Part shown: positions 1 through 64,000 of the stretch, in pieces | How positions within the stretch are numbered: position 1 is the first letter of the stretch | Layout of the letters: each line of letters starts with the position of its first letter | Assembly (NCBI RefSeq): GCF_030814715.1 | Contig: NZ_JAUSVO010000001.1 | Coordinates: 434,001 to 498,000 of the forward strand | DNA from: Kaistia dalseonensis | GTDB taxonomy: Bacteria > Pseudomonadota > Alphaproteobacteria > Rhizobiales > Kaistiaceae | Length of the DNA: 64,000 nt | Reading direction: 5' to 3' | Translations under genes and position numbers: made by a program | Notes under the pieces: model-generated | What the model was told of the DNA's origin: nothing | Seen by the model: only the letters and a program-made list of their open reading frames with translations | The model's database searches: none

Positions 1-383
1 CCCTGCGCGCAGCCGGCGTCCGTCTCTTCGTCGCAAGCTCCAAGCCGCGCGTTTTCTGCGAGCAGATCATCGAGCGCTTTGGCCTGGCGCCTTATTTCGA
101 CAAGGTGCACGGCTCCGAGCTCGACGGCCGCTGGGCCGACAAGAGCGAGTTGATTGCTCATGTGCTCGAATATGAAGCCATCGACCGCGATCAATGCGTC
201 ATGATCGGGGATCGTCGCCACGATATACTGGGTGCGCGGGCGAACCAGATCAAAGTGATCGCCGTCGAGTGGGGATATGGCTCGCCCGAAGAGTTTGGGG
301 CCTATCCGCCGGATACGATCGTGGCGGAGGTTTCCGAGCTCGCTCCCGCCGTTCTGCGGCATTTGCGATTGGAGGCAGCGTGA
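1..383 (+). CDS. HAD-family hydrolase, 3' part only
   Basis: The reading frame is open from base 3 to the TGA at 381-383, so only the C-terminal ~126 residues are in the window. The visible part reads VASSKP, then a Lys (DKSELI), then the late HAD motif MIGDRRHDILGARANQ, where paired acidic residues bind Mg2+. This matches the phosphoglycolate phosphatase-like (Gph/PgmB) branch of haloacid dehalogenase phosphatases, cytosolic phosphomonoesterases. The nucleophile Asp and the cap lie upstream of the window, so the substrate cannot be inferred. The stop overlaps the GTG of the next gene (GTGA), which suggests translational coupling. Confidence 0.85.
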   Translation, partial: LRAAGVRLFVASSKPRVFCEQIIERFGLAPYFDKVHGSELDGRWADKSELIAHVLEYEAIDRDQCVMIGDRRHDILGARANQIKVIAVEWGYGSPEEFGAYPPDTIVAEVSELAPAVLRHLRLEAA

Positions 384-661
384 AGAAGCGTTCGGTTCAT
401 ATTGTCGTCAGCGGCGCCGTCCAGGGCATCGGCTATCGTGCCTGGGTCGAGCGCCAGGCTGTGGCGCGCGGTCTTTCGGGCTGGGTGCGCAATCGCCGCG
501 ACGGCACGGTTGAAGCCATCTTTTCGGGCGACCAGCCGGCCGTCGACGCCATGGTCGCGACCTGCTGGCAGGGCCCGCAGCACGCGACGGTCGCCAATGT
601 CGCCATCACCGAAGATATCGCGGTCGAGGACGGCGTGTTCACCATCGCTCCGAGCGAGTGA
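380..661 (+). CDS. Acylphosphatase
   Basis: This 93-residue protein has the usual size for acylphosphatases, small cytosolic enzymes that hydrolyse carboxyl-phosphate bonds such as acetyl phosphate or 1,3-bisphosphoglycerate. The phosphate-binding loop GAVQGIGYR (near residues 11-19) carries the catalytic Arg, and WVRN (near 36-39) carries the catalytic Asn. GTG at 380 is the start that gives the normal N-terminus; GGAGG stands six bases before it. It overlaps the HAD phosphatase stop by four bases, so the two phosphate-metabolism genes are probably co-translated. Confidence 0.93.
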   Translation: MKKRSVHIVVSGAVQGIGYRAWVERQAVARGLSGWVRNRRDGTVEAIFSGDQPAVDAMVATCWQGPQHATVANVAITEDIAVEDGVFTIAPSE

Positions 662-815
662 GCTGATCGCGCGCCGCTGAACCCTGGCGCGCGACGACAG
701 CTGGCGTCCCGCGCCTTGCCGGTGATCGACGTGTCGCGCCCGCGGCATCGTGACATTGGTATCGATGCCGTGGCAGGCCTATGCCTTGGAACGATCCCTC
801 CAGCGCGGGCTTGCC

Positions 816-1751
816 ATGTTCTCGATCCTCGGGGTCGTCGCCCCGATCTTTGCGTTGATTCTCGTCGGCTTTCTGGCCGGCAAGCGGAACATCCTCGGTC
901 CGAATGCCGCCGGCGAACTCAATCGCTTCGTCGTCTATCTCGCCTTGCCGGCGCTGCTCTTCGACGTGATGGCGCGGACCAGCTTCGAAGAGATCTACCA
1001 GCCCGCCTTCGTGGCGGCCTTCACGCTCGGCTGCGGGCTTGTCTTCGCGCTGACCGTCGTCATTCGCCTGCGCCAGCACCGTCATCTCGCCGACGCCAGC
1101 ATTGACGGCCTCAATGCCGGCTATGCCAATACGGGCTATATGGGCTTCCCGCTGGCCATGATCGCCTTCGGACCGTCAAGCCTCGCGCCGACCTCGATCG
1201 CGGCGATCCTGACCGTGTGCTTCCTGTTCGGCATTGCGATCATCCTGATCGAAGTCGGCCTGCAGACGGAGAGGCATGCTGGGCGGATGGTGCTGAAGGT
1301 GGTGCGCTCTCTCGCGCGCAACCCGCTTCTCATCGCGCCTGCCGCCGGCGCCGCCTTTGCGGCCACGGGTATTGCAATGCCCGCGGGTGCCGAGACCTTC
1401 CTGAAGCTCCTTGGCGGTGCTGCCTCTCCCTGCGCGCTGGTTTCGCTCGGGCTTTTCCTCGCCACGACGCGGACCGAAGCGACCGGCACCGGGACCGGGC
1501 TCGGCATGCTGGTCGGCTTCAAGCTCATCCTGCAGCCGACGATCACATGGCTCTGCGGTCGCTATCTGTTCGGCCTTCAGCCGCCACTGCTTCACATGGC
1601 GGTTTTGCTGGCAGCGCTTCCGACCGGGACGGGCCCCTACATGCTCGCCGAATTCTACCGCCGCGGCGCTGCGCCAACGGCGCGCGCGATCCTGTTTTCA
1701 ACCGTCGGTTCGCTCGTGACGGTCTCTGCCTACCTCGCCTTGATCCGGTAG
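816..1751 (+). CDS. AEC (auxin efflux carrier) family transporter
   Basis: A 311-residue integral membrane protein. About ten hydrophobic segments run in two halves, beginning at once after the start with IFALILVGFLAG and ending with an Ala/Leu-rich segment. FVVYLALPALLF near residue 40 and NTGYMGFPLAM near 105 are typical of the AEC/malate-permease family, secondary carriers that export organic anions or weak acids. The substrate cannot be read from sequence. The frame is open further upstream (from 750), but ATG 816 gives the canonical N-terminus for the family. It is convergent with lipB. Confidence 0.88.
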   Translation: MFSILGVVAPIFALILVGFLAGKRNILGPNAAGELNRFVVYLALPALLFDVMARTSFEEIYQPAFVAAFTLGCGLVFALTVVIRLRQHRHLADASIDGLNAGYANTGYMGFPLAMIAFGPSSLAPTSIAAILTVCFLFGIAIILIEVGLQTERHAGRMVLKVVRSLARNPLLIAPAAGAAFAATGIAMPAGAETFLKLLGGAASPCALVSLGLFLATTRTEATGTGTGLGMLVGFKLILQPTITWLCGRYLFGLQPPLLHMAVLLAALPTGTGPYMLAEFYRRGAAPTARAILFSTVGSLVTVSAYLALIR

Positions 1752-1828
1752 TCGTCGGAGCCACCCCAGGGCGTTTGCGGGGCAATCGAACCGCAGAGCG
1801 GGAGGCACTGGCCGCCGATCTCCCGCGT

Positions 1829-2536
1829 TCAGTCCGCCACTGACACTGTCGGTCCGAAGAGCGCCTCGAATTCACGCCTCAACACCGAATCGACCTCCGG
1901 CGTCGTGACGATGCGGCCGAGGTCGACAAGGCTCGTGACACCATGCTCGCGCACGCCGCATGGCACGATGCCGTCGAAATGGCTCAGATCCGGCTCGACA
2001 TTGATCGATATGCCGTGAAACGTCACCCAATGGCGAACGCGGATGCCGATCGCAGCGATCTTGTCTTCCGCATCGATGCCCTTTTCGGGCCGGCGCACCC
2101 AGACGCCGACGCGATCCTCGCGCCGCTCGCCGCGAACATTGAAATTGTCGAGCGTCTGGATCAGCCACGCCTCGAGAGTCGCGACGAACACACGCAGATC
2201 CTGCCGCCGCCGCCTGAGGTCGAGCATCACATAGGCCACGCGCTGGCCGGGGCCGTGATAGGTGTACTGGCCGCCGCGTTTCGCCTCGTAGACGGGAAAG
2301 CGGTCAGGCGCGATCAGGTCCTTGAGATCGGCGCTGGTGCCCGCCGTATAGAGGGGCGGGTGCTCGACCAGCCACACGCGCTCCGGCGCTGCGCCTGCAG
2401 CGATCAGCGCGGCGCGCGCCTCCATTTCGGCGAGCGCGGTCGGATAGTCCACAAGTTCGTCGCTCACCACCCATTCGACGGGCGCATCGCCACGGACCGG
2501 CATCATCGTTGGCGTGATCGTGTCGCGGATATTCAT
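1829..2536 (-). CDS. lipB: Octanoyl-[ACP]:protein N-octanoyltransferase (lipoyl synthesis)
   Basis: LipB moves the octanoyl group from acyl carrier protein to a lysine of lipoyl domains (pyruvate and 2-oxoglutarate dehydrogenases, GcvH), the first step of endogenous lipoate synthesis. The signatures [12 protein letters not shown], the Lys-containing [13 protein letters not shown] with GISINV behind it, and the catalytic Cys in IVPCGV are all present. From ATG 2536 the protein has 235 residues. A GTG start at 2587 would add 17 residues that do not look conserved. It is transcribed away from the tRNA-Leu gene as a single gene. Confidence 0.95.
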
Positions 2537-2699
2537 GGCTTTCGCTAGGGACTCGCTGGGTTTGGTGGCTGTTCCGGCCCTGTGCACAACCGAGGTTCAT
2601 GTCGTGCTCGTTGGAGCTTGTACAAGGGATCCGAAGCGCCGGAGACGATGCTGGCCTACAGAATTGTGGGTGACTTGTCGAATGCCCACGCAGAAGCGC

Positions 2700-2728
2700 T
2701 TGTAAGCTCGGAATCCTTTTGCTACATC
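2700..2728 (+). promoter_or_regulatory. Putative sigma-70 promoter of tRNA-Leu
   Basis: TTGTAA (2700-2705) and TACATC (2723-2728) are separated by 17 bases and end about 31 bases before the mature tRNA. Both hexamers are only partial consensus matches. The support is the spacing and position. Confidence 0.35.
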
Positions 2729-2759
2729 GACGCCGCGCCGGTTCGCCGGCTCGGGTTTC

Positions 2760-2844
2760 GCGGTCGTGGCGGAATTGGTAGACGCGCAGCGTTGAGGTCG
2801 CTGTGCCGCAAGGCGTGGAAGTTCGAGTCTTCTCGACCGCACCA
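2760..2844 (+). tRNA. tRNA-Leu (anticodon GAG)
   Basis: The acceptor arms GCGGTCG (2760-2766) and CGACCGC (2834-2840) pair perfectly and are followed by A and an encoded CCA (2842-2844). The D arm contains AATTGGTAGACG. The anticodon stem CAGCG/CGCTG encloses TTGAGGT, giving anticodon GAG at 2794-2796, which reads CUC and CUU. The arm after it is long (class II tRNA, as expected for Leu), and the T loop reads GTTCGAGTC. At 85 bases the length is normal for tRNA-Leu. Confidence 0.97.
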
Positions 2845-2864
2845 AACCCGAAAAAATCCTCACG

Positions 2865-2897
2865 AAACGGCGACCTTTGGGTCGCCGTTTTCGTTTT
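2865..2897 (+). terminator. Rho-independent terminator of tRNA-Leu
   Basis: A perfect GGCGACC/GGTCGCC stem (2869-2875 with 2880-2886), flanked by A and T runs that extend it, has a four-base loop and is followed by TTTTCGTTTT. It lies 20 bases after the tRNA. Confidence 0.9.
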
Positions 2898-2984
2898 GGG
2901 CGCCCGGCGTGGCGGACTTCGGTGTCATCCACACGTCAAGGAAAGCGTTTAGCGCTCGCTCCGAGCTTTATCACGGAGAACGTC

Positions 2985-3962
2985 ATGCGCCGCCTCATCG
3001 CCGCCAGCCTGCTCGTCGCCGCCTCGATTCTTCCCGCGGCCGCCGCCGTGGAGGGCACGCTGGTGCTCTATACCAGCCAGCCCCAGACCGATGCGCAGCA
3101 GACCGCCGACGCCTTCATGGCGAAATATCCCGGCGTGAAGGTCGAATGGGTGCGCGATGGCACGCCCAAGGTCATGGCCAAGCTGCGCGCCGAAATCGAA
3201 GCGGGCCAGCCCCAGCCGGATGTGCTGCTGATCTCCGATGTCGTGACCATGGAAGGTCTCAAGAAGGATGGCCGCTTGATGGCCTATCCCGAAGCCGACA
3301 TCTCGGCCTTCGATCCGGCAGTTCACGACAAGGACAAGACCTATTTCTCGACCAAGCTGATCACGACCGGCATCGTCTACAACACCAAGGCGCCGTTCGT
3401 TCCCACGAGCTGGCTCGACCTGACCAAGCCGGAAGCCAAGGGCCTGATCGCCATTCCGAGCCCGCTGACCTCCGGCGCGGCCTTGATCCACACCGTGACG
3501 CTGACCGAGAATCTTCCCGAGGGTTGGGCGTTCTACAAGGCGCTCGGCGCGAACGGCGTCCAGGCATCGGGCGGCAATGGCGACGTGCTGAAGGCGGTCG
3601 CGGGCGGCGACAAGCTCTATGGCATGATCGTCGACTACATGCCGATCCGCGAGAAGGCCAAGGGCGCGCCGGTCGAGTTCGTCTTCCCGAAGGAAGGCGT
3701 CTCCGCCGTCACCGAGCCGGTCGCGATCCTTTCCACGGCCAAGAATCCCGAGGCAGCCAAAGCGTTCGTCTCCTTCCTGCTGTCGAAGGACGGCCAGGAG
3801 CTCGCCGCCAAGATGGGCTATATCCCGGCTCGTGCCGATATCGCGCTGCCGGCCGGTTATCCCGATCGCGCCTCGATCAAGGTCCTGACCTTCGACGCCC
3901 CGGCCGCGCTCGCCAACGAGAAGGCGAACAAGGAGAAGTTCAGCGAGGCGCTCGGACAGTGA
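2985..3962 (+). CDS. ABC transporter periplasmic substrate-binding protein (iron(III)-type, family 1)
   Basis: A 325-residue secreted protein. The signal peptide MRRLIAASLLVAASILPAAA is cleaved near residue 21, and the mature part begins with GTLVLYTSQPQ, the typical opening of AfuA/FbpA-like binding proteins. GIVYNTK near residue 128, SPLTSGAA near 162 and a C-terminal TAKNPEAAKAFVSFLLS segment also fit. Such proteins bind ferric ions or, in sister groups, thiamine, 2-aminoethylphosphonate or sugars, so the ligand is uncertain. A GGAG lies just upstream of ATG 2985. The two-domain permease follows on the same strand and the ATPase lies beyond it on the other strand. Confidence 0.88.
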   Translation: MRRLIAASLLVAASILPAAAAVEGTLVLYTSQPQTDAQQTADAFMAKYPGVKVEWVRDGTPKVMAKLRAEIEAGQPQPDVLLISDVVTMEGLKKDGRLMAYPEADISAFDPAVHDKDKTYFSTKLITTGIVYNTKAPFVPTSWLDLTKPEAKGLIAIPSPLTSGAALIHTVTLTENLPEGWAFYKALGANGVQASGGNGDVLKAVAGGDKLYGMIVDYMPIREKAKGAPVEFVFPKEGVSAVTEPVAILSTAKNPEAAKAFVSFLLSKDGQELAAKMGYIPARADIALPAGYPDRASIKVLTFDAPAALANEKANKEKFSEALGQ

Positions 3963-4041
3963 GGGCGGTTCGCCGGCCTTGAGTTCTCCGTCCATACTCC
4001 GTCAAGCCGATACGGATCGGACCCGGCCGGGGCCCCAGGCA

Positions 4042-4087
4042 GTCCCGGCCGGATCGGCCCCGGCTGCCGGCCGGGATGACGGCGGCG
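4042..4087. repeat. Degenerate GTCATCCCGG/CCGGGATGAC palindromic repeat
   Basis: GTCCCGGCCGG (4042-4052) can pair with CCGGCCGGGATGAC (4067-4080); the left arm lacks three bases. The right part, 4070-4087, is identical over 18 bases to the hairpin downstream of the second mgtE (41837-41854). It lies between the binding-protein and permease genes and may slow or stop part of the transcription. Confidence 0.5.
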
Positions 4088-4107
4088 ATTTGGGCCAGGG
4101 CGAGGTA

Positions 4108-5826
4108 ATGCGGGGCGGGGCACTGCCATCGCTCCCGCTGCGCCTTGTCCGGCGGCTCGGCAGTGCCGACGGCGTTCTGGCGCTAATCCTGCTTCTGGTG
4201 ATCGGCATATTCGCCGCTCTGCCTGTGGGACGATTGATAGCGACGAGCATCGCTCCGGGTGGCGTGCTCGACCTCCCGGCCTTCGTCGATCACCTCGCGC
4301 GCCCCTCCGTGCTGCGCGCCACGCTTCATACCCTCGATACGGCGGTGTTCGGCGCGCTGGTCGCCTTCGTCATCGGGAGCGCCTTTGCGCTTGCGACCGC
4401 GCTGACCGACCTGCCGGGCCGCAAGGCTCTGAGCTTTCTCATCCTGCTGCCGCTGGTCGTGGCGCCACAGGTGACGGCGCTCGCCTGGCTCCAGCTCGTC
4501 GGGCCGTCCAGCGTCCTGCTGAATGCGATCGGGCTGGCGCCACCCGCCGGCACGCCCAATCCGTTGCATGGCCGCATGGGCATCATCCTGCTCTATGGCA
4601 TCCAGAACGCGCCGATCGTGTTCGTCACGGTGCGCGCCGGGCTGGTTGGCCTGCCGCGCGATCTGATCGAGGCGGCGCGCATGTCGGGCTCGTCGGCGTT
4701 GCGCTCGCTGCTGACGGTCGCCCTGCCGCTGGCGCGTCCGTACCTCGTGGCGGCGCTTGCCCTGGCATTCGTTGCCGGGGTGGGCAATTTCGGTATCGCC
4801 GCGCTGGCCGGCATCCCCGCGAATTACATGACGCTGACGACGCTCATCTATCAGCGTCTCGCGAGCTTTGGTCCGGACGTGCTGCCGGAGGTGGCGGCGC
4901 TCTCGGTGCTCGTTGGCGCCCTGGCGCTGGCCGGTCTCGGCCTGCAGGGGCTGGCGCTCGGACGTCGTGGCCATCGCTATGCGCCGGGATCGCCGACGCG
5001 CCTCGCCCTCGGCGCCTGGCGCTGGCCGCTCGCGGCTCTGGCCTGGTTCGCCATCATCATCATGCTCGTCATGCCGGCCCTCGCGCTTCTTTCGACCTCG
5101 CTCGTTCCGGCCTTCGGCGTGCCGCTGTCGCTCCATACGGCGACCTCGGTCAACTTCGCCGAGATCCTCGTGCGGCAGGCCTCGACCGTTCGCGCCTTCG
5201 CCAATTCGTTCATGCTGGCCGGAGGCGCCGGCCTGATCCTCGGGTTCATGGCGATCCCGCTCGCCTGGTCGCTCACCCGGCGCCACTGGATGGCGCGTCA
5301 TCTGCTCTCGTCCGTCGCGGAACTGCCCTATGCGCTGCCGGGCGTGGTGATCGGCATCGCCTGCATCCTGATCTTCCTGCGGCCGATGCCGCTGATCGGC
5401 AGCCTGTACGGCACGATGTGGATCATCCTCGCTGCCTATCTCATGCGCTTCCTGGCGCTGGCGCTCCGCCCCGTCGGCGCCGCGATGGGCCAGATACCGG
5501 GCGAACTCGACGAGGCCGCCGCCATGTCCGGGGCAAGCACGGCCTATCGGCTGCGAACGATCACGGCCCCCATGGCCGCGCCCGCCGCTGCGGCCGGCAT
5601 GCTGCTCGTCTTCCTGACGGCCTTCAACGAGCTGACCGTCTCGGCGCTGCTCTGGTCCGGCGGGCACGAAACGCTGGGCGTGGTCCTCTTCAGCCTCGAG
5701 GAAGCGGGGCTCGGCACGCAGGCGGCGGCGATCGGCGTCGTCACGATCGTGGTCGTGATCGTTCTTCTCGCTGTGCTCGATCGGCTCGGCCGCCGCTTGC
5801 CGGCCGGCGTCCTGCCGTGGCGCTGA
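4108..5826 (+). CDS. ABC transporter permease, two-domain (FbpB/AfuB-like)
   Basis: A 572-residue inner-membrane permease made of two fused halves of about six transmembrane helices each. Each half has a cytoplasmic EAA loop that docks on the ATPase: LIEAARMSGSSALRSLLTVALPL near residue 190 and ELDEAAAMSGASTAYRLRTITAP near 470. This fused form is typical of iron(III)/thiamine-type importers. ATG 4108 is chosen because the upstream open frame (from 3979) is a low-complexity repeat without a membrane signal. The stop TGA directly abuts the stop of the convergent ATPase gene. Confidence 0.9.
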   Translation: MRGGALPSLPLRLVRRLGSADGVLALILLLVIGIFAALPVGRLIATSIAPGGVLDLPAFVDHLARPSVLRATLHTLDTAVFGALVAFVIGSAFALATALTDLPGRKALSFLILLPLVVAPQVTALAWLQLVGPSSVLLNAIGLAPPAGTPNPLHGRMGIILLYGIQNAPIVFVTVRAGLVGLPRDLIEAARMSGSSALRSLLTVALPLARPYLVAALALAFVAGVGNFGIAALAGIPANYMTLTTLIYQRLASFGPDVLPEVAALSVLVGALALAGLGLQGLALGRRGHRYAPGSPTRLALGAWRWPLAALAWFAIIIMLVMPALALLSTSLVPAFGVPLSLHTATSVNFAEILVRQASTVRAFANSFMLAGGAGLILGFMAIPLAWSLTRRHWMARHLLSSVAELPYALPGVVIGIACILIFLRPMPLIGSLYGTMWIILAAYLMRFLALALRPVGAAMGQIPGELDEAAAMSGASTAYRLRTITAPMAAPAAAAGMLLVFLTAFNELTVSALLWSGGHETLGVVLFSLEEAGLGTQAAAIGVVTIVVVIVLLAVLDRLGRRLPAGVLPWR

Positions 5827-6858
5827 TCAATCCTCGGGGACGATCCAGCCATCGGCGATCGCGAGCCGGACCATCCCGCCCTCGTCCAGCGGCGTGACCT
5901 GATCGAACAGGATGGTCCCGCCGTCCTTGAGTTCGGCCTCGATCTCGTGCGAGGCACCGCGATAGGTCGAGCGACGGACGCGCACTGTCAGCCCGGCCGC
6001 CGCCGGCTGGACAGCTTCCGGCCTGACCAGAACGCGCACCGGTCCGGCCGCATGGGGTGTCGCGCTGCGCACCGGCACGATGACCTCGCCGATTCTCACT
6101 GTGCCCTGTTCGTCGCGGGATCCCGTGACAATGCTGCCCCGACCGATGAAGCCCGCGACATGCGCGTTGGCCGGGGCGCGATAGACATCGTGCGGCGCTC
6201 CGAACTGCATCAGCCGCCCGCCCTGCATGACGGCGACACGGTCGGCCAATGCCAGGGCCTCCGCCTGATCATGGGTCACATAGACCATGGTGCGCTCGGT
6301 CTTGCGGTGAATGGTCCTGATCATTTCGATCATCTCGGCGCGCAGATGCATGTCGAGATTGGCGAGCGGTTCGTCGAAGAGGATGATCCGGTGATCGGCG
6401 ACGAGGCAGCGCGCGAGCGCCACGCGCTGGCGCTGGCCGCCGGAGAGTTCATCGGGCCGCCTTTCGCCGAAGCGCGCGAGGCCCACGAGCGCCAGCACCT
6501 CTTGCACCCGCCTGCCGATCTCGGCCCGCGGCACGCCATGCGCGCGCAGCGGATAGGCGACATTGTCGCCGACGGTCAGGTGCGGCCAGAGCGCATAGGA
6601 TTGGAAGACGACGCCGACCCGCCGTTTCTCGGGCGGTATTTGCTGTGTCGAATCGCAGACGGTTGCGCCGTCGAAGGCGATGCGGCCGCTATCCGGCGCC
6701 TCGAAGCCGGCGATCATGCGGAGCAACGTGGTCTTGCCGCAGCCGGACGGGCCGAGCAGGGCCGTGAAGGAGCCCGTATCGAGCCTCAGCGACACGTCGG
6801 CCAGCGCGGCCGTCTCGCCGAAGCGCTTGCCCAACTGCTCGATCGTGATCGTGGTCAT
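5827..6858 (-). CDS. ABC transporter ATP-binding protein (FbpC/PotA-like)
   Basis: A 343-residue ATPase. Walker A is GPSGCGKTT (residues 36-44), the Q-loop lies at FQSYALWPHL, the signature is LSGGQRQR, Walker B is IILFDEPLANLD and the switch His is in THDQAEAL. A C-terminal TOBE-like domain (about 240-343) may sense substrate. It powers import together with the binding protein and permease on the opposite strand. Its stop codon and the permease stop form one palindromic TGATCA with no spacer, so the three subunits cannot be made from a single transcript. Confidence 0.93.
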   Translation of the reverse strand: MTTITIEQLGKRFGETAALADVSLRLDTGSFTALLGPSGCGKTTLLRMIAGFEAPDSGRIAFDGATVCDSTQQIPPEKRRVGVVFQSYALWPHLTVGDNVAYPLRAHGVPRAEIGRRVQEVLALVGLARFGERRPDELSGGQRQRVALARCLVADHRIILFDEPLANLDMHLRAEMIEMIRTIHRKTERTMVYVTHDQAEALALADRVAVMQGGRLMQFGAPHDVYRAPANAHVAGFIGRGSIVTGSRDEQGTVRIGEVIVPVRSATPHAAGPVRVLVRPEAVQPAAAGLTVRVRRSTYRGASHEIEAELKDGGTILFDQVTPLDEGGMVRLAIADGWIVPED

Positions 6859-7025
6859 GGCACCTCAGGGTGGAGCACGGCAGCGGTCTAGGCAGTTCGC
6901 ATGACAGTTGGACGACATGCAGCAAATTGCTGGCGGACCAGAGCCTTTTTCCTTTGAACCGACATGATCGCAGTCTAAAGCTCGGTCCGAGGCTTCCCGA
7001 AATCCCGAGCGCGTTCCGAGGGTCC

Positions 7026-8441
7026 ATGGCGGATGAACTGACCATTGAACGCGATGCTCCGAACGGGGACGAATTTCCGCCGCTGCGCGACGAGAACGAC
7101 AACCTCTCCGCCGCGTTCATGGACGAACTCGTTGCCGCGATCGAGGCGCAGGATGCCGGGCGGGCGCGCGCGCTCACGGCCGATGTGCACGAGGCCGATG
7201 TCGGCGCGATCCTCGAGCAGCTCGATCCCGACCAGCGTCCGGCGCTGATCCAGCTTCTGGGCGACGCCTTCGATTTTACGGCGCTGACCGAGCTGGACGA
7301 GACGACCCGCGTCGAGATCCTGGAGGAGCTTCCGCCCGAGACCGTCGCCGAGGGCATGCGCGAGCTCGATTCGGACGACGCGGTCTATATTCTCGAGGAC
7401 CTCGACAAGGAGGATCGCGACGAGATCCTCGCGCAGATCCCGCCGGTCGAGCGGCTGGCGCTGAACCGCAGCCTCGATTATCCCGAGGAGAGCGCCGGCC
7501 GGCGCATGCAGACGGATTTCATCGCCGTCGCGCCGTTCTGGACCGTCGGCCAGACCATCGACTACATGCGCGATGCGCAGGACCTGCCGGAGAGCTTCCA
7601 CGAGATCTTCGTCGTCGATCCCGCGTTCCATATCCTGGGCACGGTTTCGCTCGATCGCCTGCTCCGCGCCAAGCGGCCGGTGAAGGTCTCCGATCTCGTC
7701 AATGAGGCACGCCATCTGATCCATGCCACCGACGATCAGGAGGCGGCGGCGCGGCTGTTCCAGCGCTACAATCTGATCTCGGCCGCAGTGGTGGATGAAT
7801 CCGACCGGCTCGTCGGCGTTCTCACCATCGACGACATTGTCGACGTCATCCAGCAGGAGGCGGACGAGGACATCAAGCGCCTCGGCGGCGTCGGCGACGA
7901 AGAGGTCTCCGATCGCGTCTGGTCGATCGCGCGGAGCCGGTTTCCCTGGCTCTTCATCAACCTCATGACGGCCCTGGCCGCCTCCTTCGTGATCGGCCTC
8001 TTCCAGGGCGAATTGCAGAAGATGGTGGCGCTCGCTGTACTGATGCCGATCGTCGCGAGCCAGGGTGGCAATGCCGGCACGCAGACCATGACCGTCGCCG
8101 TGCGGGCGCTCGCCATGCGCGAACTCGGGCCGCACAATGTTCTGCGCGTCGTCGGCCGCGAACTCGTCGTCGGCATCATGAACGGCTTCATCTTCGCCGC
8201 CATCGTCGGCGCCATGGCGGTCTATCGCTTCGGCGTGGCCGATCTCGGCTTCGTCATCGCAGCCGCGATGATGATCAATCTGATCGCCGCCGCGCTCGGC
8301 GGCATCCTGATTCCGCTCGGCCTCAACCGCCTCAAAGTCGATCCGGCAATCGCCTCCAGCGCTTTCGTGACGACCATTACCGACATTGTCGGCTTCTTCT
8401 CCTTCCTCGGCTTCGCGGCGCTCTGGTTCGGCAAGATGTGA
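7026..8441 (+). CDS. mgtE: Magnesium transporter MgtE (paralog 1)
   Basis: A 471-residue Mg2+ channel/transporter. An acidic N domain (about 30-140, with repeated helices such as LLGDAFDFTALTELDE) is followed by paired CBS domains (about 140-270; LIHATDDQEAAARLFQRYN) and five transmembrane helices from residue ~310, with the family motif ASQGGNAGTQTMT in the pore region. MgtE closes when cytosolic Mg2+ occupies the N and CBS domains. ATG 7026 is the start that leaves a normal N domain. A second, diverged mgtE lies at 40437. No magnesium riboswitch was recognised upstream. Confidence 0.93.
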   Translation: MADELTIERDAPNGDEFPPLRDENDNLSAAFMDELVAAIEAQDAGRARALTADVHEADVGAILEQLDPDQRPALIQLLGDAFDFTALTELDETTRVEILEELPPETVAEGMRELDSDDAVYILEDLDKEDRDEILAQIPPVERLALNRSLDYPEESAGRRMQTDFIAVAPFWTVGQTIDYMRDAQDLPESFHEIFVVDPAFHILGTVSLDRLLRAKRPVKVSDLVNEARHLIHATDDQEAAARLFQRYNLISAAVVDESDRLVGVLTIDDIVDVIQQEADEDIKRLGGVGDEEVSDRVWSIARSRFPWLFINLMTALAASFVIGLFQGELQKMVALAVLMPIVASQGGNAGTQTMTVAVRALAMRELGPHNVLRVVGRELVVGIMNGFIFAAIVGAMAVYRFGVADLGFVIAAAMMINLIAAALGGILIPLGLNRLKVDPAIASSAFVTTITDIVGFFSFLGFAALWFGKM

Positions 8442-8600
8442 GGCCGCGCTGCGGGCCGACGGGCGGAGTGTCGCGCGATGTTTCCCGGTTGGACAAATTG
8501 TGACCGTCTTTTTGCGCGCATTGGTCGACAACGGCTCGAAAATCGTTAGACGAGGACGGGTGATTTTGCGGTGCACGCGTTGTGTTCGGTGCCGCCAACT

Positions 8601-9581
8601 ATGCAGGATGATGTCGGATTGACGGACGGAGCGATCAAGACGGGGGTCATAGGGCTCGGATATTTCGGTTCCTTTCACGCCCGTCATCATGCCGCCAATC
8701 CGAAGAGCCAGCTCGTTGCCGTCGTCGACGCGGACGGTACACGTGCAGCCGCAGCCGCGGATCAGCATGGCGCCATCGCGTTCTCCGATCACCGCGACCT
8801 GATCGGCAAGGTCGATGCCGTCTCGATCACCGTTCCGACATCGCTTCACCATGCCGTCGCTGGAGAGCTGATCGACGCCGGCATCCATGTCCTGATCGAG
8901 AAGCCGATCGCCGATACGCCGACCGCCGCGCGCGACCTGATGCGCCGCGCCGATGCCAGGGGCGTCGTGCTGCAGATCGGCCATATTGAACGCTTCTCGC
9001 CGGTCTTCGGCCTGCTGCGCGAGCGGGTCGGCCGGCCGATCACCGTGGAATGCACGCGCATCGGCCCATGGAAGGGCAGGGCCGTCGATGTCGACGTCGT
9101 GCTCGATTTGATGATTCACGACATCGATCTCGTGCTGGCGCTGGTCGGTTCCGAGGTCGTCGAAGTCGAGGCGACGGGTTCGCCGGTGCTGGCCCCAACG
9201 AACGATTTCGCCCATGCGCAGCTGCGCTTCGCCGACGGCACGCTCGCCTATCTCGCGGCGAGCCGGATCTCCGATCGCTCCGAGCGCATGATCAAGGTCG
9301 TGGACGCCGAGCGCTACTGGATGGCGGACCTCGCCGCGCGCACGATCACATCGTTCGGCCGCAATGCCGGCTTTGATAATCGCGACGAAATTTCGGTGCC
9401 TCCGAGCGACAATCTGGCGCTCGAGATTGATTCGTTCCTGCAGGCGGTCGCCTCGAAGTCGCGGCCGGTTGTCGATGGCAAGGCAGGGCTCGACGCCCTG
9501 ACTGTCGCCGACATGATCATTCGACGTATCGCTGAGAAGCCGCGCCAAGCCGCGGCCAGCGCAATTGGAGGTGCACATTGA
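8601..9581 (+). CDS. Gfo/Idh/MocA-family NAD(P)-dependent oxidoreductase (possibly GnnA-like)
   Basis: A 326-residue dehydrogenase. The Rossmann motif GVIGLGYFGSFHARHH lies at residues ~12-27, and VLIEKPIADT contains the EKP motif with the catalytic Lys. HDIDLVLAL is the usual second-domain sequence. The gene overlaps a DegT-family aminotransferase (TGATG). Oxidation of a sugar hydroxyl followed by transamination is the GnnA/GnnB route to UDP-2,3-diamino-glucose for lipid A and also the WbpB/WbpE route for O-antigen sugars. The lipid A role is favoured because several Rhizobiales have diaminoglucose lipid A, but this is inference. No lpx gene is nearby. Confidence 0.85.
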   Translation: MQDDVGLTDGAIKTGVIGLGYFGSFHARHHAANPKSQLVAVVDADGTRAAAAADQHGAIAFSDHRDLIGKVDAVSITVPTSLHHAVAGELIDAGIHVLIEKPIADTPTAARDLMRRADARGVVLQIGHIERFSPVFGLLRERVGRPITVECTRIGPWKGRAVDVDVVLDLMIHDIDLVLALVGSEVVEVEATGSPVLAPTNDFAHAQLRFADGTLAYLAASRISDRSERMIKVVDAERYWMADLAARTITSFGRNAGFDNRDEISVPPSDNLALEIDSFLQAVASKSRPVVDGKAGLDALTVADMIIRRIAEKPRQAAASAIGGAH

Positions 9582-10735
9582 TGGTGTCCCAATCCCGTCC
9601 GGCCGTGACCGTCACTTCGGGCCGCGTGGCGTTCTTCGATCTGCAGCGCCAGCAGCGCCGGATCCATGACGATGTCCGTGCCCGCATGGACGCCGTGCTC
9701 AACCATGGCCAGTTCATCCTCGGGCCGGAGGTTTCCGAGCTCGAGGCGAAGCTCGCCGCCTATTCGGGCGTGCCGCACGCGATTGCCGTATCGAGCGGCC
9801 GCGACGCGCTGATGATCGGCCTGATGGCGCTCGGCGTCGGTCCGGGCGATGCCGTGTTCGTTCCGGCGTTCACCTTCGCCGCCACGGCAGGCGCTGTCTG
9901 CTCGGTCAATGCGACGCCGGTCTTCGTCGATGTCGACCCCGATACGTTCAACATGGACCCGGCCGATCTGAAGCGTGCGGTCGACGAGATTCTCGCGGCC
10001 GGCGAACTGACGCCGCGCGCCGTGATCCCGGTCGATCTCTACGGCCTGCCGGCGGATTACGAGGCGATCGGCGCGATCGCGGCCAAGCACGGCATGACGG
10101 TGTTTTCCGACGCGGCGCAGAGCTATGGCGGCCGCTCGGGCAATCGCCGCGTCGGCGGCATGGCGCCGATTACCGCGACGAGCTTCTATCCGACCAAGCC
10201 GCTCGGCTGCTACGGCGACGGTGGCGCGATCCTGACGGATGACGACGCGATCGCCGATGCGGTGCGCACGCTGCGTTCGCATGGCCGCCAAGGCACTGGC
10301 GACGTGGCGGTGCGGAACGGCATCACCGGCCGCCTCGACACGCTGCAGGCGGCGGTTCTGCTCGCCAAGCTCACGATCTTCGAGGATGAACTCGAGCGCC
10401 GTGACGTGATCGCCGCGCGCTACGACGCCGCCCTCAAGGGAATCGTCGGCGTGCAGAAGCGCCCGCAGGGCTTTTTCAGCGGCAATGCGCTCTACACGAT
10501 CAAGACCGCAGACCGCGACCGTCTCAAGGTCGAGCTTGATGCGCAGGGTATCGGCAATGCGTTCTTCTATCGCGTGGCCTTGCATCAGCATCCCGCCTTT
10601 GCGGCCTATCCGGCCCGTCCGCTGCCGATTTCCGAGCAGCTTGCAGAGACGGTCATCAGCATTCCGATGAACCCCGACCTGACGGATGAGGAAGTCGACC
10701 GGGTCATTGCCGTCGTCAAGGCTTTCGCCGGCTGA
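9581..10735 (+). CDS. DegT/DnrJ/EryC1-family sugar aminotransferase (possibly GnnB-like)
   Basis: A 384-residue PLP-dependent aminotransferase. FDLQRQ at the N-terminus, SSGRDALMIGLMALGVGPGD (cofactor phosphate contacts), the DAAQS motif near residue 182 that binds the pyridine nitrogen, and the Schiff-base Lys in SFYPTKPLG near residue 205 are present. It transfers an amino group, usually from glutamate, to a keto-sugar nucleotide. The one-base TGATG overlap with the oxidoreductase gene shows they work as a pair. ATG 9581 is used; a TTG immediately before it is not needed. Confidence 0.9.
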   Translation: MVSQSRPAVTVTSGRVAFFDLQRQQRRIHDDVRARMDAVLNHGQFILGPEVSELEAKLAAYSGVPHAIAVSSGRDALMIGLMALGVGPGDAVFVPAFTFAATAGAVCSVNATPVFVDVDPDTFNMDPADLKRAVDEILAAGELTPRAVIPVDLYGLPADYEAIGAIAAKHGMTVFSDAAQSYGGRSGNRRVGGMAPITATSFYPTKPLGCYGDGGAILTDDDAIADAVRTLRSHGRQGTGDVAVRNGITGRLDTLQAAVLLAKLTIFEDELERRDVIAARYDAALKGIVGVQKRPQGFFSGNALYTIKTADRDRLKVELDAQGIGNAFFYRVALHQHPAFAAYPARPLPISEQLAETVISIPMNPDLTDEEVDRVIAVVKAFAG

Positions 10736-10813
10736 CGATCCGTCATAAGACTTGGCCCGTTTTCCGGCGGAGGCGGCGCAGGGTCGCCGCATTCGCCGCT
10801 GGGTCATGTGGCG

Positions 10814-11959
10814 ATGCTTCTGCACGTTCCAACGCTGGTCGTCGTCCTCATAGGTGTCTGTCTTCTGTCGGGCGCGGCCATCATGCTGCGCTGGGCGAGG
10901 TCGGGCCGGAGCGACTATCTGCTGTGTTGGTCGCTGGCTCTGCTGGCCGCGGGCGTTGTCTTCAGCCTGCTGATGCTGCGCGGGACCGCGCCGGATTGGC
11001 TCACGATCGCCATCGCCAACGCGCTCGCTCTGGTGGCGCTCGGCCTGACCTGGAACGGTATCCGCCTCTTCGACCGTCGCCGGCCGTTCTGGGCGCTGCC
11101 GCTCGTCCTGCCGGCGCTGTGGCTCGCGAGTTGCACCGTCCCGGAGATTTATGGCTCGTTTGCCAACCGGTCGTTGGTCGCGTCGTTTCTTGTCGCGGTG
11201 GCCTCGCTGGCGCTTGGCTATCAGGTCTGGTTCGGACGCTCCGATTACCTGGCGGCGCGCTGGCCGCTCGCGGCCCTCTGCCTGGTTCATGCAACGGTAT
11301 CGATCCTGCGGATCGGCTATATCCTCTGGCACGGCTCGGCCGGCGTCGAGGGGACCGATCTCTTCACGTCGCTGGGCCTGCTCGAACTGATTTTCGTGCT
11401 GTTCGCGCTCATGATCTTCGGCCTCGGCCTGACGCAGCAGCGGACTGAGGGCGTGCTGCGCCGCCTTGCCTCGGAGGACGGCTTGACCGGCCTGCTCAAC
11501 CGGACGGCCTTCATTGAGCAATCCGAGGCGATGATCAGGCAAGCCGGCCGGGAGCACGCCAATGTCGGGCTCATTCTCTGCGATCTCGACCGCTTCAAGT
11601 CGATCAACGATCATTACGGCCATGCCGCGGGCGATCAGGTCCTCGTAGCCTTCGCCGATATCGTGCGCGGCGCGTTGCGGTCGGATGATCTCGTCTGCCG
11701 GCTCGGCGGCGAAGAGTTTGCAGCGCTCCTGATTGGCGTCGACGACACGGTGGCGATCCGCATCGCCGAGCGGATGCGGGCCGACCTGTCCCGTGCACGC
11801 ATCATGTTCGAGGAGGTTCGGCTGTCGGCGACGGTCAGCATCGGCTTCGCCTCGGCACCCGGGGAGCGGGCGGACCTCGCGTCCCTGATGGCGCGCGCCG
11901 ACAGTGCGCTCTACAAGGCGAAGCGCAGCGGCCGCGACCTCGTCCAGCCGGCGGCCTGA
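10814..11959 (+). CDS. Membrane diguanylate cyclase (GGDEF domain)
   Basis: About 381 residues. The N-terminal ~200 residues form six or seven hydrophobic helices, and the C-terminal GGDEF domain makes cyclic di-GMP from two GTP. The active-site motif is RLGGEEFAALL, an accepted GGEEF variant, and the product-inhibition I-site RSDD stands five residues before it, so the enzyme should be active and feedback-inhibited. DGLTGLLNRTAF marks the domain start. The membrane part has no recognised sensory family. A GTG at 10808 is an alternative start. The gene stands alone between the aminotransferase and aldo/keto reductase genes. Confidence 0.9.
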   Translation: MLLHVPTLVVVLIGVCLLSGAAIMLRWARSGRSDYLLCWSLALLAAGVVFSLLMLRGTAPDWLTIAIANALALVALGLTWNGIRLFDRRRPFWALPLVLPALWLASCTVPEIYGSFANRSLVASFLVAVASLALGYQVWFGRSDYLAARWPLAALCLVHATVSILRIGYILWHGSAGVEGTDLFTSLGLLELIFVLFALMIFGLGLTQQRTEGVLRRLASEDGLTGLLNRTAFIEQSEAMIRQAGREHANVGLILCDLDRFKSINDHYGHAAGDQVLVAFADIVRGALRSDDLVCRLGGEEFAALLIGVDDTVAIRIAERMRADLSRARIMFEEVRLSATVSIGFASAPGERADLASLMARADSALYKAKRSGRDLVQPAA

Positions 11960-12067
11960 CCGCGTCTCGTCGGCCCGCGAGGGCAGGCGGCCTCGGGCGC
12001 ATGACGGCTTGACGCTCGCCGGGCGGAATCGGACATTGGCCGCCATAACTCCAATCGGAGTCGATCC

Positions 12068-12889
12068 ATGCACACCGTCACGGCGCACGGCGCGTCCATA
12101 CCCGCGATCGGTCTCGGCACATGGATGCTGAACGGCCAGCGCTGCGTCGAGGCCGTATCGGCTGCCATCGGCGCCGGCTATCGCCACATCGATACGGCGA
12201 TCGGCTACAGCAATGAGACCGAAGTCGGCGAGGGCATCCGCGCAGCGGGCGTCCCCCGCGACACGCTTTTCGTCACGACCAAGATTCCGCCGGACCAGCT
12301 TGGCGCCGATGCGATGCTGCGCGCGGCCGAGGGCAGCCTTGCCCGCCTCAAGCTCGATCAGGTCGACCTGCTGCTCATCCACTGGCCGAGCCAGACGCTC
12401 TCGGCGGCCGAGACGATCCGCTCGCTCAACGCGGTCAAGCGGCGTGGCCTCACGCGCCATATCGGTGTCTCCAACTATACGATCCGCCTGCTCGACGAGG
12501 CATGGGCCGCGACCGAGGAGCCGATCGTCGCCAATCAGTGCGAGCATCACCCCTATCTCGACCAGACGCGCCTGCGCGCTGCCACCCATCGGCATGGCAT
12601 GGCCTTCGTCGCCTATTCGCCGCTCGGCCAGGCCGAGGCGCTGGACGAGCCGGTGATCAAGGACATCGCCGCCAAGCTCGGCTGCACGCCGGCCCAGATC
12701 ATCCTGCGCTGGCATATGCAGAATGGCAGCGTCGCGATCCCGCGTAGCGCCCATCCCGCCCGCATCCGCCAGAACATCGATGTCTTCGGCTTCGAGCTCA
12801 GCGCCGACGACATGGCGGCGATCGATGCCCTGCAGAGCACGGGCACGCGCATCTGCGATTATTCCTTCTCCCCGGAATGGGATGTCTGA
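12068..12889 (+). CDS. Aldo/keto reductase (2,5-diketo-gluconate reductase-like)
   Basis: A 273-residue TIM-barrel NADPH-dependent carbonyl reductase. The catalytic tetrad is visible: Asp in RHIDTAIGYSNE, Tyr in the same motif, Lys in FVTTKI and His in LLLIHWP. The cofactor motif IPRSAHPARIRQN near the C-terminus confirms NADP binding. The physiological substrate is unknown; the family reduces methylglyoxal, keto-sugars and aldehydes. Start ATG 12068. The YdcF-like gene follows after 18 bases and may be co-transcribed. Confidence 0.92.
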   Translation: MHTVTAHGASIPAIGLGTWMLNGQRCVEAVSAAIGAGYRHIDTAIGYSNETEVGEGIRAAGVPRDTLFVTTKIPPDQLGADAMLRAAEGSLARLKLDQVDLLLIHWPSQTLSAAETIRSLNAVKRRGLTRHIGVSNYTIRLLDEAWAATEEPIVANQCEHHPYLDQTRLRAATHRHGMAFVAYSPLGQAEALDEPVIKDIAAKLGCTPAQIILRWHMQNGSVAIPRSAHPARIRQNIDVFGFELSADDMAAIDALQSTGTRICDYSFSPEWDV

Positions 12890-12907
12890 CGGGCGCGGGG
12901 TCGGGAC

Positions 12908-13699
12908 GTGTTCTTCTATGCCGCCAAGCTGATCTGGTTCGTGCTGCAGCCTTCCGCGGCGCTCATCCTGTTGCTCGTGGCCGGCATCCTCGCGATCGGA
13001 TTGCAGCGTGTTCGCCTCGGCGCCTCTCTGATGGTCGTGGCGACGGTTGGACTGGTCATAGCCGGCTTCCTGCCGCTCGGGCCTGCACTGCTGCTGCCGC
13101 TGGAGGAGCGCTTTCCCCGTCCGGTCCTTGACGGGCCGGTGACGGGCATCGTCGTGCTCGGCGGCGGCGTCGATCAGTATATCGGCGAGGCGCGCGATCT
13201 GGTCGCGCTGCCCGATGCAGGCGATCGCATGACCGAGGCGGTGGCGCTGGCGCTGCGCTTTCCGGAAGCGCGCATCGTCTTCACCGGCGGCACCGCTGCG
13301 TTGGTGCCGGACGGCAATACCGAGGGACAGGCAGCCGCGCGCTTCTTCCGCTCCATGGGCATTCCCGACTCGCGCGTCACGATCGAGGACAAGAGTCGCG
13401 ACACCGTCGAGAATGCGCGCTTCACGAAGGCTATGGTCCAGCCGAGGCCCGGCGAGCGCTGGCTGCTCGTCACCTCCGCCTGGCACATGCCGCGCGCCAT
13501 GGGCTGCTTTCGTGCCGCTGGATGGCCGATGCTGGCCTGGCCGACCGACTACAGGACGGCCGGTATGCGTGATCTCTGGCAGTTGATCCCGCGTCCCGCC
13601 TATGGGCTGACCCAGGTCGATGTCGGTGCGCGCGAGTGGATCGGACTGCTGGCCTATCGACTGAGCGGGCGAACGGACGCGCTGTTTCCGTCCCCGTGA
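12908..13699 (+). CDS. YdcF/ElyC family protein (DUF218)
   Basis: A 263-residue protein with two N-terminal transmembrane helices (about 8-30 and 35-58) and a periplasmic DUF218 domain. GIVVLGGGVDQ, RIVFTGGTA, EDKSRDTVENARF and LVTSAWHMPRA are the conserved blocks of the family. E. coli ElyC/SanA relatives influence envelope integrity and peptidoglycan precursor use; the biochemical activity is unsettled. GTG 12908 gives the normal N-terminus. It lies 18 bases after the aldo/keto reductase gene. Confidence 0.85.
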   Translation: MFFYAAKLIWFVLQPSAALILLLVAGILAIGLQRVRLGASLMVVATVGLVIAGFLPLGPALLLPLEERFPRPVLDGPVTGIVVLGGGVDQYIGEARDLVALPDAGDRMTEAVALALRFPEARIVFTGGTAALVPDGNTEGQAAARFFRSMGIPDSRVTIEDKSRDTVENARFTKAMVQPRPGERWLLVTSAWHMPRAMGCFRAAGWPMLAWPTDYRTAGMRDLWQLIPRPAYGLTQVDVGAREWIGLLAYRLSGRTDALFPSP

Positions 13700-13804
13700 C
13701 AGCGTGCCTGCCGTCGGATTAGTGTGGCTTCGTTCGTCCTCGGGAGGCGGCGTCCCGGATTTGGTGCGGCGCGTGCCCCCATATCGAGCGGCCGGGAGGG
13801 CCTC

Positions 13805-14659
13805 ATGTCTCCATCCACAGTCACGGAACCGCAGGTCGAGACGCTCCTGACCGGCCTTTTGCTCGGCGAATCCCCGCGCTGGCACGACGGCCGTCTCTGG
13901 TTTTCCGATTGGGGCGCCGGCGAGATCATGACGGTCGATCCGGCCGGCGCGCATGAGACGATCCTGCCGGTCCGCGCGCTGCCCTTCTCGCTCGACTTCC
14001 TGCCCGACGGGCGGATGCTGATCGTCGCGAACAGCGCGGTGCTCTGCCGCGAGGCCGATGGCGCCGTGCGGCCCTATGCCGATCTCTCGGCGCTTTCCAC
14101 CAAGCCCTGGAACGAGATCGTCATCGACGGTCGCGGCAATGCCTATGTGAATACGATCAATTTCGACTTTCCCGGCGGCGCGTTCCAGCCGGGCATCGTC
14201 GCGCTGGTCACGCCGGACGGCCGGGTTCGACAGGTGGCCGATGACGTGGCCTTTCCCAATGGCATGGCTGTGACGCCCGACAATGCGACGCTGATCCTGG
14301 CCGAATCCTATGGCAATCGCCTGACCGCCTTCGATATCGACGCCGATGGCGGCCTTTCCGGCCGGAGGGTGTGGGCGACGCTCGAGGGCTGCTATCCCGA
14401 TGGCATCTGTCTCGATGCGGAAGGCGCCGTTTGGTATGCCGACGTGCCGAACCGGCGCTGCGTGCGCGTCAGTGCCGGCGGTGCGGTGCTGCAATCGGTG
14501 GCCGTCGATCGCGGCTGCTTCGCCTGCATGCTTGGCGGAGCGGATGGCAGGACCCTTTTCATCCTTGCGGCCGAATGGCACGGGGTTACAGATTCGCCGG
14601 TGCAGACCGGCGTTGTGCTGACGGCGCGCGTGTCGGTGCCTGCCGCCGGCTGGCCCTAG
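13805..14659 (+). CDS. SMP-30/gluconolactonase-like lactonase
   Basis: A 284-residue six-bladed beta-propeller enzyme. The metal-binding residues of the SMP-30/LRE family can be located: Glu in LGESPRWH near residue 21, Asn in PWNEIVID near 102, Asn in AFPNGMAVT near 153 and Asp in YPDGICLD near 200. The family hydrolyses sugar lactones with a divalent cation; the substrate is unknown. ATG 13805 is preferred to the upstream open frame, which is Arg/Gly-rich and unlike the family. Confidence 0.88.
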   Translation: MSPSTVTEPQVETLLTGLLLGESPRWHDGRLWFSDWGAGEIMTVDPAGAHETILPVRALPFSLDFLPDGRMLIVANSAVLCREADGAVRPYADLSALSTKPWNEIVIDGRGNAYVNTINFDFPGGAFQPGIVALVTPDGRVRQVADDVAFPNGMAVTPDNATLILAESYGNRLTAFDIDADGGLSGRRVWATLEGCYPDGICLDAEGAVWYADVPNRRCVRVSAGGAVLQSVAVDRGCFACMLGGADGRTLFILAAEWHGVTDSPVQTGVVLTARVSVPAAGWP

Positions 14660-14728
14660 CCGCGCGGTGGCTCGACCGAAGTTCATGATATGTTCTAATC
14701 TTCCTTATGCGAGCGGAGGACGAGCAGA

Positions 14729-15130
14729 ATGACCACGAGGCCTGTGCGGCATGTCAGCATCAGCATCGAGCGACGGCCGGAGGACGTCTATGGCTTCCTG
14801 TCCGACCCCGCCAATTTCCCGCAATGGGCGGATGGTCTCGGCCATTCCTTCGAGCCGCTGGGCGGGCCGGACTGGCGCGCCGTGACGCCGATGGGCGCGA
14901 TGATCATCCGCTTCACGCCGCCCAATGCCTTCGGCGTGGTCGACCACGATGTGATCCCAGATGACGGCGCGCCGATGGCCAATCCCATGCGCGTGATCGC
15001 CAATGGCGATGGTAGCGAGGTCATGTTCACGCTGTTCCACCGTCCCGACATGTCGGACGAGGATTTCGAGCGCGACGCGGACTGGGTCGCGAAGGATCTC
15101 CGTGTGCTGAAGGCCGTGCTCGAAGGCTGA
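14729..15130 (+). CDS. SRPBCC/START-like superfamily protein
   Basis: A 133-residue protein whose opening (VSISIERRPEDVYGFLSDPANFPQWADGL) is the standard first strand and helix of the SRPBCC polyketide cyclase/dehydrase fold, a helix-grip pocket that binds hydrophobic ligands. No catalytic residue can be named. It is convergent with the DUF3253 gene, with only four bases between the stops, so the two transcripts probably overlap. Confidence 0.8.
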   Translation: MTTRPVRHVSISIERRPEDVYGFLSDPANFPQWADGLGHSFEPLGGPDWRAVTPMGAMIIRFTPPNAFGVVDHDVIPDDGAPMANPMRVIANGDGSEVMFTLFHRPDMSDEDFERDADWVAKDLRVLKAVLEG

Positions 15131-15134
15131 ACCC

Positions 15135-15401
15135 TCAGGCGGCCTCGGCGCGGCCGATCCGATAGACGCCCTTGAAGTCCTGCGGATCGACCGGGCGGCC
15201 CTTGCGCAGGATCGCCACCTTGCCGTCGCCGGCGAGGCGGATCGCTGCATTGCGGATCGGCATCATCAGGAGCCGCCACTGCTTCTCGTCCGTGCCGGCG
15301 ATCGCGCGGGCGATCTCGGTCGGGTCGATGCTCTTGCCCGGCGGCAGCGCGTCGAGCAGGCGGAGCAGGGTGGTTTCCACGAGGGCGGTGTCGGCGGTCA
15401 T
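15135..15401 (-). CDS. DUF3253 family protein
   Basis: An 88-residue conserved hypothetical protein resembling a small winged-helix. It contains LLRLLDALPPGKSIDPTEIA and, near the C-terminus, ILRKGRPVDPQDFKGVYRIG. Its ATG overlaps the stop of the DUF599 gene by ATGA, so it is translated from the same message. The function is unknown. The larger open frame reading through this segment in register is a shadow of the DUF599 gene fused to this one. Confidence 0.8.
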   Translation of the reverse strand: MTADTALVETTLLRLLDALPPGKSIDPTEIARAIAGTDEKQWRLLMMPIRNAAIRLAGDGKVAILRKGRPVDPQDFKGVYRIGRAEAA

Positions 15402-16099
15402 GAGCGGCCTTTCAGGGCGGCGGCGATGACGCTGCGCGCCGAGGGCGAGAAGAACTGGCGATAGAGCTGAACGGAAAAGACCAGCGTGGTCGTCGCGATC
15501 AGCATCCAGGCGTTGATGAACCAGCCGAGATAGCCGACCGCGAAGAAGAAGGCGCGCAGGCCGTGGTTGAAATGCCGGCCGGCGGTGATGGTGAAGACGG
15601 CGGCGCGATCGGCGGCCGCGATCGAATCGGCTTCTCCCGCATGTGCCGAGGCGGGCGTCGCGCCGACGAGGATCGAGGCATAGTTGAACAGGCGGTACGA
15701 CCAGCCGAACTGGAAGAAGGCATAGCCGAAGATCAGCATCAGCCCGATCGCCTTCAGTTCGAACAGGCCGCGCGGCGCCGGCTGGATCAGCGCGATATCG
15801 TTCAGCACGCCATAGATCCGGTCCGTCGCATTGAGCAGCGCGAAACTGCCGCCGATCGCCAGCAGCGAGGTCGAGGCGAAGAAGGCCGTCCCGTTCTGCA
15901 GGCCGCTCATGATGCCGGTATCGATCATCCGCAAATCGCGGCGCGCCATGGTGTGCATCCATTGATGGCGCTGGAAATCCATGGCCGAGGAGAGCGAGCG
16001 GCCGGACCCGGCGAAATGGTTGATCACGCTGGCATAGATCGTCCATGCGACGAGGAACCAGACGACGGCGATGATATCGAGCAGCGAGACACTGAGCAC
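15398..16099 (-). CDS. DUF599 family membrane protein
   Basis: A 233-residue inner-membrane protein with four or five hydrophobic segments, starting with DIIAVVWFLVAWTIYASVI. MDFQRHQWMHTMARRDLRMIDT near residues 40-60 and GRHFNHGLRAFFF near 173 are typical of DUF599, a proteobacterial family without an assigned function. It is the first gene of a two-gene unit with the DUF3253 gene. Confidence 0.85.
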   Translation of the reverse strand: MLSVSLLDIIAVVWFLVAWTIYASVINHFAGSGRSLSSAMDFQRHQWMHTMARRDLRMIDTGIMSGLQNGTAFFASTSLLAIGGSFALLNATDRIYGVLNDIALIQPAPRGLFELKAIGLMLIFGYAFFQFGWSYRLFNYASILVGATPASAHAGEADSIAAADRAAVFTITAGRHFNHGLRAFFFAVGYLGWFINAWMLIATTTLVFSVQLYRQFFSPSARSVIAAALKGRS

Positions 16100-16161
16100 G
16101 ATGCACTCCCCCGAACCGTGGCGATGGTGCCAGAGCGTGGGAGGCCCGGCAACCGTGGCGG

Positions 16162-16353
16162 TCAGCGCGCCGGCAGCCGGCGCGCGATCTGATGGCGGAA
16201 GATGACGAGCACGGCGAGGCTCACCAGCCCGATGCCGCCGAGGATCGGCGAGCGGATCATCATGCCGGCCGCCGTCAGGACGAGGCCCGTTATGATGCCG
16301 ACCATGGCGACGCGGCTCGACAGGATCTGAAGCTCGTTGGGTTCGGTACTCAT
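16162..16353 (-). CDS. Small two-helix membrane protein, unknown
   Basis: A 63-residue open frame starting at ATG 16353. Two hydrophobic stretches (about 16-33 and 37-50) are joined by MIRSPILGG, with a basic tail RHQIARRLPAR. The pattern (Glu/Asn-rich N-terminus, two helices, Arg-rich C-terminus) is common for tiny inner-membrane proteins of alphaproteobacteria. No family can be named. It is transcribed like the DUF599 gene, 62 bases before that gene's start. Confidence 0.55.
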   Translation of the reverse strand: MSTEPNELQILSSRVAMVGIITGLVLTAAGMMIRSPILGGIGLVSLAVLVIFRHQIARRLPAR

Positions 16354-16453
16354 GAGGGTTTCATAGGCCAGTTCTGGTGCGGATCACAATCGTTCTTGTG
16401 GAAAGGGAGCGGGTGTGTTTGACCTCCCGTCATCGCGGGAGAATGCTCGTTTC

Positions 16454-16499
16454 ATGACCGTTCATCTGATCAAGCCATGACCCTTCATCTGATCAAGCT
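16454..16499 (+). repeat. 23-bp tandem duplication of the DUF1489 start region
   Basis: Positions 16454-16476 and 16477-16499 match at 21 of 23 bases, each beginning with ATGAC. Because 23 is not a multiple of three, the first copy is out of frame: it encodes MTVHLIKP and ends at a TGA that overlaps the ATG of the real gene (ATGA). Confidence 0.8.
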
Positions 16500-16917
16500 C
16501 TGTGTCGGTGTCGAGAGCATCGCCGAAGTCGTCGAATGGATCGCGGAGGATCTCGCCCGCCAGCGTGCGCTCGGCCTCGAACCCGAGGATACGCACACGA
16601 CGCGCATGGTGCCGAAGCGGATCCCGGAACTGCTCGATGGCGGCTCGCTCTACTGGGTGATCAAGGGCCAGGTCCAGGCTCGTCAGCGCCTCCGCGATTT
16701 GCGCCCGGTGGTGGGCGCCGATGGTATCCAGCGTTGCCGGATCGTCTTCGACCCGGAGGTGATCCCGACCGAGTGGCAGCCCAAGCGCCCGTTCCAGGGC
16801 TGGCGCTATCTCGAGCCGAAGGACGCGCCACGCGATCTCGCCGCTCTCGGCGGCGGGCCGAACGACGACATGCCTGACGCGCTCAAGGCGGAACTGGCCG
16901 AACTCGGACTGCTCTGA
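16477..16917 (+). CDS. DUF1489 family protein
   Basis: A 146-residue protein of a family largely confined to alphaproteobacteria. MTLHLIKLCVG at the N-terminus, TRMVPKR near residue 45, LYWVIKGQVQARQ near 58 and FQGWRYL near 107 are conserved landmarks. It is cytosolic and its function is unknown. The start lies within a tandem duplication that creates an eight-codon upstream reading frame overlapping this ATG, so translation may be coupled. It is convergent with panC. Confidence 0.85.
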   Translation: MTLHLIKLCVGVESIAEVVEWIAEDLARQRALGLEPEDTHTTRMVPKRIPELLDGGSLYWVIKGQVQARQRLRDLRPVVGADGIQRCRIVFDPEVIPTEWQPKRPFQGWRYLEPKDAPRDLAALGGGPNDDMPDALKAELAELGLL

Positions 16918-17028
16918 AAGAAGCGACGCAACGAAAAGCGTTGAAGGCCGACCGGCGACACTTAGCGCGAAGCCGCGCGCGATCCTCGCCATCCACCCAG
17001 ATGGCCCCCGCTCGCTGCCGTTCAAGCC

Positions 17029-17880
17029 TCAGACGGCGATATTGTCGATCAACCGCGTCCGCCCCAGCCAAGCGGCCACCAGCAGGCGAAGCGGCTCGGT
17101 CGCAAGGTCGACCGGCTCGGCCAGTGTGCGGGCATTGCGCAGCGTCAGATAATCGGGCGTCCTGAAGCCGCTGGCCACGAGCCGCGCCGTGCCGGCCTCG
17201 ATCAGGGCCGCTGCCGGCTGGCCGGAGCGGATCCCCGCCGCGATCTCCTGAAGCGTGGCGGCGAGGATCGGCGCGACGGCCCGCTCCTCCGCCGTCAGAT
17301 AGGCGTTGCGGGAGGAGAGGGCGAGCCCGTCAGCCTCGCGGATGGTCGGCAGGCCGATGATCTCGGTCGGCAGGCGCAGATCGGCGACCAACTGTGTCAC
17401 GACGGCGAGCTGCTGATAGTCCTTCTCGCCGAAGAGCGCGACATCGGGGAAGCCGGCGATCAGCAGCTTCGCCACGACCGTCGCGACGCCGGCGAAGAAA
17501 TGCGGGCGGAAGTCGGTCTCGAGGCCGAGCGCCGGACCCTTGAGCGTGATCGTCGTGGCGAAGCCGGCCGGATACATCTCGGCCGCGTTCGGCGCGAAGA
17601 CGGCCTCGACCCCGAGCGCGGCCAGCTTCTCGACATCGCTCGCCTCGGTGCGCGGATAGGCGGCGAAGTCCTCGGTCGGGGCGAACTGCGCCGGATTGAC
17701 GAAGATGGTGACGATGATCCGCTCGGCGCGCGCGCGCGCCGCCTCGACGAGCGCGAGATGGCCGGAATGCAGGGCGCCCATGGTCGGCACCATGCCGACG
17801 CGGAGGCCGGCGCGATGCCATTCGGCGGAGAGCGCCTGGAGCGTGTCGACGGTGCGGATGATGCGGGGCGGGGTCGTCAT
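17029..17880 (-). CDS. panC: Pantothenate synthetase
   Basis: A 283-residue enzyme that joins pantoate and beta-alanine with ATP, the last step of pantothenate synthesis before coenzyme A. Both ATP-site signatures are intact: PTMGALHSGHLALV (HxGH-like, residues 31-44) and SSRNAYLT (KMSKS-like). FVNPAQF, GEKDYQQL and RPHFFAGVATVVAKL bind pantoate and nucleotide. The length is normal for the family. panB is not adjacent. The gene is convergent with the DUF1489 gene. Confidence 0.96.
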   Translation of the reverse strand: MTTPPRIIRTVDTLQALSAEWHRAGLRVGMVPTMGALHSGHLALVEAARARAERIIVTIFVNPAQFAPTEDFAAYPRTEASDVEKLAALGVEAVFAPNAAEMYPAGFATTITLKGPALGLETDFRPHFFAGVATVVAKLLIAGFPDVALFGEKDYQQLAVVTQLVADLRLPTEIIGLPTIREADGLALSSRNAYLTAEERAVAPILAATLQEIAAGIRSGQPAAALIEAGTARLVASGFRTPDYLTLRNARTLAEPVDLATEPLRLLVAAWLGRTRLIDNIAV

Positions 17881-18053
17881 GTCGACGCTGATCCTCGATG
17901 CGGGGCGCTAGACTGCTGGGCCTGACCGCGTGTGGCCGCCCGGCCATTGCGACCACGCTCTAGCAAATGGCGGCGCCGAGGGCCATTGCAGCGCGCCGCC
18001 TGCCGCCCCATTAGAGGAAGGGGCCGTGCAGAATCGGCTCGTCCGGGAGAGCC

Positions 18054-18686
18054 ATGGGCCTGATCATTCCACTACTGGGTGTGTTCGTCGTCGCGATCGG
18101 TCTCGCCTGGCTGTTTGCCGGCGAGAAAGGGCCTGAGGCATTGGGGCGGGCGGTGCGTCGTGGCGGCGCCTGGGGGCTGGTGGCCGTCGGCGTCGGCCTG
18201 TCGCTGGCCGGCCGCATGGCGATCGGCCTGCCACTGCTCGGGCTCGGCGTCTCCATGCTGAAGCCGCAGCGCCTCTTCGAGCACAAGCCCGTCCTCGACG
18301 CCAACCGCGTGCTGCGCGGCCGCTTCGCCGGCCGCACGCTCGATTCGCTCGGCCGCGACGAACTGGCGGCCCTCCATGCCGATCTCGCCGGCGCGCCGCG
18401 CGATCGCTCAATCCTGGAAGCGCATCTCGATCGCCGAATGCCCGGCTGGCGTGAAGACGTCGAGCGTGATGCGGCAGGCCGGTCGCGCCGCGCGACGGGC
18501 GCGGGCACCATGACAAAGGAGCAGGCCTACCAGATCCTTGGCCTTGCGCCCGGCGCTTCCGAGGCCGAAATCACCGCGGCCTACCGGCGGCTGATGAAGG
18601 GCGTTCATCCCGATCAGGGGGGGTCGACGTTCCTCGCCGCTCAGATCAACCAGGCGAAGGACAGGCTCCTCGACGGACATCGCTAG
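18054..18686 (+). CDS. Membrane-anchored J-domain protein
   Basis: A 210-residue protein. Two N-terminal hydrophobic helices (about 2-22 and 38-65) precede a linker and a C-terminal J domain (about 153-208), with the essential HPD in KGVHPDQGG that stimulates DnaK. There is no zinc-finger or substrate domain, so the layout resembles DjlC-type or Tim14/Pam18-like co-chaperones tethered at the membrane. The partner Hsp70 and clients are unknown. It is divergent from panC and convergent with the D,D-carboxypeptidase gene. Confidence 0.85.
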   Translation: MGLIIPLLGVFVVAIGLAWLFAGEKGPEALGRAVRRGGAWGLVAVGVGLSLAGRMAIGLPLLGLGVSMLKPQRLFEHKPVLDANRVLRGRFAGRTLDSLGRDELAALHADLAGAPRDRSILEAHLDRRMPGWREDVERDAAGRSRRATGAGTMTKEQAYQILGLAPGASEAEITAAYRRLMKGVHPDQGGSTFLAAQINQAKDRLLDGHR

Positions 18687-18738
18687 CTCCCATACGCGAT
18701 ACAAAGCGGAAGGCTAGAGGGACGGGACACCATCGCGC

Positions 18739-20280
18739 TCACTGGCGGATGGCGAGGCAGGACACGGAACGCTTGGTCAGATAGGCGCAGGCGGCGCGGG
18801 CCTCGTCCTTGCTGTCGAAGCCTGCGAAACGGGCGCGGTAGAAGGTGGCGTCGCCCTTGGTGAAGGTCTCGACCACGGGCGTCGCGTCGGCGAGCACCTT
18901 GCCGCCCTTGGACTTGGCGGTATCGAGCATGGAGCGGGCGCCATCCTGGCTCGGGGCGGCGGCGATCTGGATCTTCCAGCCGCTGCTTTCCTGGTCGGGC
19001 TGCACGGCGGCGGCGACCGGCGGGCTGTTATCCTCGGTATCGCCCTGGGCGATCGTGCCGCCTTCTTCGGTCGGGTCGTTGTCGGCGGTGGGAACCGGGC
19101 CGGCGATGGAGGCCGTCACGACCTTGGGGGTCGCCACCGGCTTGCCGCTCGGGCCGGCCTGGAACACCATGCGCGGGCCGTTGGACGGCGCCGGATCGGC
19201 TTCCGCCATGGCGATCGGAGCGACGGAGGCCGTCGCGACCTGGTCCTCGCCATCCTCGCTATTGTCGTCGACGGCCGCGACCTGCTGGACAGCGGGCTGC
19301 GGACGAACGCGCGGAGCGGGGGCGGCCGGGGCAGCCTCGGCGACGACCGGCGCCGTATCGGCATCGGCTTCCTCGATCGCCGGGGCAGGGGCAGTTGCGG
19401 CCTTGGCGACCATGAAGCCCGGCTTCTTGCCGCCGGCATAGGCCTGCGGCACGTATTTATCGAGCAGGCTGACCATCTGCCGGTCGCGCGCGCCGCCCGA
19501 ACTTCCGCCCATGACGGCCGCGACGACATAGCGGTTGTCGCGCTTCAGCGAGGTCACGAGGTTGAAGCCGGAGGCGTTGGTGTAGCCGGTCTTGATGCCG
19601 TCCACGCCCTCGACGCGGCCGAGCAGCTTGTTGTGGTTGCCGATGGTCTGGCCGCGATAGACGAAGGCGCGGGTCGAGAAATAGCGATAATAGCTCGGAT
19701 AGCGCTCCTGCAGCGCGCGGCCGAGCGTCGTCATGTCGCGCGCGGTTGTCCACTGGTTCGGATTGGGCAGGCCCGAGGCATTGCGGAAGGTGGTGCGGCT
19801 CATGCCGAGCGAACGCGCCGTCGACGTCATGCGGCGGGCGAAGGCGGCTTCGGTGCCGTCGAGATTTTCCGCGATCACCACGGCCGCATCATTGGCCGAG
19901 CGGGTGATGAGGCCGAGCATGGCGTCGCGCACGGTCACGGTCGAGCCCGGCTTCAGGCCGAGCTTGGTCGGCGACTGGCGGGCGGCGAAGGTCGAGACCT
20001 TGAGCTGGCTCGACATGGAGAGCTTGCCGCTGTCGAGCGCGCCGAACAGCAGATAGAGCGTCATCATCTTGGTCAGCGAGGCGGGATGGCGCGGGCCGTC
20101 GGGATCCTTGGCGTAAAGGACCTTTCCAGTCTTGGCATCGACCACGATGGCGGATTGCGGGGCGGCATTGGCTTCGACCGTCGTCGTCGCGATCGTCGCG
20201 CCAATGACGAGAAGGGCGGCGAAAGCGCTCCGGATCGTCCGGGCGCCATGCCGTCCGAGGGGGCTGATTGCCTTCAACAT
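18739..20280 (-). CDS. D-alanyl-D-alanine carboxypeptidase with C-terminal SPOR domain
   Basis: A 513-residue secreted penicillin-binding protein (class C, DacA/DacC-like) that trims the terminal D-Ala from peptidoglycan stems. The signal peptide ends near residue 40 (EANAA). The active-site motifs are SLTK (S68-K71), SAN (S128-N130) and KTG (K230-G232). A long Ala/Pro-rich linker (about 290-430) leads to a SPOR domain (WKIQIAAAPSQDGARSML and onward), which binds denuded glycan at the septum. It is the only gene in its transcription unit. Confidence 0.93.
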   Translation of the reverse strand: MLKAISPLGRHGARTIRSAFAALLVIGATIATTTVEANAAPQSAIVVDAKTGKVLYAKDPDGPRHPASLTKMMTLYLLFGALDSGKLSMSSQLKVSTFAARQSPTKLGLKPGSTVTVRDAMLGLITRSANDAAVVIAENLDGTEAAFARRMTSTARSLGMSRTTFRNASGLPNPNQWTTARDMTTLGRALQERYPSYYRYFSTRAFVYRGQTIGNHNKLLGRVEGVDGIKTGYTNASGFNLVTSLKRDNRYVVAAVMGGSSGGARDRQMVSLLDKYVPQAYAGGKKPGFMVAKAATAPAPAIEEADADTAPVVAEAAPAAPAPRVRPQPAVQQVAAVDDNSEDGEDQVATASVAPIAMAEADPAPSNGPRMVFQAGPSGKPVATPKVVTASIAGPVPTADNDPTEEGGTIAQGDTEDNSPPVAAAVQPDQESSGWKIQIAAAPSQDGARSMLDTAKSKGGKVLADATPVVETFTKGDATFYRARFAGFDSKDEARAACAYLTKRSVSCLAIRQ

Positions 20281-20701
20281 GTCGAAAGAATTCTCCGCGT
20301 CTCACTGGCCGAAAAAGGAACGCCGGCAGTGCCCATTCGAATCGAAACCCATGACCGGTTCTTTTTTGAGGCAGAGACCGACACGTCGCGCATTTCGCTT
20401 CGATGGGAGGATCGAAGGCTTTCGATTGTCGCGCCGTCCGGCTCCGCCGATGGGTTCTGGAGCGCTCTTGCGCCGCGTCGCCCGCCGATCACCAACAAAG
20501 GCTAAGGAAACGCCGTTACGAATCCGTAAAAATCGACAATTTGTCCCGGTCCCGTTTTGAGGCGCCGCCCGGGGGCGACGTTAGCGGCGATTTCACTCTT
20601 TGTGCAACGCAGCAATTTTGCTTGACTTTGGTGCTGCGGCACCTAATCGTTTCTCGTGGGCAGGCTGGCCATCCCGCCAGTTTCCGTCGCGGAGGGATCT
20701 C
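20281..20701. other. Intergenic region upstream of the carboxypeptidase and phasin genes
   Basis: This 421-base spacer must hold the divergent promoters. An open frame on the plus strand from GTG 20329 to 20505 (58 codons, with AAGGAA about ten bases before it) is a possible small protein, but it has no recognised family. Nothing else was seen apart from the phasin promoter described separately. Confidence 0.4.
20601..20649 (+). promoter_or_regulatory. Putative phasin promoter with TGC-N-GCA elements
   Basis: TTGACT (20622-20627) and TAATCG (20644-20649) are 16 bases apart. TGCAACGCA lies just upstream (about 20603-20611), and TGCTGCGGCA (20632-20641) lies between the two hexamers. The TGC-N3/4-GCA arrangement resembles the operator known for the PHA regulator PhaR in Paracoccus. 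The match is short and the assignment is inference. Confidence 0.35.
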
Positions 20702-21034
20702 ATGATCAGCGGTTTCGAGGATGTGCAAAAGGCTTCCAAGGAAAATATCGACCTGGCAATGAAGAGCTTCGACGCCATGGGCAAGGGCATGCAGGCCATG
20801 GCCCTGGAAGCCGCCGACTATTCGAAGAAGAGCTTCGAGAGCGGCAGCGCCGCGCTGGAAAAGCTGATGGCCGCCAAGAGCATCGAGAAGGTCGTCGAAG
20901 TTCAGAGTGAGTTCGCCAAGTCCGCCTATGAGGGCTATGTCGGCGAGATGAACAAGTTCAGCGCCATGATGACGGACTTCGCCAAGGACGCCTACAAGCC
21001 GTTCGAGAGCATGTTCGGCAAATATCCGAAGTAA
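20702..21034 (+). CDS. Phasin family protein
   Basis: A 110-residue helical protein without a signal peptide that matches the alphaproteobacterial phasin family, amphipathic proteins that coat polyhydroxyalkanoate granules. It is rich in Lys, Ala, Met and Phe (SFDAMGKGMQAMALEAADYSKKSFE), and its length is typical. A GGAGGG stands just before ATG 20702. It has its own promoter and a strong terminator, so it is monocistronic and probably highly expressed. No pha synthase gene is in the window. Confidence 0.88.
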   Translation: MISGFEDVQKASKENIDLAMKSFDAMGKGMQAMALEAADYSKKSFESGSAALEKLMAAKSIEKVVEVQSEFAKSAYEGYVGEMNKFSAMMTDFAKDAYKPFESMFGKYPK

Positions 21035-21060
21035 GCATCGGCTCCTTGCCGATCGACCGA

Positions 21061-21085
21061 AGCCCGGCCTCGCGCCGGGCTTTTT
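21061..21085 (+). terminator. Rho-independent terminator of the phasin gene
   Basis: A perfect AGCCCGGC/GCCGGGCT stem (21061-21068 with 21074-21081), a five-base loop, and a T run to 21085. Confidence 0.92.
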
Positions 21086-21727
21086 GTTGGCTGCGTCGAA
21101 ATGGTGCAGCGCGGCGTAAACGTTTTCGGAAGTCACGCCGAGGCGCCCCGTCGGCGATCGCCGCGAGGGTTGCAGGAGGTGGCGCGGGGCGCAGCGAACC
21201 GCCGGCGTCCAGGCGGGCGCCGGCGAAAAGTGGTTTGATCATGTGCCTGGAACCGCCTGGTCGGGCGATCCGCGGCCCCGCGCACGGGATGTTTTCCAGC
21301 CTGTTCTCGATCGACCCGGGGTGTATCGTTGCTTGGGCCACCCCTTCGACGATGTCGCGCGCCGCGAAAGTGCCGCGGCGTCGTCCTGTGCCCTGCGTTC
21401 CAGGGCAGGCGTATCGAGCTTGGCCGCCGCCGCTCACCCGGTTCGTGACGCCGGATCAACGACAGCTTCCCGTTTCCCGCCCGCGTCTCGGAACGACCGG
21501 TTCGCCCTCCTGCATGGGCGGGAACGAAGCGATTATGCGGCCGCTCCGGGAGGGCGGGGATAGAATTTAATGAAGTTTATTTTATCCCCGCGTTCCAAAC
21601 CCGTGTTACGCGCGGGCGCGCGCGCCCGCCCGATGGTTGGGCAGATCGCCCCGCGGGCAGGGCACAGGGCGCTGTCTCGCCGCTCCATCGGACCCGGCTG
21701 GCGCGCGGGCGCGACCGGCCCGGGCGA
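21086..21727. other. Intergenic region without a convincing gene
   Basis: This 640-base stretch has several open frames, but none has a protein-like composition. An AT-rich patch lies at 21563-21590 in otherwise GC-rich DNA. A GC-only palindrome at about 21613-21632 (GCGGGCGCGCGCGCCCGC) could be a terminator stem for the minus-strand lipoprotein genes, although no T run follows on that strand. Confidence 0.4.
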
Positions 21728-21904
21728 TCAGCGGTGGTTGCTGCGGCAGGCGTTGATGTCGTTCGTGCCGCCGCTGCCGCAGGCGTTCGGCGGATTGTTC
21801 ATCGCGTAAATCGCGGCAGCGTTGTTTGGATCGTAATTCGTCGAACAACCGGCAAGTCCGGCGACGCCGGATGCGACGGCGATCAGGATGAGGAAAGAGC
21901 GCAT
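21728..21904 (-). CDS. Small lipoprotein, tandem copy A
   Basis: A 58-residue protein (ATG 21904 to TGA). MRSFLILIAVASGVAGLAGC is a lipoprotein signal with the lipobox LAGC (Cys20), after which STNYDPNNAAAIYAMNNPPN and two Cys in CGSGGTNDINAC follow. A mature peptide of about 38 residues would be lipid-anchored, probably in the outer membrane, possibly with one disulfide. It is clearly paralogous to the gene at 22036-22212, which has the same length and strand. No named family was recognised. Confidence 0.8.
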   Translation of the reverse strand: MRSFLILIAVASGVAGLAGCSTNYDPNNAAAIYAMNNPPNACGSGGTNDINACRSNHR

Positions 21905-22035
21905 GTTGAGTTTCCCGGAAGCTTGGAATGAGCTGCTTGTACCGCTTCGCTGTCGTCGTCACCCGGGGCCGGCGCCAACCCGTCGTTCAGGCGACGGGTT
22001 GGTGACCGGACGGGTTGGCCGCCGACGCGCCGCGA

Positions 22036-22212
22036 TCAGCGGTTGCTGCTGCTGCAATCATTGATGTTGGCCGTGCCGCCAGGGCCGCAGCTGTTCGGCG
22101 GGTTGTTCATCGCCTGGATGGCGGGATCGTTGGGATTGGTGGTGCAGCCGGCGAGGCTGGACAGGCCAGTGAGGCTGCCGGCCATGGCGAGGAGGATGAT
22201 GAAGGAACGCAT
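22036..22212 (-). CDS. Small lipoprotein, tandem copy B
   Basis: A 58-residue paralog of the preceding gene: MRSFIILLAMAGSLTGLSSL then AGC (lipobox SLAGC), with mature TTNPNDPAIQAMNNPPN and CGPGGTANINDC. AMNNPPN-x-CG, GGT, IN and the two Cys are kept between the copies, while the signal peptides have diverged. A 131-base spacer separates the two genes. It probably has its own promoter in 22213-22338. The function is unknown. Confidence 0.8.
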   Translation of the reverse strand: MRSFIILLAMAGSLTGLSSLAGCTTNPNDPAIQAMNNPPNSCGPGGTANINDCSSSNR

Positions 22213-22338
22213 GTCAGGAATCCCGGGCTTGTCCCTCACGCGAGGGTCATTGCGGATATAGGGTCTGGCGCGCGCCGGACCAGCCGCGCTTTGTCGCACT
22301 CGCATGGACCCATGCTCACAAGAGCGCGATGATCGAGA

Positions 22339-22779
22339 TCAATCCTCCGCCGCTGCCGGCCAGAGCCGTTCGTCGAAGCGGAAGGGCCGCGTGCTCGCGA
22401 TCGCCAGCGCGGCGGCGCGCGGATGGGCCGGGTTGATGAGCAGGTTGGCGCTCTCCGGCACGATGAAGGAGGGCACGCGCAGGATCGGCGTGCGCGCTTC
22501 CGCCAGCCAGCGATCGCCGAAGGCGACGGGATCGTCGGGCAGCGTCGCCGCCGTCTCGATCTCGAGCGCGTCGCAATCGATCGCCACGAGCAGATAATCC
22601 TCCGGCAGCAATTCGGGCGGCAGGTCGAGATGCACGCGCACTTCGAGCACGGCGAGCGCCGCCGTCTCGGCCGCATAGATCAGCGCCCGGCCGCGCGCAT
22701 TCCAGCGCCCGCCATAGAGCCGCGCGCCCGCCCCGGAGAGATCGGCATAGGGCGCGCGACAGATGCGCCAGGCGATCAT
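22339..22779 (-). CDS. RES-domain toxin
   Basis: A 146-residue protein of the RES family (ParT/MbcT-like ADP-ribosyl- or NAD-targeting toxins). The opening IAWRICRAPYADLSGAGARLYGGRWN contains the conserved Arg and GRWN block, followed by YAAETAALAVLEV with Tyr and Glu of the active site, and a later SFIVPESANLLINPAHPRA, which resembles the conserved C-terminal block. RES toxins deplete NAD+ or modify a housekeeping enzyme. Its cognate Xre-type antitoxin lies 187 bases upstream on the same strand. Confidence 0.9.
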   Translation of the reverse strand: MIAWRICRAPYADLSGAGARLYGGRWNARGRALIYAAETAALAVLEVRVHLDLPPELLPEDYLLVAIDCDALEIETAATLPDDPVAFGDRWLAEARTPILRVPSFIVPESANLLINPAHPRAAALAIASTRPFRFDERLWPAAAED

Positions 22780-22966
22780 CGCGGCGACGCCGTCATGCTG
22801 GTGAGGCTGTCATGGTGATCGGGGATCATGGGCGAGGCCATTCGGGGCGGGCGCCGTCATCGGGCGATGCGATCATGGGCGCGATGCGTTCAGGAGGCCG
22901 GACGCCGATGCGGGTGTTGCGCCTCGCGCCGTGACGGTACGCGCGGGGCATCGGCGGACCGCGCCG

Positions 22967-23395
22967 TCAGGCGGCGATGCCGTGGTCAATGCGGCCGAGC
23001 AGCGTCTCGACCTGCAGCGCGCCCTCCGACGTATCGAGCAGCGAGAGCGGCGCGACACCGGCGAGCGCGGTCGTCGGCCGGCGCAGCCATGTCGCCGCCT
23101 TCTCGCGCGAGCCGAACGTATCCTCCGCCGCCGCGATCACCCGCGCCGCGCGCATCAGCCGGTCGGACTGGTCGGCGGTCAGGCGGCCGATCTTCTTGCG
23201 ATGGGAGAGCGTCTTGCGCGGCAGCACGACCTCGTCGACCTCGGCAAGCGTCATCCGCCCCGTCGCGATGACATGATCCACCGCCGCCACCGGCAGACCA
23301 TGCCGCACGGCCGCAATCAGATCCTGCCCGGTCCGAATGACAAACCCCAGCGTCGGCTCCCCGCCGACTATGTCGAGCGCATGCGTATGGGTCAT
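22967..23395 (-). CDS. Xre/MbcA/ParS-type antitoxin (DUF2384)
   Basis: A 142-residue antitoxin. The N-terminal half includes LIAAVRHGLPVAAVDHVIA and the helix-turn-helix region; the C-terminal DUF2384 toxin-binding domain reads FGSREKAATWLRRPTTALAG then PLSLLDTSEGALQVETLLGRIDHG. It should neutralise the RES toxin and repress the operon. The gene order antitoxin then toxin is normal, but the 187-base gap to the toxin is longer than the usual overlap. Confidence 0.9.
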   Translation of the reverse strand: MTHTHALDIVGGEPTLGFVIRTGQDLIAAVRHGLPVAAVDHVIATGRMTLAEVDEVVLPRKTLSHRKKIGRLTADQSDRLMRAARVIAAAEDTFGSREKAATWLRRPTTALAGVAPLSLLDTSEGALQVETLLGRIDHGIAA

Positions 23396-23462
23396 GAAAT
23401 TGCCTCCAGGCGATATGCCCGGAATATAGGGGCATATGGCCGGGGAGGGAAGGGGACGCTGT

Positions 23463-24875
23463 TCAGGATAAGGGTTCCACAGTGGCTAGTTTCACCAGCA
23501 GGCGATCCTCTGTGGCAAGCCGGCTGGTGTCAAAATGCCGATGGAAGGCCGAAGCAGTGATGCTATAGGCATCCTCACTCTCCGGCTGGAGGTTAGTGGC
23601 AGCGCCCCACCAATCTACGCCCCGATCTGCTTTCAGCGAATATGCGACATAGTTGGCGAGTATGCCCAGATCCATTTTATGCTGGCCTGCGACCTGCCGT
23701 ACTGTTTGCTTTAGGCTGGCGACGCTTCCATTCGCCCGCTCCACGGCTTCCCTATAGAGCTCTTTGGCATTTCCTCCGAGAAGAACATTGCCCGCAAACT
23801 CATTGGCGGCAAGTTCCTCCTCTGACTCCCTTCGGTCAGGATCTGAACCGTCGATGCTGATGGCCTCAAAGTCAGAGCGCGCTTCATCGCCCGCATGGTA
23901 CAATTCATGAACCAAGTCGAATAGCCATCGTGACTCTGATCTCACTGACTGCTTCAGGACAATGACGTTTCGATCGTTGATACGCCAGCAACATCCGTGG
24001 AAACGGATCGGGTCGCTCAACGGAATAACGGCGATACCCATGCCCCAGACCTTGTCCAGTGCGGACTGTAGGGTTAACTCGCCACGCTCGCATAGGAAGT
24101 CGCGCATCTGCTTCCAGTCCCGAGGTACTGGCACGCTTTCCGTGTCGATGACGGATGAGACCCGTTCTGCTACATGGTACGCGTATTGGGTGTAGGCTCG
24201 GACTCGAACGGGATTGGCGTCTTTCGGAAGCTTATAACGCGCGATATCAACTGCGGCGTAGTTGAAATTATTGGAATCGATGCTCCCGTCTGGGCGAACT
24301 ACTATGTTCCAAATATTCTGCAGATATTTTGATGCAGCAGCGATTATTTCGTGTGGCTTCGGCCCTGCGTCGGGGACTATCCTCCGTTGGAGAAACTTAA
24401 GATCGATGCCGAGCGCACTCAGTGCGCTAGCGCTGCTTCTTGCATTGCTCTGAAACGATATGCTCTCAAGAATTGAGATGTCGAGCGCATCGGCGATTTT
24501 GACTAGATTATTGAAGCCAGTGGTTTCGTAGTCAGCATTTTCCCAACGCTGGACTTGTTGAGCCTTGACACCAATGCGATCCGCTAGCTCTTGGTGCGTT
24601 AGCCCCCTGACAATCCTTGCCTTGATAATGCCAAGGGGCAACCCTTCAAGCGAACCCACCTCGATCCGATCGACTTTGCCCGACTTCAAACAATGGTACT
24701 CGTCGATCTCCCGTTGCAACGTCGAGAGCTGACTTTCCATCCCGTCGATATAGGCCTTCCACATGATTGGGTGAGTGTTCTCAGGGGCATCACGGTGGCG
24801 AGCGTCAGCGATCGCTTCTTCGAAGCGGCGGGCCTGCTTCTGCGTGATCCCAAGCTGGCGCTCGTTCTTAATCAT
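23463..24875 (-). CDS. XRE-ImmA/IrrE metalloprotease regulator
   Basis: A 470-residue cytosolic protein. A helical N-terminus (1-70) is followed by an XRE helix-turn-helix (about 80-135; GLTHQELADRIGVKAQQVQRWEN) and an ImmA/IrrE zinc-peptidase domain with HELYH (H323-H327) and a downstream EEELAANEFAGNVLL that supplies the third ligand. Such proteins cleave or sequester repressors or antitoxins (ImmA/ImmR, IrrE/DdrO). The gene overlaps the nucleotidyltransferase-like gene by ATGA. Both have visibly lower GC than their neighbours, which suggests horizontal acquisition. Target and trigger are unknown. Confidence 0.85.
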   Translation of the reverse strand: MIKNERQLGITQKQARRFEEAIADARHRDAPENTHPIMWKAYIDGMESQLSTLQREIDEYHCLKSGKVDRIEVGSLEGLPLGIIKARIVRGLTHQELADRIGVKAQQVQRWENADYETTGFNNLVKIADALDISILESISFQSNARSSASALSALGIDLKFLQRRIVPDAGPKPHEIIAAASKYLQNIWNIVVRPDGSIDSNNFNYAAVDIARYKLPKDANPVRVRAYTQYAYHVAERVSSVIDTESVPVPRDWKQMRDFLCERGELTLQSALDKVWGMGIAVIPLSDPIRFHGCCWRINDRNVIVLKQSVRSESRWLFDLVHELYHAGDEARSDFEAISIDGSDPDRRESEEELAANEFAGNVLLGGNAKELYREAVERANGSVASLKQTVRQVAGQHKMDLGILANYVAYSLKADRGVDWWGAATNLQPESEDAYSITASAFHRHFDTSRLATEDRLLVKLATVEPLS

Positions 24876-25312
24876 GGCAATGTTCCCAAATCGATAACCA
24901 CAATACCCTTCGGTTTGCCGTCTTTCGTATGTTGAAAGAAGCTTAAATATGGTTCTCCTAACAGTGTCGCCTTACCTTCGGCAAAGAACATCTCGCCGAG
25001 ATACTTCGCCTTTTGTGCCGCACGTTCGTTACTGAAATCGAAAAAGACAGAATCTAGTTTGGTCGGATCAACTCTCGCAATTTCAAAACAAGCATCCCAA
25101 TCTCCTGGATTTGCCTTTTTTGTTGCAAAGCTGCCATCGACGTAAACTCGCGTCACTCCGGCCAGCGCCAATGCTCTACAGGCGGCCAAGAGGCCCCCCA
25201 TCAACATCTTCCGCCGGTCATTATAAGCAAGAAGCTCTTCAGCCTCCGACCAGGTGAGGGTATGGATGCCCGCTGGCAACCTGCCACTAACGCCACCAAA
25301 TCGCAGCTTCAT
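24872..25312 (-). CDS. Nucleotidyltransferase-like protein (putative toxin/effector)
   Basis: A 146-residue protein with the minimal nucleotidyltransferase signature: V-D-G60-S61, nine residues, D71-W-D73 (pattern hG[GS]x9Dh[DE]). It resembles small stand-alone proteins of the DUF6932 kind, although that assignment is from memory. The fold transfers nucleotides to protein or RNA and is used by several toxins. An AAAGG precedes ATG 25312. It is first in a two-gene operon with the XRE-ImmA/IrrE gene (4-base overlap). Codon choice is AT-richer than its neighbours. Confidence 0.75.
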   Translation of the reverse strand: MKLRFGGVSGRLPAGIHTLTWSEAEELLAYNDRRKMLMGGLLAACRALALAGVTRVYVDGSFATKKANPGDWDACFEIARVDPTKLDSVFFDFSNERAAQKAKYLGEMFFAEGKATLLGEPYLSFFQHTKDGKPKGIVVIDLGTLP

Positions 25313-25394
25313 AACAACCTTTATGTTGTGTTGATTACAGGGGAGTCAAGCACAATCAATGGACGCCTACCGGTGCCAGCTCCGCTGGATTGGT

Positions 25395-25418
25395 CCCGAC
25401 AGGTCATCTCCTGTCGGG
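25395..25418. repeat. Perfect 9-bp inverted repeat after nrdJ
   Basis: CCCGACAGG (25395-25403) and CCTGTCGGG (25410-25418) flank a six-base loop, between nrdJ and the acquired two-gene cassette. There is no T run on the nrdJ strand, so termination is only possible, not shown. Confidence 0.5.
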
Positions 25419-25445
25419 GGGCGCGCGTGGAGCGAGCTCAATCCC

Positions 25446-28400
25446 CTACGAACACCCGCTCGTATTCCCGCAGGTGTCGCACTTCAGGCAGGTGCCGTTG
25501 CGCACCATGGTGAAGTTGCCGCATTCGGTGCAGCTTTCGCCCTCATAGCCCTTCATGCGCGCGATTGCGGCCTGTTCGGCGGCTTTCGGCTTGGGAGGGG
25601 CCGAGGGGGCGATCGGCTCGGCGGCGCCGATGACCAGTTCGGTCGCGGCCTCGGCGGCCGGGTCGCGCTTGAAGGCGGTGGCGACATTGCCGGCCTGGCT
25701 CGTCGTGCGCAGCGCCGTCACCGTCGAGCCGGTCGCGGCCGGAGCCGCGGCGGCGCCCTTCGATTCACCGGCGCGGTCGACGATCTTGAAGCGCTCCATC
25801 TTGCCGCGGACGAGGCCGTGGCTGACGGGCGCGGGGCGCGAGGTCGGCACATCGCCGCCGCCCAGCGTCGTCGCGGTGTTGTCGTCCGGGATGACATGGG
25901 CGAGATCGTTGCGGCCGAGATAGGAAACGGCGAGCTCGCGGAACACGTAATCGAGGATCGACGTCGCGTTCTTGATCGCCTCATTGCCGGTGACCATGCC
26001 GGCCGGCTCGAAGCGGGTGAACACGAAGGCCTCGACATATTCCTCGAGCGGCACGCCATATTGCAGGCCGAGCGAGATGGCGATGGCGAAATTGTTCATC
26101 ATCGCGCGGAAGGCGGCGCCTTCCTTGTGCATGTCGATGAAGATCTCGCCGAGGCGGCCATCGCGATATTCGCCGGTGTGGAGATAGACCTTGTGGCCGC
26201 CGACATTGGCCTTCTGGGTGTAGCCCGTGCGGCGATCCGGCATCTTCTCCCGCTTGCGGACCTCGCGCTCGATGATCCGCTCGACAATGCGCTCGGCGAT
26301 CTGCTCGGCGCGCGCCGCCGGCGTCTTGGCGACCAGCGCCTCGACCGCGTCCTCCGCATCCTCCTCGTCATCGGCGAGAAGCTGCGAATTCAGCGGCTGC
26401 GACAGCTTCGAGCCGTCGCGATAGAGCGCGTTCGCCTTCAGCGCCAGCTTCCACGACAGCATGTAGGCGCTCTTGGCGTCCTCGACGGTCGCGTCGTTCG
26501 GCATGTTGATGGTCTTGGAGATCGCGCCCGAGATGAAGGGCTGCGCCGCCGCCATCATGCGGATGTGGCTCTCGACCGAGAGATAGCGTTTTCCCAGCTT
26601 GCCGCAGGGATTGGCGCAATCGAACACGGCGTAATGCTCGAGCTTCAGGAAGGGGGCGCCTTCCAGCGTCATCGCACCGCAGACATGGATGTTCGCGGCC
26701 TCGATCTCCTTCTTCGAGAAGCCGAGCGCCGGCAGGATCTCGAAGGCGGGATCGTTGAGCTGCGCCTCGGTGAAGCCGATGCTCTTGAGGAAATCCTCGC
26801 CGAGCGCCCATTTGTTGAAGACGAACTTGATGTCGAAGGCGGAGGCGAGCGTGCCTTCCAGCTTCTCCAGCACCTCGTCGGTGAAGCCCTTGGCCTTCAG
26901 CGCGGTGTGGTTGACGCCGGGCGACTGGCGCAGCGAGGCATGGCCGACCGCATAGGCCTCGATCTCGGCGATCTGGTGCTGGGCATAGCCGAGCGTCGAA
27001 AGCGCTTCCGGAACGGCGCGGTTGATGATCTTGAAGTAGCCGCCGCCGGCGAGCTTCTTGAATTTGACCAGCGCGAAATCCGGCTCGATGCCCGTGGTGT
27101 CGCAATCCATGACGAGGCCGATCGTGCCGGTCGGCGCGATCACGGTCGCCTGGGCGTTGCGATAGCCATGCGCCTCGCCGAGCTCCAGCGCCTTGTCCCA
27201 GGCCGCCTTGGCATGGGCGGAGAGCGCCTTGTCCTTGAGCGAGCCATGGTCGAGCGGAACCGGGACGACCGAGAGGCCTTCATAGCCCGTCGTCTCGGCA
27301 TGGGCCGCGCGGCGATGGTTGCGGATCACGCGCAGCATATGCTCGCGGTTCTTGGCGAAGCCGGGGAAGGGGCCCTGCTCCTTGGCCATCTCGGCCGAGG
27401 TCGCATAGGCGGTGCCGGTCATGATCGCGGTCAGCGCGCCGCAGATGGCGCGGCCTTCGGCCGAGTCATAGGGAATGCCGGCGGTCATCAGCAGGCCGCC
27501 AATGTTCGCATAGCCGAGGCCGAGCGTGCGGAACTCATAGGAGAGTTCGGCGATCTCCTTCGACGGGAACTGCGCCATCAGCACGGAGATTTCGAGCACG
27601 ATCGTCCAGAGACGGCAGGCATGCTCGTAGTTCTCGACGTCGAAGCTCTTATCCTCGTTCCTGAACTGCAAGAGGTTCATCGAGGCGAGATTGCAGGCCG
27701 TATCGTCGAGGAACATGTATTCCGAGCACGGGTTCGACGCGTTGATGCGCCCCGAGGCCGGGCTGGTGTGCCACTCGTTCATGGTGGTGTTGAAGTGCAG
27801 GCCCGGATCGGCCGAGGCCCAGGCGGCGTGGCCGATCTGCTCCCAGAGGTCGCGCGCCTTCAGCGTCTTCGAGATCTTGCCGTCGGTGCGGCGGACGAGG
27901 TTCCAGTCGGCGTCGGTTTCCACGGCGCGCAGGAAGTCGTTCGAGATCGAGACGGAATTGTTCGAGTTCTGGCCCGAAACCGTCAGATAGGCTTCCGAAT
28001 CCCAATCGGTGTCGTAGATCGGGAATTCGATGTCGGTATAGCCCTGCTTGGCGAACTGGATCACGCGCAGGATGTAGTTCTGCGGCACCAGCGCCTTCTT
28101 GGCGGCGCGGATCTCGCGCTTCAGGGCCGGGTTCTTGGCCGGGTCGTAGCAATCATCGCCCGAGCCCTCGCAGTTCACGCAGGCCTTCATGATGGCCTTG
28201 AGGTGCTGCGCGTTGATCTTCGAGCCGGTGACGAGGGCGGCGACCTTCTGCTCCTCATGCACCTTCCAGTTGATGTATTTCTCGATATCGGGATGGTCGG
28301 CGTCGACCACGACCATCTTGGCCGCGCGCCGCGTGGTGCCGCCCGACTTGATCGCGCCCGCCGCGCGGTCGCCGATCTTCAGGAAGCTCATCAGGCCGGA

Positions 28401-29153
28401 GGACTTGCCGCCGCCGGAGAGCTTCTCGCCCTCGCCGCGCAGCTTGGAGAAATTGGAGCCGGTGCCGGAGCCGTACTTGAACAGGCGCGCCTCGCGGACC
28501 CAGAGGTCCATGATGCCGCCCTCGTTGACGAGATCGTCGGAGACGCCCTGGATGAAGCAGGCATGCGGCTGCGGATGCTCATAGGCGGTCTTCGACTTCA
28601 CCAGCTTGCCGGTCTTGAAGTCGACGTAGAAATGGCCCTGGCTCGGGCCGTCAATGCCATAGGCCCAATGCAGGCCGGTGTTGAACCATTGCGGGGAATT
28701 CGGCGCCACCTTCTGCGTCGCCAGCATGAAGCGGTGTTCGTCGAAGAAAGCCTGAGCGTCCGCCTCGGTGTCGAAATAGCCGCCCTTCCAGCCCCAATAG
28801 GTCCAGGTGCCGGCCAGACGATCGAAGACCTGGCGCGAATCAACTTCGCCGACATAGCGCTCCTTCTCCGGCAGGCTCGCGAGCGCCTTTTCGTCAGGCA
28901 CGGAACGCCACAGGAAGGAGGGGACGTCGTTCTCCTCGACGCGCTTCAGCCGCGCGGGAACGCCCGCCTTGCGGAAATATTTCTGCGCGATGATGTCGCT
29001 CGCGACCTGGCTCCAGCTCGTCGGCACGGCAATGCCCTCGAGACGGAACACCACCGATCCGTCCGGGTTGCGGATCTCGCTCTTGGTGGTTCGGAACTCG
29101 ATCCCCGCATAGGCCGATTGCCCCGCTGTCGTGTACCGCCGTTCGATCCGCAT
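25446..29153 (-). CDS. nrdJ: Adenosylcobalamin-dependent (class II) ribonucleotide reductase
   Basis: A 1235-residue enzyme that reduces ribonucleoside phosphates to deoxyribonucleotides with coenzyme B12 as radical source, needing no oxygen or metal-radical subunit. [46 protein letters not shown] (active-site cysteine and radical-site residues) and [21 protein letters not shown] are typical. The C-terminus ends in a zinc-ribbon [16 protein letters not shown] that carries the redox cysteines. ATG 29153 is the start. An NrdR box pair lies about 110-155 bases upstream. No cobalamin riboswitch was found. Confidence 0.95.
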
Positions 29154-29860
29154 TGTCTCAAGCCCTTCGTTGCAAGCGGCGAAGCCCAGCCCGCCGCCGG
29201 CCGGTTCAAACGTGACCGACCTTTGTCCTTGCCCAACGCATTACACGTGACGGAGTTCACTGTCTCCATCATCTAGTGCCCAAAATACGCAGGGACTCTA
29301 AATATAGTGTTTATGACCCAAAAAGCACAGGTCGGCACACACGAAAAATCGGGCAAGGAGCGGCCCATGCAAGGAGGGACGATGCCCGCTGCCCGCTTGC
29401 CGATCCTACCACCGATGTACTGGAAAATCCGGGCTGTGCCGCCCGGCGCGCATTCCACATTCAACAGAGGCGAAACTATTCCGAGTCCGACAAAAGCGTC
29501 AAGGAATAGTGGCGCGCAAAAGTTAGACGCCTACATCTGGACAGATGCGCCGGAATGTGTCGCGACCACGACGTGCATGGGCCCGATCGGCGGGTCAAAA
29601 CGGAGGGGATGAAGATTACCAATATGTTGCGGCGCGCTATGCCCTTCACGACGGGTTCGTGACGGCTGGCCCGGACCGCGCGACGGGGTTTTTCCTGTCC
29701 TCAGTTTCCACAGGCAGGTGAATCGGCGGTGGTGGAATTGATGAGACGGCTTGCACGATGCCGATCCGCGGAGACCGCCATCCGAGGGACGAATCGAGTC
29801 GGGCTCGACGCTCCCGATCGGGGCGCCGGGGCCGTGCCTGTCATGTCCGGGGGAGGGCGT
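29154..29860. other. Long intergenic region upstream of nrdJ
   Basis: This 707-base spacer contains the NrdR sites near its left end. The rest (about 29330-29860) shows no convincing gene. A CG-rich segment followed by GGGGTTTTTC near 29690 might be a terminator-like element on the plus strand. A possible small RNA cannot be confirmed by eye. Confidence 0.4.
29264..29310 (-). promoter_or_regulatory. NrdR box pair upstream of nrdJ
   Basis: 29295-29310 matches the 16-base NrdR consensus (ACAC-TATATATA-GTGT) at 14 positions. A weaker half-conserved copy at 29264-29279 starts exactly 31 bases away, the three-helical-turn spacing usual for NrdR pairs. NrdR represses ribonucleotide reductase genes when ATP/dATP is bound. 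The gene start at 29153 is downstream on the minus strand. nrdR itself is not in the window. Confidence 0.65.
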
Positions 29861-30262
29861 TTACGGCAGCGGCCGTTCGTCGAGGCGCTCGGCCATCATG
29901 ACGAGGTAGCCGTTCGGATCGAGCAGGAAGATCTCGCGCTGGCTGCTTTCCCGGTCGCCTGTGCGGCGCCAGACCTCACGCGGGCCGTGATGCAGCGCAA
30001 TGCCGGCATCGGTGACCGTGGCCTCGACCGCCGCTAAATCGGCGACATAGATCTGGAACATCACGCCCCGGCCGAAGGGGATTTCGAGCGGCCCGGTTTC
30101 CCAATTACCCGAGCGCTGGCAGAGCATGATCTGCGTACCCTCGGGCCGTTCGAGATAGACGAAGCCGTGCTCGGGCCGCTGATAGGCGATGGTGAAGCCG
30201 AGTATGTCGCGCCAGAAGGCGAGGCTCACCGCAATGTCGGCGACGAGCAGTTCCGGCACCAT
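29861..30262 (-). CDS. VOC-family (bleomycin-resistance-like) protein
   Basis: A 133-residue protein of the vicinal oxygen chelate fold. VPELLVADIAVSLAFWRDILGF opens the first beta-alpha-beta unit, FVYLERPEGTQIML follows, and the second unit has FQIYVADLAAVEATV and EIFLLDPNGYLVMMAE. The layout is that of BLMA-like drug-binding proteins and small glyoxalase relatives; the ligand is unknown. ATG 30262 gives the family N-terminus; a GTG at 30337 would extend it by 25 residues. Confidence 0.85.
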   Translation of the reverse strand: MVPELLVADIAVSLAFWRDILGFTIAYQRPEHGFVYLERPEGTQIMLCQRSGNWETGPLEIPFGRGVMFQIYVADLAAVEATVTDAGIALHHGPREVWRRTGDRESSQREIFLLDPNGYLVMMAERLDERPLP

Positions 30263-30404
30263 GGAGGCCCATCCGGAAGCGGGCAAACGGCCATGCAGGT
30301 CGCTGGTCAACCGCAGCTCCCAGGGTCGGCAGGCCACAGGACCAATTCAACCATGCCCGCATCGAAGCGGAGCCGGGCGCCTATGGCAGTGCAGCCTCGG
30401 GGTT

Positions 30405-30812
30405 CTAGCTCGGCGTCCAGGCGTCGTAATCGCCGGTGACGCGCGGGCGCTGGTCGGCGCCGATGATCGAGCCCTTGGGGCGATAGGCGGCGGCGGTGCC
30501 GGTCGGGTTGGCGCGGTGCGGCTTCTGCCACGCGCGCGGCTTGTAGTTCTGGCTCGGCGGCGGTGCCTCGACGCGGTGGTGCATCCAGCCATGCCAGCCG
30601 GTCGGGATCTTCGACGCTTCGGCATAGCCGCTATAGACGACCCAGCGCCGCTCGGGGAAACCACCGGCGGTGCGCGCCTTGTCGGGCGTACGGTAATAAA
30701 TATTGCCGAATTCGTCGGTGCCGACCTTCTCGCCCTTCTTCCAGGTGTAGAAGCGCGTGCCTATGGTCTGGCCGTTCCACCAGGTAAAGAGCTGGGTCAG
30801 CAAGCCGGCCAT
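30405..30812 (-). CDS. NADH:ubiquinone oxidoreductase accessory subunit, NDUFA12 family
   Basis: A 135-residue homolog of the mitochondrial complex I subunit NDUFA12 (B17.2), which alphaproteobacteria carry as an accessory subunit at the junction of the peripheral arm. GTRFYTWKKGEKVGTDEFGNIYYR, RRWVVYSG and IPTGWHGWMHH are the highly conserved blocks; the tail is Pro-rich. The nuo operon is not in the window, which is normal for this gene. Confidence 0.93.
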   Translation of the reverse strand: MAGLLTQLFTWWNGQTIGTRFYTWKKGEKVGTDEFGNIYYRTPDKARTAGGFPERRWVVYSGYAEASKIPTGWHGWMHHRVEAPPPSQNYKPRAWQKPHRANPTGTAAAYRPKGSIIGADQRPRVTGDYDAWTPS

Positions 30813-30917
30813 CGGGCACCTCTCTCGGCAATACGATTGATCACTGCCTTATGCCGCTCCGCCGCCGCCAAGTCAAAGGCGGACAGAGTGGGGCGGGCCG
30901 TCGGCGCCGCATTGCGC

Positions 30918-31385
30918 TCATCCGTCGCGGTTGGCGGACAGCGTGTTCAGCGTGTCGCGCAACGTCACGATCGCGCCACGCAAGGCCTCCGCCTGCTCGC
31001 GCGACAGACGCAGGCTGACAGCCATGTCCTCGGTCACGGCGCAGGCGTCATGGAGCAGGGCGCGACCCTGCGGCGTCAGCGAAACGCGCACCTGCCGCTC
31101 GTCGGCCGCGTCGCGCCGGCGCGCGATATGGCCGGCCGCCTCCAGGCGCTTCAGGAGCGGGGTCAGCGTGTTCGATTCGAGAAAGACGCGCGCGCCGATG
31201 GCGCCGACCGTCATCTCGTCGGCCTCGCCCAGCGCCAGCAGCACCAGATATTGCGGATAGGTGAGGCCGAGCGGATCCAGGATCGGCCGATAGGCGCGGT
31301 TGAAGGCGCCATTCGTCGAATAGATCGCAAAGCAGAGCATCTGGTCGAGGCCGATGCCCTCATGGGACGTCGCAGACTGTGCCAC
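30918..31385 (-). CDS. ohrR: Organic-peroxide-sensing MarR-family repressor
   Basis: A 155-residue repressor of the OhrR group. The peroxidatic Cys18 is in QMLCFAIYSTNGAFNRAY, followed by GLTYPQYLVLLAL. The winged helix follows (VFLESNTLTPLLKRLEAAGHIARRR with ADERQVRVSLT). A second Cys at 115 suggests the two-Cys type in which a disulfide releases DNA. GTG 31385 is chosen because AGGAG stands ten bases upstream and the product then has the family N-terminus. It is divergent from ohr, with two near-identical operators between. Confidence 0.93.
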   Translation of the reverse strand: MAQSATSHEGIGLDQMLCFAIYSTNGAFNRAYRPILDPLGLTYPQYLVLLALGEADEMTVGAIGARVFLESNTLTPLLKRLEAAGHIARRRDAADERQVRVSLTPQGRALLHDACAVTEDMAVSLRLSREQAEALRGAIVTLRDTLNTLSANRDG

Positions 31386-31415
31386 GGCCGGGGTCTCCTG
31401 TTTGACCCGACAACA

Positions 31416-31506
31416 TAGATCGCGCACGATATAATCGGAAGCGCTCCAGGCGCATGGCTCCCATGCCGAGATGTACATCGTCAACGATTAGATCGTGTGC
31501 GATGTA
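31416..31506. promoter_or_regulatory. Twin OhrR operators between ohrR and ohr
   Basis: Two 18-base elements, 31416-31433 and 31489-31506, share TAGATCG-G--CGAT-TA with ATCG/CGAT inverted arms around a four-base centre. They lie 73 bases apart in the divergent promoter region, one nearer each gene. This fits autoregulation of ohrR plus control of ohr by the oxidised/reduced state of OhrR. Confidence 0.6.
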
Positions 31507-31581
31507 AACCGGGCCGGCGAGATTGCGCCGCACCGATTTCGAAAGGCGCGCAGCCCGCGTGCCGCACCCAGGAGCAAGAGC

Positions 31582-32004
31582 ATGTCCGTTCTCTACACCG
31601 CCGCCGCCACCTCGACCGGCAGTGGCCGCGAAGGCCACACCACCAGTTCCGATGGCCGCCTCGACCTGCAGCTCAACGTGCCGAAGGAAATGGGCGGCAA
31701 TGGCGGCCCGGGCACCAATCCCGAGCAGCTCTTCGCGGCCGGCTATTCCGCCTGCTTCCTGAGCGCGCTGCGCTTCGTCGCCGGCAAGGAGAAGGCCAAG
31801 GTTCCCGACGGCACGACCGTCACGGCCGATGTCGGCATCGGTCCGAAGGGCGAGGGCTTCGGCCTCGAGGTGACGATGGAAGTTTCGCTGCCGGGCCTCG
31901 ATCAGGCGGCCGCCGAGGCGCTGGTCGCCAAGGCCCATGCGGTCTGCCCCTATTCGCAGGCGACGCGCGGCAATATCGACGTCAAGCTCGCCGTCACGGT
32001 CTGA
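31582..32004 (+). CDS. ohr: Organic hydroperoxide resistance protein (thiol peroxidase)
   Basis: A 140-residue Ohr enzyme that reduces organic hydroperoxides with lipoylated proteins as electron donors. The two catalytic cysteines are C58 ([12 protein letters not shown]) and C122 ([13 protein letters not shown]), and the Arg (GSGREGHT) that activates them is at 16. Start ATG 31582 has GGAGCAAG just upstream. It is controlled with the divergent ohrR and followed by a hairpin terminator shared with the convergent rne gene. Confidence 0.97.
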
Positions 32005-32021
32005 GCTTCGGCCAAAACGAA

Positions 32022-32047
32022 GAGACCCGCGCCGAGGCGCGGGTCTC
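32022..32047. terminator. Hairpin between ohr and rne
   Basis: GAGACCCGCGCC (32022-32033) pairs perfectly with GGCGCGGGTCTC (32036-32047). It sits between two converging genes, so it can act for both strands; the T tract on either side is short. Confidence 0.7.
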
Positions 32048-32072
32048 ATCATGATTCTGTCGGGCGATCCGC

Positions 32073-34970
32073 TCAGAAGAAGGAGCGGCGCTGCCACCAG
32101 CCGGAGCGCTTCGGCCGCGTCTCGTCTTCCGCGTCGGGCTCTTCCTCCGGCTGCGGCTTGGTGTCGGGCCCATCGACCATCGATTCGTCGTCGAGCGCCT
32201 CCGGGTCGTCGCTGTGGCGCGCCATGTCGTCCTCGGTGGTGACATGGAGGCCCTGCGCCTCGTCTTCCGGCTCGTCGTCCTCGTCGTCACCGACTTCCGG
32301 CATGTCGAGTTCGGGCTCGTCGCCGATCTCATCGAGGAAGGGCGCTTCCATCTCGCCAATATCGGCGACGGGAATATCCTCCGCGATCAGCCGCTCGCCG
32401 GCATCTTCCGGATCGATGTCGCGAATGCCTTCGTCCTCGACCTCGGTATAGGGGCCGGACTGGACCTCGCCGGTCTCGTCGATCAAGAGCGCCTTGTCGG
32501 CATCGTCGACCGGGATCGGAACGCCGGCATCGTCGAGAAGCTGCGGAGCCTCGCCTTCGCCGGCCTCACCCGCCTCGCCACGACGACCGCGGCGACCGCC
32601 ACGACGACCGCGGCGACGGCGACGCTTGTCGCCATTCTCGTCCGTGCCGTCGCCCTCGCTGCCTTCGGCGCCGTCGGCGGCTTCACCCGCTTCCGTCTCG
32701 CCGCCCTCGGCAGCTTCGCCGCCCTCGGCAGCTTCGCCGCCTTCGGCCGTGCCGTCCTCATAATCGCCGGACTCGTCGGAGCCCTCGTCATCCTCGCCTT
32801 CGGACTGCTGAGCATTGTCCTGGCCCTCGGATGCCGAAGCCTCGCCACCCCGCCGCCGACGACGCCGCCGGCGCTTGCGCCGTGCTCCGCCCTCGTCGGT
32901 CTGGCCCTGCGGCGTGGTCGCGGCGGCCGCGGCCTCCTCGGTCTCGACCTCGTCCTCGGCAACGGCCTCTTCCGGCTCGACCTCGGCCGGCTCGAAGGAG
33001 TCCGGATGGATGATCGCCAGCGTCGCGGCCGGAACCTCGCGCGGGATCACGGGCTCGCCGCGCTCCAGCGTGTAATGGGTCGCGGACGTCACGGTCTCGT
33101 CGGCGAGCACGGTGATCGACACACCGAAGCGCGCCTCGATCTCGGCCAGATGACCGCGCTTCTGGTTCAGTATGTAGAGCGCGACGGCGGTCCGCGTGCG
33201 GATCGTCAGATTATGCGTCGCGCCCTTGAGCAGATTGTCCTCGATCGAACGCAGCACATGCAGCGCCACGGAGGCCGGCGCGCGGACATGGCCGGTGCCA
33301 TGGCAATGCGGGCAGACTTCCATCGAGCTTTCGACGACGCCGGTGCGGATGCGCTGGCGCGACATCTCCATCAGGCCGAAATGCGAGATCCGGCCGACCT
33401 GGATGCGGGCGCGATCGTTCTTGAGCGCCGTCTTGAGCTTGTTCTCGACCGCCCGGTTGTTGCGCTTCTCCTCCATGTCGATGAAGTCGATGACGATCAA
33501 CCCGGCGAGATCGCGCAGCCGAAGCTGGCGCGCGACTTCTTCCGCCGCTTCCAGATTGGTCTGGTAGGCGGTGTCCTCGATATTGTGCTCGCGCGTCGAG
33601 CGGCCCGAGTTCACGTCGATCGCGACGAGCGCCTCGGTCTGGTTGATGACGAGATAGCCGCCCGATTTCAGCGTCACCTGCGGCGAGAACATCGCATCGA
33701 GCTGCGGTTCCACGCTGTAGCGCGCGAAGATCGGCGGGCCCTCGCGATAGGGCTGGACGTTCTTGGCATGGCTCGGCATGAGCATGCGCATGAAGTCCTT
33801 GGCCTCGCGATAGCCTTCCTCGCCGGCGACGAGAACCTCGTCGATATCCTTGTTGTAGAGATCGCGGATCGACCGCTTGATCAGGCTGCCTTCCTCATAG
33901 ACGAGCATGGGCGCGGCCGACCTCAGCGTCAGCTCGCGGACATTCTCCCAGAGGCGCAGCAGATATTCGAAGTCGCGCTTGACCTCGGCCTTGGTGCGCG
34001 AGGCGCCGGCCGTGCGCAGGATGACGCCCATGCCCTCCGGCACTTCCAGATCCTGGGCGACTTCCTTCAGGCGCTTGCGATCGGCGGTGTTGGTGATCTT
34101 GCGCGAAATGCCGCCGCCACGCGCCGTGTTCGGCATCAGGACCGAATAGCGGCCGGCGAGCGAGAGATAGGTGGTGAGCGCCGCGCCCTTGTTGCCGCGC
34201 TCTTCCTTGACGACCTGGACCAGCAGCACCTGGCGGCGCTTGATCACTTCCTGGATCTTGTACTGGCGCGCACGCGCCCGGCGCCGCTCCGGCAATTCCT
34301 CCAGCGCGTCTTCGGCGCCGACGGACTCGACCTGATCCTCGGGATTCTCTTCGTCGTCGTCGTGGCCGATTTCCTCGACGCTGTGGTCGGAGGCCGGCGC
34401 ATCGAGCTCGTGATGGTCGTCATGCGCCTCGCCATCGCCCTCGGACGAAGGCGCTGCGGCCTCCGTCTCGGCGGCGTGGGATTCGCCCTCGCCATGGGGC
34501 ACGGGCTCGCCGGACGTCTCGGCCTCGTGAGCGACGGTCTCGCCTTCGGCCGACGCTTCCGCCGGCGCGCTCTCCTCGGAAGAGGAGGGCTCGGCCGTGA
34601 CGGTCTCGGCCGGTGCTTCCGCCGGCTTGGAGCGGCGGCTGTTCTTGTGGCGCTGCGTCGCGCGCTCCTCGGCCTCGCGCTCCTCGGCTTCCTCGGCGTC
34701 GATCAGCGCCTGCCGGTCGGCGACGGGGATCTGGTAATAATCGGGATGGATTTCCGAGAAGGCCAGGAAGCCGTGACGGTTGCCGCCATATTCGACGAAG
34801 GCCGCCTGCAAGGACGGTTCAACGCGGGTGACCTTGGCGAGATAGATATTGCCGCGGAGCTGCTTGCGGCTTGCGGATTCGAAATCGAACTCCTCAACCC
34901 GGTTTCCGCGCACCACCACAACCCGGGTCTCTTCCGGGTGGGTGGCATCGATGAGCATCTTGTTTGCCAT
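32073..34970 (-). CDS. rne: Ribonuclease E
   Basis: A 965-residue endoribonuclease, core of the RNA degradosome. The S1 RNA-binding domain (about 35-270) is split by a ~140-residue Glu/Asp/Ala-rich insertion (about 90-230), as in other alphaproteobacteria. The Mg2+-binding catalytic Asp residues are in ALVAIDVNSG (D452) and LIVIDFIDM (D495); the Zn-link cysteines are in CPHCHGTGH (C553, C556). The C-terminal ~300 residues are low-complexity, with Arg-rich patches among acidic repeats, which probably bind RNA and partner proteins. ATG 34970 is the start; the frame is open further upstream without similarity. A long 5' leader is likely. Confidence 0.95.
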   Translation of the reverse strand: MANKMLIDATHPEETRVVVVRGNRVEEFDFESASRKQLRGNIYLAKVTRVEPSLQAAFVEYGGNRHGFLAFSEIHPDYYQIPVADRQALIDAEEAEEREAEERATQRHKNSRRSKPAEAPAETVTAEPSSSEESAPAEASAEGETVAHEAETSGEPVPHGEGESHAAETEAAAPSSEGDGEAHDDHHELDAPASDHSVEEIGHDDDEENPEDQVESVGAEDALEELPERRRARARQYKIQEVIKRRQVLLVQVVKEERGNKGAALTTYLSLAGRYSVLMPNTARGGGISRKITNTADRKRLKEVAQDLEVPEGMGVILRTAGASRTKAEVKRDFEYLLRLWENVRELTLRSAAPMLVYEEGSLIKRSIRDLYNKDIDEVLVAGEEGYREAKDFMRMLMPSHAKNVQPYREGPPIFARYSVEPQLDAMFSPQVTLKSGGYLVINQTEALVAIDVNSGRSTREHNIEDTAYQTNLEAAEEVARQLRLRDLAGLIVIDFIDMEEKRNNRAVENKLKTALKNDRARIQVGRISHFGLMEMSRQRIRTGVVESSMEVCPHCHGTGHVRAPASVALHVLRSIEDNLLKGATHNLTIRTRTAVALYILNQKRGHLAEIEARFGVSITVLADETVTSATHYTLERGEPVIPREVPAATLAIIHPDSFEPAEVEPEEAVAEDEVETEEAAAAATTPQGQTDEGGARRKRRRRRRRRGGEASASEGQDNAQQSEGEDDEGSDESGDYEDGTAEGGEAAEGGEAAEGGETEAGEAADGAEGSEGDGTDENGDKRRRRRGRRGGRRGRRGEAGEAGEGEAPQLLDDAGVPIPVDDADKALLIDETGEVQSGPYTEVEDEGIRDIDPEDAGERLIAEDIPVADIGEMEAPFLDEIGDEPELDMPEVGDDEDDEPEDEAQGLHVTTEDDMARHSDDPEALDDESMVDGPDTKPQPEEEPDAEDETRPKRSGWWQRRSFF

Positions 34971-35676
34971 ATTGGAACATCTCCATGGCAAAACCGCGCG
35001 AGACTGCGGCCGGCGCATTGCGCCGACGCCGCGCCGATCGCGGTTCTGCCATCGTGGGGGGAAAATGGTGCGCAACCGCCAGCGCCGATACCGCCCATGG
35101 CACCGGACCGGCTATGGCCGGGTCCAGTTTGGTGGGGCGGGAAATCGTCGGCGAGAACATGGGTACGCGCTTCGAGCCTCTTAATAACAAGCCCGGCACG
35201 GGAACCCGGCCGGAAGGATCGGCTGCAAGCACGGGAGCGCTTGCGGCCGCGGATCGCAGGCGGTCTCGTCATGCGCTCAAGAAAAGGAGTGAGCCATGCG
35301 CGGCGAGGATGCCTGTCCCATCCCCTTAACCGTGGGCCGAACTGAGCGCTGAGCATCGCCGAAAGGAAGCATGCCGTTGACCGGCTGCTTCACCTCGGAC
35401 GCTTCACCGCATCGTGCCGGCGGCGCCATGAAGAGCGGCCTACCGGTTTGGAGGATGAATTCCACCATCTCTTTTATGGAAGGCGACGATTCTTGGCAAG
35501 GATATTGGCAAGCCGGCACAGGGCGGGCCTTGCTGCCTAAATCGGCGGCAATCCGCGGCGATGGCCTGGGGAGCATTTGTTTGCGAGCCAATTTATCAAC
35601 ACGGGGTTAACCATTCCTGCCTAATCGTCTACACAGCGGAGCCAGTGCTGGTGGGGCGCCGGACGACACGGGCAGT
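34971..35676. other. Divergent promoter region between rne and the amidase gene
   Basis: This 706-base spacer contains no convincing gene. The half next to rne (to about 35290) has several short inverted repeats and would form a long structured 5' leader. RNase E messages in other bacteria use such leaders for autoregulation, so this is a reasonable expectation here. The half next to the amidase gene contains the CtrA-type half-site listed separately. Confidence 0.45.
35607..35614 (+). promoter_or_regulatory. CtrA-type half-site upstream of the amidase gene
   Basis: TTAACCAT at 35607-35614, 63 bases before ATG 35677, equals the conserved CtrA half-site. A good second half at the usual spacing is missing, so the assignment is weak. 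Confidence 0.3.
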
Positions 35677-37071
35677 ATGCTGAAACAACGACAACCGAGC
35701 TCCGATCGGTGCGTATCCCCCCGATCGATGGCGTTTCGAGCGGTCGCCGCCCTCGCGCTGCTCATCGCCGCGCCATGGGATGGCGGAACCGCCGCCCACG
35801 CCGAGGAGACGGCACCGGCCACGACCGAGGCCGCCGCACCCGCCGACACATCTGCAGAGACACTTCCCGCGACACCTCCCGCCGCGATGACGATGCCGCC
35901 GGCGCCGCAGAACGTCACGGCGAGCGAGGCGAGGGTGGTCGGCGACGGTGCGCGGACGCGCTTCGTGATGGACCTTTCCGACGCCACCGCGCTCACCGTC
36001 TTCCCGCTCGACAAGCCGGACCGCGTCGTGGTCGACCTGCCGGAAGTGCATTTCACCTTGCCCGCCGATGCCGGCAAGACGGGGAAGGGGCTCGTTTCGG
36101 CCTTTCGCTACGGCATGATCTCGGCCGGCAAGTCGCGCATCGTGCTCGATGCGACCGAACCCGTCTCCGTCGACAAGGCCTTCGTGCTGCCGCCCGCCGA
36201 CGGCCAGCCCGCCAAGCTCGTCATCGACCTGGTGCCGTCGACGCGGGCGAAGTTCACGGAAGCCGTCCGGCAATATCGCGATCGCGACCAGCAGACGGTG
36301 GCGGCCCCCCCAGCCGAGGCGCCGGCCATTCCCGCGCCTGAGGACGGCAAGCTGCGCATCGTGCTCGATCCCGGCCATGGCGGCATCGATTCCGGCGCCA
36401 TCGGCAAGTCGGGCACGCTCGAAAAGGACGTCGTGCTCGCCTTCGCGCTGACCCTGAAGCAGAAGCTCGAGGCGAGCGGCCATTACGAAGTGATGATGAC
36501 GCGCGCCGACGACACCTTCATTCCGCTCGGCGGGCGCGTCGTCTTTGCCCGCGCCCGGCACGCCGATCTCTTCATCTCGATCCATGCCGATTCGTTCTGG
36601 GGCAGCGATATTCGCGGCGCGACGGTCTACACGCTGTCGGAGAAGGCCTCGGACCAGATGGCGGCGCAGATCGCCGAATCCGAAAACAAGTCCGACATCC
36701 TCGCCGGCGTCGACGTGCCGGAGGACACGAACGAGGTTTCCGACATCCTGATCGACCTTGCGCGCCGCGAGACGAAGAATTTTGCGGTCGTCTTCGCGCG
36801 CAACATGATCAAGGAGCTGAAGCCGGATGTGCGGCTCTTCAAGCACGCGCACCAGCAGGCCGGTTTCATGGTGCTGAAGGCGCCGGATGTGCCGTCCGCG
36901 CTGGTGGAGCTCGGCTATCTCTCCAATGCCGAGGACGAAAAGCTGCTGACCTCCGACGATTGGCGCGACAAGACGGCGATCGCGATCAACCGCGCCGTCG
37001 ACGACTATTTCCGCATGCGGGTCGCCCAGTCCACCACGGGCAGCATCACGGCCGGGGTCGCCGAACCATGA
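35677..37071 (+). CDS. N-acetylmuramoyl-L-alanine amidase with AMIN domain
   Basis: A 464-residue secreted peptidoglycan hydrolase (AmiC-like) that cuts the amide between MurNAc and the stem peptide during cell separation. A signal peptide ends near residue 42 (AHA), then a Pro/Ala/Thr-rich linker, an AMIN domain (about 78-190) and an Amidase_3 domain (about 225-450). The zinc ligands and catalytic residues are His in LDPGHGG, Glu in TLEKDV, His in FISIHAD and Glu in ALVELGYLSN. PBP1A follows on the same strand after 349 bases, as in many alphaproteobacteria. Confidence 0.94.
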   Translation: MLKQRQPSSDRCVSPRSMAFRAVAALALLIAAPWDGGTAAHAEETAPATTEAAAPADTSAETLPATPPAAMTMPPAPQNVTASEARVVGDGARTRFVMDLSDATALTVFPLDKPDRVVVDLPEVHFTLPADAGKTGKGLVSAFRYGMISAGKSRIVLDATEPVSVDKAFVLPPADGQPAKLVIDLVPSTRAKFTEAVRQYRDRDQQTVAAPPAEAPAIPAPEDGKLRIVLDPGHGGIDSGAIGKSGTLEKDVVLAFALTLKQKLEASGHYEVMMTRADDTFIPLGGRVVFARARHADLFISIHADSFWGSDIRGATVYTLSEKASDQMAAQIAESENKSDILAGVDVPEDTNEVSDILIDLARRETKNFAVVFARNMIKELKPDVRLFKHAHQQAGFMVLKAPDVPSALVELGYLSNAEDEKLLTSDDWRDKTAIAINRAVDDYFRMRVAQSTTGSITAGVAEP

Positions 37072-37420
37072 CGCGACGGGCGGGACAAGTGTTGCCGCAG
37101 CGTCGCGCCGGGGTCGATATCGGACCTCGTCCCTTGCCGTTCTGCGGCTGCGCCCAAGTTTCTCCACAAAGCGACTGGAAGAACGGACGCATCGGGTCTA
37201 TCGAAGCCAGACAAACTTGCATTAACCGACCCGATGGAGCTGGCCGTTTGCGGCAGCATCGTGCGGGTCGCGGTCGCGTCAGGGACGTGGTCGTGAATGT
37301 TCGAGAGCTGCGGCCGTCCCGGCGAAGACTTTCGGACGAATCAGGGAACTCTGGACCGGGGTTCGCTTCGTCGGCTTGAGCGGGACGCCGGCGGGCGGAC
37401 CAGCGGGGAACGCGAGCGAC
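37072..37420. other. Spacer between the amidase and PBP1A genes
   Basis: A 349-base region without a convincing gene. TTGCATTAACC near 37217-37227 contains a TTAACC core but no full regulatory site. It presumably holds the PBP1A promoter. Confidence 0.4.
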
Positions 37421-39856
37421 ATGTTTCTGCGACTGATCGGTTACTTATTCGGGATTGGCGCCGTGTTTTTCTTGGTGGTTGCAGCGGGTGTGGCCTGGTA
37501 CGTCTCGGGCTTGACGGGTGGATTGCCTTCCGTCGAGGTCCTGGCGAAGTACGAGCCGCCCGTGATGACGCGTATTCACGCGGCCGATGGCCAGCTTGTG
37601 GCCGAGTATGCGCGCGAGCGCCGTCTCTATCTGCCGATCCAGGCGATCCCGGACCGGGTCAAGGCCGCCTTCATCTCGGCCGAGGACAAGAATTTCTACA
37701 GCCATTCGGGCCTGGATTATTACGGCATCCTGCGCGCCGGCCTGCAGAACATCTCGGCGCTCTCGTCCGACAAGCGCATGATCGGCGCCTCGACGATCAC
37801 GCAGCAGGTGGCCAAGAACTTCCTGCTCACCAATGAGCGCACGATCGACCGCAAGATCAAGGAAGCGATCCTTTCGCTCCGCATCGAGCAGGCGAATTCG
37901 AAGGACAAGATCCTCGAGCTCTATCTGAACGAGATCTTCCTCGGCCTCGGCTCCTATGGCGTCGCGGCCGCCTCGCTCTCCTATTTCGACAAGTCCGTGC
38001 ACGAGCTGACGCTCGCCGAGGCCGCCTATCTCGCGGCCCTGCCCAAGGGCCCGAACAACTATAATCCGTTCCGCTATCCCGATCGCGCGATCGAGCGGCG
38101 CAACTGGGTCATCGACCGCATGGTCGAGAACGGTTTCGCCACCAAGGACGAGGGCGATGCCGCCAAGGCCTCCCCGCTCGGCGTCAAGACGCGCACGGCG
38201 AGCCCGCACATCTTCGCCGCCGACTATTACGTCGAGGAAGTGCGCCGCCAGCTCATGACGATGTATGGCGAGAAGGCGCTCTATGATGGCGGCCTTTCCG
38301 TCCGCACCTCGCTCGATCCGGCCATGCAGGTCATGGCGCGCCAGTCGCTGATGGGTGGCCTCGTCACCTTCGACGAGCAGCGCGGCTGGCGTGGCCCGGT
38401 CAAGAACGTGCCGATCGACGGCGATTGGGGCGAGGCGGTCGGTTCGGTGCCGGCGCTCGCCGACCTGATCGAATGGCGCCTCGCCATCGTCACCGGCGTT
38501 TCCAAGGACGAGGCCGAGATCGGCCTGCAGCCCGGCCGCAGCGAAACCGGCAAGCTCCTGCCCGACCGTGAGACGGGCGTGATCCCCGCATCCGAGATGA
38601 AATGGGCGCTGGGCGGCAAGCGCTCGGTCGACAGCGTGCTGAAGGTCGGCGACGTCGTCTATGTCGAATCGGCCGATGGCAAGCCCGGTTCCTATCGCCT
38701 GCACCAGATCCCCGAGATCGAGGGCGCCATGGTCGTCATGGACCCGCATACCGGCCGCGTGCTCGCGCTCGATGGCGGCTTCTCCTATTCGGCCTCCGAG
38801 TTCAACCGCGCCACGCAGGCGCTGCGCCAGCCGGGTTCGTCCTTCAAGCCGTTCGTCTATTCGGCCGCGCTCGACAATGGCTACACGCCGTCGTCGGTCG
38901 TCATGGATGCGCCGATCGAGATCGATCCCGGCTTCGGCCAGCCGATCTGGCGGCCGGAAAACTACGCGCAGAAGTTCTACGGTCCCTCGACGCTCAGGAC
39001 CGGCATCGAGCAGTCGCGTAACGTGATGACGGTGCGTCTCGCGCAGGACATGGGCATGCCGCTCGTGGCCGAATATGCGAAGCGCTTCGGCGTCTACGAC
39101 AATCTCGGGCCGTTCCTGCCGAACGCGCTCGGCGCGTCGGAGACGACCGTGATGAAGATGGTTGCCGGTTATGCCGTGTTCGCCAATGGCGGCCGCCAGG
39201 TGAAGCCGACGCTGATCGACCGCATCCAGGATCGCTTCGGCAAGACGATCTTCAAGCATGAGGAGCGTGTCTGCGAGGGCTGCGAGGTCGATAGCTGGAC
39301 GCATCAGGACGAGCCGGTCATCGAGGATAATCGCGAGCAGGTGCTCGACCCGATGACCGCCTACCAGATCACTTCCATGCTGGAAGGCGTCGTGCAGCGC
39401 GGCACCGCGACGGTCGTCAAGCAGGTCGGCAAGCCGATCGCGGGCAAGACCGGCACGTCGAACGACTATAAGGACGCCTGGTTCATCGGCTATTCGCCCG
39501 ACCTCGTCGTCGGTGTCTTCATCGGCTACGACAATCCGCGCCCGATGGGCCGTGGCATGACGGGCGGCGAGATCGCGGCCCCGGTCGCGACCGAGTTCTT
39601 CAAGATGGCGCTCGCCGACAAGCCGGCCATCCCGTTCCGCATGCCGGAAGGGCTGACGCTGATCCCGATCGACCGCAAGACCGGCATGCGCGCCAGCGCC
39701 GACGGCGCGAACACCATCCTCGAGGCGTTCAAGCCCGGAACCGGCCCGCCCGACACCTATTCGATCATCGGCCAGACCGATGCGAACGGCCAGCCGCTGA
39801 CCGTGGCGCCGGAAGCGGACCGGGCCGTGATCTCGGGAACGGGCGGGCTCTATTGA
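37421..39856 (+). CDS. mrcA: Penicillin-binding protein 1A (bifunctional transglycosylase/transpeptidase)
   Basis: An 811-residue class A PBP that polymerises and cross-links peptidoglycan. One N-terminal membrane anchor (5-27) is followed by the glycosyltransferase domain, with catalytic Glu in FISAEDKNFYSHSGLDYYG and the partner motif LNEIFLGLGSYG. An OB-like insertion is next. The transpeptidase has the active-site Ser in PGSSFKPFVY, SRN as the second motif and KTGTS as the third. ATG 37421 begins directly at the membrane anchor; the upstream TTG at 37376 is less likely. A terminator follows. Confidence 0.96.
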   Translation: MFLRLIGYLFGIGAVFFLVVAAGVAWYVSGLTGGLPSVEVLAKYEPPVMTRIHAADGQLVAEYARERRLYLPIQAIPDRVKAAFISAEDKNFYSHSGLDYYGILRAGLQNISALSSDKRMIGASTITQQVAKNFLLTNERTIDRKIKEAILSLRIEQANSKDKILELYLNEIFLGLGSYGVAAASLSYFDKSVHELTLAEAAYLAALPKGPNNYNPFRYPDRAIERRNWVIDRMVENGFATKDEGDAAKASPLGVKTRTASPHIFAADYYVEEVRRQLMTMYGEKALYDGGLSVRTSLDPAMQVMARQSLMGGLVTFDEQRGWRGPVKNVPIDGDWGEAVGSVPALADLIEWRLAIVTGVSKDEAEIGLQPGRSETGKLLPDRETGVIPASEMKWALGGKRSVDSVLKVGDVVYVESADGKPGSYRLHQIPEIEGAMVVMDPHTGRVLALDGGFSYSASEFNRATQALRQPGSSFKPFVYSAALDNGYTPSSVVMDAPIEIDPGFGQPIWRPENYAQKFYGPSTLRTGIEQSRNVMTVRLAQDMGMPLVAEYAKRFGVYDNLGPFLPNALGASETTVMKMVAGYAVFANGGRQVKPTLIDRIQDRFGKTIFKHEERVCEGCEVDSWTHQDEPVIEDNREQVLDPMTAYQITSMLEGVVQRGTATVVKQVGKPIAGKTGTSNDYKDAWFIGYSPDLVVGVFIGYDNPRPMGRGMTGGEIAAPVATEFFKMALADKPAIPFRMPEGLTLIPIDRKTGMRASADGANTILEAFKPGTGPPDTYSIIGQTDANGQPLTVAPEADRAVISGTGGLY

Positions 39857-40436
39857 TCCCGCCGGCCGTTCCGGCTGTGCAGAGCTGAAAGACCATCGCG
39901 GCCGCCTCCGGGCGGCCGCTTTGCATCGTGAGGCACCCATATCACGCGCCGTGCCCGCGCCGCGCTGGCTTCGGGCGCCGGGCCGGGGCATGCGCTCGCC
40001 GGGGCAGAGGCGGTGCTCGGCGCGCGCGTGTCCGTATCGGCCGCCTATACCGGCGATCGGCCCCCCCGCGAAGGTCAGATCGCGGCACGCCGTCGCATGG
40101 CCTGTCCGCCCGGCAGGCGCGGCCGGCGGGCGGGGCAGGGCGCGCTCGTAATCTCCAGGAAGATCAGCAGGATGCGGGCGTTTCCGGAATCGATTCCGAG
40201 GCGGCGATGATAGTCATTGTGGACCGGAATTCACTTGACGGACGAGGCGCTCTGGCGCACCTGAAACATGTCGAGCCGACCCCGATTTACAGGGCGCGGC
40301 ACCAATCGGAACCCCAAGCTTCATGTCGAGCGACAGTAGCAGTCGAATGCTGATGCCGTCCGTGGCCCGCATGGCCTGATCGCTCGCGATCAGCTCACCA
40401 TGATCGGCACGGCGGCCGATCAGGGAAAGGTGAGCG
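39857..40436. other. Spacer between mrcA and the second mgtE
   Basis: After the mrcA terminator there are about 500 bases without a convincing gene. A perfect 14-base palindrome CGGAATCGATTCCG lies at 40185-40198. Short open frames at 40010-40210 and 40207-40353 have no recognisable family. Confidence 0.4.
39898..39922 (+). terminator. Terminator of mrcA
   Basis: Perfect GCGGCCGCC/GGCGGCCGC stem (39898-39906 with 39911-39919), TCCG loop, then TTT. The T run is short but the stem is strong. Confidence 0.7.
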
Positions 40437-41804
40437 ATGGAAGAACGCGCCCGGGACGACCGTGCCGAGATCCGCGATGACGTGCTCAATCTCGAGCACG
40501 GCCATGTCGCCGATGTTGTTGAACATCTGAACGACCAGGAGCCTGAGGACGCTGCCGAACTGATCGGCAAGCTGCCGGATGAGCGTGCGATCGAAATTCT
40601 GGACCAGCCGGAATTCGAGGACTCGGCTGAAGTCGTCGCCAACCTGCCGATCGAGCGCGCCGTGGCGCTCCTCGCCGGCATGTCGGCCGACCGGGCCACC
40701 GACCTCCTGACCGAGGTCGAGGAGCCGCTGCGCTCGGAACTGCTCGCCCGCCTCGATCCCGAGACGCGCAATGCCGTCTCGCATCTCGCGAGCTATCCAG
40801 AGGGCAGCGCCGGCGCCATCATGACCACCGAGGTCGTGAGCGTGCCGACGACATGGACCGTGGGCGACACGCTGCGCCATATCCGCGTCGTCGAGAAGAG
40901 CCGCGAGACGATCTACACGATCTGCGTGCTCGATCCGAAGACGAGGGCACTGGTCCAGACCGTGACGCTGCGCCGCCTGATCACCGCCGATCCGGCCGCG
41001 CCCGTCCTCTCGGCCGCGCGGTACAGCAAGCCGATCACCGTCACGCCGACGACCGACCAGGAAGAGGCTGCCCGCCTGTTCTCCAAATACGACCTGCTCG
41101 CCGTCCCGGTCGTCGATGACGCCTATCGCGTCATCGGCATCGTCACGGTCGACGACATCATCGATGCGATCTTCGAGGAGAGCACGGAGGACGCGCAGAA
41201 GTTCGGCGGCATGGAGGCTCTGGACGAGCCCTACATGGACATCAGCTTCCTGAAGATGATGAAGAAGCGCGCCGGCTGGCTCTGCGCGCTGTTCCTGGGC
41301 GAGATGCTGACGGCGACCGCCATGCAGCATTTCGAGACGGAACTGGAAAAGGCGATCGTGCTGACGCTGTTCATTCCGCTGATCATGAGCTCCGGCGGCA
41401 ATTCCGGCTCGCAGGCGACCTCGCTGATCATCCGCGCGCTGGCGCTGGGCGAGGTCAAGGTCAAGGATTGGTGGCGCGTCGCGCTGCGCGAGCTGCCCTC
41501 GGGCCTCGCGCTCGGGGCGATCCTCGGCACGATCGGCATCATCCGCATCTCGGTCTGGCAGATGCTGGGCCTCTATGATTACGGCCCGCACTGGATCCTG
41601 GTCGCGCTCACGGTCGGCACCGGCCTGCTCGGCATCGTCACCTTCGGCTCGATGTCGGGCTCGATGCTGCCCTTCCTGCTGAAGCGCCTCGGCTTCGACC
41701 CGGCCAGCGCCTCGGCGCCCTTCGTCGCGACGCTGGTCGATGTCACGGGCCTCGTGATCTATTTCAGCGTCGCCGTGGTGATCCTGAGCGGAACGCTGCT
41801 CTAG
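40437..41804 (+). CDS. mgtE: Magnesium transporter MgtE (paralog 2)
   Basis: A 455-residue Mg2+ transporter with a shorter N-terminus than paralog 1. The N domain (about 15-130) is followed by CBS domains (about 135-255; ITVTPTTDQEEAARLFSKYD) and five transmembrane helices from ~275 with MSSGGNSGSQATS, where paralog 1 has ASQGGNAGTQTMT. The pore motif is thus of the MgtE type but diverged, which suggests a long-standing duplication. A hairpin of the GTCATCCCGG repeat type follows the stop. Confidence 0.92.
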   Translation: MEERARDDRAEIRDDVLNLEHGHVADVVEHLNDQEPEDAAELIGKLPDERAIEILDQPEFEDSAEVVANLPIERAVALLAGMSADRATDLLTEVEEPLRSELLARLDPETRNAVSHLASYPEGSAGAIMTTEVVSVPTTWTVGDTLRHIRVVEKSRETIYTICVLDPKTRALVQTVTLRRLITADPAAPVLSAARYSKPITVTPTTDQEEAARLFSKYDLLAVPVVDDAYRVIGIVTVDDIIDAIFEESTEDAQKFGGMEALDEPYMDISFLKMMKKRAGWLCALFLGEMLTATAMQHFETELEKAIVLTLFIPLIMSSGGNSGSQATSLIIRALALGEVKVKDWWRVALRELPSGLALGAILGTIGIIRISVWQMLGLYDYGPHWILVALTVGTGLLGIVTFGSMSGSMLPFLLKRLGFDPASASAPFVATLVDVTGLVIYFSVAVVILSGTLL

Positions 41805-41819
41805 GCTCATCCGATCTTG

Positions 41820-41849
41820 CCGTCATCCCGGCCTGTGCCGGGATGACGG
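41820..41849. repeat. Perfect 13-bp hairpin of the GTCATCCCGG type
   Basis: CCGTCATCCCGGC (41820-41832) and GCCGGGATGACGG (41837-41849) with loop CTGT. It lies between converging genes without a T run. Its right arm plus five bases (41837-41854) is identical to 4070-4087. Confidence 0.75.
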
Positions 41850-41880
41850 CGGCGGTCTCGTGCCCGAGGTCGTCCGTGTC

Positions 41881-42480
41881 TCAGCGCTTCTGCAGCTCGA
41901 TGATGTCGAACTGCGATTCATATTGCGGCAGCGGCAGGTCGAGCCGGTAGCGGCCGGGCCCGGTCCTGAAGAAATAGCCGACCTGGTCGCGGTCGGCGGC
42001 CGTGCCGTAGCGCTTCGGCTTCTCGTCGGCATAGTGCGCGGCGCCGTAATAGATCAGCCGCGTTTTCGCCTCGTCGATGAAATGGCCGGCGAAGCGCTGC
42101 GAGCCTGAGGTCTTGGTCAGCCGGTAGCCGATATCGTCCTCGTCGATGCGGCAGTTGAACCAGCCATAGACGGTGAGCGGCGGCTCGCCGCCGAGCTTGA
42201 TCGTGCGGCAGCGATAATCGCCGCGTATGTCGACGCCGAGAATCGGTTCCGCCTTCGCCGCGAGCAGCGTGTCGAGCGTGGCGACGTCGGCCGTGCCGCC
42301 GCCCTGGCGCGCCGTGGCGACCGCCGCCTTCTTCGCCGTCTCATACTGGGCGAGACGCGCCTTGTCGGCCTTGGTCAGCGTGCGGTCCGCCATCGTGCCG
42401 TCGGCGTGCGCGGCGCCGGGCAGGACCATCGGCAGCAGGAGCGCCAGCAGGCTCAGGCGGGCGCGGATCGGCTTCATCAT
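41881..42480 (-). CDS. DUF4893 family exported protein
   Basis: A 199-residue protein with a signal peptide (MMKPIRARLSLLALLLPMVL then PGAAHA) and a mature domain that begins with a charged helix (LTKADKARLAQYE). It contains two Cys (YRCRTIKLGG and WFNCRIDED), then GSQRFAGHFIDE and VGYFFRTGPGRYRLDLPLPQYESQFDIIEL, which match the DUF4893 family. It is periplasmic and its function is unknown. GGAGG stands six bases before ATG 42480; a farther ATG at 42486 lies on the ribosome-binding site itself. Confidence 0.85.
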   Translation of the reverse strand: MMKPIRARLSLLALLLPMVLPGAAHADGTMADRTLTKADKARLAQYETAKKAAVATARQGGGTADVATLDTLLAAKAEPILGVDIRGDYRCRTIKLGGEPPLTVYGWFNCRIDEDDIGYRLTKTSGSQRFAGHFIDEAKTRLIYYGAAHYADEKPKRYGTAADRDQVGYFFRTGPGRYRLDLPLPQYESQFDIIELQKR

Positions 42481-42597
42481 GAACATCCTCCATGGCCATG
42501 TCGGTTCGGCCAGATTGGTTTACATGGGGGCGGGGCGTCACTATGTTGCCCCACCCGGCGGGGAGACCCGCCACGAACGAGAGATGGACGACCTTAT

Positions 42598-43726
42598 ATG
42601 CGGGCCGAGATCGAGACGATCGTCGACGAAATCAAGCAGGGCATAACCCTGCTGAGGAGGCATCTTTGACTGGGATCGTGCCCAGCGACGCCTTCTCGAA
42701 CTGAACGCACTCTCCGAGACGCAGAACTTCTGGGACGATCCGCAGAAGGCGCAGAAGCTGATGCGCGAGCGCCAGGGGCTCGAGGACGGCATCAAGGCCG
42801 TCGAGACCAGCGAGCGCGAGCTCGCCGACAATATCGAGCTGATCGAGCTCGGCGAGGCGGAGAATGATCCCTCGATCATCGCCGATGCCGAGGCGGCGAT
42901 CGTCGCGTTGAAGGGCGATATCCGGAAGCGCCAGATCAATTCGATGCTGTCCGGCGAGGCCGACGGCAACGATACCTATGTCGAGGTTCATGCCGGCGCC
43001 GGTGGCACGGAAAGCCAGGACTGGGCCAACATGCTGCTGCGCATGTATACGCGCTGGGCGGAGAAGAACGGCCGCAAGGTCGAACTGCTCGAAGTCCATG
43101 ACGGCGAAGAGGCGGGCATCAAGTCGGCCACGATCCTCGTCAAGGGCGAGCAGTCCTATGGCTGGCTGAAGACCGAATCGGGCGTTCACCGTCTGGTCCG
43201 CATCTCGCCCTATGACAGCAGCGCCCGCCGGCACACCAGCTTCGCCTCGATCTGGGTCTATCCGGTGGTCGACGATTCGATCGATATCGAGATCAACGAG
43301 AGCGATTGCCGCATCGATACCTATCGCGCGCAGGGCGCGGGCGGGCAGCACATCAACACGACCGATTCGGCCGTGCGCATCACGCATATTCCGTCGGGAA
43401 TCGTCGTGCAGTGCCAGAACGAGCGCTCGCAGCACAAGAACCGCGCCGCCGCCTGGGACATGCTGCGCTCGCGCCTCTACGAGGCCGAGCTGGAGCGCCG
43501 CGAGGCGGCCGCGATGGCGACCGAGTCGACCAAGAAGGATATTGGCTGGGGCCACCAGATCCGCTCCTATGTCCTGCAGCCCTACCAGTTGGTGAAGGAT
43601 CTCCGGACCGGCGTCGAAAGCACCGATCCGCAGACCGTCCTGAACGGCGAGCTGAACGATTTCATGGAAGCGGCCCTCGCCCAGAGGCTCGGCGGTGAAG
43701 CGGTCGACGTGGCCGATATCGACTGA
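42598..43726 (+). CDS. prfB: Peptide chain release factor 2 with programmed +1 frameshift
   Basis: RF2 releases peptides at UGA and UAA. Frame 0 starts at ATG 42598, runs 23 codons and meets an in-frame TGA at 42667-42669. The shift site is AGGAGG (42655-42660) followed by CAT CTT TGA C, and reading continues in the +1 frame from GAC 42668 to the stop at 43726 (375 residues in all). Low RF2 lets the ribosome slip at CTT-T, the classic autoregulation. The peptidyl-transfer motif GGQ is at about 248-250. The stop-recognition tripeptide is SPY (about 203-205) rather than the E. coli SPF. Confidence 0.97.
42655..42670 (+). promoter_or_regulatory. prfB programmed +1 frameshift site
   Basis: AGGAGG, three bases CAT, then CTT TGA C. 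The internal Shine-Dalgarno-like AGGAGG pulls the ribosome forward over the slippery CTT-T when the UGA is read slowly. Confidence 0.95.
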
Positions 43727-43766
43727 GCGACCGGCGCGCTCTGCGTCCCATGATGATGCATGACGA

Positions 43767-43804
43767 GAGCCGGCAGCGGTGAGCGCTGCCGGCTCTTTCG
43801 TTTT
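43767..43804 (+). terminator. Terminator of prfB
   Basis: GAGCCGGCAGC (43767-43777) pairs perfectly with GCTGCCGGCTC (43785-43795), loop of seven bases, followed by TTTCGTTTT. Confidence 0.9.
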
Positions 43805-43892
43805 CGCGCGCTGTCGTCTGCGTATCGTGATGCTCGACAGGCCAAGGCGGTGAAGGCACAGTCGCGGGCCTGACAACGGCGCGGGGTGAACC

Positions 43893-45353
43893 GTGGATCT
43901 CAGCGAATACAGCGCCTTGGACGGTCTCGATCTCGTCGAGCGCATCGAGCGGCGCGAAATCGAGCCGCAGCGGGTTCTGGCGCTCGCGTTGGAGGCGGCG
44001 CGGGAGGTCAACCCGTCGATCAATGCGGTCGTCGGCTTTGCGCCGCAGGAGGCCGAGCGGGCGCAGGAGGCCGATTGCCTGACGCGGCCGATGGCGGGGC
44101 TGCCCTTCCTGATGAAGGATCTCGGCGCGACCGTCGCCGGCCTGCGGCAGGATATGGGCAGCCGGCTCGCGAGCGGCTTCGTGCCCGATGCCGACAGCGA
44201 ACTGGCCGCGCGCTACAAGCGGGCGGGGCTCGCCATATTCGGCCGCACCAACACGCCCGAATTCGGCCTGAACCCCTCGACCGAGCCGCTCTTGCACGGG
44301 CCGACGCGCAATCCCTTCGACCCGACGCGCAGCGCCGGCGGATCGAGCGGCGGTGCGGCGGCAGCCGTTGCATCCGGCATCGTTCCGATCGCGCATGGCA
44401 CGGATGGCGGCGGCTCGCTGCGCTGCCCGGCATCGGCCTGCGGCGTCTTCGGCTTCAAGCCCTCGCGTGGCCGCATGCCCTCGGGGCCGGGCGCGGACGA
44501 GTTCGGCTATGGTATCGTGGCCGAGCACGTGATCACGCGGTCGGTGCGCGACAGCGCCCATATGCTCGATCTGACGGCCGGCGCCGATATCGGCTCCCGG
44601 CTGGCGCTGCCGTCGCCGCCCACCTCCTATCGCGAAGCGGCCGGACAGGACCCGCGCCCGCTGCGCATCGCCGTCGTCACCGATCCTCCTGCGGGTGGAC
44701 CAGCCACCGATCGTGACTGTATCGAGGCGACGCTGGCCGCGGCGCGGCTCTGCGAGGCGCTTGGCCATCAGGTCGAGGTCGCGACCCTGCCGGTCGGAGC
44801 GGAGGAGATCGCCTCCGTCTTCGGTGATTTGCACGGCTTCGCCTTTGCCGGCGAAATCCCGTTCCTGGAGCGGCTGACCGGCCGCACGGCCGATGCGGAT
44901 ACGCTCGAATGGGCGTCCTGGCAGGCGCTCCAGCACGGGCGGGGGATGACGGCGGTCGATTTCGAACGTGCGCGGCGGCTGCACAATGATCTCGCCCGGC
45001 GCATGGGACGGTTCTTCGCGCCGTTCGACATTCTGCTCTCGCCGGTGCTCAGCAGCCCGCCGGTCCCGCTCGGCTTCATGGACGCCAATGACAGCGCGCT
45101 CGACTACCGCGCCATGACGGCGAAGTTCTTCGAGATCATGCCCTTCACGCCGATCTTCAACCTGACCGGCCAGCCCGCCATGTCGATGCCGCTCCATATG
45201 TCGGAGGGTGGCCTGCCGGTCGGCGTGCAGTTCGCGGCGAAGCTGGCGGAGGAGGCGACCTTGTTCAGCCTCGCCGGCCAGATCGAGCGCGCCGCGCCCT
45301 GGCGCCACAGGCGGCCGGCGATCTTCGCGGGCAACGCCGCAATGCCTAGCTGA
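43893..45353 (+). CDS. Amidase signature enzyme
   Basis: A 486-residue hydrolase of the amidase signature family. The Ser-cisSer-Lys triad is visible: Lys in LPFLMKDLG (near residue 74), the cis-Ser in [12 protein letters not shown] (near 150) and the nucleophile Ser in [12 protein letters not shown] (near 174). The family cleaves carbon-nitrogen bonds in many amides; the substrate is not predictable. GatA identity is unlikely because no gatC/gatB lies beside it. GTG 43893 is the start. It is not clearly in an operon. Confidence 0.9.
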
Positions 45354-45535
45354 CCCAGCCGGGGATCGGCCCGTCGGTCCGCACGGAACGCTCTGCTGTT
45401 GCCGGCATTGGGTTCCCGGATGCGGTGCGCGTCAACTGGACCCGGTGGGGACAGGGAACAAGGCGATTTTTCCAGTTTCTCGCCTTGGCCAACGAAACGG
45501 CAGTCGAGCCCTCAAACCGCCCGCCCGCGATCCAC

Positions 45536-45573
45536 GGAGTTCGCCACCTCCTACCCAGAGGTTGGCGGGCTCT
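45536..45573 (+). terminator. Imperfect hairpin after the amidase gene
   Basis: GAGTTCGCCACCTC and GAGGTTGGCGGGCTC form an imperfect stem (45537-45550 with 45557-45571) followed by TTTC, between converging genes. It is possibly the terminator of the amidase transcript. Confidence 0.45.
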
Positions 45574-45597
45574 TTCATGCCCGGGCCGGCGCGAGCG

Positions 45598-46902
45598 TCA
45601 CAGCCAGACGGCGATTTCCTGGCCGATGGTCAGGTAGCGCATCGGGTCGATCGGCTCGCCATTGATGCGGATTTCGTAATGGAGATGCGGCCCGGTCGAG
45701 CGGCCCGTCGAGCCGACGCGGCCGATCTTGTCGCCGGGGCCGACCTTGTCGCCGTCCTTGACCGTGATGGCCGAGAGATGGCCGTAGCGCGTGATGACGC
45801 CATTGCCATGGTCGATATCGACCATGTTGCCATAGCCGCCCGAGTTCCACTGCGCGGCCACCACGGTGCCGGCTGCGACGGCGCGGGCCGGCGTGCCGTT
45901 TGGGGCCTGGAAGTCGATTCCCGGATGCATGGCGGGACGGCCGAGGAAGGGATCGACGCGGGCGCCGAAGCGGCTGGTGATCGGGGCGTTGCCGAGCGGG
46001 CGCTTGAGCGGCAGGGCGAGCGCGATCTTGCGCGCCATCGCATAGCGCTCGAGCTGGCCCTGCAGCGTCTGGACGCGGAGCTTGAAATCCTGGGCCGAAC
46101 CTTCGGGAAGGGGAATGAAGGGCCCGCCGACATCCTGCGTCGCGAGCGATTTGGGGATCGGCCGGCCGAGCTTCTTCAGCACGGAGGCGATGCGCTCGGT
46201 GCGCTTGGCGAGGCGGTTGCTCATCGTGTCGACGACGGCGACCTGCTGGTTCTCCATGGCGGAGATCTGCTTCTCGATCCGTGCGAGCCCGCCCTCGGAC
46301 AAGGCGGCGCGCGGGGCCGGAGCGATGCTGCCGGTGATGTCGCCGAGCGCGACGTCGGGATTGGCGACCGGCGCGATCGAGGCCTGCGGCTTCAGCGCCT
46401 TGGTCGATACGGGCGGAATGTCGAAGCCGGCGCGGCGGGCCGCTTCGGTCAGCTTCGCCAGCATGTCCTGCCGCTTGCCCAGCGCCTGCTGGCGATCGAG
46501 CAGGATATCGACCTTCTGCGCCACGGTGGCGTGGTCGGCGGCGCGGCTGCTGTTGATCTGGTCGATCTGCTCGCGCAGCGTCGCGATCTTTTCCTCGTAA
46601 TTCTGCTTCTTCAGCGCCTGCGCCTCCAGCTCCTGCTGCTGGCGCAGGGTCTCCTCGCGCGTAGCGGTCACGGTTTTCAGATCGTCGCGGAAGACGAGAT
46701 AGGCGGTCGCGCCGAAATAGAGCGTCAGGAAGAGCAGGACGCAGATGCCGCCGAGCACGATGGTCTGCGGACGGAAATGGATGGCCTGGGTCCGGTCGCC
46801 GCGCTCGATGACCAGCCGCGTCGATCGGCTCCGCACATGGCGCGGCACGGCTTTCGGGCGGCGCGGATCTCTTCGGTGCAAGTCCGGAAGGGGGCTTGGC
46901 AT
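45598..46902 (-). CDS. M23-family (LytM-like) peptidoglycan endopeptidase
   Basis: A 434-residue protein. A basic cytoplasmic N-terminus leads to one membrane helix (about 48-72), then a coiled coil (LRQQQELEAQALKKQNYEEK, about 85-145), a linker, and a C-terminal M23 domain (about 320-425). The zinc ligands His and Asp are in MHPGIDFQAP and the last His in GPHLHYEIR. These enzymes cut peptide cross-bridges or, when degenerate, activate amidases; the ligands here are intact. ATG 46902 has GAGG upstream; GTG 46935 is an alternative. A CtrA-type box precedes the gene. Confidence 0.9.
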   Translation of the reverse strand: MPSPLPDLHRRDPRRPKAVPRHVRSRSTRLVIERGDRTQAIHFRPQTIVLGGICVLLFLTLYFGATAYLVFRDDLKTVTATREETLRQQQELEAQALKKQNYEEKIATLREQIDQINSSRAADHATVAQKVDILLDRQQALGKRQDMLAKLTEAARRAGFDIPPVSTKALKPQASIAPVANPDVALGDITGSIAPAPRAALSEGGLARIEKQISAMENQQVAVVDTMSNRLAKRTERIASVLKKLGRPIPKSLATQDVGGPFIPLPEGSAQDFKLRVQTLQGQLERYAMARKIALALPLKRPLGNAPITSRFGARVDPFLGRPAMHPGIDFQAPNGTPARAVAAGTVVAAQWNSGGYGNMVDIDHGNGVITRYGHLSAITVKDGDKVGPGDKIGRVGSTGRSTGPHLHYEIRINGEPIDPMRYLTIGQEIAVWL

Positions 46903-46977
46903 ACGCGGATAGACCTCGACGACTGCAATGAACACCAGCCCTCGGAGGTGAGGGCCGCGCAGCGATTAGAGGCCCTC

Positions 46978-46996
46978 ATGGTTAAGTCTTGGTTAC
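46978..46996 (-). promoter_or_regulatory. CtrA-type box upstream of the M23 peptidase gene
   Basis: Read on the minus strand, GTAA, seven bases, then TTAACCAT. This matches the full CtrA consensus TTAA-N7-TTAA with one change and the extended CCAT. It lies 76-94 bases before the start codon. CtrA control of cell-wall hydrolases is known in alphaproteobacteria; binding here is inferred. Confidence 0.55.
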
Positions 46997-47021
46997 CCGG
47001 CGCCCGACATGTTGAAGTTAC

Positions 47022-47849
47022 TCAGCGCCCGGCGGGGCGAACGAGCGGGCGGTAGAAGCCGGGCGTCAATCCCGCCTCGGCGCGCGCCGCATCGTTGAAG
47101 GGCGGCTTCAGCGGGCCGCGGAAGTGCTTGATCACGAGCTGGCGGAACAGCGGCTCCGGCGCCACGCCGCGCCGGTCGCACAGGAAGCGGAACCATTTGC
47201 AGCCGAATGCGACATGGCGCCGCTCGTCGCGATAGATGGTGGCGAGGATATCGGCGCTCGCCCTGTCGCCGACCTCGATCATCTTGTCGATCAGGGGCGG
47301 TGTGACGTCGAGCCCGCGCGCCTCCAGCACCAGCGGCAGGATGGCGAGGCGCGCGGAAAGGTCATGCCCGGTCTCCTGCGTCGCCTGCCAGAGCCCGTCA
47401 TGGGCCGGCAGGTCGCCATAGGCGGCACCGAGCTCCTTCAGCCGCGCGGCGAGCAGGGAGAAGTGCTTGGCCTCCTCCAGCCCCACCTGCACCCAATTGT
47501 CGAAGAAGGAGCGCGGCATCGAGGCATGCGCGAAGCGCCCGACCAGGTCCCATGTCAGGTCGACGGCATTCAGCTCGATATGGACGAGCGAATGGATGAG
47601 CGCGATGCGGCCATGCGGGGAGACGGGCGAGCGCTTCGGCAGCTCGCGCGGCGGCACCAGGAGCGGACGTTCCGGCCGGCCGGGCCGATCGGGCATGATG
47701 CCGTCATTCGGGCCGGTCGCGAGCGACAGGCGGCGGCCGAACCAGGCCTTGGCGGTCGCGAAGGCGAGTTCGACCTTTTCATCGAGATCGGCGGCCGCGA
47801 CAATGCGCGAGGCCGCAGCCGCGAGGCTCGCCGGTGGCTTTGCAGACAT
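47022..47849 (-). CDS. DUF455 family ferritin-like protein
   Basis: A 275-residue protein related to ferritin-like diiron four-helix bundles. Candidate metal ligands are Glu/His in HSLVHIELNAVDLTWD (about 86-101), Glu/His in EEAKHFSLL (about 124-132), Glu in VLEARGLD and Glu/His in YRDERRHVAFG (about 207-217), the ExxH arrangement of the family. No reaction is established for DUF455. It lies downstream of the peroxiredoxin gene on the same strand (59 bases) and could share its transcript. Confidence 0.85.
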   Translation of the reverse strand: MSAKPPASLAAAASRIVAAADLDEKVELAFATAKAWFGRRLSLATGPNDGIMPDRPGRPERPLLVPPRELPKRSPVSPHGRIALIHSLVHIELNAVDLTWDLVGRFAHASMPRSFFDNWVQVGLEEAKHFSLLAARLKELGAAYGDLPAHDGLWQATQETGHDLSARLAILPLVLEARGLDVTPPLIDKMIEVGDRASADILATIYRDERRHVAFGCKWFRFLCDRRGVAPEPLFRQLVIKHFRGPLKPPFNDAARAEAGLTPGFYRPLVRPAGR

Positions 47850-47908
47850 GGGTCTATCGGCCGGGCATGAGTGTCAGTCGCACATCGTCCATCCGGCCGC
47901 CGTCGTGA

Positions 47909-48376
47909 TCAGAGCGCCTGCGCGGCGGCGAGCACCTCGGCAACATGGCCGGCGACCTTCACCTTTTGCCAGACCCGCGCGATCGTGCCGTCGGCGTCGA
48001 TGAGATAGGTGGTGCGGACGACGCCCATGTATTTCTTGCCATACATGGATTTCTCCTGCCACACGCCATAGGCCTCGAGCATGGCCTTGTCGACGTCGGC
48101 CGCGAGGTCGATCGTCAGCGCGTGCTTCTTCTTGAACTTGTCGTGCGAGGCGACCGAATCGGGCGAGACACCTATGACGATGGCGCCCGCGGCCTCGAAG
48201 GCGGCCTTGCGCGCGGAGAAATCGATGGCCTCGGTCGTGCAGCCGGACGTGTCGTCCTTCGGGTAGAAATAGAGCACGACTTTCTTGCCCTTCAGATCGG
48301 CAAGGCCAACATTGCCGCCACCATCCCTCGGAAGCAGGAAATCCGGTGCCTTCGAGCCCGCTTCGAGCACGGCCAT
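47909..48376 (-). CDS. bcp: Thiol peroxidase, Bcp/PrxQ type
   Basis: A 155-residue peroxiredoxin that reduces hydrogen peroxide and organic peroxides. The peroxidatic Cys46 lies in YPKDDTSGCTTEA; the position five residues later, where many PrxQ proteins have the resolving Cys, is Ile, so this is the one-Cys variant needing an external thiol. ATG 48376 has AAGGAAGG just upstream and gives the normal 155-residue length; ATG 48418 would add 14 residues. Confidence 0.92.
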   Translation of the reverse strand: MAVLEAGSKAPDFLLPRDGGGNVGLADLKGKKVVLYFYPKDDTSGCTTEAIDFSARKAAFEAAGAIVIGVSPDSVASHDKFKKKHALTIDLAADVDKAMLEAYGVWQEKSMYGKKYMGVVRTTYLIDADGTIARVWQKVKVAGHVAEVLAAAQAL

Positions 48377-48576
48377 CCGCGCCTTCCTTTCGTCGTGTTT
48401 GTCTGGCTTCAAGAACATAATTAACGAAGAATTTTCAAGAGGGGCTTGGCGAGGCCGGCGATTCCGGGTCCTATCGCCGTCGGTCGGATCGAACCGAGGC
48501 GCCACGCGAGGAGACGGCCGATCAATCCATACCGCCCATGCCTTTGGTCGGACGCAAGGGGTGTTGACGGCTGACG

Positions 48577-51500
48577 ATGCGCCTTAACGAGTATCCATCG
48601 GCGCGTGCCCACCGCCCGCTTTACGACAAACCGCCGCGTCGCACACCGATTTGGTTGCGCATGACGCTGCGCATGTTTGGCGTGGTGGCGCTGTTTGCGC
48701 TCGTGGCTTTCGGCGCGCTCGTCATGATCGTCGCCTCGGGCCCGATCCAGCTGAACGCGCTCAGGGACCGTGTCGTGGCGGCGATGAGCGAGCGGCTCGG
48801 GCCGGGCTATGTCGTGCGTGTCGGCGGCGCCTCGATCGATGTCGATCCGGTGCTCGGCCTGATCGCACAGATCGACGAGATCACGGTACGCGACAGCGAC
48901 AGGACCGTGGTGGCGCGCGTGCCGGCGATCCGACTCGCCATCGATCCGCTCTCGCTCGCCCGGCTTCGTGTCGATGTCCGCACCATCGAAGTGTCCGAAC
49001 CCGAAATCTCGCTCGTGCGCGATCGCAGCGGCAGCATCTATCTCGGCACCTCGGAAACGCTGCGCCGGCCGCCTGCGCCGATCGAGGCGGCCGCCACACC
49101 CTCCGCCCCACCGGCTGACACCAAGCCGGTCGGCCCCGATGGTGGCTTCCCGGATCTCCTGACGGCGCTGCATACGCTCGACGGCGGATTGGAGCCCTTG
49201 ATCGAGCTGGCGCTCGAGCGGAATTTCGAGCGCCTGTCGATCGACGCCGCCACGATCCGTGTCTGGGACGCAGCCCGGCTGCAGCAGCGTGTCTTCGCCC
49301 ATTCGGACCTGGCCATCAATGTCGACCCCAGGACGGAGGCGCTGAAGGCGAGCTTCAACACCTCGGGCTATATGGGGCGCTGGGGCCTGCTGGCGGAGCG
49401 CACGGTCGACGAGCAGACGCGCGGCCGCACGCTGACGCTGGCCTTCTCGCAGCTGACGCTGGCCGACCTCAATCCCAATTTCGGCGATCCGGCGAGCCTG
49501 CTCTCCTCCGACGTTCCCGTCTTCGGCCGCGCCACGGTGCGCTTCGGCGAGAAGGGCGATGTCGAGGACGCCACGATGCGGATCGATCTCGGCGCCGGCA
49601 ACATCATTTCGGGCTTCAGCCGCGATACGGTGCTGCTCGACGAAGCCACGATCCGCCTGCACTGGGACATGGCGAAGCGCGCGGTGATCATCGAGCCGTC
49701 CTCGTTCTTCTTCGGCGATACGCGCGGCGTGGTGACGGGGGTGGTCAAGCCGATCACCGATATCGCCGATGGCCGCTATTCCTTCTCGCTCGAAAGCCAG
49801 AATTCGATCCTCGCGGCCCGCGACGCCAACGCCCCGCCGATCGTCGCCGACCGGATCGCGCTCGCCGGCACGGCCGATTTCCCCGGCAAGCGGATCGACT
49901 TCACCGATGCCGTGCTGACCTCGCAGGCGGGCTCCATCGCGGCTGCCGGCACGCTCGGCCTCGAGGGTCCGACGCCCTCGCTCGCCATGGCGGCCTCGTT
50001 CACGCCGATGTCGATCTCGACCTTCAAGCAGATGTGGCCGCCCTTCCTGGCCGGGCCGGCGCGCAAATGGGTCATGGACCATGTGACCGATGGACGGATC
50101 GAGGCCGGCCGTTTCGAGGCCTCTATCCCCGGCGGCGTGCTGTGGACCGGCGAGCGGGTCCAGATGCCGGAAGATTACATGCGGCTCGATGCGCGCCTCG
50201 CCGGCGTCTCCTTCACGACGGTCGGCACCATTCCCCCGATCATCAATGCCAGCGGCAACGCCGTTCTCGCCGGCTCGACGTTCGGCATCGACATGGATGG
50301 TGGCCAGGTCATCACGCCCTCGGGCAAGACGGTCCAGGTGACGGCGGGCGCATTCGCGGTCGGCAATACCGCCCAGGTCATCGCCGAGGGGCAGGTCGAA
50401 TTGCAGCTCGAAGGCGATATCGGGGCGCTGGCCGAGATCGGCAATGCCGATCCGATCTTCGCCCTGCGCGACCGCTCGATCGATCCGGCCGATCTGTCGG
50501 GCAAGGGCCGCGCCAGCCTTTCGATCAAGATCCCGATGAAGCCGGGTCTGTTGCCCGACGATGTCGACTGGCGTCTCAGCCTGATCACGACCGATTTCGC
50601 GAGCAGCGCGCCGATCGACGGCCGGATGATCAAGAAGGGCATGTTCGACATCAAGGCGGACCAGGACCAGCTCACCATCAACGGCAAGGCCACCATCAAC
50701 GGCGTGCCGGCCTCGATCAATCTGGTCCAGCCGCTCGGCGACCATGATGGCGACGGCGAGACGGAGGCGGGAAGCCGCAAGGTCAGCCTGAGCCTCGACG
50801 CGAGGGCGCGCCAGCAACTCGGCATCGGCCTCGACAATGTGCTGGGCGGTACCGTCGGCGCGGCGATCAGCGACCTGCCGGACGGCAAGAAAGGCCAGCA
50901 TTACGAACTCGACCTGAAGCAGGCGCGGCTGACGCTGCCGGCGGTCGGATGGTCGAAGGGCATCGGCGTTCCGGCCAAGCTCGCCTTCGACCTGCTGCAG
51001 CACGATGGCGGCTTCTCGATCGACAATATGGTGGCGAGCGGCGACGGTTTCGGGCTCAAGGGCAGCGCCGAGCTGGACGGCAAATATGGCCTCGTCTCCG
51101 CCGATCTCGAGCATCTGGCGCTCAGGAAGGGCGACGACGTCTCGGTCAAGCTGGCGCGCAAGGGCAATGGCTATGCGATCACCGCGCGCGGCTCGTCCTT
51201 CGACGTGCGCGGGCTGATCGCGCAATACAAGTCCGGCAATACCAGCAGCACCGACGGCGCGGCCGATCTCTCCATCGACGCCAAGATCGACACGCTGATC
51301 GGTTTCAACCAGGCGACGCTGAGCGGTTCCAGCATCCTGGTCCGGACGCAGTCCGGCACGGTGCAGAAGGCGACGCTGGACGGGATCCTGCCGCAGGGCG
51401 GCGTCTCGATGAACTATAGCGACACCGGTAACGCCGCCGAATTGTCGCTGACCTCGGCCGATACGGGCGGGCTCTTCCGCTTCGTCGATCTCTACCGGCG

Positions 51501-52029
51501 GATCATGGGCGGCGATCTCTCGCTCACCGGCAAGCGCGATGGTCCGTCGAGCCCGTTCGTCGGCGTATTCGACGTGACGCAATTCGCGATCGTCGGCGAG
51601 GAATCGATGCGCCGCCTCGTCTCGGCCACCAACGGGACGGGCGAGGGCGCGACGCCCACCGGCGTCAATCCCGACAATGTGCCCTTCGGGCGCATGCGGC
51701 TCGATTATACGAAGCGCGGGCCGATCATCGTGATCGAGGATGCCGTGCTGCGCGGCGCTTCGGTCGGCTCCACCTTCAGCGGCACCATCGACCTCGCCAA
51801 GCAGTTCGTGTCGCTGGCCGGCACCTATCTGCCGGCCTACGCCTTCAACAACCTGTTCGGCCGCCTGCCGCTGATCGGCCTCGCGCTCGGCGGCGGCAGC
51901 AAGGGGGGGCTATTCGGCGTGACCTTCAAGGTCGAGGGCCCGGCGACCGGGCCCAGCCTGACCGTGAACCCGCTCTCGCTGATCACGCCCGGCATCTTCC
52001 GCAAGATCTTCGAGTTCCCGGTGAACTGA
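48577..52029 (+). CDS. Large AsmA-like/YhdP-type envelope protein (DUF3971)
   Basis: An 1150-residue protein with one N-terminal membrane helix (about 30-53) and a very long periplasmic region. IDPLSLARLRVDVRTIEVSEPEIS near 110-150 is typical of AsmA-family N-termini, and the C-terminal third (GSTFSGTIDLAKQFVSLAGTY then LPAYAFNNLFGRLP) matches the AsmA_2-like domain of YhdP/TamB-type proteins. These form long hydrophobic grooves that carry phospholipids between the membranes. The specific cargo is not known here. It is divergent from bcp and convergent with tyrS. Confidence 0.85.
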   Translation: MRLNEYPSARAHRPLYDKPPRRTPIWLRMTLRMFGVVALFALVAFGALVMIVASGPIQLNALRDRVVAAMSERLGPGYVVRVGGASIDVDPVLGLIAQIDEITVRDSDRTVVARVPAIRLAIDPLSLARLRVDVRTIEVSEPEISLVRDRSGSIYLGTSETLRRPPAPIEAAATPSAPPADTKPVGPDGGFPDLLTALHTLDGGLEPLIELALERNFERLSIDAATIRVWDAARLQQRVFAHSDLAINVDPRTEALKASFNTSGYMGRWGLLAERTVDEQTRGRTLTLAFSQLTLADLNPNFGDPASLLSSDVPVFGRATVRFGEKGDVEDATMRIDLGAGNIISGFSRDTVLLDEATIRLHWDMAKRAVIIEPSSFFFGDTRGVVTGVVKPITDIADGRYSFSLESQNSILAARDANAPPIVADRIALAGTADFPGKRIDFTDAVLTSQAGSIAAAGTLGLEGPTPSLAMAASFTPMSISTFKQMWPPFLAGPARKWVMDHVTDGRIEAGRFEASIPGGVLWTGERVQMPEDYMRLDARLAGVSFTTVGTIPPIINASGNAVLAGSTFGIDMDGGQVITPSGKTVQVTAGAFAVGNTAQVIAEGQVELQLEGDIGALAEIGNADPIFALRDRSIDPADLSGKGRASLSIKIPMKPGLLPDDVDWRLSLITTDFASSAPIDGRMIKKGMFDIKADQDQLTINGKATINGVPASINLVQPLGDHDGDGETEAGSRKVSLSLDARARQQLGIGLDNVLGGTVGAAISDLPDGKKGQHYELDLKQARLTLPAVGWSKGIGVPAKLAFDLLQHDGGFSIDNMVASGDGFGLKGSAELDGKYGLVSADLEHLALRKGDDVSVKLARKGNGYAITARGSSFDVRGLIAQYKSGNTSSTDGAADLSIDAKIDTLIGFNQATLSGSSILVRTQSGTVQKATLDGILPQGGVSMNYSDTGNAAELSLTSADTGGLFRFVDLYRRIMGGDLSLTGKRDGPSSPFVGVFDVTQFAIVGEESMRRLVSATNGTGEGATPTGVNPDNVPFGRMRLDYTKRGPIIVIEDAVLRGASVGSTFSGTIDLAKQFVSLAGTYLPAYAFNNLFGRLPLIGLALGGGSKGGLFGVTFKVEGPATGPSLTVNPLSLITPGIFRKIFEFPVN

Positions 52030-52048
52030 AGGCGGACCGGGCGTCGCG

Positions 52049-53302
52049 TCAGCTCGGGCGGACGAGGACGTGCTTCTTGCGGCCGAGCGAGAGCTTGACC
52101 ACGCCCTCGGGCGTCAGCAGGGCAGGGCCGATCAGCAGCTTCTCGTCGGTCACGGCCGCGTCGTTGACGCGGAGGCCGCCGCCCTTGATCTGGCGTCGCG
52201 CCTCGCCGTTCGAGGCGACGAGGCCGCTCTGAACGAAGAGCGACAACACGCCGATGCCCTCCAGGAATTCCGACGCCGCGATCTCGATCGTCGGCAGGCT
52301 CTCAGCCAGAGCGCCTTCCTCGAAGGTGCGGCGCGCGGTCTCGGCCGATTCCTCGGCGGCGGCGCGGCCATGGAGGAGGGCGGTCGCCTCGGTCGCGAGG
52401 ATCTTCTTCGCCTCATTGATCTCCGAGCCGCCGAGCCTTTCCAGCCGCGCGATCTCATCCATCGGCAGCGTGGTGAAGCGCTTCAGGAAGCGGATGACGT
52501 CGGCATCCTCGGTATTGCGCCAGTACTGCCAGAAGTCATAGGGGCTGAACATGTCGGCGTTGAGCCAGACCGCGCCCTGCGCCGTCTTGCCCATCTTGGC
52601 GCCGGAGGCGGTCGTGAGCAGCGGCGTCGTCAGCGCATGAAGCTGGTGCGTGCCCATGCGGCGGCCGAGATCGACGCCGTTGACGATGTTGCCCCACTGA
52701 TCCGAGCCGCCCATCTGCAGGTTGCAGCCGGTGCGGCGGGCGAGCTCGGCATAGTCATAGGACTGGCAGACCATGTAGTTGAACTCGATGAAGCTCATTT
52801 CCTGCTCGCGCTCGAGCCGGAGTTTGACCGAATCCATGGTCAGCATGCGGTTGACCGAGAAATGGCGGCCAACCTCGCGCAGCATCTCGATATAGCCGAG
52901 CTTCAAGAGCCAGTCGGCATTGTCGACCATGATCGCGTCCGTCGGCCCGTCGCCGAAGGTGAGCACCTTGGAGAACACGCCCTTGATGCTGGCCTTGTTG
53001 GCCTCGATCTCCTCGACCGTGCGCATCGGGCGGGATTCGTCCTTGCCCGAGGGGTCGCCGACCATGGTGGTGCCGCCGCCCATCAGTGTGATCGGCTTGT
53101 TGCCGCTCTGCTGCAGCCAGTAGAGCAGCATCATGGTCAGGAAGTTGCCGATATGGAGCGAGGGCGCCGTGCAGTCATAGCCGACATAGCCGATCGCCTT
53201 CCCCTGCGCGGCGAGCGCGTCGAGGCTCTCGAAATCCGAGCATTGGTGGATGAAGCCACGCTCGTTCAGGGTGTTCAGGAAATCGGACTTGTAGGCGGTC
53301 AT
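52049..53302 (-). CDS. tyrS: Tyrosyl-tRNA synthetase
   Basis: A 417-residue class I aminoacyl-tRNA synthetase. The HIGH motif is HIGN (residues 50-53), preceded by GYDCTAPSL; tyrosine binding uses [26 protein letters not shown]; the KMSKS loop is KMGKT. A C-terminal S4 RNA-binding domain ([22 protein letters not shown], about 350-417) binds the tRNA. It follows the DAHP synthase gene on the same strand after 94 bases. No tRNA-sensing leader was seen directly before tyrS, so the aromatic attenuator upstream of DAHP synthase may influence it by read-through. Confidence 0.96.
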
Positions 53303-53396
53303 GGCGGAAAAGGTCCTTGGACGGCGATTTGGCACGCTGTTTAGCAGCCGGGACGGCAAATTCCATCCCGGTTCGATGTCGAAGCGGCGGCGTTCT

Positions 53397-54497
53397 TCAG
53401 CCGTTCGCGGCCAGTAGCTGCGGGTCGAGGCTGCGCGAGGCGATCACCGCGCGCCGTCCGGACACGGCTTCGGCCAACCGCTCCAGCACCGCGACCGAGC
53501 TCTCCCAGTCGATGCAGCCATCGGTGATGCTCTGCCCGTAGACGAGCGGCTTGCCGGGCACGAGGTCCTGGCGCCCCGCGACGAGATTGCTTTCCACCAT
53601 GACGCCCATGATCCGGTCGTCGCCGGCCTCGAGCTGGCGGGCAATGTCGTCCACGACGAGCGGCTGGTTCTCCGGCTTCTTCGACGAATTGGCATGGCTC
53701 GCATCGATCATGATGCTGGGATTGAGCCCGGCCTTCGCGACTTCCCGCGACGCCGCATCGACGCTCGCCGCGTCATAGTTCGGCGCCTTGCCGCCGCGCA
53801 GGATGATGTGGCAATCGCCATTGCCGGCCGTCGCGGCGATCGCCGAGCGGCCGTTCTTGGTCACGGCCAGGAAATGATGCGGCTGCGAGGCCGAGAGCAC
53901 CGCGTCGACCGCGATCTTCACATTGCCGTCGGTGCCGTTCTTGAAGCCGACCGGGCAGGAGAGGCCCGAGGCGAGTTCGCGATGAACCTGGCTTTCCGTC
54001 GTCCGCGCGCCGATCGCGCCCCAGCCGACGAGGTCGGCGAAATATTGCGGGGTCGTCATGTCGAGGAACTCGCAGCCCGCTGGCAGGCCGAGATCGTTGA
54101 TCTCGAGCAGCAGCTTGCGCGCGAGGCGCAGGCCCTTGTTGATGTCGAACGAGCCGTCGAGGTCCGGGTCGTTGATCAGGCCCTTCCAGCCGACCGTCGT
54201 GCGCGGCTTCTCGAAATAGACGCGCATCACGATCTCGAGCCGGTCGCCGAGCCGCTCGCGCAGCGGCACCAGCCGCTTGGCGTATTCGATCGCCGCGGCG
54301 GGATCGTGGATCGAGCAGGGGCCGATGATGACGACGAGGCGGTCATCGGTGCCCTGGAGGATGTCGTGAATGGCGCCGCGCGCCCTGGTCACGGTCGCGC
54401 TCGCCGCATCGGTGCGGACGAATTCGGCCATGATCTCGGCGGGCGTGCTCAATTCATGGATTTCGAGGATGCGGAGGTCGTCTGTTGTATCAGGCAC
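53397..54497 (-). CDS. aroG: 3-deoxy-7-phosphoheptulonate (DAHP) synthase, class I
   Basis: A 366-residue class I (AroF/G/H-type) enzyme that joins phosphoenolpyruvate and erythrose 4-phosphate, the entry step of aromatic synthesis. IGPCSIHDP holds the metal-binding Cys, [21 protein letters not shown] binds PEP, KNGTDG follows, and [18 protein letters not shown] and GVMVESNL carry the remaining metal ligands. GTG 54497 is taken as start because AAGGAA stands about ten bases before it and the product then has family length; the frame is open to 54644 but runs through the attenuator. The isozyme letter is not certain. Expression is probably set by the upstream aromatic leader. Confidence 0.93.
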
Positions 54498-54533
54498 GGT
54501 CGGGTTCCTTGGGGTTGGCCCTCCCGGCGGCAT

Positions 54534-54562
54534 AAAAAAAGCCGCCAAGGAGCTTGGCGGCT
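54534..54562 (-). terminator. Attenuator terminator in the DAHP synthase leader
   Basis: On the minus strand AGCCGCCAAG (54562-54553) pairs perfectly with CTTGGCGGCT (54549-54540), loop CTC, followed by seven Ts. It ends 37 bases before the GTG of DAHP synthase and after the leader stop codon, so it is a premature terminator inside the leader transcript. Confidence 0.85.
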
Positions 54563-54589
54563 GTCGGGATGATCTTGCTCGGTTTTTCT

Positions 54590-54673
54590 TTAAGTCGAGC
54601 GCGCCCCTACCTCCGCCAAAGGCATCGGATAGCCATAAAACCAAAAGTAATACGGGGCGGAAGCACGGATCAT
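54590..54673 (-). CDS. Aromatic leader peptide of the DAHP synthase attenuator
   Basis: A 27-codon open frame, ATG 54673 to TAA 54590, beginning MIRASAP and then YYFWFYGY (codons 8-15), where seven of eight residues are Tyr, Phe or Trp. Ribosome stalling on these codons would sense charging of all three aromatic tRNAs. Codons 18-21 contain TTTGGCGG (54620-54613), which can pair with CCGCCAAG of the terminator's first arm (with one G-U pair) and so prevent termination. The 27-base gap to the terminator arm fits transcription attenuation. The run, the competing arms and the gene behind it agree with one another. Confidence 0.85.
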   Translation of the reverse strand: MIRASAPYYFWFYGYPMPLAEVGARST

Positions 54674-54848
54674 GAGCCGCATATAGATCAGGCCGCGGCG
54701 TTTGTCACGTCCCGCGTGCAATGCTCGTCATGGGCCGGCCGGCCATGGTGCAGCGGCGACACAGTCTGGTCCTCCCCCGTGAAAACCGCTATCCCGGCTT
54801 TCGGCGTCCTGCCCTGAGGGCGCGCAGAGCGGGAGCCGGGGACGAGCG

Positions 54849-55949
54849 ATGCGCATGATGATCGTCGCGGGGCTGATGAGCGGCACGTCGATGGACGGCG
54901 TCGACGGCGCCCTGATCGCGACCGATGGCGAGGAGGTCGAGGCCTTCGGCCCGACGACGTTCCGGCCCTATTCCGACGACGAGCGCGCGGTCCTGCGCGC
55001 GGCACTGGCGCGCGCGACGACGCTCGACGATCGGGCGGCGCGGCCGGACGTCCTCGCGGAGGCCGAGCGCATCATCACCGATGCTCATGCCGAGGCGGTC
55101 GAGGCGCTGCTGGCGCGGGCCGATGTCGATGCCGGCCGCGTCGGGCTGGTGGGCTTCCACGGCCAGACCGTGTTTCATGCGCCGGCGCGGCGACTGACGA
55201 TCCAGATCGGTGACGGCGCCGCGCTCGCGAGGCGCCTCGGCATTCCGGTCGTCTATGATTTTCGCGCCGCCGACGTCGCATCGGGCGGGCAGGGGGCGCC
55301 CTTCGTTCCCGTGTTCCATCGCGCGCTGGTGCGGGCGGCCGGCCTCGCGGGCAATGTCGCCGTGGTCAATATAGGCGGCGTCGGCAATGTGACGCGCATC
55401 GGCGCCGACGGTTCGGTCGTCGCCTTCGATACCGGGCCGGGCAATGCGCTGATCGACGATCTCGTCCATGAGCGCACCGGCGCGGCGATGGACCGGGACG
55501 GGGCGCTATCGAGCGCCGGCACGGTGCAGCTCCAGAGCCTCGCCGAACTCATGGACGATCCCTGGTTCAGCCTGCCGCCGCCGAAATCGCTCGATCGCGA
55601 CGCCTTCTCGCGCCGGCCTGTCGCGCGCCTGTCGACGGCGGATGCGGCTGCGACGCTCGCCGCCTTCACGGCCGAATCGATTGCGCGCGCCGTCGCGCTC
55701 GCCGGTGGCGCCGATCGCATCATCGTCTGCGGCGGCGGTGCCCATAATCCGGCCATTCTCCGCCTGCTCGCCAAGGCGAGCGCGGCCGAGGTCTCCACGG
55801 CCGACGATCTGGGCTGGTCGGGCGATTTCATGGAGGCGCAGGCCTTCGCCTATCTGGCGGCCCGCAGCCTCGCCGGCCTGCCGCTCAGTTTCCCCGAGAC
55901 GACGGGCGTGCCGTATCCGATGCCGGGCGGCGTGCTCGAGCGGCCGTGA
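54849..55949 (+). CDS. anmK: Anhydro-N-acetylmuramic acid kinase
   Basis: A 366-residue sugar kinase that hydrolyses and phosphorylates 1,6-anhydroMurNAc from cell-wall turnover to MurNAc-6-phosphate. GLMSGTSMDGVDGAL (8-22) is the ATP/sugar-binding signature; GFHGQTVFH, VVYDFRAADVASGGQGAPFVPVFH and FDTGPGNALIDD follow, and IVCGGGAHNPAILRLL lies in the C-terminal half. The length is normal. It is divergent from the DAHP synthase/tyrS unit and is the third peptidoglycan-linked function in this part of the window. Start ATG 54849. Confidence 0.96.
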   Translation: MRMMIVAGLMSGTSMDGVDGALIATDGEEVEAFGPTTFRPYSDDERAVLRAALARATTLDDRAARPDVLAEAERIITDAHAEAVEALLARADVDAGRVGLVGFHGQTVFHAPARRLTIQIGDGAALARRLGIPVVYDFRAADVASGGQGAPFVPVFHRALVRAAGLAGNVAVVNIGGVGNVTRIGADGSVVAFDTGPGNALIDDLVHERTGAAMDRDGALSSAGTVQLQSLAELMDDPWFSLPPPKSLDRDAFSRRPVARLSTADAAATLAAFTAESIARAVALAGGADRIIVCGGGAHNPAILRLLAKASAAEVSTADDLGWSGDFMEAQAFAYLAARSLAGLPLSFPETTGVPYPMPGGVLERP

Positions 55950-56033
55950 GCGTGTCCGCACGGGTCCTCTGGCGATTCGCTTACGCCTCGATCATGATCA
56001 TCGCGACGGGGGACGTCTGCTGAGGAGAGACAT

Positions 56034-56672
56034 ATGCCACCGAGGATCATGAAGCTGTTGTTGGCGTTGCTGGTCGGCGTGTTCGTTAATGCGGTCGAAC
56101 CCGCATCGGCGGTTGCCAAGGGCCCGAAGGTCGCGCCACGCGATCCGCAGGTGATCCTGCTCCGGGGCCTCGCCAATGTCTTTTCCTACGGCATGGACGA
56201 CCTGTCGAAGCAGCTTCGCGCCGCGGGAATCGACAGCAAGGTCTATAATCACGCGCAATGGCCCGTGATCGCGCAGGAGATCGCGGAGGCCTATCGCGCC
56301 AGCCCGAAGCGCACGAGGCCCATCATCCTGATCGGCCATTCGCTCGGCGCGAACGCCGTTCTGATCATGGCGAAGCAGTTGAGCGAGTCGGGCATCCCGG
56401 TCGATCTGGTCGTCACATTCGATCCGACGCGCTCCGGCCCGGTCACCGGCGCGGTCCGGCGATACCTCAACCTCTACCAGTCAAACAATGGTTGGGGCGA
56501 ACCATTGGATGTACCGGTCAACAGCAAGCGCGTCGTCAATTCGGATGTTCGCCACCGCAATGACGTCAAAGGCTCGATCGGCCACACGAATATTGAAAAG
56601 AACCAGACGCTCCATCAGGAGGTTGTCGATGAAATCGTCAAGCTCGTCGGAGTCAAGTCTGCGAAATCGTGA
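56034..56672 (+). CDS. Exported serine hydrolase-like protein (alpha/beta fold)
   Basis: A 212-residue protein with a signal peptide (KLLLALLVGVFVNAVEPASA) and the nucleophile elbow IGHSLGANAVLIMA near residue 105, as in lipases and esterases. An Asp candidate follows in VTFDPTRSG and a His is in IGHTNIEKN or TLHQEV. The lid and substrate cannot be inferred. A GAGGAG precedes ATG 56034. The 3' half is less GC-rich than the neighbours. It stands alone between anmK and the porin gene. Confidence 0.7.
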   Translation: MPPRIMKLLLALLVGVFVNAVEPASAVAKGPKVAPRDPQVILLRGLANVFSYGMDDLSKQLRAAGIDSKVYNHAQWPVIAQEIAEAYRASPKRTRPIILIGHSLGANAVLIMAKQLSESGIPVDLVVTFDPTRSGPVTGAVRRYLNLYQSNNGWGEPLDVPVNSKRVVNSDVRHRNDVKGSIGHTNIEKNQTLHQEVVDEIVKLVGVKSAKS

Positions 56673-56863
56673 CGTTGCCGTTTCGTGAGTTGGTTTAGCA
56701 TCAGTAAAATCGGCAGTTATCGCGCATGTATTGTTCGCGGAAATTATGGTTACCAAAACGTTGTGCCGATAACAGCGCCGTGAGTGTTCTGGGGTAGCGG
56801 TCGGGGGTGTGATGCGATTCAGCCACACCTTGTCAAGAACAGTCGGGCCCCGTCTGGAAGGCC

Positions 56864-56891
56864 TTGCACGTTGAACCCGATCGCGTAGATT
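56864..56891 (+). promoter_or_regulatory. Putative promoter of the porin gene
   Basis: TTGCAC (56864-56869) and TAGATT (56886-56891) are 16 bases apart, 60 bases before ATG 56951. Partial consensus only. Confidence 0.35.
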
Positions 56892-56950
56892 TCACTCAGG
56901 TCACTATTCGGGGATGGGCGACCCATATTTGAGTTCAATGGGAGAATCTC

Positions 56951-57604
56951 ATGAAGAATTTCTTGCTTGCCGGCGCTGCGGTTCTGGCTATGACGGGCGC
57001 CGCTTCCGCTGCTGATCTGACGGTTGAGCCGGCTCCGGTCGCTCCGATCGTCAGCCCGGTCTTCGATTGGTCCGGCTTCTACGTCGGCGTTCATGGCGGC
57101 GGCGGCTGGGGCAGCTTCGGCACCTCGCTCGCGAACAGCTTCTTCGACGACGCCTCGGGCGCCTTCGGCGGTGCGCAGATCGGCTACAACTATCAGACCG
57201 GTCCGCTCGTTCTCGGCGTCCAGACCGATATGGCTTTTGCCAACATCAATTCGACCGGCAGCCTGTTCCTGCCGAACGACACCGAGGCCAAGCTGAAGTG
57301 GCTCGGCATGACGACCCTGCGCGCCGGCTATGCGGCTGACACCTGGCTGTTCTACGGCAAGGGCGGCGTGGCTTATGGCGAGCTCGAGGCGGGCATCAGC
57401 TGGCTGAACGCCAGCGCGAGCAGCTGGCAGGTTGGCTGGACCTTGGGTGCTGGCGTCGAGAAGGCGTTCACCAAGAACATCACCGGCTTCCTGGAGTATG
57501 ACTACGTCGATCTCGGCAGCAACAGCATCAACACTTCGCTCGGCAACAGCGACGTGGACTTCACGACCAGCCTGGTCAAGGTCGGCCTGAACTACAAGTT
57601 CTGA
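56951..57604 (+). CDS. Outer-membrane beta-barrel protein (Omp25/31-like porin family)
   Basis: A 217-residue protein. A signal peptide (MKNFLLAGAAVLAMTGAASA) is followed by a barrel domain that starts with DWSGFYVGVHGGGGWG, the hallmark of rhizobial and Brucella Omp25/Omp31 relatives. Alternating strands continue (FGGAQIGYNYQTGPLVLGVQTD, LFYGKGGVAYGELEAG), and the chain ends in VKVGLNYKF, the aromatic C-terminal signature for the BAM machinery. It probably makes an eight-stranded barrel. It has its own promoter and a very strong terminator, as expected for an abundant envelope protein. Confidence 0.9.
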   Translation: MKNFLLAGAAVLAMTGAASAADLTVEPAPVAPIVSPVFDWSGFYVGVHGGGGWGSFGTSLANSFFDDASGAFGGAQIGYNYQTGPLVLGVQTDMAFANINSTGSLFLPNDTEAKLKWLGMTTLRAGYAADTWLFYGKGGVAYGELEAGISWLNASASSWQVGWTLGAGVEKAFTKNITGFLEYDYVDLGSNSINTSLGNSDVDFTTSLVKVGLNYKF

Positions 57605-57625
57605 TTGCTGCTCCCATCTGGACGG

Positions 57626-57657
57626 AAAAGGCCTCGCCTCGTGCGAGGCCTTTTTTT
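57626..57657 (+). terminator. Terminator of the porin gene
   Basis: AAAAGGCCTCGC (57626-57637) pairs with GCGAGGCCTTTT (57643-57654), five-base loop, inside a run of seven Ts. Confidence 0.95.
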
Positions 57658-57703
57658 GCTGCGTGCCGAGCGTCGCGGCCGTTTTCTGGCGTCTTGGCGG
57701 CCA

Positions 57704-57806
57704 GAGCGTTTCCGAGCGAAGTGGAATGCGGTTCGCGTGGAGGAAACGCGACCAACCAAAGAGCTGGAGCTATCCATCGATTCAAAGAAACGATGGATAG
57801 CTCCAG
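57704..57806. repeat. Composite palindromic intergenic repeat
   Basis: GCGTTTCC (57706-57713) and GGAAACGC (57742-57749) form an outer pair. 57764-57779 and 57791-57806 form a perfect 16-bp inverted repeat with an 11-base loop (CTGGAGCTATCCATCG and its complement). The sequence resembles an intergenic repeat seen many times in Rhizobiales genomes, which is recalled rather than searched. Confidence 0.7.
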
Positions 57807-57891
57807 AACGGCAAACTATCGCCGGAATCATGGCGCCCTATGCAGGGGCGGTCGTTCGGAACCGCCCTGATCTTCGAAGGAATCGCGTCTG

Positions 57892-59769
57892 ATGATCGAG
57901 AGCATGAACCTCGCCATTCTGGTAGGTTCATTGCTGATTGCGGTTGCGGTCTTCACCTCCCTCTTCTCGACGCGATTCGGCGCGCCGTTGCTGCTCGTCT
58001 TCCTGATTCTCGGCCTGATCGCGGGCGAGGACGGGCTCGGAATCCGGTTCGACAATGGCCGCGTCGCCTATTTCATCGGCTCGATCGCGCTTGCCATCAT
58101 CCTGTTCGAGAGCGGATTCGAGACAAAGCTCTCCTCATTCCGAACGGCGGCCCTTCCCGCGCTGACGCTTGCGACGGCCGGCGTGCTGATCACGGCCGGC
58201 ATTGTCGGGCTGTCGGCCTGGCTGTTCTTCCGCTGGACATGGGTGCAGTCCTTCCTGCTCGGCACCATCGTTGCCTCGACCGATGCGGCGGCGGTGTTCT
58301 TCCTGCTGCGGGTCGGCGGCATCTCGCTACGTGATCGCGTGCGATCATCGCTCGAGGTCGAATCGGGCTCCAACGACCCGATGGCGATTTTCCTGACCAT
58401 CGCGCTGGTCGGCGTCGCGTCGGCTGCGAGCGTGTCGGCCGAAAGCGAGGCGGTGCTCAGCCTCGTGCGCTCCTTCTTCATCCAGATCGGTCTCGGCACG
58501 ATCTTCGGCCTCGTCGGCGGCTATGTGATCGTGCGGATCGTCAACCGCGTCGAGCTGGAGCCGGCTCTCTATCCGATCGTCGTGCTCGCCATGGCGCTCG
58601 CGCTCTTCGCGGCGACCGGCATGCTGCAGGCGAGCGGCTTTCTCGCCGTCTATGTGGCGGGCCTGATCTGCGGCAACGCGCATCTGAAGCAGATCCTGGC
58701 GCTTCGACGCTTCCTGCAGGGCATGAGCTGGCTGGCGCAGATCGCGATGTTCCTGACGCTCGGTCTGCTCGCAACGCCGACCGCGTTTGGCGACGTGCTG
58801 GTTCCCGCGCTCCTGACCGCCTTTGTGCTCATCTTCCTGGCACGGCCGATCGCTGTCTGGCTCTGCCTCGCCCCGTTCGGCTTCTCGCGTAACGAGACGG
58901 CCTTCGTCGCCTGGGTCGGCCTGCGTGGGGCGGTCTCGATCCTGCTCGCGATCCTGCCCATGATCGGCGGGGTCCCGCACGGGCAGGCGATGTTCAACGT
59001 GGCTTTCATCGTCGTGCTCTGCTCGCTGGTGCTGCAGGGCTGGACGATCGGTCCCGTCGCGCGCTGGCTGCGCCTCGTCGTGCCAGCGCGTTATGGCCCG
59101 GTCGATCGCATCGAGCTCGAACTGCCGGGCAAGGGCGACCATGAGGTCGTTGCTTATCGTGTCGGCGCCGAGAGCGCCGTCGGGCGGGGCCGCCGCATCC
59201 CGCGCTGGGCCCGTCCGTCACTGATCCTGCGCCATGGCCGCTCGCTGCGCTATGAGACGGCCGGGCCGCTCGAAATCGGCGATCAGGTCTATATCGTGAC
59301 GGCGACGGAGAATGTGCGCCTGCTCGACCAGCTCTTTGCCCGACCGGCCGAATCGGCCGACGATTCGGCGCTGTTCGGCGATTTCGTGCTGGCGCCGAAT
59401 GCGCGCATGGCGGATCTCGCCGCGGTCTATGGCTTCGTGCTGCCGCGCGAGGCCGAGACGCAGACGGCGGCTGGCCTGCTCAAATCGGCGCTCGACGGCA
59501 ATATCGAGGAGGGCGACCGCGTCGCCTGCGGCCCGGTCGATCTGATCGTGCGGCGTCTCAATGATGATGACGAGGTGGCCGAGGTCGGCCTCGCGCTTGA
59601 GCGCCGCGAAGGACCCCGCAAGCTGCCCTTGTTCCAGAACCGGCGCGAGATCATGGAATATCTGCGCGAGCGCCGCATTCGCAAGACCGCAGCCCGCGCC
59701 GCCGCCCTGGCCGCGGCCGTCACGACCCTGCCGGTCGAGGATGAGGGCGAGGGACAGAAAGGCCGTTAA
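57892..59769 (+). CDS. Potassium/proton antiporter (CPA1, NhaP2/CvrA-like)
   Basis: A 625-residue protein with about 12-13 transmembrane helices (residues 8-385) of the CPA1 fold. GTIVASTDAAAVF and SLEVESGSNDPMAIFL carry the ion-binding Asp residues, and WVGLRGAVSILLAIL the conserved Arg. A cytoplasmic C-terminus contains a TrkA-C-like domain (about 405-480) and a CorC_HlyC-like domain. NhaP2/CvrA proteins export K+ in exchange for H+ and help with osmotic and pH balance. Start ATG 57892 is close to a repeat element. Confidence 0.9.
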   Translation: MIESMNLAILVGSLLIAVAVFTSLFSTRFGAPLLLVFLILGLIAGEDGLGIRFDNGRVAYFIGSIALAIILFESGFETKLSSFRTAALPALTLATAGVLITAGIVGLSAWLFFRWTWVQSFLLGTIVASTDAAAVFFLLRVGGISLRDRVRSSLEVESGSNDPMAIFLTIALVGVASAASVSAESEAVLSLVRSFFIQIGLGTIFGLVGGYVIVRIVNRVELEPALYPIVVLAMALALFAATGMLQASGFLAVYVAGLICGNAHLKQILALRRFLQGMSWLAQIAMFLTLGLLATPTAFGDVLVPALLTAFVLIFLARPIAVWLCLAPFGFSRNETAFVAWVGLRGAVSILLAILPMIGGVPHGQAMFNVAFIVVLCSLVLQGWTIGPVARWLRLVVPARYGPVDRIELELPGKGDHEVVAYRVGAESAVGRGRRIPRWARPSLILRHGRSLRYETAGPLEIGDQVYIVTATENVRLLDQLFARPAESADDSALFGDFVLAPNARMADLAAVYGFVLPREAETQTAAGLLKSALDGNIEEGDRVACGPVDLIVRRLNDDDEVAEVGLALERREGPRKLPLFQNRREIMEYLRERRIRKTAARAAALAAAVTTLPVEDEGEGQKGR

Positions 59770-59787
59770 GGCGTTTCAAGCTGACCG

Positions 59788-60387
59788 CTATGCGCGTGCC
59801 GCTCTGCGGAAATGAACGGCGAGCAGCGCCATGGCGAGCGGGAACGTCACCAGCCAGAGCGCGCCGATCGCGATCAGCGCGGGATAGGCTGTCTGCAGGA
59901 TGAGGAACGGCGCGATGAGCCCGTTCGCAATGAAAACGACGGCGAGCGGCCGGTTCTCTGTCACGGCGCCGGCGGCGAAGAGCGTGGCGAGGCTCATCAG
60001 CGTATAACCGAGCAGGTCGACCGCCGTCAGGGGATTGCCGGTCGCGCAGCACGAGAACAGCCGGGCTATGTCCGAGCCGCCAGCGAGCTTGGCCGGAATG
60101 ACCGCGGCGAGCTGGATCACATAGACGATGCTGACCAGCACCGCATAATGGAGCGCGAGCACGAGCCCGGCGAGGCTCCAGATCCGTCGCTCCGGCCGCG
60201 TCGCCTCATAGAGCGCCGCCGAAGCGAGCACGAAGCTCGGCGCCAGAGCGAGCGAGGGCAGGAAGATCAGGATCTCGTCGAGCGGAAAGGTGAGCCAGCC
60301 CACGACTTGCAGAATCTGCGGCACGCCATAGGCGAGCGCGAAGAACATCGCCGCGATGGAAGCCCAGAAGCCGAACCGTGCCGTCAT
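59788..60387 (-). CDS. Six- or seven-helix membrane protein, unknown
   Basis: A 199-residue integral membrane protein with hydrophobic segments at about 7-30, 38-60, 70-95, 125-150 and 155-190. CCATGNP near residue 113 contains two adjacent Cys. No family could be named with confidence. AAGGGA stands nine bases before ATG 60387. It is convergent with the antiporter gene, with 18 bases between the stops. Confidence 0.65.
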   Translation of the reverse strand: MTARFGFWASIAAMFFALAYGVPQILQVVGWLTFPLDEILIFLPSLALAPSFVLASAALYEATRPERRIWSLAGLVLALHYAVLVSIVYVIQLAAVIPAKLAGGSDIARLFSCCATGNPLTAVDLLGYTLMSLATLFAAGAVTENRPLAVVFIANGLIAPFLILQTAYPALIAIGALWLVTFPLAMALLAVHFRRAARA

Positions 60388-60496
60388 GCCCAACATCCCC
60401 TTTTTCGCGAGGATCGGACAAAACGCAACGTTCGCCTTGATCTCGCGCAAGTTGAATCCCTGCCGGTGAGCCGCCACGCGATCCGCTGCGCCCGGG

Positions 60497-60534
60497 CGAT
60501 CACGCGGCTTCGGTCGTCGCCTTGATGCACTTGT
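60497..60534. repeat. Fragment matching the 3' end of the 62.7-kb hydrolase gene
   Basis: 60497-60534 matches 62660-62697 at about 35 of 38 bases in the same orientation. The second copy encodes the last residues and stop of the alpha/beta hydrolase (KRIKAITEAA); the first would read KCIKATTEAA plus stop. The HlyD and FUSC genes lie between the copies. Confidence 0.7.
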
Positions 60535-60644
60535 GCCTCCAGCCCCCGCATGGGATGTCGTCAACAAGGGCGGCTGGCGGCGAAGTCCCGCCGTCCTCAT
60601 GGTTGTATCAAAGGGGCGGCCCGGCATGGGTCTGAGGGTGTGTC

Positions 60645-61625
60645 ATGCTCAACCGGCTGTTGCGGCATCCCGTTCGGATCGTTCTGGCGACGATTGTGCT
60701 GCTCTTCCTGCTCTATGAGGCCAGCGTCACGTTCTTCGCCTATTCGGGCGATGCCTATGTCACCGGCGACGTGGTCGTGCTTTCCGCGCAGGTCGCCGGG
60801 CCGATCGCCGGCCTCTCCGTCGCCGATAATGCCGTCGTGGCGGCGGGCGACCCGCTCTTTGCGATCCATCCGACACCCTACCAGCTGGCGGTTCAGCAGG
60901 CCGAAGCGACCCTGGCGCAGGCCAAGGCGGATCTCGCCGTCGTCAATGACGATGTGGCGGCAGCAGAGGCGTCACTCCGCTCGGCAAGCGCCGTCGACCA
61001 GGATGCGCAGGCGGCGCTCCGTCGCTCCAGGAATCTGTCGCAGGATGGCGAGGCGACCGATGCGAGCCTCGACAATGCCGTCCGCGATGCGGCGAAATCG
61101 AGCGCCGGCGTCCTGATCGCGCAGGCGAACCTGACCGCCTCCAGCAGTCGTGTCGCCGCCGCCATTGCGGCGATCGCGACCAGCGAAGCCGCGCTCGCCA
61201 AGGCGCGATACGACCTGTCCAAGACTGCGATCGCGGCGCCGGTTCCGGGACGCGTGGCGCCTTTCAGGGCGCGCAAGGGCGATTATCTGCAGGTCGGTTC
61301 CGAGGTGATGGCCGTCGTGACCGACTCGAACCGGCGCATCATCGCCAATGTCGCCGAACGGCATCTGTCGCATATCCGGCCCGGGCAAAAGGTGTGGGTG
61401 ACGCTCGGCTCCGATCCCTGGTCGATCCACGATGCGCATGTCGTCAGCGTCGGTGCCGGCGTCGCGCGCCAGCCGGGTGCCCAGAATGTCGTGCCCTATA
61501 TTGCGCCGACGACCGATTGGGTCCGCATTCCGCAGCGCTTTCCAGTCGAGATCGCGCTCGACGACTGGCCTGCGACGCTGCCCTATCACCTCGGCGCCGA
61601 TGCGCGCGTGCTGATCCGGTTCTGA
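60645..61625 (+). CDS. HlyD-family membrane fusion protein (EmrA/AaeA-like)
   Basis: A 326-residue periplasmic adaptor. One N-terminal helix (10-32) anchors it. YVTGDVVVLSAQVAGPIAGL starts the biotinyl-lipoyl half-domain, a coiled-coil hairpin (about 85-190) reaches toward an outer-membrane channel, and the second half-domain is AIAAPVPGRVAP. It should work with the FUSC protein that begins three bases after its stop, as AaeA does with AaeB, in export of aromatic acids or other weak acids. No outer-membrane channel gene is adjacent. Confidence 0.9.
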   Translation: MLNRLLRHPVRIVLATIVLLFLLYEASVTFFAYSGDAYVTGDVVVLSAQVAGPIAGLSVADNAVVAAGDPLFAIHPTPYQLAVQQAEATLAQAKADLAVVNDDVAAAEASLRSASAVDQDAQAALRRSRNLSQDGEATDASLDNAVRDAAKSSAGVLIAQANLTASSSRVAAAIAAIATSEAALAKARYDLSKTAIAAPVPGRVAPFRARKGDYLQVGSEVMAVVTDSNRRIIANVAERHLSHIRPGQKVWVTLGSDPWSIHDAHVVSVGAGVARQPGAQNVVPYIAPTTDWVRIPQRFPVEIALDDWPATLPYHLGADARVLIRF

Positions 61626-61627
61626 TC

Positions 61628-62650
61628 ATGAGCGAGGTCGATCGTCAGGCACTGGCGACCACCATCGGCGTCGTCGCGGCGATCTTCGTCGCACTGGCGG
61701 CCAATCTCGAGCAGCCGTTCTGGGCCGGCATCAGCGCGCTCATCATCAGCAATGTCGATCGGACGGAGCTCTTCACCAAGGGCGTCCTGCGAATCCTGGG
61801 AACGATCGCAGGCGTCGTCAGTGGCTATTTCATTTCGCTCGTGATCGGCGGGCAGCCCCTGATCCAGGCCGTGCTGCTGATGGCAGTCGCGGGCGGCGGC
61901 ACCTATGCGCGCCAGCGCAGCCGCTACGGCTATGTCTGGTTCTACGGTGCGTTGACCTTCCTGCTCGTGCTGGTCTGCAGCATGACGACGCCGGAACAGC
62001 TCTACGCCTTCGCCCATTACCGCTGCTACGAGATCATCATCGGCGTTCTGGCCGCAACCATCGCCGGCTTCGCGCTCGGGCCCAAGGCGGGACAATTGCC
62101 GGACGGTGTGCGGGCTCATCCGAGCAACGTCACCGTCGAGGCCGCGGGGCGCTATGCCTTCGCCGCCGCCGTCGGCGCGCTCGTCCTCGTGCTGGTCTGG
62201 TCGCTGTTCGGCCTGCCGGCGCTGACGCAGGTGCTGGCATCGAGCCTGGTCGTGGTCGATATCGACCCGAGGGCGACGCGAAAGCGCGGCCTTCAGCGCA
62301 TTCTGGGCTGTCTGATCGGCGGCGGGGCTGGGCTCGTCATCATCGGCATCAACGCCGATGTCATGCTCTGGTGGGTGACCACGCTGTCGCTGGGCATCTT
62401 CCTGTCGGCGCGGGTCCATCTCGGTCCGTCGCCGAACGCCTATGTCGGAACGCAGTCGGCCGTGGCCCTGCTGGTCACCATGGTCGGCAGCGGGCCGCCG
62501 GACAGCATCGCACCGGCGTTCGACCGCCTTGTGGGCATCGCGCTCGGCGTGGCGCTGATGAGCCTTGTCGTCTGGATGCTGGAACAGCGAAACATGCCCG
62601 AAACGCCCTCGTCCGTGCCGGCGGGTGAGCACGGCACGGAAGGGCGCTGA
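61628..62650 (+). CDS. FUSC-family (AaeB/aromatic acid exporter-like) membrane protein
   Basis: A 340-residue membrane protein with ten or so helices in two groups. The opening RQALATTIGVVAAIFVALAANLEQPFWAGISALIISN is the typical first hairpin of the FUSC family, and KGVLRILGTIAGVVSGYF and RKRGLQRILGCLIGGGAGL are the repeated inner motifs. It lacks the large soluble domain of E. coli AaeB (about 650 residues), so it is a short form. The start lies three bases after the HlyD stop, clearly one operon. Substrate unknown. Confidence 0.88.
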   Translation: MSEVDRQALATTIGVVAAIFVALAANLEQPFWAGISALIISNVDRTELFTKGVLRILGTIAGVVSGYFISLVIGGQPLIQAVLLMAVAGGGTYARQRSRYGYVWFYGALTFLLVLVCSMTTPEQLYAFAHYRCYEIIIGVLAATIAGFALGPKAGQLPDGVRAHPSNVTVEAAGRYAFAAAVGALVLVLVWSLFGLPALTQVLASSLVVVDIDPRATRKRGLQRILGCLIGGGAGLVIIGINADVMLWWVTTLSLGIFLSARVHLGPSPNAYVGTQSAVALLVTMVGSGPPDSIAPAFDRLVGIALGVALMSLVVWMLEQRNMPETPSSVPAGEHGTEGR

Positions 62651-62662
62651 GGGGCCGGCCGA

Positions 62663-63319
62663 TCACGCGGCTTCGGTGATCGCCTTGATGCGCTTGTCGA
62701 CATAGGCACCGCAAATGTCGATCAGCGGCTCGACCTGCTGGTCGAAGAAGTGGTTGGCGCCGGGCATGATCGTCTGCTCGACAGTGATGCCCTTCTGCGT
62801 CTTCAGCTTGTCGACGAGGGTTTGCACGTCCTTCGGCGGTGCGACCTTGTCCTGATCGCCATGGATGATCAGGCCGGAGGACGGGCAGGGCGCCAGGAAC
62901 GAGAAATCATAGAGGTTGGCCTGCGGCGCGATCGAGATGAAACCCTCGATCTCGGGGCGGCGCATCAGAAGCTGCATGCCGATCCAGGAGCCGAACGAGA
63001 AACCGGCCACCCAGCAGGCGCGCGCGTCGGGATGGATCGTCTGCACCCAGTCGAGCGCCGACGCCGCATCCGAAAGCTCACCCTCGCCATGGTCGAATTC
63101 GCCCTGGCTGCGGCCGACACCGCGGAAATTGAACCGCAGGACGGCGAAGCCACGCTTCGCGAACATGTAGAACAGCTGATAGGTGATCGCATTGTTCATC
63201 GTGCCGCCGAATTGCGGATGCGGATGAAGAATGATGGCGATCGGACCGTTCTTTTCCTTCGAGGGCTGGAAGCGTCCCTCGATGCGGCCGGCGGGGCCGG
63301 TAAAGATAACCTCGGGCAT
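62663..63319 (-). CDS. Alpha/beta hydrolase
   Basis: A 218-residue cytosolic hydrolase without a signal peptide. ILHPHPQFGGTMNN holds the oxyanion region, the nucleophile is Ser108 in AGFSFGSWIG, the acid is probably Asp155 or Asp157 in HGDQDKVAP, and the His is H190 in GANHFFD. Its place directly beside a cysteine desulfurase/suf cluster is conserved in many Rhizobiales, but no function is established. It shares the divergent, iron-responsive region 63320-63550 with the desulfurase gene. A remnant of its last codons lies at 60497-60534. Confidence 0.88.
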   Translation of the reverse strand: MPEVIFTGPAGRIEGRFQPSKEKNGPIAIILHPHPQFGGTMNNAITYQLFYMFAKRGFAVLRFNFRGVGRSQGEFDHGEGELSDAASALDWVQTIHPDARACWVAGFSFGSWIGMQLLMRRPEIEGFISIAPQANLYDFSFLAPCPSSGLIIHGDQDKVAPPKDVQTLVDKLKTQKGITVEQTIMPGANHFFDQQVEPLIDICGAYVDKRIKAITEAA

Positions 63320-63386
63320 GGCGTCCTTGGACCTCTGGACCTGTTCCGAACCCGCGAAACCGCCTATATGCAGGCCGAGCCGAACT

Positions 63387-63401
63387 TGACTCTGAGCTTC
63401 A
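63387..63401 (+). promoter_or_regulatory. RirA-type iron-rhodo box
   Basis: TGA, nine bases, TCA at 63387-63401, the core of the iron-responsive operator bound by RirA in Rhizobiales. Position between divergent genes, 150 bases before the desulfurase start. The motif is short and could arise by chance; the adjacent Irr box raises its credibility. Confidence 0.5.
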
Positions 63402-63416
63402 GGGTTTCTAGAACAC

Positions 63417-63433
63417 TTTAGAATTATTCGAAA
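63417..63433 (+). promoter_or_regulatory. Irr iron-control element (ICE box)
   Basis: TTTAGAA, three bases, TTCGAAA at 63417-63433 matches the ICE consensus TTTAGAA-N3-TTCTAAA at 13 of 14 defined positions. Irr acts through ICE boxes in Rhizobiales, and suf clusters are known members of that regulon. Confidence 0.65.
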
Positions 63434-63550
63434 TCGGGGCGGGATGTCATCCAGCCTGTGAGCGGGCCTTGTAGCATGGGGCAGGGTCTCGATTTCAAGC
63501 ATAATGCGACATGGATCTGAACATCGGCGTTCAGATGGAGCTCGAAAGTC

Positions 63551-64000
63551 TTGGCGCGAGAGCGGATCTATCTCGATTACAATGCCGGCGCGCCGCTCAG
63601 GGCGGATGTGCGCGCGGCCATGATCGAATGGCTCGCCATGACCGGCAACGCATCCTCCGTGCATGCCGAGGGGCGCGCCGCGAGGGCGCGCATCGAGAAG
63701 GCCCGCCGCCAGGTCGCGGCGCTGGTCGGCGGCGATCCCGATCGCGTCATCTTCACCTCGGGCGGCACCGAAGCCAATGTCACCGTGCTCTCGCCCGCGA
63801 TCCGTGTCGGCGCCGGGGCGATCTCGGTCGACATGCTGCTCGTTGGCGCGAGCGAACATCCCTCCGTTCTGGCAGGTGGCCGCTTCCCGGCCGATCGGGT
63901 CGAGACCATTCCGGTCGATGGCGACGGGCTGATCGATCTGGCGGCCCTCGAGGCCCGGCTCGACGGCCTGGCGCGAAGCGGCAAGCGCGCGCTCGTCTCC
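63551..64000 (+). CDS. Cysteine desulfurase (NifS/IscS-like), 5' part
   Basis: The frame runs from TTG 63551 off the end of the window, showing the first 150 residues. IYLDYNAGAP, NASSVHAEGRAAR and FTSGGTEANV bind the PLP phosphate, and the His in SEHPSV stacks on the cofactor ring; the Schiff-base Lys and active-site Cys lie beyond the window. The enzyme takes sulfur from cysteine for Fe-S clusters. GGAG stands ten bases before the TTG, and no ATG in frame precedes it. It is probably the first gene of a suf cluster controlled by Irr and RirA. Confidence 0.9.
   Translation, partial: MARERIYLDYNAGAPLRADVRAAMIEWLAMTGNASSVHAEGRAARARIEKARRQVAALVGGDPDRVIFTSGGTEANVTVLSPAIRVGAGAISVDMLLVGASEHPSVLAGGRFPADRVETIPVDGDGLIDLAALEARLDGLARSGKRALVS

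Follow-up and report, generated by a model that had tools for sequence, protein, structure and literature searches.

The synthesis of the aromatic amino acids is entered through DAHP synthase, and the attenuators of the thr and ilv operons are multivalent, with one leader sensing several end products of a shared pathway. In E. coli the DAHP synthase genes are repressed via TyrR and TrpR according to a passage of PMC11802643, and an attenuation hypothesis for E. coli aroF is cited in a passage of PMC8632094. Ribosome-mediated attenuation is described for the aroR leader upstream of aroF in C. glutamicum (passages of PMC11802643 and PMC4046766, crediting Neshat et al. 2014), and in S. meliloti the RNA rnTrpL begins with the trpL ATG, and so is leaderless, and acts in trans (passages of PMC7298713 and PMC10117765). 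Here we describe the region upstream of a class I DAHP synthase gene of Kaistia dalseonensis, which lies in a window (the whole stretch of DNA analysed) of 64 kb, and we propose, with a probability of about 90%, that it encodes a classical ribosome-mediated transcription attenuator that senses aromatic tRNA charging.

The leader region and its surroundings

The gene under study is an aroG-type class I DAHP synthase of 366 aa (minus strand, 53397..54497, GTG start at 54497), which scores 539.4 bits against TIGR00034 aroFGH (cut-off 173.2) and 562.3 against NF006723 AroG, slightly below the cut-off of 568. The earlier note placed ahead of it a 27-codon minus-strand leader containing YYFWFYGY, and on re-reading its coordinates are correct. 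The leader ORF, MIRASAPYYFWFYGYPMPLAEVGARST, occupies 54590..54673 with its ATG at 54673 and the stop codon ending at 54590, and has homologues in related genomes; a second in-frame ATG at 54682 overlaps the putative -10 box. The regulatory codons 8-15 (Y Y F W F Y G Y, 54629..54652, minus strand) comprise four Tyr, two Phe and one Trp, giving seven aromatic codons of three kinds. They are preceded by segment 1 (54656..54669, minus strand), the 5' partner of segment 2 in a predicted protector stem (duplex 1:2, -24.0 kcal/mol), and followed by segment 2 itself, TTTGGCGG (54613..54620, minus strand), which forms the 5' arm of the antiterminator within the leader ORF and spans the third base of codon 18 to the first base of codon 21. 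Folding of the window RNA confirms the earlier proposal that 54620-54613 can pair with the first arm of the terminator, and it also predicts a small stem-loop over the leader stop codon (54577..54600, minus strand) within the antiterminator loop. The terminator, reported earlier as a 10-bp stem with seven Ts between the leader stop and the aroG GTG, is present as described (54534..54562, minus strand); segment 3, AGCCGCCAAG (54562-54553), is followed by the loop CTC, segment 4, CTTGGCGGCT, and a T-run, the stem-loop at 54562-54540 being a perfect 10-bp stem and the seven Ts lying at 54540-54534 with the first of them inside the stem. An AAGGA-type ribosome-binding site of aroG follows at 54510-54506.

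Upstream of the leader a putative promoter can be read directly from the minus strand (54681..54708), with GTGACA at 54708-54703 and CTATAT at 54686-54681, the latter of which we take to be an alphaproteobacterial -10 box; a generic sigma-70 scan found no promoter. The leader ATG starts 8 nt past the -10 box (seven bases between). The 31 alphaproteobacterial loci of our first set (described below) share the pattern gtgacaAa...gcta.a and a near-invariant C at position -1 of the ATG. A Shine-Dalgarno-like 4-mer upstream of the leader occurs in none of these 31 loci, in none of seven Xanthomonadales and in one of 28 others, while such a motif stands at some in-frame start of aroG in 60 of 66 genes, a more lenient count, with leaders examined at one start and aroG at any in-frame start within 60 bases. 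Judged from these sequence patterns, the leader has no ribosome-binding site and its transcript probably starts at or beside the ATG, so that it would be leaderless.

The combination of aromatic leader and terminator is real as an observation. In the 64-kb window the aroG leader (with its two nested starts) is the sole ORF of 10-45 codons with at least six aromatic codons in eight, and the only such ORF that is then followed by a terminator, whereas 60 windows generated by a first-order Markov model contain no aromatic ORF, one terminator and no ORF-terminator pair. The terminator pattern by itself is not rare, with one found against 0.4 expected in shuffles of that stretch, and the fold of the whole region is unremarkable (z -1.23; 25 of 200 shuffles fold equally well). 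The upstream neighbour, anmK, is divergent (plus strand, from 54849), and the terminator therefore cannot belong to it; service to an upstream gene is ruled out.

The next gene downstream of aroG is tyrS (52049..53302, minus strand; Pfam PF00579, tRNA synthetases W and Y), by reading a tyrosyl-tRNA synthetase. Throughout the genus the order aroG-tyrS is kept (13 of 13 loci), and in these same 13 loci (L003-L015) aroG and the attenuator lie between a divergent anmK and tyrS, as at 52049-55949 of the window. In the remaining loci tested neither tyrS nor anmK was matched near aroG within the available flanks, and the leader still accompanies aroG. A terminator scan of the window's aroG-tyrS gap found none, and were the two genes co-transcribed the same attenuator would also govern the tyrosyl-tRNA synthetase. 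The gap has features of its own, including a GCTGCTA motif common to the genus loci (by eye), which could belong to a tyrS promoter, and a long inverted repeat, GGGAAATTTC...GAAATTTCCC, in several genus members (L006, L009, L010 and L013).

The same genome also encodes a class II DAHP synthase (G000:C1:1293430-1294743). An aromatic leader was sought there and rejected, the best ORF in the 400 bases upstream having two aromatic residues in 10, and it seems that only one of the two DAHP synthases of this genome is attenuated in this way.

Conservation and distribution

In the family sample, 17 of the 28 genomes searched hold a class I aroG over the cut-off, and in every one of these the gene is preceded by leader and terminator (L003-L019). 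A protein search of named genomes yielded at least 589 loci, and among the best 80 of these a script identified leader and terminator in 49, distributed over Bradyrhizobium, Mesorhizobium, Devosia, Methylosinus, Leisingera, Dyella, Rhodanobacter, Xanthomonas, Stenotrophomonas, Burkholderia, Caballeronia, Massilia and Rugamonas. The nearest named relatives are Devosia and Bradyrhizobium, and leaders identical to those of Bradyrhizobium occur in genomes of the window's order. The script did not find the pair in the other 31 of these best 80, which include Enterobacteriaceae and their kin, Vibrionaceae, Rhodocyclaceae and Methylophilaceae, and some of which (L066 and L102) resemble degenerate forms. 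The first set of 66 leader RNAs is biased among the alphas towards close relatives and had the hairpin as a selection criterion, so that the presence of the hairpin in the alignment is partly by construction. Removal of near-identical members left 46 of the 66 in alignment A1. The earlier note had set conservation of the aromatic run and the pairing arms as the check beforehand, and both are conserved in close and distant relatives, with compensatory changes.

For searches of whole genomes we used R1, a covariance model based on 46 of the 66 leader RNAs. Since R1 was trained partly on relatives of the genomes searched, its matches and its training set are not independent, and weak members may be lost to the strict filters applied to the large samples. 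In a class sample of 337 Alphaproteobacteria genomes, drawn evenly, R1 matched nine at E<1e-10, and these are exactly the nine with a class I aroG over the cut-off; the remaining 328 had neither an R1 match at this threshold nor an aroG over the cut-off. In eight of the nine, element and aroG match share a contig and are separated by 51-152 nt, with the element upstream; in the ninth (G214) element and gene are at the ends of different contigs. A further 78 genomes of this sample gave weak R1 matches (7.7e-6 to 0.01), many of them confined to the terminator end of the model, and these were not counted. A phylum sample of 398 genomes, 225 of them with aroG over the cut-off, was searched at E<=1e-5 and gave 52 R1 matches, of which 48 are upstream of aroG (46 directly located, plus those in G559 and G433), three are pheA/pheS leaders and one (G460) is unexplained. 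This last match (G460:C87:19754-19888, E 2.6e-6) has no aroG within the 935 bases fetched and is probably a chance match. Within the phylum sample the element is present in 23 of 23 gene-bearing genomes of the window's class; outside that class only 25 of 202 gene-bearing genomes have an aroG-linked match, and aroG therefore does not need the element. The element is apparently widespread, occurring in many Alphaproteobacteria, Burkholderiales and Xanthomonadales.

On a tree of 97 AroG proteins, made by a quick method and with several long branches, the label 'leader' needs seven changes, where shuffled labels need 26.5 on average. The 31 alphaproteobacterial and seven Xanthomonadales rows, every one of which has the leader, together make up a starred group of 38. 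We note that the leader-terminator DNA of the window (54534-54673) is 79% identical to that of a Dyella locus (L027), beyond any leader of its own genus (up to 75%), and that the peptide stretch YYFWFYGYPMPLAEVGARS is identical in the two, although the AroG protein of the window groups with its own genus.

Pairing, modelled stalling and the aromatic codons

The terminator and the antiterminator both carry traces of co-variation in the 46 sequences of A1. For the terminator (3:4), 31 cells are changed on both sides, a number reached by none of 500 shuffles, and 21 of these cells share a G-C to A-U swap at a single stem position; the count of further pair types is not above that of shuffles (115 of 500). 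The antiterminator (2:3), the pairing of which played no part in choosing the sequences, pairs in 84.9% of 358 cells as against 15-52% when the arms are slid by 1-3 columns, and 12 of its cells are changed on both sides (2 of 500 shuffles), with the number of pairs showing a both-side change not above shuffles (3 versus 2.4; 249 of 500). The shuffles ignore relatedness for both pairings, and the covariation of the antiterminator is modest because the GGCGG/CCGCC core is nearly invariant. At the first variable position segments 2, 3 and 4 read T/A/T in 25 of the 46 sequences, and in two others all three arms change together, to A/T/A in L046 and to C/G/C in L071; at this same position 2:3 is broken in 12 of the 46 with letters there, and in one more with a gap. 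The protector pairing 1:2 is weakly above codon-shuffled controls (0.87 versus 0.78), and the spacer that separates segments 2 and 3 has a more stable fold than its shuffles (mean z -0.84, Wilcoxon p 2e-6), with 18 of 46 sequences below -1, one above +1, and the window's own spacer at -0.79.

The distance between the start of the last aromatic codon and the GGCGG in segment 2 is nearly constant: 39 of 66 leaders have 14 nt here, and 63 fall within 11-20 nt. In the three exceptions (L023, L025 and L050) a Trp codon lies inside segment 2. About the same distance separates the A site of a ribosome from its leading edge. When the window RNA was folded with a ribosome masked at chosen codons, an A site on any of the seven aromatic codons gave P(2:3) of 0.73-0.86 with a 12-nt mask and 0.50-0.86 with a 14-nt mask, the low value of 0.50 belonging to a stall at the last Tyr under the longer mask. 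From codon 17 onward P(2:3) was 0.00 at the five positions tested, and without a ribosome P(1:2) was 0.71 and P(2:3) 0.10. Once segment 4 is present, the terminator is favoured at equilibrium in all states tested, with P(3:4) at least 0.94 in the stalled ones, so that control must be kinetic and depend on trapping, as is generally held for classical attenuators.

Several properties of the locus are those of a classical attenuator: a short leader ORF with several end-product codons directly upstream of a biosynthetic gene, an intrinsic terminator between leader and aroG, an antiterminator that excludes the terminator through the common segment 3, and regulatory codons so placed that a stalled ribosome leaves segment 2 free. 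Transcription would begin at or very near the leader ATG. With Tyr-, Phe- and Trp-tRNA plentiful, the ribosome would cross codons 8-15 and segment 2, and the 3:4 terminator would form. A stall at any aromatic codon would hold or melt segment 1, and segment 2, starting about one ribosome edge ahead, would then pair with segment 3, leaving no terminator and allowing aroG to be transcribed; in an RNA that is not translated the 1:2 stem would form and termination would be favoured. Along with the stalling, the read-through and the start site, we infer that all three amino acids count in K. dalseonensis.

As to which amino acids may be read, of the three that the earlier note has one leader sense together, Phe and Tyr have codons in every leader checked (66 of 66 in the first set and nine of nine in the even class sample, among which the G304 leader has one Phe and one Tyr only), but Trp does not. 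The first set has Trp in the run in all its 31 alphas and all its seven Xanthomonadales, and so do all 23 alphaproteobacterial leaders found in the phylum sample (two genera supply 17 of these), but it is in only 13 of the 28 other leaders of the first set (14 if the Trp of L050, which lies in segment 2, is included). Since in the class sample only three of nine leaders have Trp in the run, we infer that a three-way OR gate would be lineage-dependent, and it is unproven. An attenuator of the same build might accordingly sense just one or two amino acids (Phe and/or Tyr), with the Trp codon tolerated and not sensed. The sparse Trp of the class sample and of the leaders outside the alphas and Xanthomonadales speaks for this, as do the make-up of the window's own run, with its single Trp, and C. 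glutamicum AroR (Phe-Tyr-Phe), which a passage of PMC11802643 reports to respond to Phe and not to Tyr availability. Set against it are the constancy of Trp in the alphas and Xanthomonadales of the first set and in the alphas of the phylum sample, and the central place of the window's Trp codon within the run, a stall at which leaves segment 2 free with P(2:3) of 0.85; we regard such a Phe- and Tyr-limited sensor as a tenable but rather doubtful reading. In the leaders Phe is written TTT in 109 of 154 codons, as against 45 of 294 in aroG (46 loci), a preference that may make decoding slower or leave the stretch without pairing.

Two further explanations depart from the attenuator itself. The short transcript could also, or mainly, act in trans as a leaderless mRNA or sRNA in the manner of S. 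meliloti rnTrpL/peTrpL, a likeness to which the scarcity of Shine-Dalgarno-like motifs ahead of the leaders and the start of rnTrpL at the trpL ATG both point; this seems unlikely to us, given that the regulatory codons and the segment 2 sequence explain the conservation of the peptide and that 48 of the 52 strong R1 matches in the phylum sample lie upstream of aroG. That the leader is a chance ORF beside an ordinary terminator, with the aroG promoter located after that terminator, is improbable in the extreme, for although terminator-like patterns are not rare, the whole region folds no better than many of its shuffles and the generic scan found no promoter, the ORF-terminator pair arose in none of 60 random windows, run, arms and spacing are conserved across Alphaproteobacteria, Xanthomonadales and Burkholderiales, and the upstream gene is divergent. 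The attenuator, with its observed anatomy, conservation, compensatory changes and near-constant spacing, is the reading that we carry forward.

Relation to described attenuators

Assignment of the element to the Rfam family Phe_leader (RF01859), which describes the attenuators of pheA and pheST, was considered and rejected, the window scoring 18.2 bits against a gathering score of 55. None of 17 aroG-leader loci reaches this gathering score, as against three of three pheA/pheS control loci. The two have in common a leader with Phe codons and a terminator, and differ in the gene served and in the Tyr and often Trp codons that the aroG leader adds. R1 for its part cross-matches, weakly, one pheS and two pheA leaders (L201, L202 and L204), all of which are Phe_leader over gathering; this suggests that the aroG and phe attenuators share design or ancestry. 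A search of 20 loci with Rfam 15 gave no gathering-level leader, T-box or riboswitch match at the element in the 17 aroG-leader loci, and in the window region Rfam matches were sub-threshold only. The four gathering matches in the 20 loci were the three Phe_leader controls and one cobalamin riboswitch about 1.2 kb from the element. This riboswitch (L104:2811-3017, 118.9 bits) lies just downstream of an aroG gene and is separate from the element.

In the accessible portions of the open-licence literature we found no report of the aroG leader, and as an attenuator it is apparently undescribed. A passage of PMC1173090 tabulates predicted attenuators from a web database, Vibrio aroA-I-alpha-Y > tyrA among them, and the aroG element may therefore sit unremarked in such lists; proteobacterial attenuator surveys of 2001 and 2004 are cited in a passage of PMC1262725.

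We think the odds lean slightly towards an old, portable and undescribed class, consisting of a leaderless ORF of 21-30 codons that reads Tyr and Phe and, in many lineages including Kaistia dalseonensis, Trp; such a class would be tied to class I aroG, would have travelled with this gene between Alphaproteobacteria and Xanthomonadales, and would have gained or lost the sensing of Trp from lineage to lineage. If this is so, a single RNA integrates all three end products at the entry to the pathway. One RNA device apparently does the job of TyrR and TrpR in numerous members of the Alphaproteobacteria, Burkholderiales and Xanthomonadales, among them Bradyrhizobium, Mesorhizobium, Burkholderia and Xanthomonas. 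That the Trp codon is naturally present in some leaders and absent from others, together with the near-constant 14-nt spacing, opens the logic of multi-input attenuation to comparison and to codon swaps, and the element could act as a sensor of aromatic starvation and is a candidate Rfam family.

Mixed-amino-acid attenuators are not unusual, and attenuators of DAHP synthase genes are a known kind. The thr and ilv leaders differ from the aroG leader in their amino acids and genes. The trpL leader of S. meliloti (rnTrpL/peTrpL) is likewise alphaproteobacterial, and its RNA begins with the leader ATG, as that of aroG probably does, but it has 14 aa, senses Trp and controls trpE(G) (passages of PMC7298713 and PMC10117765). 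The uORFC-13-1 motif of Acholeplasma aroF is likewise a predicted uORF attenuator with a terminator ahead of a DAHP synthase gene; according to a passage of PMC8632094 it is confined to Acholeplasma and unknown environmental sequences (24 examples), has a ribosome-binding site and has a U run that codes for at least one Phe, and that passage makes no mention of Tyr or Trp sensing. Closest by function is the aroR leader of C. glutamicum, which is alike in attenuating a DAHP synthase gene through a leader with Phe and Tyr codons (Phe-Tyr-Phe), and is set apart as the leader of an actinobacterium for which the passages of PMC11802643 and PMC4046766 name three aromatic codons and no Trp, as against the seven, Trp included, of the window leader.
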